Positions 1 to 23,671 of a stretch of 23,671 bases of DNA are shown here, one piece after another. The DNA comes from a virus. A program made the translations under genes and the position numbers. The notes beneath the pieces are model-generated. The model was not told the DNA's origin. It worked only from the letters and a program-made list of their open reading frames with translations, and did not search any database. The DNA lies in IMG/VR virus record IMGVR_UViG_3300002144_000875, positions 1 to 23,671 of that record. One strand, written 5' to 3'. Each line of letters opens with the position of its first letter. The stretch's first letter is position 1.

Positions 1-645
1 AGTGAATTAAAAAACAAATGGTCAAGTATTGGGGATGAAGGAAACCCTATTACAATTTTAAGAAACGGTCAATCCCCTTTAATTGAGAGTGAAGGTTGGG
101 TTCCAACTGTAGAAAATATAAATGAGGATTTATCTACAATGTATTTAACCTCAACTCAAAAAATAGAGTTTGATAGAAATACTATTGATAGATTTACTCC
201 TTTTCACTCTTTGGGTAGAGCTAAAACTTTAAATAATTTTTTTGAACCCCAAATAATATTAAATTCTGATAGGATTATAATAAATTCTAAAAAAGATAGC
301 GTTTTAATAGGTTCCTCAAAAGGTATTACTTTATCTACTGATGAATTTATAAATGTAAAATCTCAAAATTTATTTGTTGATGCAAAAAATGTATTATTGG
401 GAGATGAAAATGCAAGTGAATCTTTAGTATTAGGAGATACATTTATGAGAGATTTTAATCTACTTTTAACAGCCTTAAACTCCCTATGTTCAGTTCTTGA
501 ACTTGAGGTATCTTGGCCAGGTGGAATATCTTCCCCAAATACTCCTGTAAATGTAGCAGCTTCATCACTAAAAACACAAATTGAGGATATTAAATCAAAA
601 ATCCAAACCTCCAAATTCACCTCAAAAACCAGTAAAACCATCTAA
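1..645 (+). CDS. Baseplate spike/hub-like structural protein, 3' part
   Basis: The frame is open from the first base of the window, so the gene begins upstream; 214 residues are visible. The first internal ATG at 139 is not taken as the start, because the reading upstream of it is continuous and protein-like (it includes GWVPTVENINEDLSTMYLTS). Short beta-forming stretches follow: IILNSDRIIINSKKDSVLIG, then STDEFINVKSQNLFVDAKNV and VLLGDENASESLVLGD. This 'INSKKDSVLIGSSKGITLST' style is typical of the C-terminal beta-helix of gp5/VgrG-like tail spikes and of baseplate hub proteins. The tail is Ser/Thr/Lys rich. The stop overlaps the next start (TAATG), and gp25- and gp6-like wedge genes lie downstream, which supports a baseplate role. 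The lysozyme or OB part of a spike is not in view, so the exact family is inferred. Confidence 0.6.
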   Translation, partial: SELKNKWSSIGDEGNPITILRNGQSPLIESEGWVPTVENINEDLSTMYLTSTQKIEFDRNTIDRFTPFHSLGRAKTLNNFFEPQIILNSDRIIINSKKDSVLIGSSKGITLSTDEFINVKSQNLFVDAKNVLLGDENASESLVLGDTFMRDFNLLLTALNSLCSVLELEVSWPGGISSPNTPVNVAASSLKTQIEDIKSKIQTSKFTSKTSKTI

Positions 646-1748
646 TGAGTTCTCATATCACCATATCAGGGATTATAGTAGATAGAAGTAAAAAACCTAT
701 ATTGGGTGTATCTATATTAGTGGGGGAGGATATCTTTTATTCTAATAAAGATGGGAATTTCACTATTATTTTATCTGAAGATTCTAAAGCTACAACAACT
801 ACTTTTTCTCATCCTTCATATGGGGAAAAAACAAAACCCATAACTAAAAATAATGGGGAATTTAAAACCAATTTAGGGGTAATTAGGTTAAAATCAATAA
901 GTGAAAGCTCTCAAGATGAAATCTCAAATACTCTTTCTCTATCCGATAATGAAGTAAAACAAATTACTACTCAAAACACTAGTTTTGAACAATTTCAACA
1001 AAAGAAGTTAAGAGATCTTATAAAAACTCTAAAATATACTTTAATTCCTATAATTTTATCTCTTTTAGTAAGCTTTGGGATTACAAAAATATCTGAGGCT
1101 ATTTCAAAAAAGAATACAAAACCTAATAATTGTCCTTCCCCAGAGAGATTAAAAAAGATAGTTGATAAAAGAAATAAATTAGTAAAACAATTAGATATCA
1201 CATTTACAACAGTAGATAGTTTACTTAAAACTTTAGGGATTTTTCAAGGAATATTAGTAGTAACTGAAATTTATTTAAATGGTATCCCTTTAATACCTTT
1301 ACCTTCACCTCCATCTGTTTCTATATTAGGAGGTAAGTTAGATTCTCTAGTTAAAAAATATAAAAATGTTAATGGGGGTTTAATTATTATTTTACTATTA
1401 TTAAGAAATATTCTTGCTCAAATTCTTCAACTTTTAGAATCTTTAGATTTTCAAATACAATCATGTGCCAAAGATGCTCCTGAGTTTGAAACCTTAAACT
1501 CAGAAATAGTTGAACAAATTAATGCTCTAAATAGAGATTCATCTATCCCGACAGAAAAAGTAAATGGTTTTAGTTTTGATATAGAAACGGAACCAACAAC
1601 AGATGATTTAAAACGTAAGAGAGCCGTGGCTAAGAATTCAAAGGGTGTTATATTATTAAGGGGGGAATATTCATATAGTTCCTCAACTAAGATATTAATA
1701 GAAGAACTTGCATTCTATATTAAAATAAATGATTTAAAAGCAGATTAA
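645..1748 (+). CDS. CarboxypepD_reg-like domain protein with hydrophobic helices
   Basis: Residues about 4-83 look like a carboxypeptidase regulatory-like beta sandwich: ITISGIIVDRSKKPILGVSI, then a NKDGNFTI turn and a TFSHPSYGEKT strand. This fold is widespread in Bacteroidota secreted proteins. A polar linker follows. Residues about 131-147 are strongly hydrophobic (YTLIPIILSLLVSFGIT) and a second apolar run lies at about 244-257. Between and after these are predicted helices, with a single Cys at 163 and another at 274. The start overlaps the previous stop by one base and the gene sits among baseplate genes, so a tail or baseplate role is likely. I do not recognise the full-length family. 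A part that inserts into or crosses the host envelope is possible, because membrane-like helices are unusual in a wedge protein, but that is inference. Confidence 0.6.
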   Translation: MSSHITISGIIVDRSKKPILGVSILVGEDIFYSNKDGNFTIILSEDSKATTTTFSHPSYGEKTKPITKNNGEFKTNLGVIRLKSISESSQDEISNTLSLSDNEVKQITTQNTSFEQFQQKKLRDLIKTLKYTLIPIILSLLVSFGITKISEAISKKNTKPNNCPSPERLKKIVDKRNKLVKQLDITFTTVDSLLKTLGIFQGILVVTEIYLNGIPLIPLPSPPSVSILGGKLDSLVKKYKNVNGGLIIILLLLRNILAQILQLLESLDFQIQSCAKDAPEFETLNSEIVEQINALNRDSSIPTEKVNGFSFDIETEPTTDDLKRKRAVAKNSKGVILLRGEYSYSSSTKILIEELAFYIKINDLKAD

Positions 1749-1752
1749 TCCT

Positions 1753-1763
1753 ATATTTATAAC
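1753..1763 (+). promoter_or_regulatory. ATATTTATAAC motif, copy 1
   Basis: This is the first of three exact copies of an 11-base motif, all in intergenic gaps. It ends four bases before the ATG at 1768, so if it is a promoter box the transcript from it could not carry that start in the usual way, and a processing or antisense role must be considered. The core TATTTATA is the reverse complement of the T4 late promoter box TATAAATA. Confidence 0.35.
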
Positions 1764-1767
1764 GTGT

Positions 1768-2118
1768 ATGAAAACAGAAATATTTAAAAAAGTAATTAAA
1801 CAAGCAGTAAAAGAAGCTATTAAAGAGGAAATAAAAGATATTTTAATGGAAGCTGTATTAGAGGCATCTAAATCTCCTAAATCAATAGTAAATGAAAATA
1901 TTCAAAAATCTTCTCCAACTCCTGTACCCCAACCAACTCCATCTACAGTTGATTTAAGACAAAAATACATGGATATATTGGGGGAAACAGCTATGAGTTT
2001 TTCTACCAAAGATATATCTCCATTTAACCCATCAGGGGCTACTGATATAATAAATGGTGATTTAGGTAGTGGGGAAGTAGGAATGGATCAAATTATGAGT
2101 TTATTAAATACTAAGTAG
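1768..2118 (+). CDS. Small helical protein of the baseplate cluster
   Basis: This 116-residue protein has three visible parts. Residues 1-34 form a charged amphipathic helix with alternating Lys/Glu and Ile/Val (MKTEIFKKVIKQAVKEAIKE). A Pro/Ser/Thr-rich linker spans about 45-65. A C-terminal part runs from DLRQKYMDILGETAMSF to the end. There is no catalytic motif, signal peptide or cysteine. It sits directly before the gp25-like gene, whose GTG start overlaps this stop (TAGTG), so the two are probably translationally coupled. A small accessory baseplate or assembly protein fits the context, but the family is not recognised. Confidence 0.65.
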   Translation: MKTEIFKKVIKQAVKEAIKEEIKDILMEAVLEASKSPKSIVNENIQKSSPTPVPQPTPSTVDLRQKYMDILGETAMSFSTKDISPFNPSGATDIINGDLGSGEVGMDQIMSLLNTK

Positions 2119-2525
2119 TGGCATTTGGAGAAAAACAAATATTCCCAATAGATTTAGATAAATCAGCAGCTGTAGGTATTGACCTACCACTTAATGATCC
2201 TGCGGTATTTAAACAAAATTATCAAACAAAAGATGCTATCAAATCCTCTCTCATTAACTTCCTCTTAACAAATCCAGGAGAAAGATTTTTAAATCCCTTA
2301 TTTGGTGCTGGATTGAGAGATTTTTTATTTTCTCAAATTACTAGCAACAATTTAGATTTTTTAAGAGAAGATTTACAAAGCAAAATAAATAGCCTATTCC
2401 CAAATATATCAATTGATTCTTTAGAGGTTTTAAGGGGAGATGACTTAAATTCAATCACAATTAAATTTACATATATCATAATTAACACTAATTTAACTGA
2501 TGATATAACCTTATCCTTTACATAA
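2118..2525 (+). CDS. gp25-like (GPW/gp25) baseplate wedge protein
   Basis: This 135-residue protein has the size and layout of the GPW/gp25 family, which forms the sheath-nucleating part of the baseplate wedge in contractile tails. Visible family features are an N-terminal FPIDLDKSAAVGIDLPL segment, a helix with the hallmark PGER at residues 53-56, the following LFGAGLRDFLF, and a C-terminal amphipathic strand region ending in the DITLSF strand. The start is GTG, overlapping the previous stop by one base; no in-frame ATG lies near it and residues 2 onward fit the family, so the GTG is well supported. The next gene starts on the last base of this stop (TAATG). A gp25-gp6 pair is the conserved T4-like order. 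Confidence 0.9.
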   Translation: MAFGEKQIFPIDLDKSAAVGIDLPLNDPAVFKQNYQTKDAIKSSLINFLLTNPGERFLNPLFGAGLRDFLFSQITSNNLDFLREDLQSKINSLFPNISIDSLEVLRGDDLNSITIKFTYIIINTNLTDDITLSFT

Positions 2526-4381
2526 TGGCTAAAATTAAAAGAGACATATCGTATTTTAATAGAGATTTTAATGACTTTAGACAACAGTTAATAGAGTTTA
2601 CTAAAATATACTTTCCAAATACTTATAATGACTTCACCCCATCTTCCCCTGGGGTAATGTTTATAGAACAAGCGGCATATGTTGGGGATGTATTAGGATT
2701 TTATTTAGATAATCAGGTTCAAGAAAATTTTATTCAATACGCCCGACAAACTAACTCAATATATGAGTTAGCATATATGTTTGGTTATAAACCCAAATTA
2801 TCATCTGCTGCTCAAGTTACAATAGATTTTTATCAACAAATCCCAGCTAAAACAGTTTCGGGGAGTGTAATTCCTGATTTTGATTATGCTTTAACAGTAG
2901 GAGAAAATACTACTATAACTAGTAATATAGGGGGGTCTAGCTTTATTATCCAAGACAAAATTGACTTTTCAATTTCCAGCTCTCAAGACCCCACCGAAAT
3001 CTCAGTTTATCAAATATCTGGGGGTAATCCAGAATACTATTTATTAAAAAAATCTAGAAAAGCTATCTCTTCAGAGATAAAAACATCTACTTTTAATTTT
3101 GGAGCCCCTACAAAATTTCCAACAGTATCATTTTCAGATAATAATTTTTTAAAGATATTGGATATTAAAGATTCACAAGGGGGTCAATGGTATGAAGTAG
3201 ATCATTTAGGTCAAGAAATGGTTTATGATAAAATTAAAAATACTAACATATATGATCCAAATAATGTTGGTAGTGAGGGGGAAGTTCCATATATTTTAAA
3301 ACTTAAAAAAGTCCAAAAAAGATTTGCAACTAGAGTTTTAGAAGATAATAGTATCCAACTTCAATTTGGGGCTGGAACTACTGAAGATAATGATGAGGAT
3401 ATAATTCCAAACCCCAATAATGTTGGATTAGGATTACCATTTAAGCAGGATAAATTAACTGCGGCATATTCACCATCCAACTTTTTATACACCAACACCT
3501 ACGGTATAGCACCTTCAAACACTAATTTAACGGTTAGATATTTAAGTGGTGGTGGAGTTTCCTCAAATGTTGAGGCAAATTCATTAACAAATTTAAATAC
3601 CTCCAACGTTAGATTCAACAATAATAATTTGAACTCTATAACCTCTAATTATGTATTTGCTACATTAATTTCAACAAATAATGAAGCAGCATCAGGAGGT
3701 AAAGGAGGAGATACAATAGAGGAAATTCGTCAAAACACACTAGCAACAATTTCTTCCCAACAACGCTCTGTAACCCAAGATGATTATCTAGTGAGAGCCC
3801 TAAGTTTACCTTCAGATTATGGTTCGATTTCAAAAGCTTTTATTACAAAACCATTATTGAGTGATGATCAAGTATCAACCATTGAAACACTAAATCTGTT
3901 TTGTTTAAGTAAAGATTCAAATGGTTATTTAACCCAACCCTCTACTACCTTAAAAAATAATTTAAAAACATATTTATCTCAATATAGAACTATAGGGGAT
4001 AATATAGAAATTAGAGGAGCATATGTTATTAATATTGGAGTAAATTTTGAAATAATAGTTTTACCTGATTATAATAATAATGAAGTGTTACTAAAATGCA
4101 TTAATGAATTGCGAGATTATTTTAATATAGAAAAATGGCAAATTAATCAACCAATATTGTTAAGAGATTTATATGTAATATTAGATAGAGTGGAGGGAGT
4201 TCAAACTGTTAAAAATATTCAAATAGTAAATAAAGCAGGATTCATATTAGGATATTCTCAATATGAATATGATATAGTTGGAGCTACTCAAAATCAAGTG
4301 ATATACCCCTCATTAGACCCAAGCATATTTGAAATTAAATTCCCTACTCAAGATATTAAGGGACAAGTTGTACCCTTATAA
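2525..4381 (+). CDS. gp6-like baseplate wedge protein (baseplate J family)
   Basis: At 618 residues this is close to T4 gp6 in length. The N-terminal part carries the typical gp6 signature: YFPNTYNDFTPSSPGVMFIE, then AAYVGDVLGFYLDNQVQENF and a YELAYMFGYKP stretch. The middle has a beta-rich insertion with RYLSGGGVSSNVEANSL. Next comes the baseplate-J-like core EIRQNTLATISSQQRSVTQD, with the DYLVRALSLPSDYGSI stretch after it, and a C-terminal domain ending QDIKGQVVPL. gp6 proteins form the ring that joins neighbouring wedges and triggers sheath contraction. The gene follows gp25 with a one-base overlap, as in related phages. I see no truncation or frameshift. Confidence 0.9.
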   Translation: MAKIKRDISYFNRDFNDFRQQLIEFTKIYFPNTYNDFTPSSPGVMFIEQAAYVGDVLGFYLDNQVQENFIQYARQTNSIYELAYMFGYKPKLSSAAQVTIDFYQQIPAKTVSGSVIPDFDYALTVGENTTITSNIGGSSFIIQDKIDFSISSSQDPTEISVYQISGGNPEYYLLKKSRKAISSEIKTSTFNFGAPTKFPTVSFSDNNFLKILDIKDSQGGQWYEVDHLGQEMVYDKIKNTNIYDPNNVGSEGEVPYILKLKKVQKRFATRVLEDNSIQLQFGAGTTEDNDEDIIPNPNNVGLGLPFKQDKLTAAYSPSNFLYTNTYGIAPSNTNLTVRYLSGGGVSSNVEANSLTNLNTSNVRFNNNNLNSITSNYVFATLISTNNEAASGGKGGDTIEEIRQNTLATISSQQRSVTQDDYLVRALSLPSDYGSISKAFITKPLLSDDQVSTIETLNLFCLSKDSNGYLTQPSTTLKNNLKTYLSQYRTIGDNIEIRGAYVINIGVNFEIIVLPDYNNNEVLLKCINELRDYFNIEKWQINQPILLRDLYVILDRVEGVQTVKNIQIVNKAGFILGYSQYEYDIVGATQNQVIYPSLDPSIFEIKFPTQDIKGQVVPL

Positions 4382-4394
4382 TATAATTTAAATT

Positions 4395-5501
4395 ATGGCT
4401 ACATATAAAATCTTCCCATATAAAGACGCAACTTTATACTCAGAAACTCCTACAGCAAATACTGGATTAGATGCTATATGCGAGGTTTGGAATACCCCAA
4501 CTAATGTATCTCGTTTTTTAACTCATTTCCTTCCATCCGAAATACAAGAAGTAATAGATGGGAAAATTCAAGGTAGCCAATGGGATGTATTTTTTAGAAA
4601 TTTTATAGCAAATTCTACAGGTTTATCTTTTGATACAAATATTGAAATCCTCCCAATAGCTCAACCTTGGGATAATGGGTTGGGTGAATTTGGAGATGTT
4701 CCAACTACAACTAATGGAGTTTCATGGTCAACAACTGATGTTTCCTCTATTACCCCATGGTTAGAAAGTGGAAGTGTAGGTACTAATTTCTTTACAAGCT
4801 CATACACTTCTACCCCTGGAGGTGGAAATTGGTTTTATTCTGGTTCAAATGTTCCTACATATGTTGTAACTCAATCATTTGGGTTAAGAAGTGAAAAAGA
4901 TATAAATGTTGGAGTAAAAGATATAGTTGAGGAATGGTATAGTGGATCTTTACCAAACTATGGCTTTATAACTAAATTTGAGGATAGTATTGAATTTAAC
5001 TCTTCAATTAATGTTCAACCTAATTTAAAATATTTTAGTGTAGATACAAACACAATTTACCCACCTATCCTTGAATTTAAATGGAGAGATTATCAAACAA
5101 TATTAAATGGAAATGAACCAAATATAATAGGAAATGATAATATTAAAATTTCACTAGAAGAAAATCCTAATAAATTTTACCAAAATTCTGTAAATAGATT
5201 TAAAATAAATTGTGCTCCCATTTACCCAATAAGAGTATTTCAAACTAGCTCATTATTTACAAATCAATATTATTTGCCTACTTCTTCATACTATGCAATA
5301 AAAGACTTGGATACTAATGAATTTATTATTAACTTTGATGATGATTATACTCAAATAAGTGCTAATAGTGGAGGTAATTATTTTGATATTTATATGAATG
5401 GTTTACAACCCGAAAGATATTATAAAGTACAAATTAAGACAGTTAGTAACGGAATTACAAAAATTTATGATGATAGTTATTATTTTAAAATAATTAATTA
5501 A
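4395..5501 (+). CDS. DNRLRE-like structural protein of the baseplate/tail cluster
   Basis: This 368-residue protein opens with YKIFPYKDATLYSETPTANT, which resembles the first strand of DNRLRE (disaggregatase-related, CBM-like) domains, where 'D-A-(T/Y)-(V/L)-Y...N-x-G' is usual. Later elements fit the same fold: the VKDIVEEWYSGSLPNYGFIT segment near residues 173-192, and FSVDTNTIYPPILEFKW at about 217-233, the usual 'S.....PP.L...W' ending. A separate C-terminal domain of about 120 residues follows. The domain call comes from motif recognition, not from a search. Its place between gp6 and large tail proteins implies a virion structural role, possibly binding a glycan or bridging wedge and fiber. 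The next start overlaps its stop. Confidence 0.65.
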   Translation: MATYKIFPYKDATLYSETPTANTGLDAICEVWNTPTNVSRFLTHFLPSEIQEVIDGKIQGSQWDVFFRNFIANSTGLSFDTNIEILPIAQPWDNGLGEFGDVPTTTNGVSWSTTDVSSITPWLESGSVGTNFFTSSYTSTPGGGNWFYSGSNVPTYVVTQSFGLRSEKDINVGVKDIVEEWYSGSLPNYGFITKFEDSIEFNSSINVQPNLKYFSVDTNTIYPPILEFKWRDYQTILNGNEPNIIGNDNIKISLEENPNKFYQNSVNRFKINCAPIYPIRVFQTSSLFTNQYYLPTSSYYAIKDLDTNEFIINFDDDYTQISANSGGNYFDIYMNGLQPERYYKVQIKTVSNGITKIYDDSYYFKIIN

Positions 5502-5851
5502 TGTCAGAGGAAATAAAATTAAATAAAACAGTTTATAATAAGGATCTATATTTAAAAACTATAGATACCGAATTTAAACAACTTGGAATCAAAACTATCC
5601 AAGAACAGATAGATTCTGAAATAACAGTAGACCAATTCTTTGAATTTTATAATGAATTATTTTATGACATTCCAGAAACAGGAAATATTAATTCTCATGA
5701 ATTTATAATTACTCAAAGTTCAAATTATATAAATTTTGAGGGAAATACCGAGGAAATAGAGGCATTACAAAATGAAATATCTCAATTACGTCAAGAATTA
5801 TTATCTACACAACAGCAACTTATAGATAAATCATCAACCCCATCAACATAG
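5501..5851 (+). CDS. Small acidic protein with C-terminal coiled coil
   Basis: The protein is 116 residues, acidic and helical. Residues about 80-108 form a clear coiled-coil heptad stretch (TEEIEALQNEISQLRQELLS), which suggests oligomerisation. There are no cysteines, signal peptide or catalytic motifs. It overlaps the stop of the previous gene by one base and precedes a 1201-residue tail protein by 12 bases, so it probably acts with them as a connector or chaperone in baseplate assembly. The family is not recognised and the role is inferred from context. Confidence 0.65.
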   Translation: MSEEIKLNKTVYNKDLYLKTIDTEFKQLGIKTIQEQIDSEITVDQFFEFYNELFYDIPETGNINSHEFIITQSSNYINFEGNTEEIEALQNEISQLRQELLSTQQQLIDKSSTPST

Positions 5852-5863
5852 GAATTACAAAAT

Positions 5864-8800
5864 ATGACTAATATTTCAATTATATCACCTTCAGAATTTA
5901 CTTCACTTTCGTATGACGAAAAAGATATAAATCTTATACCCTCCTTTGAGGTAGATACATCTTTTGGAGTAGGAAGTTATATTGAGTATTATATTTTTGA
6001 TTTAAATAAATCCATTATAAGTGTTAATTACGATTATGACTCATATTCAATCCAAAATGATTTACAATCAAGTTTAACAAATAATATATCTAAAATACAA
6101 ATCAACCCAGAACAAGATCTTTTATCTCAAGGATTTTCTCAAGGGTCTTATTACACATATTATAGTTTTCTTAATAAGAAAATTGGTTCTCCCTCTAATT
6201 TTCTCTATATAACTGAAATTTCAACAGATCGTACTGAAATAAGATTAGATAGTAATACAATATCAAAAGAGAATTTAGTAAAATATTCTAATGATTTTAT
6301 AACAGAAAGAGAAAGTAATAACTTTTTTATAGATTTCTATTTAAATTTTGGAGACAATAATCTTATAATAGCTAATAATATTAAATTAGATAATGAAGAT
6401 CCTAATAATCCATCTATATTAATAAAATTATATAATGCTTTACCTCCTTCATTTGATATAAAATCTGAGGGATGGGTTGTAACTTTATTAGAAAATCCTA
6501 TAGCCTATGAGATAGAATTTGAAGACGAGATAATTGAATTTAATGATAAGATAAAACTTAAAGGTCCCAATTTTAATTTGGATGTAAAAGACCAAATTAA
6601 CAACTCTACTCCTTTAATGTCATATGATAGTCTCCTATCATCCCCATCCACAGGATTAAGTACTCAAATTAATACTTTATTAAATGATAGAAATATTGAA
6701 ATAAATATAGATTACTCAGATTTTAATAATTTTATCCATTTCAGCTCAGCATATACTAGATTAGCTAATTTTTATAATAAGGTTTATCTTTTAGAGGAAT
6801 ATTCATCTTCAATATCTCAAATTCAATCTAGTGTTACAGGTACATCCACTGGTTCTTTAGAGGTATTAGGAAGTATTCAACAATTTAATGAAAAAAGTAA
6901 TAGTGTTTTAAATAATTTTGATAGATATGAATATTTTCTTTATTATGCTAGTAGTTCATACTCATGGCCTAAAACAACTACTTCACCTCCATACACATTA
7001 GCATCTACAACTGATCCTATAACTTTAAGTTGGTTTGGAAGTACAAATGAAAATAGTCCATTATACGGGGGAATTATTTTATCTGCCTCTTTATACGATG
7101 CTCAAAATAAAGATTATTTAGCTTATAGTATTCCTGAATATTTAAGAGAGGATCCACAAAACCAATCTTATGAATTATTTGTTGATATGTTGGGGCAACA
7201 TTATGATAATATATGGATGTATATTAAAGATGTTACTACTAGATTTGATGCTGATAATAGATTGGATTATGGTATATCTAAAGATTTAATTGCAGATGCT
7301 ATAAGAGACTTAGGAGTAAAAATCTATCAAAATAATTTCTCCACAAACGATTTATATTCAGCATTCCTAGGTATAACTGAAAATGGAGATCTATCAGCTT
7401 CACCTTTCATAACAGGATCTCTTCCTACCCCTCAAGGATATGAATATATTGATACTTTGATATCTGCCTCAAATGATACTATACCGTTAGATGATGTAAA
7501 TAAATCGTTATATAAACGCATATACCATAATTTACCATACCTCCTAAAATCAAAAGGTACTCTAGCTGGTTTACGCGCTTTAATAACCTCATATGGAATT
7601 CCTGATACAATATTAAGAATAAGTGAATTTGGGGGTAAGAATAAGATTAATGAAAATGATTGGGATTATTGGTATAATCTTTATAATCATCAATATAATA
7701 CCCAAGGAGATAATGTTATAACTACTGATTGGGAATTAAATTCTCTATGGTCATCTCCTAATGATACACCCTCCACTGTTCAATTAAGATTTAAAGCTGA
7801 AACCCCAATACCCACTTTAAATTCTCAATCTATATGGTTTTTAGATAGTGGTAATGATGTAGCTCTAGTTTTAGAGTATACAGGATCTGGATTAATAAGT
7901 AGCTCATACTCAGGATCTCAAATTGATCCATATCATCAATACGCTAATTTAAAATTTACTACTGATGGTTTTGCAACTTCCTCTAGTATATATTTACCGT
8001 TTTTTAATGGTGATTGGTGGGGAGCAATGATAACCAAAGATGGGAATGATTATAATCTCCATACAGGAAATAAAATATATAATGCTAATGAAAATAACAT
8101 TATAGGGTTTTATCAAACCTCATCTCATTCATCCCCTTCTACAACTTGGAATTTAAGTACAACCTCTTCATTTGGGGGGATTTCTTCAATAACTGTAGGA
8201 GCAACAACATATTCTCCATTAACAGGCTCTTTACAGGAAATAAGATATTACACAAGTGTTTTAAATGAAAACCCATTTAAAGATTATGTAATGAATCCAC
8301 TTTCTTTTGAAGGAAATACATTAAATTCGGCTCCTAATGAACTCGCCTTTAGAGCAAGCTTGGGAAGTGAATTAAATATTGGAAATACTTCTATACATCC
8401 CAAGATAACAGGTTCATGGGATATAACCTCTTCTTTTACTGCGGGTAGTGATTTTAATTACTATACTACCCCAATTTATACTAAAAATGAAGAATGGGTA
8501 TTTTTAGATCAACTTAATGCTGGTATTAAAAATAGAATAAATAATAAAATCCAACTTAGAGATGGTAATATTCCTGAAGGTAATACATTATCTGTAATTC
8601 GATCACTTAATCAACAAACAGATGAAGATTCAAGTTACTCACCTCATGTTAATTATTTAGAGGTAGCATTTTCACCTCAAAACGAGATAAATGATGATAT
8701 AGATTCCCAAATTGGATATTTTAATATCGGGGAACTTATAGGGGATCCTATTTTAAGAAACTCCTACCAAACATCATACCCAGAACTAGATAAATTAAGA

Positions 8801-9469
8801 AATGAATATTTCCTAAAATATATTAAAAATTATGATGTTTATGATTATATAAGGTTAATAAAATACTTTGATAATTCTTTATTCAAAATGATTAAAGATT
8901 TTATTCCTGCCCGCACTAGTTTAGCATCTGGGGTAGTTATAAAACAACATAAATTAGAAAGAAACAGATACCCTCAACCTAAAGTACAATGGGAAGATAA
9001 CACATTATCTGGTTCAATTGAAATTGGAGAATATAGTGGTGGAACCGGCGGTTCATTCGAGAAATTCAATGGGGTAAATACATCCCCATATGGTCCCAAT
9101 GGTAATGGACCTGAAAACATATTTAACGTAACTCAAAGTTGGGTTGAAATTACTCCTTCACTGTTAGGAGAAATAACCTCAATCCATGATACACAAGATG
9201 AATTTTATAATGGAGAATTTAGTGGATCTCAACTTATAGTTACCCAACAAAATATTAACCCAGGATGTGATCCTTTTAAAAAAATTGACCCTCAAGGAGC
9301 TAATTATGGGATTAGATTTTATACCTCTTCTTTAGGAGGGGAAGTATATAATTTTTCTAGTTTTATTTCCCCTTTAAACCACCCCACAAATGGTTATATT
9401 TCAATATGGTATGAACGAGATCCTCCCACATCTATTACTCCAATTTCACCACCATCCTCACCTATTTAA
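5864..9469 (+). CDS. Large baseplate/tail protein with LamG-like insert
   Basis: This 1201-residue protein has several recognisable blocks. At about 424-490, IPEYLREDPQNQSYELFVDM with the following MLGQHYDNIWMYIKDVT and GISKDLIADAIRDLGVKIY resembles the helical core seen in gpI/gp7-like wedge proteins. At about 549-592, LYKRIYHNLPYLLKSKGTLA and ALITSYGIPDTILRISEFGG continues that core. At about 620-805, a Trp- and Gly-rich beta stretch (QSIWFLDSGNDVALVLEY, DWWGAMITKDG, GSLQEIRYYTSVL) resembles a concanavalin/LamG-like jelly roll, probably for glycan binding. After it the core resumes (IGYFNIGELIGDPILR, YDYIRLIKYFDNSLFKMIKD). The large size, late position and insert suggest a wedge component equivalent to gp7 or an adaptor for fibers. 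The domain calls are by eye. Confidence 0.7.
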   Translation: MTNISIISPSEFTSLSYDEKDINLIPSFEVDTSFGVGSYIEYYIFDLNKSIISVNYDYDSYSIQNDLQSSLTNNISKIQINPEQDLLSQGFSQGSYYTYYSFLNKKIGSPSNFLYITEISTDRTEIRLDSNTISKENLVKYSNDFITERESNNFFIDFYLNFGDNNLIIANNIKLDNEDPNNPSILIKLYNALPPSFDIKSEGWVVTLLENPIAYEIEFEDEIIEFNDKIKLKGPNFNLDVKDQINNSTPLMSYDSLLSSPSTGLSTQINTLLNDRNIEINIDYSDFNNFIHFSSAYTRLANFYNKVYLLEEYSSSISQIQSSVTGTSTGSLEVLGSIQQFNEKSNSVLNNFDRYEYFLYYASSSYSWPKTTTSPPYTLASTTDPITLSWFGSTNENSPLYGGIILSASLYDAQNKDYLAYSIPEYLREDPQNQSYELFVDMLGQHYDNIWMYIKDVTTRFDADNRLDYGISKDLIADAIRDLGVKIYQNNFSTNDLYSAFLGITENGDLSASPFITGSLPTPQGYEYIDTLISASNDTIPLDDVNKSLYKRIYHNLPYLLKSKGTLAGLRALITSYGIPDTILRISEFGGKNKINENDWDYWYNLYNHQYNTQGDNVITTDWELNSLWSSPNDTPSTVQLRFKAETPIPTLNSQSIWFLDSGNDVALVLEYTGSGLISSSYSGSQIDPYHQYANLKFTTDGFATSSSIYLPFFNGDWWGAMITKDGNDYNLHTGNKIYNANENNIIGFYQTSSHSSPSTTWNLSTTSSFGGISSITVGATTYSPLTGSLQEIRYYTSVLNENPFKDYVMNPLSFEGNTLNSAPNELAFRASLGSELNIGNTSIHPKITGSWDITSSFTAGSDFNYYTTPIYTKNEEWVFLDQLNAGIKNRINNKIQLRDGNIPEGNTLSVIRSLNQQTDEDSSYSPHVNYLEVAFSPQNEINDDIDSQIGYFNIGELIGDPILRNSYQTSYPELDKLRNEYFLKYIKNYDVYDYIRLIKYFDNSLFKMIKDFIPARTSLASGVVIKQHKLERNRYPQPKVQWEDNTLSGSIEIGEYSGGTGGSFEKFNGVNTSPYGPNGNGPENIFNVTQSWVEITPSLLGEITSIHDTQDEFYNGEFSGSQLIVTQQNINPGCDPFKKIDPQGANYGIRFYTSSLGGEVYNFSSFISPLNHPTNGYISIWYERDPPTSITPISPPSSPI

Positions 9470-9478
9470 ATATTTATT
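9470..9478 (+). promoter_or_regulatory. Weak ATATTTATT variant of the intergenic motif
   Basis: The bases ATATTTATT just before the ATG at 9484 match the first eight bases of the 11-mer found exactly at 1753, 12168 and 22473. The sequence is low complexity and the gap is only 14 bases, so this could be chance. It is listed only because of its position. Confidence 0.15.
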
Positions 9479-9483
9479 AATAC

Positions 9484-12165
9484 ATGGATGATAAAATATT
9501 ATATATAAAAGTTAGTAAAATTGATGGTGATGGTGTTGATCAAACATTCACATTACAAACTCTACAACAAATTACAATCCCTTGGGGAGCTGGAAATAGT
9601 ACTGAAACCTTTGAAATCTTCTCGATTACGGAATTTCAAGACCATTTTTTATATGGGGTAAATCCTAACAATGTGTTAGACCCTGTAACTGTAACTAATG
9701 ATAGAGCTAAAATAGAATATGATTTTTCAAGTTCTGTGCAATTACAAAGTGATGGAACTGTAGTACCTATTTTATTCTCAGGAGATGTTGAATTATACAA
9801 GATGTCTAATGCTGCTGTTGTTCAATCTATCCCCTTAATTAATACTGTTACTGATAATTTAGGCTTTTATGTACCTACTTCTTCTAATGGATTTTTAACT
9901 CATATAGAAGGAACTAATCCTGATGGTGCTTATTATCAAGTAAATACTTACCCACAAAAATCTACTGAAATTAATTTTTCAGGATCTTTCCTTTTAGATG
10001 TAGTTTGGACAGCTAATACATCTACTCAAATTATTTTAAGTTTAATTGTTAAGAGACAAAATGGCACTAATATACTACCCACAAATCTTGGTATAACCTC
10101 AGGATATGATATTTTAAATTTTAACTCTTCTTCAGGAACTTCTTTTACATCTAGTTTTCATTTATCTATGTCTTATGGTGAAAGCTCAGTTTCAGATGTA
10201 GAAGCGCTCCCAGATGATAAACTTTTTGCTTATATTGTCCCCGTAGCTACTAATGTAGAAATTACTGGTTCCTTCTCCCCAGACACTTTCTTTAATATAT
10301 CCTCATCTGCAGCAAGTGGTCCCTCAATTGAAACTATCCCCGAACCCTTTCTATCTGAAAATTTCTCAAATGCCTTTGATTGTCAACCTTTATATGGTAA
10401 TGTAAGTGAAAATCAAACAAGTTATAAATGGATGAAAGTAGATCACACTACTGGAATAATGATTCCAATTAACTTTGATTTAATTATAAATGGGGGTGCT
10501 TTAAAAGCTCAAGTACAAGACTCTAATTATTCCTCTTTAGCACATATCACCCCAAGATATTTAGGTTCTAAAAATACATCAAGATTCTTAAATGTCTGGA
10601 ACCCACCTGAATTATCTTCCCCACCAAATACCCCAGGGAATGAAGGAAACTATGGTAAGACCCCTTCAGTTGATTCTAAAAAAACTATAGTAACATGGGC
10701 TTCTTTCACTTCAGGATGGGCACCTGAAAAGATGAATCGTTCTAAAGTTAAAATAAAATATTTAATTGATGAAACTGGAAAAGCTCTTACTCCAAATGCC
10801 TCAAGTACTGCTTTAGATGATGTTCAAAATATCTTTAGAAGTGGAGAAAATGTTATTTTAACTTCCTATGAAACTGCAAACCCTTCTTCCTTTACTAATG
10901 TTTCAAGAATAGTAGATAGAGGAGGAACAACTATTGAACCTATATTATATAATCAGGTAAGCCATTATCAAGACCCTAATACTCCTATGTCTTTCTTACC
11001 ATCAATTACTATCAATGATGCATTAAATTTACCTCCTGGGATTCTTGATTTTAGATCACATATACAAACTACAACCCAAACTACCCAAAATATAAACGTT
11101 TCATCTCAATGGACAAATATCACATTATTTAATGATATAATTTTTAAAGGTAGCTCAGCTGGTGGTTCAGTAACTACAGGAGGTAATTCCATTACAATCC
11201 CCTCAGGTTTAGATAATTTTAATGGGGATGTAACTTTTAAAGTAAGAGTTAATATTGCAAATACAAATACTAGTAATTTTAGTACTGCTTATTTTAGAAT
11301 ATATAACCAAACCACAGGAGTACAATTAGGAATAAATTTCGCCAACCCAGCTCCACCAGTAGCCGCAGGTTCTTCACTTCCTAGTATTTGGGGGACGCTA
11401 TGGTCTCTAGGAGGTACAGATGTTAATTCTAGTGCTGCATTTAGGTTTACAGTAGATTATAATATAACAGTCTCCCCTTCAACTCTCACCCCAGGAGATG
11501 AATATGTAGTACAAGCTTTTTTTGGGTATAACCCAGAAGATTTATTTCTTTATAGTGAAGCAACAGACACCAACAATAATATTTACTTTGGGAATAATAA
11601 AATGTATTTTAAATTAGAACAAACCCCTTTACCAACATCAGAACTTGATATAAGTGGGGGTCCTTACCCATTTTTTAATCCTATAACTACAGGATATAAT
11701 AACAGCCCATATCCAGCATTACTAATATATACTGGATCTTATGTTGGAGCTTTTGAAGATCCAAACATGAAACAAGAAGGGATTCCAGATTCTGGTTTTA
11801 ATGATATAAAATATCCTATTGAAATTAAAGTTGGTGATGAAATTAGATTTGAAGGGTATGAAGATAAAGTAGTAACAGTAATTAAAACCCTTGTAACCTC
11901 TTCATATAACCCAACCCAACCTTCACTATTTGGGGGTGTAGTAGCTATTTATGTTGATAAGGACTTAACTACCCTACCTTGGAATACTGATGAATTCTTA
12001 GTTAGACGATATGTAGATAATCCTGGTGAAATTATTATAAGTAGAGATGCTATTTTTGAATCACAAGGAGGTCCACTTTTAGTAAAACCAGATTACATAA
12101 CTAACCAATTAAACGAAAACTTAGATGACTATATCACTAATCTTACCAATAAAGGCTTGCTTTAG
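9484..12165 (+). CDS. Large tail structural protein, 893 residues
   Basis: The protein is beta-rich with high Asn, Thr and Ser and no catalytic motif, as in phage adhesins and baseplate-associated fibers. It starts MDDKILYIKVSKIDGDGVDQ. A central block at about 298-370 (YKWMKVDHTTGIMIPINFDL, AQVQDSNYSSLAHI, PRYLGSKNTSRFLN) looks like a conserved core, since it is less repetitive than its flanks. A Thr/Gly-rich region follows, and the C terminus (about 760-893) contains EIKVGDEIRFEGYEDKVVTV and ends in a helical tail, NQLNENLDDYITNLTNKGLL. A partial match to the ATATTTATAAC motif lies just before its start. The family is not recognised; tail structural function comes from composition, size and neighbours. 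Confidence 0.65.
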   Translation: MDDKILYIKVSKIDGDGVDQTFTLQTLQQITIPWGAGNSTETFEIFSITEFQDHFLYGVNPNNVLDPVTVTNDRAKIEYDFSSSVQLQSDGTVVPILFSGDVELYKMSNAAVVQSIPLINTVTDNLGFYVPTSSNGFLTHIEGTNPDGAYYQVNTYPQKSTEINFSGSFLLDVVWTANTSTQIILSLIVKRQNGTNILPTNLGITSGYDILNFNSSSGTSFTSSFHLSMSYGESSVSDVEALPDDKLFAYIVPVATNVEITGSFSPDTFFNISSSAASGPSIETIPEPFLSENFSNAFDCQPLYGNVSENQTSYKWMKVDHTTGIMIPINFDLIINGGALKAQVQDSNYSSLAHITPRYLGSKNTSRFLNVWNPPELSSPPNTPGNEGNYGKTPSVDSKKTIVTWASFTSGWAPEKMNRSKVKIKYLIDETGKALTPNASSTALDDVQNIFRSGENVILTSYETANPSSFTNVSRIVDRGGTTIEPILYNQVSHYQDPNTPMSFLPSITINDALNLPPGILDFRSHIQTTTQTTQNINVSSQWTNITLFNDIIFKGSSAGGSVTTGGNSITIPSGLDNFNGDVTFKVRVNIANTNTSNFSTAYFRIYNQTTGVQLGINFANPAPPVAAGSSLPSIWGTLWSLGGTDVNSSAAFRFTVDYNITVSPSTLTPGDEYVVQAFFGYNPEDLFLYSEATDTNNNIYFGNNKMYFKLEQTPLPTSELDISGGPYPFFNPITTGYNNSPYPALLIYTGSYVGAFEDPNMKQEGIPDSGFNDIKYPIEIKVGDEIRFEGYEDKVVTVIKTLVTSSYNPTQPSLFGGVVAIYVDKDLTTLPWNTDEFLVRRYVDNPGEIIISRDAIFESQGGPLLVKPDYITNQLNENLDDYITNLTNKGLL

Positions 12166-12167
12166 TG

Positions 12168-12178
12168 ATATTTATAAC
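12168..12178 (+). promoter_or_regulatory. ATATTTATAAC motif, copy 2
   Basis: This exact copy of the 11-base motif lies three bases after the stop of the 893-residue tail gene, in the longest gap of the window (12166-12294). It is about 60 bases upstream of the likely true N terminus of the next protein, a workable distance for a promoter. An AT-only stretch (ATATAATATAAG) follows it. Confidence 0.4.
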
Positions 12179-12216
12179 ATATAATATAAGATAAATTAAA
12201 ATATTGTTAAACTTAA

Positions 12217-12294
12217 AACCTAGAAATCATCGGATATTTAAATAACCAAGTAGTAACAGTTGATGCTATATTAACTAAAAAAGGTAGAGAACTA
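12217..12294 (+). other. In-frame, start-less N-terminal extension of the next gene
   Basis: Read in the frame of the ATG at 12295, the 78 bases after the stop at 12214-12216 encode 26 codons without a stop. Past the first few they include YLNNQVVTVDAILTKKGREL, which runs smoothly into MAKNDGSFRITQ. Many tail proteins of T4-like phages open in this style, with a short leader then 'VDAILTKKGRE'. No ATG, GTG or TTG occurs in this stretch, and no ATG occurs in any frame between 12166 and 12294. The codon where a start would be expected, before GYLNN, is ATC (12229-12231). That would make this an ATC start, a mutated ATG or an assembly error. Confidence 0.6.
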
Positions 12295-12891
12295 ATGGCC
12301 AAAAATGATGGGTCATTTAGAATCACACAATTCTCATTGAGTGATGACGAAATCGATTATACTCTATATAACCCTACCCACCCATCAGGTTCTTCATTCT
12401 ATGGAGAAGCTATAAATAATATGCCTTTACTTGAAGCATTTCCTGATGAAACACAAATCATGAAATATAAACTAGTGACCCTCCCTCGTGGAACAGCAAA
12501 ACTTCCAGTACTTGATTTAGGATATGCTGCTTTAACTTTACAACAAGGAGCATCTTTAGCAATCACTCCTCAAACTTTAAATTATTTAGGTAATGCTCAA
12601 ATATTTGAAAATAGTGGATATACAGCAACAATAGCGGATGTTAGGCTATTAGGAACATTTACGGGTGTAGGTTTAGATACTGATCCTGTAAACGCTGCAG
12701 ATTTAACTTCAACTTCTACTTTAGGAACTAATGTATCTCAAACAGTTAAAGGAACTCAAATAAATTTAAGAGCCACAACAGTTAATACTTTGTTTGGAGG
12801 AAACCCTCAAATCAGTACAACAATAACATTCGTAGGTATAGATAGTGGTGCTCGTATTACTATTCCATTAACTATAACACAAACAAATTAA
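12295..12891 (+). CDS. Phage tail-cluster structural protein, start uncertain
   Basis: From the first ATG the protein is 198 residues: MAKNDGSFRITQFSLSDDEI, then DYTLYNPTHPSGSSFYGEAI and a beta-rich body ending ITIPLTITQTN. The 'ITQFSLSDDEIDYTLYNP' stretch is one I associate with structural proteins of marine T4-like phages, but I can assign no specific function. Coding potential clearly continues upstream of this ATG to 12217, so the annotated start probably removes about 22 real residues. There are no catalytic motifs, cysteines or membrane segments. It lies between the 893-residue tail protein and a pair of paralogous structural proteins, and so belongs to the virion module. Confidence 0.7.
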   Translation: MAKNDGSFRITQFSLSDDEIDYTLYNPTHPSGSSFYGEAINNMPLLEAFPDETQIMKYKLVTLPRGTAKLPVLDLGYAALTLQQGASLAITPQTLNYLGNAQIFENSGYTATIADVRLLGTFTGVGLDTDPVNAADLTSTSTLGTNVSQTVKGTQINLRATTVNTLFGGNPQISTTITFVGIDSGARITIPLTITQTN

Positions 12892-12902
12892 AAATAAAAT
12901 AA

Positions 12903-13916
12903 ATGAGCTTTAAAAGAATAGATGCTGAAGATTTTGTAGTAAGTAGTGATGCAATCACCTCTACATTATGGTCAAATGATTCTCCAACTTTAACTGAATT
13001 TTATACTTCCTCCGTTCAACTTGCGGGTTCATCTGGAAATTTTTACCTTTCGGTATATCAAACATCTTCCTTAGACCAAAACACCCAAGTACAATTTAGT
13101 ATTGCTTATGGTGATGTTACTGGGGGTGGATCAACTGATTATAATGGAGCTGTACCCGGAAATTCACCTTCACGTTCAACATATGGTCAATATAGATCTT
13201 TAATATTAGAGAATGAGAATGCTGAATTTATTTTTGGTAGTGATACTAATATATTAGTAGGTTCTCATTTTTATGCCCTCTCAATTGATAGAGCAAGGTA
13301 TAAAGAATCACTATTCCCAGGTTCATTTAATTTAATCCTTTCAGGATCAGGAGCGGGAAATAGCATCCAATTAACGGATAATTCAAACGATATTTTAGTA
13401 AACCAATTCATCGGCACCTCACGTGTATTTCAATTGGTTTCCGGCTCTAATGGCTCAGCTATACCGGGTGGAGGTTATGTTCCTAACTCGGGTTCATATG
13501 GGTTAGTATTCCCAGAACTAGGAACTATTTTATTAAACCCAGAGGCTATAGAAGAAAGTATAGGAGTAGCTGCAAACAGAACATCAGGAATTTTAAATTC
13601 AACTAATCAACAAATATTATTTAATGCTATAGAAAGTGGTGGGAGTTTTAGATTAAATTCTCAAGAAACTATCTCCTCAACTTACATATTCATTAGATCA
13701 AGAAATTCAGAATTCAATTATACAGAAAACCCTACATTTATAGAAAATAATGGTGAGGTAATTTATGATAACTACATTAATAATCCCCAAACATATATTA
13801 CAACAGTGGGAATGTATAATGATAAAAATGAATTGTTAGCGGTTGCCAAATTATCTAGACCAATATTGAAAGACTTTACTAAAGAAAGTTTAATAAGAAT
13901 TAAATTAGATTTTTAG
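12903..13916 (+). CDS. Structural protein, first of two tandem paralogs
   Basis: The protein has 337 residues. The N-terminal half includes YQTSSLDQNTQVQFSIAYGD and a Pro/Ser loop PGNSPSRSTYGQYRSLILEN, a pattern I associate with uncharacterised phage structural proteins. The C-terminal part contains RNSEFNYTENPTFIENNGEV, then TYITTVGMYNDKNELLAVAK and LSRPILKDF. The same C-terminal block recurs in the next gene, so the two are tandem paralogs. Beta-rich composition without enzyme motifs and the position in the tail cluster support a virion protein, possibly a fiber attachment or decoration part. The gap to the next gene is five bases. Confidence 0.7.
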   Translation: MSFKRIDAEDFVVSSDAITSTLWSNDSPTLTEFYTSSVQLAGSSGNFYLSVYQTSSLDQNTQVQFSIAYGDVTGGGSTDYNGAVPGNSPSRSTYGQYRSLILENENAEFIFGSDTNILVGSHFYALSIDRARYKESLFPGSFNLILSGSGAGNSIQLTDNSNDILVNQFIGTSRVFQLVSGSNGSAIPGGGYVPNSGSYGLVFPELGTILLNPEAIEESIGVAANRTSGILNSTNQQILFNAIESGGSFRLNSQETISSTYIFIRSRNSEFNYTENPTFIENNGEVIYDNYINNPQTYITTVGMYNDKNELLAVAKLSRPILKDFTKESLIRIKLDF

Positions 13917-13921
13917 AATGA

Positions 13922-14881
13922 ATGAGTGTATTCAAACCATTTACAACCTCCGATATAGTATCGTCCCCCTTTAAGTTAAATAAAACTTTTAGCTATAATA
14001 GTCTTTCCGAGGCAACAGGATCTGGTATAGATATTTTCATAGGAGAAAATACACCCCTCCCAATATTCATTTCAGGTAGTAACCCAACAGGGTACATATC
14101 TCAACAAGATTCATATCTGGTTTATAACTCTATTAAATATCTATATTACTCTAATTTTTTAGAAAATATGGATGGTAGTGAGGCAAATATAGTAACATTT
14201 AATAATGATGGAACTATCTCTGGGGGTCAACAAACCACTAATTTTCAAAACTATTTAACAACTACATTAGAGGCACATAGGACATTTCCAACAGGTTCTG
14301 GAGATACTATAGGAGTGCTTTCAATTCCCTCAAATATTTTTGGAGAAACTATTTCTCCAAATTCCTTTATTTGGGAATCTATAAGCGGAATAATACAAGA
14401 TGACGGTGAAGGAAGATTATACTATAATTCTACTTTATTAGTAGGGAACATAATATATGAACATGGAATTATATTATTAAATCCTAATACTTTTGATGAT
14501 ATTGATGGATATGGATATGTATCATATGGAATAGCCTCACCCCCAGAACCCGTAGGAATATATGGGGGGATAGCAAGTGCATTTTTATATAATTTTACTA
14601 AATTAGAATTTAAAAGTACTATTACAATTTATGAACAACAATTTAAATGTACTCTTAGAGAAAATGAATTCAACTACACCCACAACCCAACAACTATTAC
14701 AGGTAGTATGGGTGGGGGAGTGTTAAAACCATTTACAACAGAACATTACTTTACACCATATGTAACAACAGTAGGATTACACAATAATGAGGGGGATTTA
14801 TTAGCGGTAGCAAAACTATCTCAACCTTTACCTACCTCACCAACCACAGATACAAATATTATAATTAATTTAGATTTATAA
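13922..14881 (+). CDS. Structural protein, second tandem paralog
   Basis: The protein has 319 residues. Its C-terminal 90 residues carry RENEFNYTHNPTTITGSMGG, PYVTTVGLHNNEGDLLAVAK and LSQPLPTSPTTD, matching the previous gene's 'EFNYT.NPT', 'TTVG(M/L)', and 'LLAVAKLS(R/Q)P' blocks in the same order. The N-terminal half differs (MSVFKPFTTSDIVSSPFKLN) and lacks the 'QFSIAYG' block, though shared features such as GIILLNPNTFDDI versus GTILLNPEAIEES align in the middle. The pair therefore shares a C-terminal attachment-like region with diverged N-terminal halves, as expected for parts that bind different partners. Function is inferred as virion structural. Confidence 0.7.
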   Translation: MSVFKPFTTSDIVSSPFKLNKTFSYNSLSEATGSGIDIFIGENTPLPIFISGSNPTGYISQQDSYLVYNSIKYLYYSNFLENMDGSEANIVTFNNDGTISGGQQTTNFQNYLTTTLEAHRTFPTGSGDTIGVLSIPSNIFGETISPNSFIWESISGIIQDDGEGRLYYNSTLLVGNIIYEHGIILLNPNTFDDIDGYGYVSYGIASPPEPVGIYGGIASAFLYNFTKLEFKSTITIYEQQFKCTLRENEFNYTHNPTTITGSMGGGVLKPFTTEHYFTPYVTTVGLHNNEGDLLAVAKLSQPLPTSPTTDTNIIINLDL

Positions 14882-14883
14882 AA

Positions 14884-16266
14884 ATGGCAACACTCAACAA
14901 AATTGGAATCACAACTGGAAATACAGTAGAGGCTTATCACGTTTCTCAATCAATAGATGCATTTACGGGGATCGTAGAATATGATATAGCTCTATCAGGC
15001 TCTTTTAATCTGACGGGTTCTATGACAATAGATGGATTAGCAACTCCAATAGTTCCAAATATAATTACATTTGATCCTTCCACTAATGTATTACACACAA
15101 CTTCCTCTATTGGATTTTTACAACCATTATCCTCTAGTATATATGATAATACTACAAACATATTAATTAATTCCTCTAGCATAAGTAATCTTTCTTCATC
15201 AATCTCATCAATTCCAACCTCATCCGGAAATTTTGCTAATACTGATCTGACACTTACAGGTAATAGAACTCATGATTTAAATGGTTTTAGAGTAATTTTT
15301 GAATCCGCTTCATTATCTGTGTTTGGTATTAACAATTTTTCAGGTATTAATGTAAATGCTGGTCAAGCAGATAGAGATTTTAGGGTATACACTCAAGGAA
15401 ATACTTCAACTTTATTTGTTGAGGGGTCTTCTGATAGAGTAGGTATTGGAAAAAATACACCTAACGCAACACTAGACGTTAATGGTAATACTATCATAAC
15501 AGGATCATTAGATGTTAGTGGTAGTTTACGCATTGGGGAAACAATTTTAAATAATACTTTAGATGATATTTTAGTAGTTGATGGTAATGGTGTGGTTCAT
15601 AAAAGAGACTCTTCTACAATTTCTAGCTCAAAACCCCCACTATATATATATGCTGGATCAAACTCTGCAACCAAAACAATTAATGGAGTTGGAATAGGAA
15701 AATCCGCCTCAGGGACACCAAACCCAGGACAAATATCCTCCCCCTCATTAACAATGGAGGTAACAAAATCTTTATCTGAAGGAGATCAAATTATATGGAA
15801 TACTAAAATTTCAGAAGATAATATTACAGGATTTAAACTCTCATATGAGGGTGTGTATCTAATTGGTACTTCCATGGCATATGCCCCAATAATAGAATCC
15901 GATCTTTCAACAAACCTCGGCTCTCCTAATAAAGTATTATTTGAATTAGAAATGATAAAGTTTTCTTATATAGGTACTGATAAATTTCGATTTAACTTAA
16001 AGCAAACTAACTATTATAACCCATCCAACATACTTGGAAATGGCGACCCAGTAACTACAATAGAAAGTGGTGTTAGGTATTCAATCCCTAATACATCCAT
16101 CACAGCAAATAATACCCTGGATTCACCCCAACAGGTATTAACCTTTGATACTTTCATACAAACAATCCCTGCTGGCCAAATTTCTAATGTAAAGTTTGAA
16201 TTAGCAAAGAGTGGGGGAAGTTCTTTTGGTGTAGACTCAAGTTACTGCAGATTAATCCAAGCATAA
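14884..16266 (+). CDS. Fiber-like structural protein
   Basis: This 460-residue protein opens MATLNKIGITTGNTVEAYHV. It has a Ser/Asn-rich region with a coiled or triple-stranded look (residues about 88-120, SSSISNLSSSISSIPTSS), then a beta-repeat section typical of trimeric fibers: RVGIGKNTPNATLDVNGNTI followed by ITGSLDVSGSLRIGE (about 190-220). The C-terminal 200 residues form a separate beta domain (PLYIYAGSNSATKTINGVGI, YEGVYLIGTSMAYAP), perhaps a receptor-binding or TNF/C1q-like head, although I cannot confirm the fold. It is the last structural gene before the nuclease and primase genes. Confidence 0.7.
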   Translation: MATLNKIGITTGNTVEAYHVSQSIDAFTGIVEYDIALSGSFNLTGSMTIDGLATPIVPNIITFDPSTNVLHTTSSIGFLQPLSSSIYDNTTNILINSSSISNLSSSISSIPTSSGNFANTDLTLTGNRTHDLNGFRVIFESASLSVFGINNFSGINVNAGQADRDFRVYTQGNTSTLFVEGSSDRVGIGKNTPNATLDVNGNTIITGSLDVSGSLRIGETILNNTLDDILVVDGNGVVHKRDSSTISSSKPPLYIYAGSNSATKTINGVGIGKSASGTPNPGQISSPSLTMEVTKSLSEGDQIIWNTKISEDNITGFKLSYEGVYLIGTSMAYAPIIESDLSTNLGSPNKVLFELEMIKFSYIGTDKFRFNLKQTNYYNPSNILGNGDPVTTIESGVRYSIPNTSITANNTLDSPQQVLTFDTFIQTIPAGQISNVKFELAKSGGSSFGVDSSYCRLIQA

Positions 16267-16267
16267 T

Positions 16268-16708
16268 ATGTGGTTATATAACAATACTAAAATAGAAACC
16301 TTAGAGGATTTACCCTCATATTCTTTTGGTTTTATATATATTACAACTCACCTCCCAACAGGAAAAAAATATTTGGGTAAAAAATCACTTTACCATAATG
16401 TTCGAAAGAAATTAACTAAAAAACAACTTTCAGAACAAAATGGGAGGGGAAGGAAACCAACTACCGAGATAGTTAAAAAAGTTTCTGATTGGAGGACCTA
16501 TTATGGTTCTGAGGAGTTTATTAAACAAAAAATTAAAGAAAATAAGCAAGAAGAATTTACACGAGAAATTATAAAATTTGTTGATAATAAAAAATTACTT
16601 ACGTATTTTGAGTGTAAATATCAATTTATATATAATGTGTTAGAGTCTAATGAATGGTTAAATTCAAACATATTAGGAAAGTTCTATAAAAAAGACTTGG
16701 AATCATAA
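16268..16708 (+). CDS. GIY-YIG-like endonuclease
   Basis: This 146-residue protein shows the layout of a GIY-YIG domain: GFIYI at 21-25 (the 'GIY' strand), then KYLGKK at 34-39 (the 'YIG' strand), an Arg/Lys-rich helix (VRKKLTKKQLS), DWRTYYGS at 74-81, a glutamate in YFECKYQF (E115), and a closing NILGKFYKKDL. The E115 and Asn region is consistent with the metal-binding Glu and conserved Asn of the fold. It could be a free-standing homing-type nuclease or a DNA-processing nuclease of phage replication; no intron is seen around it. It lies two bases after the fiber gene and 24 before the primase gene. Confidence 0.65.
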   Translation: MWLYNNTKIETLEDLPSYSFGFIYITTHLPTGKKYLGKKSLYHNVRKKLTKKQLSEQNGRGRKPTTEIVKKVSDWRTYYGSEEFIKQKIKENKQEEFTREIIKFVDNKKLLTYFECKYQFIYNVLESNEWLNSNILGKFYKKDLES

Positions 16709-16725
16709 AGTAAAATTATTATATT

Positions 16726-16730
16726 AAGGG
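16726..16730 (+). promoter_or_regulatory. Possible weak ribosome-binding site of the primase gene
   Basis: The bases AAGGG, two bases before the ATG at 16733, are one of the few purine-rich patches near a start in the window. The spacing is too short for a classical Shine-Dalgarno site, so it is a weak candidate only. Confidence 0.2.
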
Positions 16731-16732
16731 TT

Positions 16733-17668
16733 ATGATAAATGAGTTATTAGTAAATTTAACTGACAAACTCCTAGGAGCAGGAAAACGTACTTCTAAAGG
16801 TAATCAAGCATACCACTGCCCCTTTTGCAACCACCACAAACCTAAATTAGAAATCAACTTAACTGAAAATACTGAGGGGTATAACCCTTGGCATTGTTGG
16901 TCTTGCGATAAAAAAGGTAAAACCTTAAAATCTCTATTCAAACAAATAAAAGCAGACCCATCATATTTTACTGAACTATCTAGATTAGTAAAGAATGTAT
17001 CTGAAAGCTATTATAAAAATCTATCACCTACTTCCCCAACTTTAGAACTTCCTAAGGAAATACAATCTTTAATAGGTAATATTACCCTTACAGCTCGTCA
17101 TTCACTTGCATATTTAAAAAAACGTGGAATCACAAAACCCGACATTGTTAAATACAATATAAAGTACTGTGAAACAGGAACATATTCAAATATGATAGTA
17201 ATTCCTTCATATGATAGTGAAGGGAAATTAAATTATTTTACCGCGAGATCAATTGAGAAAGATCCTTACGTAAAATACCGCAATCCAGATGTTTCCCGAG
17301 ATATTATACCGTTTGAATTGTTTATTAATTGGGATTTACCTATAATACTATGTGAAGGTCCTTTTGATGCTATTGCTATAAAAAGAAATGCTATTCCACT
17401 ATTTGGGAAAAACATTCAAAATGAATTAATGAAAAAAATTGTTACCTCAAAGGTACAAAAAATATACATTGCTTTAGATAATGATGCAATAAAAAAAGCT
17501 TTAAACTTCTGTGAAAATCTCCTAAATTTGGGAAAAGAAGTATATTTAGTTGAATTACCTGGAAAAGATCCAAGTGAGTTAGGTTTTGAAAATTTCACAA
17601 AACTTATACAAAATGTTTCTCCATTAACACCTTATAAACTTATGGAGAAAAAACTTTCACTTATATGA
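16733..17668 (+). CDS. DNA primase, T4 gp61-like
   Basis: This 311-residue protein has a CxxC...CxxC zinc finger with Cys 29, 32, 55 and 58 (YHCPFCNHHK, WHCWSCDKKGK) and a TOPRIM domain: LCEGPFDAIAIKRNAIPLFG with catalytic Glu at 208, then YIALDNDAIKKA with D249 and D251. This is the DnaG/gp61-type primase, which makes RNA primers for lagging-strand synthesis with a replicative helicase. The zinc domain is expected to read the template site and TOPRIM to bind the metal ions. The length is close to T4 gp61. The stop overlaps the next ATG (ATGA). It opens the replication/repair block, next to two nuclease genes. Confidence 0.9.
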   Translation: MINELLVNLTDKLLGAGKRTSKGNQAYHCPFCNHHKPKLEINLTENTEGYNPWHCWSCDKKGKTLKSLFKQIKADPSYFTELSRLVKNVSESYYKNLSPTSPTLELPKEIQSLIGNITLTARHSLAYLKKRGITKPDIVKYNIKYCETGTYSNMIVIPSYDSEGKLNYFTARSIEKDPYVKYRNPDVSRDIIPFELFINWDLPIILCEGPFDAIAIKRNAIPLFGKNIQNELMKKIVTSKVQKIYIALDNDAIKKALNFCENLLNLGKEVYLVELPGKDPSELGFENFTKLIQNVSPLTPYKLMEKKLSLI

Positions 17669-18447
17669 AAAAAACAAGTAAAAACACCTACAAAACCTCG
17701 TACGATAGAATACTAAAAATCTCAGACGATTATCAACAAATTACAATGCCCGATTCTCGTTACTATAAACGTAATGGAGATTATTACCCCTCAATTACCC
17801 ACATTTTAGGAACATATCCAAAAGGTAAATACTTTGAGCAATGGCTAAAACAAGTTGGTTTTGCAGCAGATTATATTGTAAAAAAAGCAGGTGAACAGGG
17901 TACAGCTACTCATAATTTAATTGAGGCATATCTGAGGGGAGAGGAACAAACATTTTTAAATGAAAAAAATCATCCACAATATGATGTGGAGGTATGGCAA
18001 ATGTTTTTACGATTTGTAGATTTTTGGGAAACATATAACCCCACCCTAATTGAGGAAGAAGTACACCTATTTTCAGATAAATATAGAGTAGCTGGAACGT
18101 GTGATTTAGTTTGTGAAATTGAAGGTGAATTATGGATTATAGATTTTAAAACATCTAATCATCTACAACCCACCTATGATTTACAGTGTGCTATGTATAC
18201 TCAATGTTATGAGGAATGCTACGGTAAAAAAGCAGATAGGGTAGGGATATTATGGTTAAAATCATCTAAACGTAAATCTTCTAAAGAAAAAATGACTGGT
18301 AAAAATTGGGAAATGTATGAGTCATCCCGCACACAAGAGGAAAATTTAAAAATATTTGAAACAGTTAGAACATTATTTGATTTAGAAAATCCATACGAAA
18401 AACCATCATTCACTTCATTCAGAACTACAGCTAAACGAAAGTTATAA
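17665..18447 (+). CDS. PD-(D/E)XK nuclease, RecB/Cas4-like
   Basis: This 260-residue protein shows the RecB-like nuclease core: QGTATHNLIEAYL with H83 and E87, a preceding strand with E131/E132, GTCDLV with D147, IIDFKTSN with D160 and K162, and QCAMY with Q174 and Y178. Together these are the motif order of the Cas4/RecB/PDDEXK_1 group, which cut or degrade DNA ends with two metal ions. No iron-sulfur cysteine cluster of the Cas4 type is evident, as the Cys residues are scattered. It overlaps the primase gene by four bases, implying a role in replication, recombination or host DNA breakdown. No fused helicase is present. Confidence 0.85.
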   Translation: MKKTSKNTYKTSYDRILKISDDYQQITMPDSRYYKRNGDYYPSITHILGTYPKGKYFEQWLKQVGFAADYIVKKAGEQGTATHNLIEAYLRGEEQTFLNEKNHPQYDVEVWQMFLRFVDFWETYNPTLIEEEVHLFSDKYRVAGTCDLVCEIEGELWIIDFKTSNHLQPTYDLQCAMYTQCYEECYGKKADRVGILWLKSSKRKSSKEKMTGKNWEMYESSRTQEENLKIFETVRTLFDLENPYEKPSFTSFRTTAKRKL

Positions 18448-18458
18448 TATGTATAACT

Positions 18459-19211
18459 ATGATAAGCCTAATAAAAATACTAAATGAAATTCAAGGAGGG
18501 TCTAAAGCTATATTTCTAGCTGGACCCGCTGGAAGTGGAAAATCGTATATGAATCGTCTCTTGTTACCACAAGATTTCCAAACTATAAATTCTGATGATA
18601 CTTATGAGGAAATGCTTAAAGCTAGTGGTATTGGGTTAAAACAAAAAGACTTTACCCCCGATGAACTTTCTCAAGCTGCTAAGTTACAAGCTCAAGCTCG
18701 TAAAGACACTCAAGCTAGATTAGAAAAATCAATGGAGGGTAGAAATAACATAATAATTGATGGTACAGGGGCAGCAACCTCTCCAATATTAAAGAAAAAA
18801 CAACAACTAGAAGATTTAGGGTATGAAACATTGATGTTAATGATCTATGTTTCTCCTCTTGTATCCTTAGAACGAAATAAAAATCGTGAAAGAAGTTTAA
18901 TGCCCTCAATTGTATTACGCACATGGAGAGATGTTAATAAAAGTATTGAAACATATAGAAAAGAATTTGCTAACAACTTTATCCTAATTGATAACAACCC
19001 AGAGGACGCTAATAGAGATTTTAATATAGAATTATTACGCCCATATCTTGAGGATTCCAAAGCTAAAGGAAAACCTAAAACGCCCGAACAAAAAGCCAAA
19101 TCAAAACAACAATTTGATGAGTTGATAAGTGATATAACTTCATCCATAAAACAACTTCCTAAATTTGATACTATTGATAGTGCTAAATCAAAAATAAAAC
19201 AATTCATATAA
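18459..19211 (+). CDS. P-loop kinase (zeta-toxin/AAA_33-like) with capsid-type leader
   Basis: This 250-residue protein has a Walker A at residues 22-29 (GPAGSGKS), an INSDDTYEEML segment like the substrate-binding aspartates of zeta toxins and polynucleotide kinases, IIIDGTGA with D101 (Walker B-like), and an Arg-rich lid-like ERNKNRERSL at 138-147. The kinase fold therefore phosphorylates some substrate, which cannot be read from the sequence. The first ten residues, MISLIKILNE, are hydrophobic and end in an L-N-E triad. They match residue for residue in character the MIKLVDLLKE leader of the HAD protein two genes on. The start overlaps no gene; the stop overlaps the next ATG. A Lys-rich linker lies near 204-216. 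Confidence 0.75.
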   Translation: MISLIKILNEIQGGSKAIFLAGPAGSGKSYMNRLLLPQDFQTINSDDTYEEMLKASGIGLKQKDFTPDELSQAAKLQAQARKDTQARLEKSMEGRNNIIIDGTGAATSPILKKKQQLEDLGYETLMLMIYVSPLVSLERNKNRERSLMPSIVLRTWRDVNKSIETYRKEFANNFILIDNNPEDANRDFNIELLRPYLEDSKAKGKPKTPEQKAKSKQQFDELISDITSSIKQLPKFDTIDSAKSKIKQFI

Positions 19212-21322
19212 TGGATAAATTCATCCAAGAACTTATACAACCTTTTTTGGAAGAAGATAATTCTCCCAAAAATATAGCACTCATTCCTGGAGGGTTTAAA
19301 CCCCCAACCTTAGGACATTTTTACACAACTTTAGAAATCGCAAAAAGAGATGAGTTAGATGAGGTAATAGTTTTAATAGGGCATGGAGTAAGAGATGGAA
19401 TTGATAAGGAAAAAAGCCTTAAAATATGGGAAATATATAAAAAATCCCTTCCATCAAAAGTCAACATAAAAATCTCAGAAAAACCATCCCCCGTAGGAGA
19501 TGTTAACTCAATCATTAAAAATAATCCTAATAACTTTTATTTTCCTGTAGTGGGAGTAAGAGGGGAACAAGATTTAGAGGATATAAAAAGATTTGATTCT
19601 TTAAAAGGAAAATATGATAACTTTAAACCTATAATTTTTGATAGTGATTTTAAAGTAAGTGGGACAGGTGCTCGTTTATCATTGATGAATGGGGATTATA
19701 ACGATTTTAAAAACTTTTTACCCTCTGAGGTATCTGAGGACGATAAGTTAAAAATTTGGAGTATTTTAACATCCGATATTTTAAATGAAATCAACTCTGA
19801 CAAGTTAAAAGCCCTAACCCAAAAATTCAAAAATGCTTTTACCTCCCAAAAAGATGATTTTAGAGGGTTTAAATCTCTAGCTTTAAAATATCTCCAAAAA
19901 CAAAATATGACTGATGAGGAAAAAGAAAAGCTTAAAAGAAATTTTAATGACATCCTTAAATCTAGTGGGATAGTAGTAACATTCCCAATACTAGGAGCCT
20001 CAGGTACTACTCTATTGGGGTGGTTAACTAATAAAATATCTAAAGGAAAATTTTCAACACTCCCTTCAAAATTTAAGGATGAGTTATTAAAGAATCAACT
20101 TAATGAAAACTTAACATATTCAGATCATATAGACTATAAACGTCAAATACGTGATTTAACCAAATACATGCTTGATAAAGGTATGAATATTAAACCTTTA
20201 CCTAAAGTTATTTTTAAACATGGAGATAAAGAAAATGCAGGAAACTTTTTAGGAAAAACAGCATACTATAATCCAAATATCAAAGAAATAGTATTGTATA
20301 CTGAAGGAAGACATCCTAAAGATGTAGTTAGAAGTTTTTCACATGAAATGATTCACCATATCCAAAATATAGAAGGAAGATTAGGAGAAATCACAACTCC
20401 AAACACACAAGAAGATGACCATTTAAATAAACTTGAAGAAGAAGCTAATTTAAAAGGTACAATGACCTTTAGAAATTGGACAGATAGTTTATCTTCTTCT
20501 ACTCAACCCAAATCTCTTAAAGAAGAAATTATAGGAGATAAAATACAATGTGATAATTGTGATTGGAGTTGGGACATAAAAGATGGTGGTGATGATCTTT
20601 ATGTATGTCATAAATGTTATCATGATAACACCCCAATCCAAGAAAAAAAATCAAAGGACCCATTTGGAATAAATCAATTTATAAGAGAATTATTTGAGGA
20701 AGATACCCTAATGGAAGGACGCTACGATAAAATATCAAACACTATATCATCAGACATCTTTAAAAAGTGGAAAAGTGATTTTGATAATGGAGAAAGAACT
20801 AAATCTACCTATGAAAATACATATTCAACAGGAGACATAGAAGTAGAGGTGGATGCTTATTTAACTTTTACTCCAAACCTCCCACAAAAATTAGATGTTG
20901 ATGGGGGTGCTGATAATGAAGAAGATTGGATACAAGTACGATTTGAGGTAGACCCAAACAACCTCCCAAAATATTGGAGTAAAGTTTCAATGGGTCTTAA
21001 AGATGTAATTCGTCATGAGATAGAACATTTAACTCAAGGGGAGGGTTCAAACTTAAAACCCAATAAGTTTATTGAGGATGATATTTTGATTAGAAAAATT
21101 ATAAATGCTAAACTTCTCCCAAAATCTCAATATTTTAAATTAGAGAAAGAAGTTGATGCTAATTTACAAGGTATGTATTTTAGAGCCAAAAAAGAGAAAG
21201 TACCATTCAAAGATGTGATAAATACATACTTAAATTCCCAAGATATTACTCCCCAAGAAAAAGAAGAAATACTAGACCTTTGGAGAATTCGATTAAAAGC
21301 ATTAAATTTGCCCTTATTTTAA
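19211..21322 (+). CDS. Multidomain protein: nucleotidyltransferase, two HExxH modules, zinc ribbon
   Basis: This 703-residue protein is built from parts. Residues 1-15 form a leader (MDKFIQELIQPFLEE). Residues about 21-165 look like a nucleotidyltransferase (NMNAT/CTP-transferase type): IPGGFKPPTLGHF, where the usual HxGH is TxGH (T33, H36), and VSGTGAR at 149-155. Residues about 190-300 are helical with a hydrophobic stretch at 254-272. Residues about 300-425 form a metallopeptidase-like module with HEMIH at 378-382. A zinc ribbon uses Cys 447, 450, 466 and 469. Residues about 484-503 repeat a leader-like segment, DPFGINQFIRELFEED, and the rest is a second metallopeptidase-like module with HEIEH at 602-606. 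Several (I/L)-x-E triads fall between modules (LNE193, LNE299, LKE438, LME502). It could be a polyprotein cut on capsid maturation. Confidence 0.75.
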   Translation: MDKFIQELIQPFLEEDNSPKNIALIPGGFKPPTLGHFYTTLEIAKRDELDEVIVLIGHGVRDGIDKEKSLKIWEIYKKSLPSKVNIKISEKPSPVGDVNSIIKNNPNNFYFPVVGVRGEQDLEDIKRFDSLKGKYDNFKPIIFDSDFKVSGTGARLSLMNGDYNDFKNFLPSEVSEDDKLKIWSILTSDILNEINSDKLKALTQKFKNAFTSQKDDFRGFKSLALKYLQKQNMTDEEKEKLKRNFNDILKSSGIVVTFPILGASGTTLLGWLTNKISKGKFSTLPSKFKDELLKNQLNENLTYSDHIDYKRQIRDLTKYMLDKGMNIKPLPKVIFKHGDKENAGNFLGKTAYYNPNIKEIVLYTEGRHPKDVVRSFSHEMIHHIQNIEGRLGEITTPNTQEDDHLNKLEEEANLKGTMTFRNWTDSLSSSTQPKSLKEEIIGDKIQCDNCDWSWDIKDGGDDLYVCHKCYHDNTPIQEKKSKDPFGINQFIRELFEEDTLMEGRYDKISNTISSDIFKKWKSDFDNGERTKSTYENTYSTGDIEVEVDAYLTFTPNLPQKLDVDGGADNEEDWIQVRFEVDPNNLPKYWSKVSMGLKDVIRHEIEHLTQGEGSNLKPNKFIEDDILIRKIINAKLLPKSQYFKLEKEVDANLQGMYFRAKKEKVPFKDVINTYLNSQDITPQEKEEILDLWRIRLKALNLPLF

Positions 21323-21326
21323 TATT

Positions 21327-21893
21327 ATGATAAAACTAGTTGATTTACTTAAAGAATTTCAAGATTCACAATATACAATATTTTGTGATTTGGATGGGGT
21401 ATTAGTTGACTTTGATAAGGGATATGAGGAATTAACAGGAATAGCTACTTACCACGCTGACAGACAAGGTAGTGAACACTTTTGGGACCTATTTAGAAAT
21501 AGTTTAACCGAAAAGGGTATATCCGAAAAACAATATTGGGAGGAGTTAGAATGGATGCCTGACGGTAAACAACTATGGGACTATATTTCACCATACAATC
21601 CATACATTTTAACAGCACCATCAGTTAACCATGATTTACCTGCTGATGTTAAATACAAATTATCCCATAATGAATCTCAACAAGGTAAAACCGAGTGGGT
21701 TAAACGTTTAGATAATATGAGAGAATTAAAATTTAAAGCATCTAAATTCAAACAAGATTTATCTAAAAAAGGTAGAATCCTAATAGATGATAGAAAGCCA
21801 ACTATAGATGGTTGGAACTCAAAAGGGGGTATAGGAATACTTCACACAAGTGCTGCTGACACTATTAAACAGTTACAAAAATTAGGGATATGA
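21327..21893 (+). CDS. HAD-family phosphatase (5'(3')-nucleotidase-like) with leader
   Basis: This 188-residue protein has the HAD motif I CDLDGVLVDFD (nucleophile D21, acid D23), a motif II-like ILTAPS with T96, a possible motif III lysine near GKTEWVK (K121), and motif IV ILIDDRKPTIDGW with D154 and D155. The closing GGIGILH is typical of the cytosolic 5'(3')-deoxyribonucleotidase-like group. It likely dephosphorylates a nucleotide or similar small molecule. The first ten residues, MIKLVDLLKE, are a hydrophobic leader ending in L-K-E, matching the P-loop kinase gene's leader. The gene overlaps the next by four bases (ATGA). Confidence 0.8.
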   Translation: MIKLVDLLKEFQDSQYTIFCDLDGVLVDFDKGYEELTGIATYHADRQGSEHFWDLFRNSLTEKGISEKQYWEELEWMPDGKQLWDYISPYNPYILTAPSVNHDLPADVKYKLSHNESQQGKTEWVKRLDNMRELKFKASKFKQDLSKKGRILIDDRKPTIDGWNSKGGIGILHTSAADTIKQLQKLGI

Positions 21894-22468
21894 GCGATAA
21901 TGTTTTAAAAAGAGATTTCCAAAAAAGAGATGTAGAACGTTTACGTAATTTAGTTAAAGGTAAATACGGGGACAAAACTACTCAAGGTATAGGATATAAT
22001 GGTGAATCACAAGTAGATCATAAAGAAGGAGATACTTGGGAACAAAATGGTAAAACTTGGACCATAAGAGATGGTATAAAAGAAAATATAACAAAGTTAG
22101 ATAAGTTTAAAAAAGTATCTGTTCCTATATTTTGCCCCAACTGTAAAACCGTAATGGATAAACAATTAGATCCATTTTACTATAAGGCGTTTGGTGAGTG
22201 TTTAGATTGTAGATCTAAAACAGAAACCCGATTAAAAATTAGTGGGGAGTGGGAAGATCATATAAATGAAGTCCATAACCAAGAAATTGATCACCATATA
22301 GAGGAATTTAAAACATTCATGCAAGATGCTCTTAATGAAAGTAATAATGGCTATATTACAGAAGCAGGTGATATTCAGAAATGGGTGGGGGGTATAGATA
22401 AAGAAAGAGCAAATAAATCCCTAGAGGAGGGTATAAAATACATGGAAGGTTTGAAGAAACAAAAATAG
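21890..22468 (+). CDS. Zinc-ribbon protein, 192 residues
   Basis: A zinc ribbon is formed by Cys 82, 85, 104 and 107 (FCPNCKTVMD...GECLDCRSK). The N-terminal part (RLRNLVKGKYGDKTTQGIGY, then EGDTWEQNGKTWTIRDG) is conserved-looking but not recognised. The C-terminal third holds a His/Glu-rich helical stretch and two (I/L)-x-E triads, LNE150 followed by S and ITE158 followed by A. Unlike its neighbours it has no such triad in the first 15 residues. It is probably a nucleic-acid or protein-binding accessory; no catalytic motif is seen. The start overlaps the HAD gene (ATGA). Confidence 0.65.
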   Translation: MSDNVLKRDFQKRDVERLRNLVKGKYGDKTTQGIGYNGESQVDHKEGDTWEQNGKTWTIRDGIKENITKLDKFKKVSVPIFCPNCKTVMDKQLDPFYYKAFGECLDCRSKTETRLKISGEWEDHINEVHNQEIDHHIEEFKTFMQDALNESNNGYITEAGDIQKWVGGIDKERANKSLEEGIKYMEGLKKQK

Positions 22469-22472
22469 CACC

Positions 22473-22483
22473 ATATTTATAAC
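22473..22483 (+). promoter_or_regulatory. ATATTTATAAC motif, copy 3
   Basis: This exact copy of the 11-base motif lies 13 bases before the ATG at 22497 and five after the previous stop. It precedes the run of acidic, histone-like and EF-hand genes, so it could mark a separate transcription unit. Confidence 0.4.
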
Positions 22484-22496
22484 AAAATAAAAAACA

Positions 22497-23027
22497 ATGA
22501 AAGACAATTTCGATTTAAAAAAATACCTAAAAGAAAATAAAGTAGTGGAAAATTATAATCCATTTACATCTTCTAAAAAACCAAATACCTTAAATGAAGG
22601 TAATCTTCGTGATAAAGTTAAAGAAATGATTTTAAAAGAATTAGAAGATTATCAAGATTATGATGAAGAAGGTGTTGACATGGGAATGGAAAATCCTGAG
22701 GACATGTTTGATGATGTCATGGATTTAGGGGATACTGAAGAGGAGTCTGATCTATTTGATGATGAATTGGACCTTTTTGAAGCCGAAGAGGATGAAGAAG
22801 AAGAAACCGAAGAAGAAGAAACCGAAGAAGAACCAGAAATTCCTGCTGATGATGATAGTGAATTAGAGGCTATCGGAGGAAAAATGGAAGGGGATGATAG
22901 TGAAATAATGAATGCCCTCATGACATCTTTAAAACTATCTAAAGCAAGTGGAAATGAAAAGCTTACTACTCAAATATCAAACACTATCAAATTCTTTGTT
23001 AGTGACTTTATTGGAGGAGAAGAATAA
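22497..23027 (+). CDS. Highly acidic protein, possible prohead core/internal protein
   Basis: This 176-residue protein starts with a basic-hydrophobic segment (MKDNFDLKKYLKENKVVENY), a TLNEG site at 31-35, and an amphipathic helix DKVKEMILKELEDY. Residues about 54-122 are almost all Glu/Asp with a Glu/Thr repeat. A folded-looking C-terminal helical domain (MNALMTSLKLSKA, TTQISNTIKFFVSDFIGGEE) follows. Such very acidic, Lys-poor cores resemble T4 gp67/gp68-type prohead core proteins in style, though I see no sequence match. The ATATTTATAAC motif lies just upstream. The L-x-E|G site would remove 34 residues. Other options are an internal DNA-condensing counter-ion protein or a DNA mimic. Confidence 0.65.
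   Translation: MKDNFDLKKYLKENKVVENYNPFTSSKKPNTLNEGNLRDKVKEMILKELEDYQDYDEEGVDMGMENPEDMFDDVMDLGDTEEESDLFDDELDLFEAEEDEEEETEEEETEEEPEIPADDDSELEAIGGKMEGDDSEIMNALMTSLKLSKASGNEKLTTQISNTIKFFVSDFIGGEE
22794..22835 (+). repeat. 15-base Glu/Thr tandem repeat in the acidic gene
   Basis: The unit GAAGAAGAAGAAACC occurs twice in tandem (22794-22808 and 22809-22823), followed by a partial third copy. It encodes EEEET units in the acidic protein and keeps the frame, so unit number could vary between relatives by slippage. Confidence 0.85.
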
Positions 23028-23058
23028 ATAAATATATAACAACAAACAAATCAAATTT

Positions 23059-23226
23059 ATGACAAAATTAGAAATTTTAGAAAATCTTGGATCTCAAGTA
23101 GATCTTTTATTAACAGAGGATGCAAAATCTTCAAAAGCAGCAGCTGGGCGAGCACGCCGAGCAGCTAACGAAATTAAAAAGTTAGCAGCTGAGTACAAAA
23201 AAGTATCTTTAGCTGAAAGTAAGTAA
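23059..23226 (+). CDS. Small Hc1-like histone H1 family protein
   Basis: The protein is only 55 residues: MTKLEILENLGSQVDLLLTE, then DAKSSKAAAGRARRAANEIK and KLAAEYKKVSLAESK. The basic, Ala-rich stretch at 23-50 (KSSKAAAGRARRAANEIKKL) strongly resembles the core of the Hc1-like proteins common in Bacteroidota ('KAAGTRARKAMQELKKLAQE'), which bind DNA non-specifically. The acidic N-terminal 20 residues contain ILE at 6-8 and LTE at 18-20, so a T4-type prohead protease could release the basic part. A role in condensing DNA in the head, or on entry into the host, is inferred. It lies 32 bases after the acidic gene and three before the next start. Confidence 0.8.
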   Translation: MTKLEILENLGSQVDLLLTEDAKSSKAAAGRARRAANEIKKLAAEYKKVSLAESK

Positions 23227-23229
23227 GTA

Positions 23230-23671
23230 ATGGGAAAAATTAACGAGGCATTTAATTCAGAGGAATCAAAAAAGATTTATGATAATTTTTTAGCTATCGT
23301 TACTGACTCAAAACGTAGAGACAAACTTGTAAAGAAACACGGCAGTAACGCAGAGGCAGTAGCTTATGGTGCTGCCGTGAATCAAGTTAAAAAACAATCA
23401 TCTAAAGAACCTAAAGAAGAGGATAAAATGGATAAAACAGAAAAGCTAAAAGAAATGGTTAAGGATGCTTTAATGAATCCTAAAAAAGCTGACTTGAATA
23501 AAGATGGAGAACTTTCCCCATACGAAAAAAAACGTGGTGCGGCTATTGAAAAAAATATAGCTGAATCCACTTCAAAACATACAGTTAAATATTCAAAATC
23601 AAATGACACATATCAAGTATGGTTAGCGGATGAGATAGTAACTGATTTTGCTACTAAAGAAAAAGCAGATG
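23230..23671 (+). CDS. EF-hand-bearing protein, 5' part
   Basis: The frame is open to the window end, so the C terminus is missing; 147 residues are visible. It begins MGKINEAFNSEESKKIYDNF, where I-N-E|A at 4-7 looks like a short T4-type leader site (compare T4 Alt). A helical, Lys-rich part (RDKLVKKHGSNAEAVAYGAA) follows. Residues 88-99 are a canonical EF-hand loop, DLNKDGELSPYE: D1, N3, D5, G6, L8 and E12 are all in place. The block continues KKRGAAIEKN with an IAE|S triad at 110-112, and then a short beta-rich repeat (HTVKYSKSNDTYQVWLADEI). The protein may bind calcium; its function is not recognised. It starts three bases after the histone-like gene. Confidence 0.75.
   Translation, partial: MGKINEAFNSEESKKIYDNFLAIVTDSKRRDKLVKKHGSNAEAVAYGAAVNQVKKQSSKEPKEEDKMDKTEKLKEMVKDALMNPKKADLNKDGELSPYEKKRGAAIEKNIAESTSKHTVKYSKSNDTYQVWLADEIVTDFATKEKAD

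What the first reader, a model, noticed from the sequence alone, without database searches (positions are those of the whole stretch)
12166..12300. Conserved-looking tail protein N terminus with no ATG, GTG or TTG start
Codons 12217-12294 continue the frame of the ATG at 12295 and include YLNNQVVTVDAILTKKGREL, a typical opening for this kind of T4-like tail protein. No ATG, GTG or TTG precedes it after the stop at 12214, and no ATG is found in any frame from 12166. The codon just before GYLNN is ATC (12229-12231), one base from ATG. Options are a true ATC start, a recent start-codon mutation, or a base error in the assembly. If the first, it would be a rare start in a gene with its own upstream motif.
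Basis: partly seen in the sequence, partly recalled or inferred. Interest (0 to 1): 0.6.

Follow-up and report, generated by a model that had tools for sequence, protein, structure and literature searches.

The report
AUC-start tail gene, homing-endonuclease scar
In this phage and five related but distinct ones a conserved tail gene has lost its normal ATG start, apparently because a selfish DNA-cutting gene landed exactly there and left behind a fixed 20-base sequence in which the only possible start is ATC.

Summary
In detail: the frame of 12217-12891 has no ATG, GTG or TTG between its upstream stop (12214) and ATG 12295. It is neither an assembly error nor a lone point mutation. Relatives begin at the codon aligned with ATC 12229; the 129 distinct loci without the insertion described below use ATG. 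Six distinct viruses (window, L084, L085/L087, L086, L088, L092) carry ATC inside one identical 20-mer, TAAAACCTAGAAATCATCGG. A scan of IMG/VR for this start region with a codon not ending in G returned only these. In three (L086, L088, L092) the 20-mer is the 3' end of a GIY-YIG homing endonuclease gene inserted between the 5' leader and codon 2. L084 keeps a clear endonuclease remnant; window and L085 keep the 20-mer. The window is therefore best read as a scar left by endonuclease loss. The ATC genes are scattered on the tail-gene tree (one clade rejected, p 4e-6), so the cassette moves between phages. Purifying selection covers the N terminus, and L085, L086 and L088 have no canonical start before residue 65, so AUC initiation is the likeliest expression route (not shown). 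None of 11 endonuclease-bearing alleles keeps the consensus ATGGGATATTTAAATAA held by 66 of 129 free alleles, suggesting that ATC also protects against cleavage (inferred).

The parts
9484..12165 (+). Upstream structural gene (893 aa); its stop TAG ends at 12165
   Evidence: ORF list; same gene order in L085, L086 and a gene in the same place in immuto
12169..12177 (+). TATTTATAA, T4-type late-promoter-like site; in ATG relatives it lies about 20-35 nt before the start codon, here 51 nt
   Evidence: the match alone is not above chance, its position is conserved in relatives
12178..12200 (+). Ancestral 5' leader, alignable by eye with the leader of the closest relative L142
   Evidence: W against L142
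12201..12231 (+). Scar: sequence that replaces the ancestral 'AAC ATG'; its last part is identical to the 3' end of the homing endonuclease cassette
   Evidence: the part before 12214 is only weakly similar to the endonuclease 3' end (p 0.33)
12214..12233 (+). TAAAACCTAGAAATCATCGG, identical in six distinct viruses; in HEN+ phages its TAA is the endonuclease stop codon
12229..12231 (+). ATC at the exact position of the start codon of all relatives; inferred start codon
12229..12891 (+). Tail-cluster structural protein, 220 aa from the inferred start (MGYLNNQVVTVDAILTKKGREL...); C-terminal Ig-like beta sandwich
12295..12297 (+). First in-frame ATG (residue 23); not a start in relatives; L085, L086 and L088 have no canonical start before residue 65

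Best explanation
The start codon of this phage tail gene was displaced by a mobile GIY-YIG homing endonuclease (HEN) gene. In relatives the HEN ORF sits exactly between the tail gene's late promoter plus 5' leader and its second codon, so the HEN uses the former tail-gene start. In one cassette type the HEN ends ...TAA AAC CTA GAA ATC ATC, followed by GGA TAT TTA..., so the tail gene is left with ATC where ATG used to be. The window is a descendant that lost the HEN ORF by deletion and kept the last ~18-30 nt of the cassette as a scar. The tail protein is still made, most likely by initiation with fMet at AUC 12229, giving the usual MGYLNN N terminus. The ATC is probably kept because the intact sequence ATGGGATATTTAAATAA is (part of) the HEN target: a changed start codon protects HEN+ and scar genomes from cutting and re-invasion. 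Shown: the position of the HEN, the shared 20-mer, the absence of other starts, purifying selection, and the horizontal spread. Inferred: that AUC is the initiation codon, that the window once held the HEN, and that ATC confers resistance to cleavage.
For: (1) The 20-mer TAAAACCTAGAAATCATCGG stands before the same gene in window, L084, L085/L087, L086, L088 and L092, always with C in ATC although one search left that base free. (2) The scan for this start region preceded by any base but G returned only these contigs. (3) In L086, L088 and L092 a HEN ORF (Pfam GIY-YIG 2e-7 and NUMOD1 for L086; GIY-YIG 2e-8 for the L092 copy, L094) ends on the TAA of the 20-mer, after the normal promoter and leader (L086, L092; L088 is cut inside the HEN). 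(4) L084 retains a 33-nt HEN 3' remnant (0 of 1000 shuffles as good). (5) HEN+ loci with ATG leave scars after HEN loss too (L174, L170 against L097). (6) Every non-ATG start found sits at a HEN or 20-mer locus: 5 of 11 distinct HEN+ loci (3 ATC, 2 TTG) against 0 of 129 HEN-free, scar-free loci (Fisher p 1e-6). (7) The ATC genes are not one clade (AU p 3.6e-6), so the cassette moves. (8) N-terminal 64 codons: W-L142 pN 0.05, pS 0.60; L085, L086, L088 against sisters Nd 3, Sd 28; codons 2-23 hold 10 invariant residues. (9) 0 of 11 HEN+ alleles match ATGGGATATTTAAATAA against 66 of 129 HEN-free (p 8e-4); HEN+ ATG alleles have 3-6 changes after the ATG, L086 and L088 differ only in the start codon.
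Against: No RNA or protein data: AUC initiation is inferred by exclusion. The window's own HEN remnant upstream of the 20-mer is not significant (p 0.33; L085 p 0.13). Part of the 20-mer's identity may be recent shared ancestry: the HEN 3' ~180 nt are mostly 92-100% identical between HEN+ phages. The context of the ATC is less A-rich than that of ATG relatives, so no compensating initiation signal is visible. The target-site and immunity reading is post hoc, uses related sequences, and the HEN's cut site is unknown. Purifying selection may partly predate the cassette: on the window branch codons 2-23 show no polarised change at all.
Confidence: 0.72

Rival explanations
1. The start was destroyed by the insertion and deletion and the window phage makes only a truncated protein from ATG 12295 (residue 23), i.e. 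a decaying or hypomorphic allele.
For: ATG 12295 exists in frame in the window.
Against: Residues 2-22 hold 10 positions invariant in 39 relatives; L085, L086 and L088 lack any canonical start before residue 65 yet keep a conserved N terminus; all ATC genes that are complete in their contigs have intact frames.
Confidence: 0.12
2. The missing AUG is supplied by RNA-level rescue: splicing or trans-splicing of a leader, or ribosome bypassing, as in T4 gene 60 next to mobA.
For: The homing endonuclease association is the same as in T4 gene 60, whose 50-nt bypassed insert lies beside mobA (PMC5009743). A conserved 20-mer at the junction would fit a splice or landing site.
Against: No Rfam intron at E <= 1 in any of six loci searched. 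The gap has no room for an intron core, and the junction fits neither the group I rule (5' exon ends in U, intron ends in G) nor the group II end (AY) (own knowledge). The L084 leader (75 nt) and the L085 leader between promoter and ATC contain no ATG, GTG or TTG, so bypassing has no entry.
Confidence: 0.1
3. Assembly or sequencing error at 12231.
For: Single contig for the window; reads were not available.
Against: Same ATC in the same 20-mer in six other contigs of five distinct viruses.
Confidence: 0.01

Closest known systems
T4 mobA with gene 60/39 (homing endonuclease plus 50-nt bypass insert)
   Same: A free-standing homing endonuclease inserted at a phage gene, leaving an extra short sequence that the translation machinery must cope with and that may protect from the endonuclease (PMC5009743; insertion site in PMC2988022).
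   Different: Here the endonuclease is GIY-YIG, not HNH; the insertion is at the start codon, not inside the gene; the presumed solution is AUC initiation, not ribosome bypassing.
Free-standing GIY-YIG (Seg-type) endonucleases of T4-like phages
   Same: GIY-YIG catalytic domain, insertion between genes, use of the host gene's promoter (review PMC2988022).
   Different: Insertion replaces the start codon of the downstream gene, and in one cassette type leaves it with ATC.
Genes with AUU/AUC starts in bacteria (infC, AUU in E. coli)
   Same: Conserved near-cognate start codon (infC papers cited in PMC9845219).
   Different: Phage structural gene; the rare start arises through a mobile element, with no sign of IF3 autoregulation.

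Membership tests
Free-standing GIY-YIG homing endonuclease insertion (HEN+ relatives) | GIY-YIG catalytic domain and NUMOD-type DNA-binding motifs | tested here: met
   Pfam GIY-YIG and NUMOD1/NUMOD3 in L086, L094, L097, L098; GIY-YIG below cut-off in L097, NUMOD1 below cut-off in some
Free-standing GIY-YIG homing endonuclease insertion (HEN+ relatives) | Precise insertion relative to uninserted relatives | tested here: met
   L086 against L109, L097 against L174, L092 against L136
Free-standing GIY-YIG homing endonuclease insertion (HEN+ relatives) | Cleavage of the uninserted allele and homing | not testable with these tools
   Needs an enzyme assay; sporadic distribution on the tree agrees with it
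Endonuclease-loss scar (the window) | Cassette 3' end present without the endonuclease ORF | tested here: met
   20-mer identical to the cassette end; no HEN match upstream in the window
Endonuclease-loss scar (the window) | Recognisable remnant of the endonuclease coding sequence | tested here: inconclusive
   Significant in L084, not in the window or L085
Gene with AUC start codon | No other start possible and coding constraint upstream of the next start | tested here: met
Gene with AUC start codon | Protein N terminus or initiating ribosome mapped at AUC | not testable with these tools
   No isolate or proteome with this allele was at hand; the phage records matched that were inspected (immuto, Mel-JY01) have ATG
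Group I intron | Conserved intron core / Rfam match | tested here: not met
   No intron family at E <= 1 in six loci
Ribosome-bypass element (T4 gene 60 type) | Upstream translated ORF with take-off codon | tested here: not met
   No ATG/GTG/TTG in the L084 leader or between promoter and ATC in L085

The most novel reading that the evidence does not exclude
A homing endonuclease cassette that carries its own short translation-initiation element (UAAAACCUAGAAAUCAUCGG) which drives efficient AUC initiation of the essential downstream gene while the changed start codon makes the allele immune to cleavage, so that start codon identity becomes a homing-immunity polymorphism that persists after the endonuclease is lost.
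Probability: 0.3. Interest if true: 0.82.

Novelty: new variant of a known kind. Interest (0 to 1): 0.62.

Why it matters
Conserved AUC start codons are very rare in bacteria and phages, and I found no phage structural gene reported with one in the papers searched. Here the cause is visible: a selfish endonuclease that targets a start codon region. The site gives a natural series (uninserted ATG, endonuclease + ATG, endonuclease + TTG, endonuclease + ATC, ATC scar) in which both questions can be tested directly: how much initiation AUC supports in Bacteroidota phages, and whether hosts of homing endonucleases escape by mutating start codons. For annotation, gene callers that allow only ATG, GTG and TTG will truncate this gene in such genomes.

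Tried and rejected
Assembly error (other contigs). Group I or other known intron (Rfam). Phage-borne initiator-like tRNA: no tRNA genes in the loci (contigs incomplete). Shine-Dalgarno-type pairing: AGAAA in the 20-mer lies too close to the ATC to act as such (reasoning only). RNA hairpin with ATC in a tetraloop: predicted weakly in five of six, not in L092; MFE not unusual; no covariation possible in near-identical sequences. Better A-rich context compensating for ATC: not seen. Second gene copy: none in the window, L085, L087, L092 or L084 records, all of them partial. First non-ATG pattern was too strict and missed true members; replaced. Protein function: no Pfam, PHROG or PDB sequence hit; AF2 pLDDT 60, only the C-terminal half is confident, Ig-like with low TM scores. 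The motif is not in GTDB genomes. The genome search 'relatives' is not available for virus records.

Full report
OBSERVATION. The frame that ends at 12891 is open from 12217, right after TAA 12214-12216. No ATG in any frame lies between 12166 and 12294, and no in-frame ATG, GTG or TTG between 12214 and ATG 12295. All other main genes of the window have ATG, or one GTG, starts.

THE TRUE N TERMINUS. The product is a conserved protein of an immutovirus-like (Flavobacterium phage) tail cluster: tblastn hits Flavobacterium phage immuto at 71% identity over 98% of the query. In the 80 best IMG/VR relatives, the codon aligned with ATC 12229 is ATG in 79 and TTG in one. The isolates immuto and Mel-JY01 have ATGGGATA. 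In 39 aligned relatives ten residues before the MAKND methionine are invariant. So the gene begins at the position of ATC 12229, not at 12295.

NOT AN ERROR, NOT A LONE MUTATION. A search for AAAACCTAGAAATCATNGGATATT, with the third base of the start left free, found five more contigs, all with C; a second motif scan added L092. A scan for this start region preceded by any base but G found only these six. Their distinct viruses are L084, L085 (identical to L087 from a second data set), L086, L088 and L092. With the window, six distinct viruses share TAAAACCTAGAAATCATCGG exactly. A random loss of ATG would have given other codons and other surroundings.

THE MOBILE ELEMENT. In L086, L088 and L092 the 20-mer directly follows, and its TAA terminates, an ORF with GIY-YIG and NUMOD-type domains (L088 starts inside the ORF). 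This ORF stands after the usual promoter and leader, with its ATG where relatives have the tail gene's ATG (L086 against L109). Other phages have related endonucleases in the same place followed by ATG (L096, L097, L098, L112, L188, L210) or TTG (L062, L194/L195). L194 has the same TAA + 12 nt + start arrangement as the ATC type. L084 has lost the ORF but keeps 33 nt of its 3' end (0 of 1000 shuffles as good); the window and L085 keep the 20-mer, while similarity further upstream is not significant (p 0.33 and 0.13). Against its nearest relative L142, the window has about 30 nt in place of 'AAC ATG'. L174 and L170 look like deletion scars of the ATG-type cassette of L097, so loss with a scar happens at this site. 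The window as a scar is therefore well supported but inferred.

SPREAD. On a protein tree of the tail gene the ATC members sit in different places, mostly next to ATG sisters, and one clade is rejected (AU p 3.6e-6; L092 is only 19% complete). In HEN+ phages the last ~180 nt of the endonuclease plus the 20-mer are 92-100% identical in nearly all windows, while the rest is mostly 65-90%. The 3' block therefore moves by recombination, and recent common descent explains part of the identity of the 20-mer.

IS THE GENE STILL TRANSLATED? For codons 1-64, L085, L086 and L088 against their ATG sisters show 3 nonsynonymous and 28 synonymous differences in all; W against L142 has pN 0.05 and pS 0.60. 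Changes polarised to the ATC branches in the first 63 codons (synonymous/nonsynonymous): 3/0 (L085), 5/0 (L086), 5/0 (L088), 7/3 (W), 13/10 (L084). L085, L086 and L088 have no in-frame ATG, GTG or TTG before residue 65, and the L084 and L085 leaders have none in any frame after the promoter. What is left is initiation at ATC 12229 (or ATC 12226). No strong initiation context or RNA fold explains how it works well enough. In chloroplasts of Chlamydomonas AUU or AUC in place of AUG was reported to lower initiation by 10-20% (cited in PMC9845219); the E. coli measurements of all 64 codons were not available to read.

WHY ATC? Among 129 distinct HEN-free, scar-free loci 66 have exactly ATGGGATATTTAAATAA; among 11 distinct HEN+ loci none do (Fisher p 8e-4). 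HEN+ alleles with ATG have 3-6 changes after the ATG (p 7e-6), while L086 and L088 differ from the consensus only in the start codon. Non-ATG starts: 5 of 11 HEN+ against 0 of 129 (p 1e-6). This is what one would expect if the endonuclease recognises this stretch and HEN+ alleles must differ from it; then ATC both protects the cassette and keeps scars resistant. The counts are post hoc, the loci are related, and co-conversion of flanks could give a similar pattern. The T4 mobA/gene 60 case is the closest precedent: a homing endonuclease next to a short insert that may protect from it and that translation must bypass (PMC5009743).

WHAT IT IS NOT. No known intron, no bypass entry, no second copy in the partial records, no tRNA in the loci.

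VERDICT. Real, explained in outline, and unusual: a conserved near-cognate start codon in a phage structural gene, created by a homing endonuclease and kept after its loss. The initiation step and the immunity function need experiments.

Noticed in passing
window 16268-16708 (+): SegE-type GIY-YIG endonuclease gene (PF19835, E 4e-24); similar ORFs follow the tail genes in L084, L085, L086 and L088. A different subfamily from the start-codon endonuclease.
   Followed up: no
L174 and L170, about 70 nt before the tail-gene ATG: Apparent deletion scars of the L097-type endonuclease (CCATTAAACATATAA kept) that retain ATG: endonuclease loss at this site also occurs in the ATG cassette type.
   Followed up: partly
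L062 and L194/L195, tail-gene start: Tail gene starts with TTG GGC directly behind a GIY-YIG endonuclease; L194 has the same TAA + 12 nt + start arrangement as the ATC cassette.
   Followed up: partly
window 1754-1762 and 22474-22482 (+): Two further TATTTATAA sites, both in short gaps just before genes (1768, 22497); the number in the window is not above chance.
   Followed up: no
window 12232-12498 (residues 2-90 of the tail protein): The N-terminal ~90 residues are the most conserved part of the protein, yet AF2 gives them pLDDT 30-45; they may fold only in complex with a partner.
   Followed up: no

Follow-up and report, generated by a model that had tools for sequence, protein, structure and literature searches.

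The locus considered here raises the question of what kind of product is made from a single reading frame in which several distinct protein modules are joined end to end. The window, the whole stretch of DNA analysed, comprises the 23,671 nucleotides of the IMG/VR virus record IMGVR_UViG_3300002144_000875, and its source is probably a T4-like phage of a Bacteroidota host. The frame at positions 19211-21322 of the plus strand begins with ATG, is open and complete with no internal stops, and encodes a chain of 703 residues. A first-pass annotation, made from the letters of the sequence, had read it as several capsid-targeted proteins fused together, each with its own targeting and cleavage unit. 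The frame and all the motifs that it named are indeed in place: a TLGH motif, a hydrophobic helical segment, HEMIH (H378), a CxxC...CxxC zinc ribbon and HEIEH, together with the segment DPFGINQFIRELFEED and the triads LNE191-193, LNE297-299, LKE436-438 and LME500-502. Judging from sequence comparisons, we consider it probable that the gene encodes a capsid-targeted cargo polyprotein of a T4-like phage, which would be cut by a gp21-type prohead protease into modules that are borne in the head and injected. The chain was parsed as follows, an arrow marking each predicted cut:

19211..19255, plus strand: N-terminal leader MDKFIQELIQPFLEE, residues 1-15, capsid-targeting-like, ending in FLE/LEE
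19256..19789, plus strand: NadD/CoaD-like nucleotidyltransferase module, residues 16-193, ending in LNE193 (PHROG 3041, Foldseek)
19781..19789, plus strand: predicted prohead-protease site LNE193↓I (pLDDT<50 at 191-195; junction statistics)
19790..20107, plus strand: hydrophobic four-helix module, residues 194-299, ending in LNE299 (copy in relatives L003/L005)
20099..20107, plus strand: predicted site LNE299↓N (pLDDT<50 at 279-306; LNE↓N(ASYS) seen at HEMIH starts of relatives)
20108..20524, plus strand: HEMIH zincin-like module, residues 300-438, ending in LKE438 (HExxH conservation)
20516..20524, plus strand: predicted site LKE438↓E (pLDDT<50 at 430-441; LNE↓A/E(IVGDKI) seen at zinc-ribbon starts of relatives)
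20525..20644, plus strand: zinc ribbon module, residues 439-478, ending in IQE478 (CxxC..CxxC, alignment)
20645..20716, plus strand: mobile leader-like DPFG element, residues 479-502, bounded by IQE478, LFE496 and LME502 ([LIVM]xE flanks)
20708..20716, plus strand: predicted site LME502↓G (directly after disordered 476-500; [LIM]xE at the same offset in relatives)
20717..21319, plus strand: HEIEH zincin-like module, residues 503-703 (HE.EH conservation, [LIM]xE at its start)

The first module could be assigned by several lines of evidence: it matches PHROG 3041 (E=5.9e-8), combines a Rossmann-like fold with the T/HxGH motif (as TLGH) typical of the NadD/CoaD-like class, and recovers NadD/CoaD structures in Foldseek searches (E 2e-5 to 1e-3, probability 1.0), while CTP_transf_like was detected in 17 of 56 aligned relatives. 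Modules 2-5 drew no name above the cut-off in Pfam, NCBIfam or PHROGs. Their motifs are nevertheless strongly conserved among the matches listed, with HExxH in 175/175 family copies of the HEMIH module, CxxC..CxxC in 88/89 copies of the zinc ribbon and HE.EH in 92/92 copies of the HEIEH module. The HEMIH module gave weak Pfam matches to M91, MPTase-PolyVal and DUF6647. A Foldseek search of the segment from the HEMIH to the HEIEH module returned no match in the PDB, and the structural neighbours of both HExxH modules (3 and 5) were IrrE-like viral models only. The four-helix module recurs at another place in the chain, with 58% identity, in L003/L005. A LETM1-like identity, the source of our working label LETM for this module, was considered and dropped, no library backing LETM1.

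The modules behave as independent units in the predicted structure. An AlphaFold2 run on the chain with a 56-row alignment yielded well-folded separate beads (mean pLDDT 80) whose mutual placement is poorly defined (pTM 0.39), and not the single compact fold across the boundaries that would have spoken against a polyprotein. The stretches with pLDDT below 50 are residues 191-195, 279-306, 430-441 and 476-500, the first three corresponding to LNE193, LNE299 and LKE438 and the last ending just before LME502, such that disorder lies at or beside all four boundaries; the others are residues 11-16 of the leader, following its helix, and a loop at 255-267 in the helical module.

The same independence is apparent in the relatives. 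The sole isolated relative that spans the whole chain is gp088 of the Flavobacterium phage immuto (907 residues, 40% identity over 89%), which is annotated as an NMN adenylyltransferase and sits between the tail and the terminase/head genes. IMG/VR yielded 8 relatives of the whole chain and 5 matches to the helical module, and for the other single modules the best 80 at most per scan were taken, out of 270 (zinc ribbon), 547 (HEMIH) and 331 (HEIEH) confirmed matches. Module strings were read with one profile per module (NT, nucleotidyltransferase; HEM, HEMIH; ZN, zinc ribbon; HEI, HEIEH), from overlap-resolved architectures, the LETM profile being contaminated and also matching part of the HEIEH module. 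Among the matches listed, 183 non-redundant multi-module chains displayed at least 36 distinct strings, some of them cut by contig ends; examples are NT-HEM-HEI, NT-HEI-LETM-ZN-HEM and HAD-HEI-HEM-LETM-ZN. The usual order is NT-HEM-(ZN)-HEI, with reversals among the matches listed that place HEI before HEM in 5 cases, ZN before HEM in 28 and HAD before HEM in 2. Module order is thus shuffled among relatives and is not a trait of the family. Shorter proteins, too, carry zinc ribbon and HEIEH modules close to their N terminus.

Between the named modules lie extra cassettes: ART-like, ParB-like, a second HAD, a Pol-beta-like nucleotidyltransferase and a PHROG 455 module, the first four being named from motifs, with no library match above the cut-off. 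Short Y-H-x-T/S cassettes, a pattern found in ADP-ribosyltransferase-like folds, stand beside LxE sites in L116, L135, L073 and L093. The PHROG 455 cassette occupies residues 741-1138 of L073 and 1071-1422 of L064, and hundreds of T4-like cyanophages, as well as HTVC008M, carry the gene for the corresponding protein on its own. In T4-like phages of Pelagibacter, Methylophilales and cyanobacteria, other cassettes stand as genes of their own. Smaller fusions were also recovered: S-PM2d138 joins PHROG 455 to a cytidylyltransferase in a two-module protein, and in gp159 of the Sinorhizobium phage phiM12 a nucleotidyltransferase is fused to the Melnitz-31 cassette, which at the level of sequence shows that cassettes travel in other phages.

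The genes around the chain offer a direct view of fusion and fission:

18459..19211, plus strand: P-loop (polynucleotide-kinase/zeta-like) gene with leader MISLIKILNE↓I (Zeta_toxin 2.1e-10, AAA_33 1.3e-9)
21327..21893, plus strand: 5'-nucleotidase-like (HAD) gene with leader MIKLVDLLKE↓F (PHROG 2643, E=6.2e-25)
22497..23027, plus strand: acidic protein with leader MKDNFDLKKYLKE↓N and a second site LNE↓G, the leader being of the type seen in immuto gp076/gp077

In most relatives the kinase and the HAD protein are encoded separately, each behind a leader of its own; in others they are fused into the chain, the kinase as KIN-NT in L022, L110 and L115 and the HAD domain in about 60 relatives among the matches listed. 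The first-pass annotation had suggested looking for modules as separate genes in related phages, and these two answer to it, along with the shorter zinc ribbon and HEIEH proteins and the stand-alone cassettes described above. The acidic protein is perhaps a core or scaffold-type protein. Elsewhere in the window, the gene at 16268-16708 (plus strand) encodes a SegE-like GIY-YIG endonuclease (PF19835, E=3.9e-24), for whose family the name 'NAD synthetase' in PHROG and in the immuto record looks mislabelled. The gene at 21890-22468 (plus strand) encodes a 192-residue protein with two CxxC pairs and no family match, which resembles immuto gp086 at the same place. The small ORFs within 23060-23671, MTKLEILENLGSQVDLLLTEDAK... 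and MGKINEAFNSEESKK..., have leader-like starts and probably encode further head or core proteins.

If the modules are to be released from one chain, the linkers between them should carry a recognizable signal, and the first-pass annotation had pointed to triads between the modules. These triads are present as named, but they are not convincing in the window chain alone, which contains 9 LxE triads as against 4.9±2.0 in shuffles, about 2 standard deviations above chance, with some of them (LDE49, LGE391, LEE408) inside folded domains. Being so near chance, the triads of one chain are suggestive and not significant; significance comes from the family. There, among the matches listed, LNE was found once among 73,672 interior positions, compared with 204 times among 34,530 positions in linkers, and [LIM]xE was present in 397 of 421 linkers and absent from 24. 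The internal starts of individual modules give a concordant picture, [LIM]xE lying near 142/169 HEMIH, 67/83 zinc ribbon, 88/91 HEIEH and 52/61 HAD starts among the matches listed; for these four best-sampled modules it occurs at 81-97% of internal starts as against 11% of random interior windows, although the junctions of one module share descent, so that the counts are in part dependent on one another. In 86 of 91 internal HEIEH copies among the matches listed, the triad at the module start occupies a single offset, and its middle position varies freely (LNE, MAE, LTE, INE, LKE); because the tally of triads preceding GRYD was built on the pattern [LIMV]xE, it shows only this freedom of the middle residue, not the frequency of the site. 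These junction statistics strongly support the proposal that the linkers contain predicted cleavage units.

The targeting part of the earlier reading fared less uniformly. The N-terminal leader of the window chain ends in (L/I)xE, as do those of gp21-processed T4-type internal proteins, and it aligns with the leaders of relatives, MNSLVKSLIQPLLE↓A. In T4 IPIII, targeting and cutting reside in a leader of 10 residues, in which positions 8 and 10 determine cutting (PMC9026906), a spacing equal to that of LxE. The DPFG piece is flanked on both sides in the window chain, by IQE476-478 and LFE494-496, and across 83 distinct DPFG contexts [LIVM]xE was found upstream in 71 and downstream in 81, versus 21 and 56 in shuffles. 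This element is present in about half of the chains and precedes only some modules. One N-terminal leader and a mobile DPFG element can therefore be recognized, but not a targeting unit for every module.

Since the window ends before the head genes, the evidence on the protease and the capsid protein is drawn from immuto and other relatives. The N-terminal region of the immuto gp23-like capsid protein contains LFE↓G, GLLE↓G, LLE↓NQ... and VSE↓, and its gp21-like protease has LLTE↓S near the N terminus and SLNE↓G near the C terminus. The motifs LLE↓S, GLLE↓G and LLE↓NQ recur in the capsid proteins of relatives, and the N- and C-terminal sites in most of their proteases. A gp23-like capsid protein was found in 27, and a gp21-like protease in 29, of the 43 long contigs that carry the chain or one module, all of them partial records, so that absence is uninformative. 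Of the 21 immuto proteins encoded in the head/cargo region, 17 have an N-terminal [LIVM]xE, compared with 63 of the 192 others (Fisher p=2.5e-5). In these phages, one predicted [L/I/M]xE code thus recurs at the junctions, at the capsid protein N-termini and at either end of the protease.

Data from cyanophage virions bear on whether such proteins reach the head. In S-CREM2 the cytidylyltransferase gp154 and the hypothetical protein gp156 were detected in virions by mass spectrometry, with co-purification named by the authors as a possible source of detected proteins (PMC10665884), and the S-SM1 virion contains a putative cytidylyltransferase, T4-GC190 (PMC3037559). S-CREM2 gp154 starts with MKNFSSFLTE↓AD and matches PHROG 3041 with 1.7e-45 (window chain 5.9e-8); it had no direct pairwise match to the chains, the link being through the PHROG 3041 profile only. 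S-CREM2 gp156 has a homologue (E=2e-30) among the internal cassettes of the L029 chain; this cassette, at L029:3003-5693, displays the Pol-beta-like nucleotidyltransferase pattern GSxxN...SDxDLHLV.

The main rival explanation starts from the polyvalent proteins (Iyer et al. 2017) and takes the product to be a multi-domain chain that is packaged or injected and cut by its own zincins ahead of, during or after its stay in the head; the LxE triads would then be incidental. It is favoured by the presence of two modules with HExxH, by a weak MPTase-PolyVal match in one relative and by the zincin processing proposed for polyvalent proteins (PMC5512222). However, it leaves unexplained why the same code is shared by the capsid protein, the protease and the stand-alone leaders, all of which lack zincins, and some chains without a HEIEH module keep the same junctions. 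We regard it as unlikely. No PolyVal-specific Pfam domain was found above the cut-off, the best being PF18818 at 18.0 versus 27.5 bits, in a relative only and none in the window chain, and the chain is accordingly not placed in the MPTase-PolyVal class.

Less probable still is a single multifunctional cytoplasmic enzyme with flexible linkers that are merely rich in L, N and E. Such an enzyme would fit the frequent fusion of related activities and the near-chance excess of LxE in the window chain. Against this, 99 non-redundant linkers contain LNE 65 times versus 6.7±2.5 in shuffles of linker composition (at most 15 in any of 500 shuffles), whereas ENL, the reverse triad, occurs 7 times versus 6.5; the junction signal is hence directional and not a matter of composition. 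The free module order, the leaders and the virion-detected homologues likewise disfavour this explanation. That internal translation starts also make the modules separately, with the fusion as a by-product, could be argued from Met501 at the last junction of the window chain, but this alternative was tested and judged very improbable, since LME is rare at that place in relatives, where LNE, MAE, LTE, INE and LKE dominate, and other junctions lack a conserved Met.

We return to the cargo polyprotein, which draws on the shuffling of the modules, the junction code and its recurrence in capsid protein and protease, the separate AlphaFold2 beads and the virion-detected homologues. In its proposed course, the amphipathic N-terminal leader, and perhaps the internal DPFG element too, would bring the chain into the prohead core, and the gp21-type protease would cut after Glu at [L/I/M]xE between the independently folded modules; the leader itself suggests the first of these steps and the junction code the second. 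The predicted products are a NadD/CoaD-like nucleotidyltransferase of ~20 kDa, a hydrophobic helical protein of ~12 kDa, a HEMIH zincin of ~16 kDa, a zinc ribbon/DPFG piece of ~8 kDa and a HEIEH zincin of ~23 kDa. By analogy, these pieces would remain in the head and be delivered to the host along with the DNA, where they would probably act in early host take-over or counter-defence.

Comparisons with known systems bring out what is shared and what is distinctive. Like the polyvalent proteins (PMC5512222), in which many disparate enzymatic domains per phage chain are freely recombined, zincin-like modules are prominent and injection is predicted, the chains of this family combine at least two domains of disparate activity in varied architectures. 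Processing of polyvalent proteins is, however, ascribed to zincins or to a C-terminal assemblin-like peptidase, whereas the junctions here carry a prohead-protease code; the best reading is that the chain is in kind a polyvalent protein whose processing may have been handed to the T4-type head protease. With the gp21-cut T4 proteins IPI-III and Alt it shares a short N-terminal leader ending in (L/I)xE and, presumptively, a gp21-type protease and head-borne cargo, but T4 encodes one protein per gene with terminal propeptides, in contrast to several folded modules with internal sites. In the ejection proteins of phiKZ and SPN3US a gp21 homologue cuts head proteins after Glu at maturation, at several sites per chain (PMC5694885, PMC10052503), yet propeptides are removed there from single proteins, unlike the multi-cargo chain; the identified cleavages by SPN3US gp245 all give N-terminal propeptides, self-cleavage excepted (PMC5694885, PMC10052503). 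The virion cytidylyltransferases of cyanophages, of which gp154 shares its PHROG with module 1 as well as an LxE leader, are mostly single enzymes and not cassette strings. A literature search, with subscription journals mostly outside its scope, found no description of phage cargo polyproteins parsed by a head-maturation protease.

The arrangement would constitute a new way of loading a virus head with injected enzymes. We give even weight for and against the broader proposal that it is a general platform in a large group of T4-like phages, in which injected enzymes would be held as interchangeable in-frame cassettes bounded by prohead-protease sites, with the DPFG element as a re-usable core-docking unit, new cargo being gained with each inserted module and parsed at head maturation. 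If true, the [L/I/M]xE code would allow head cargo and its cut sites to be read from sequence alone in many uncultured marine and freshwater phages, and would provide a catalogue of injected early-acting enzymes with functions yet to be assigned, as well as a natural blueprint for packing multiple proteins into T4-type capsids.
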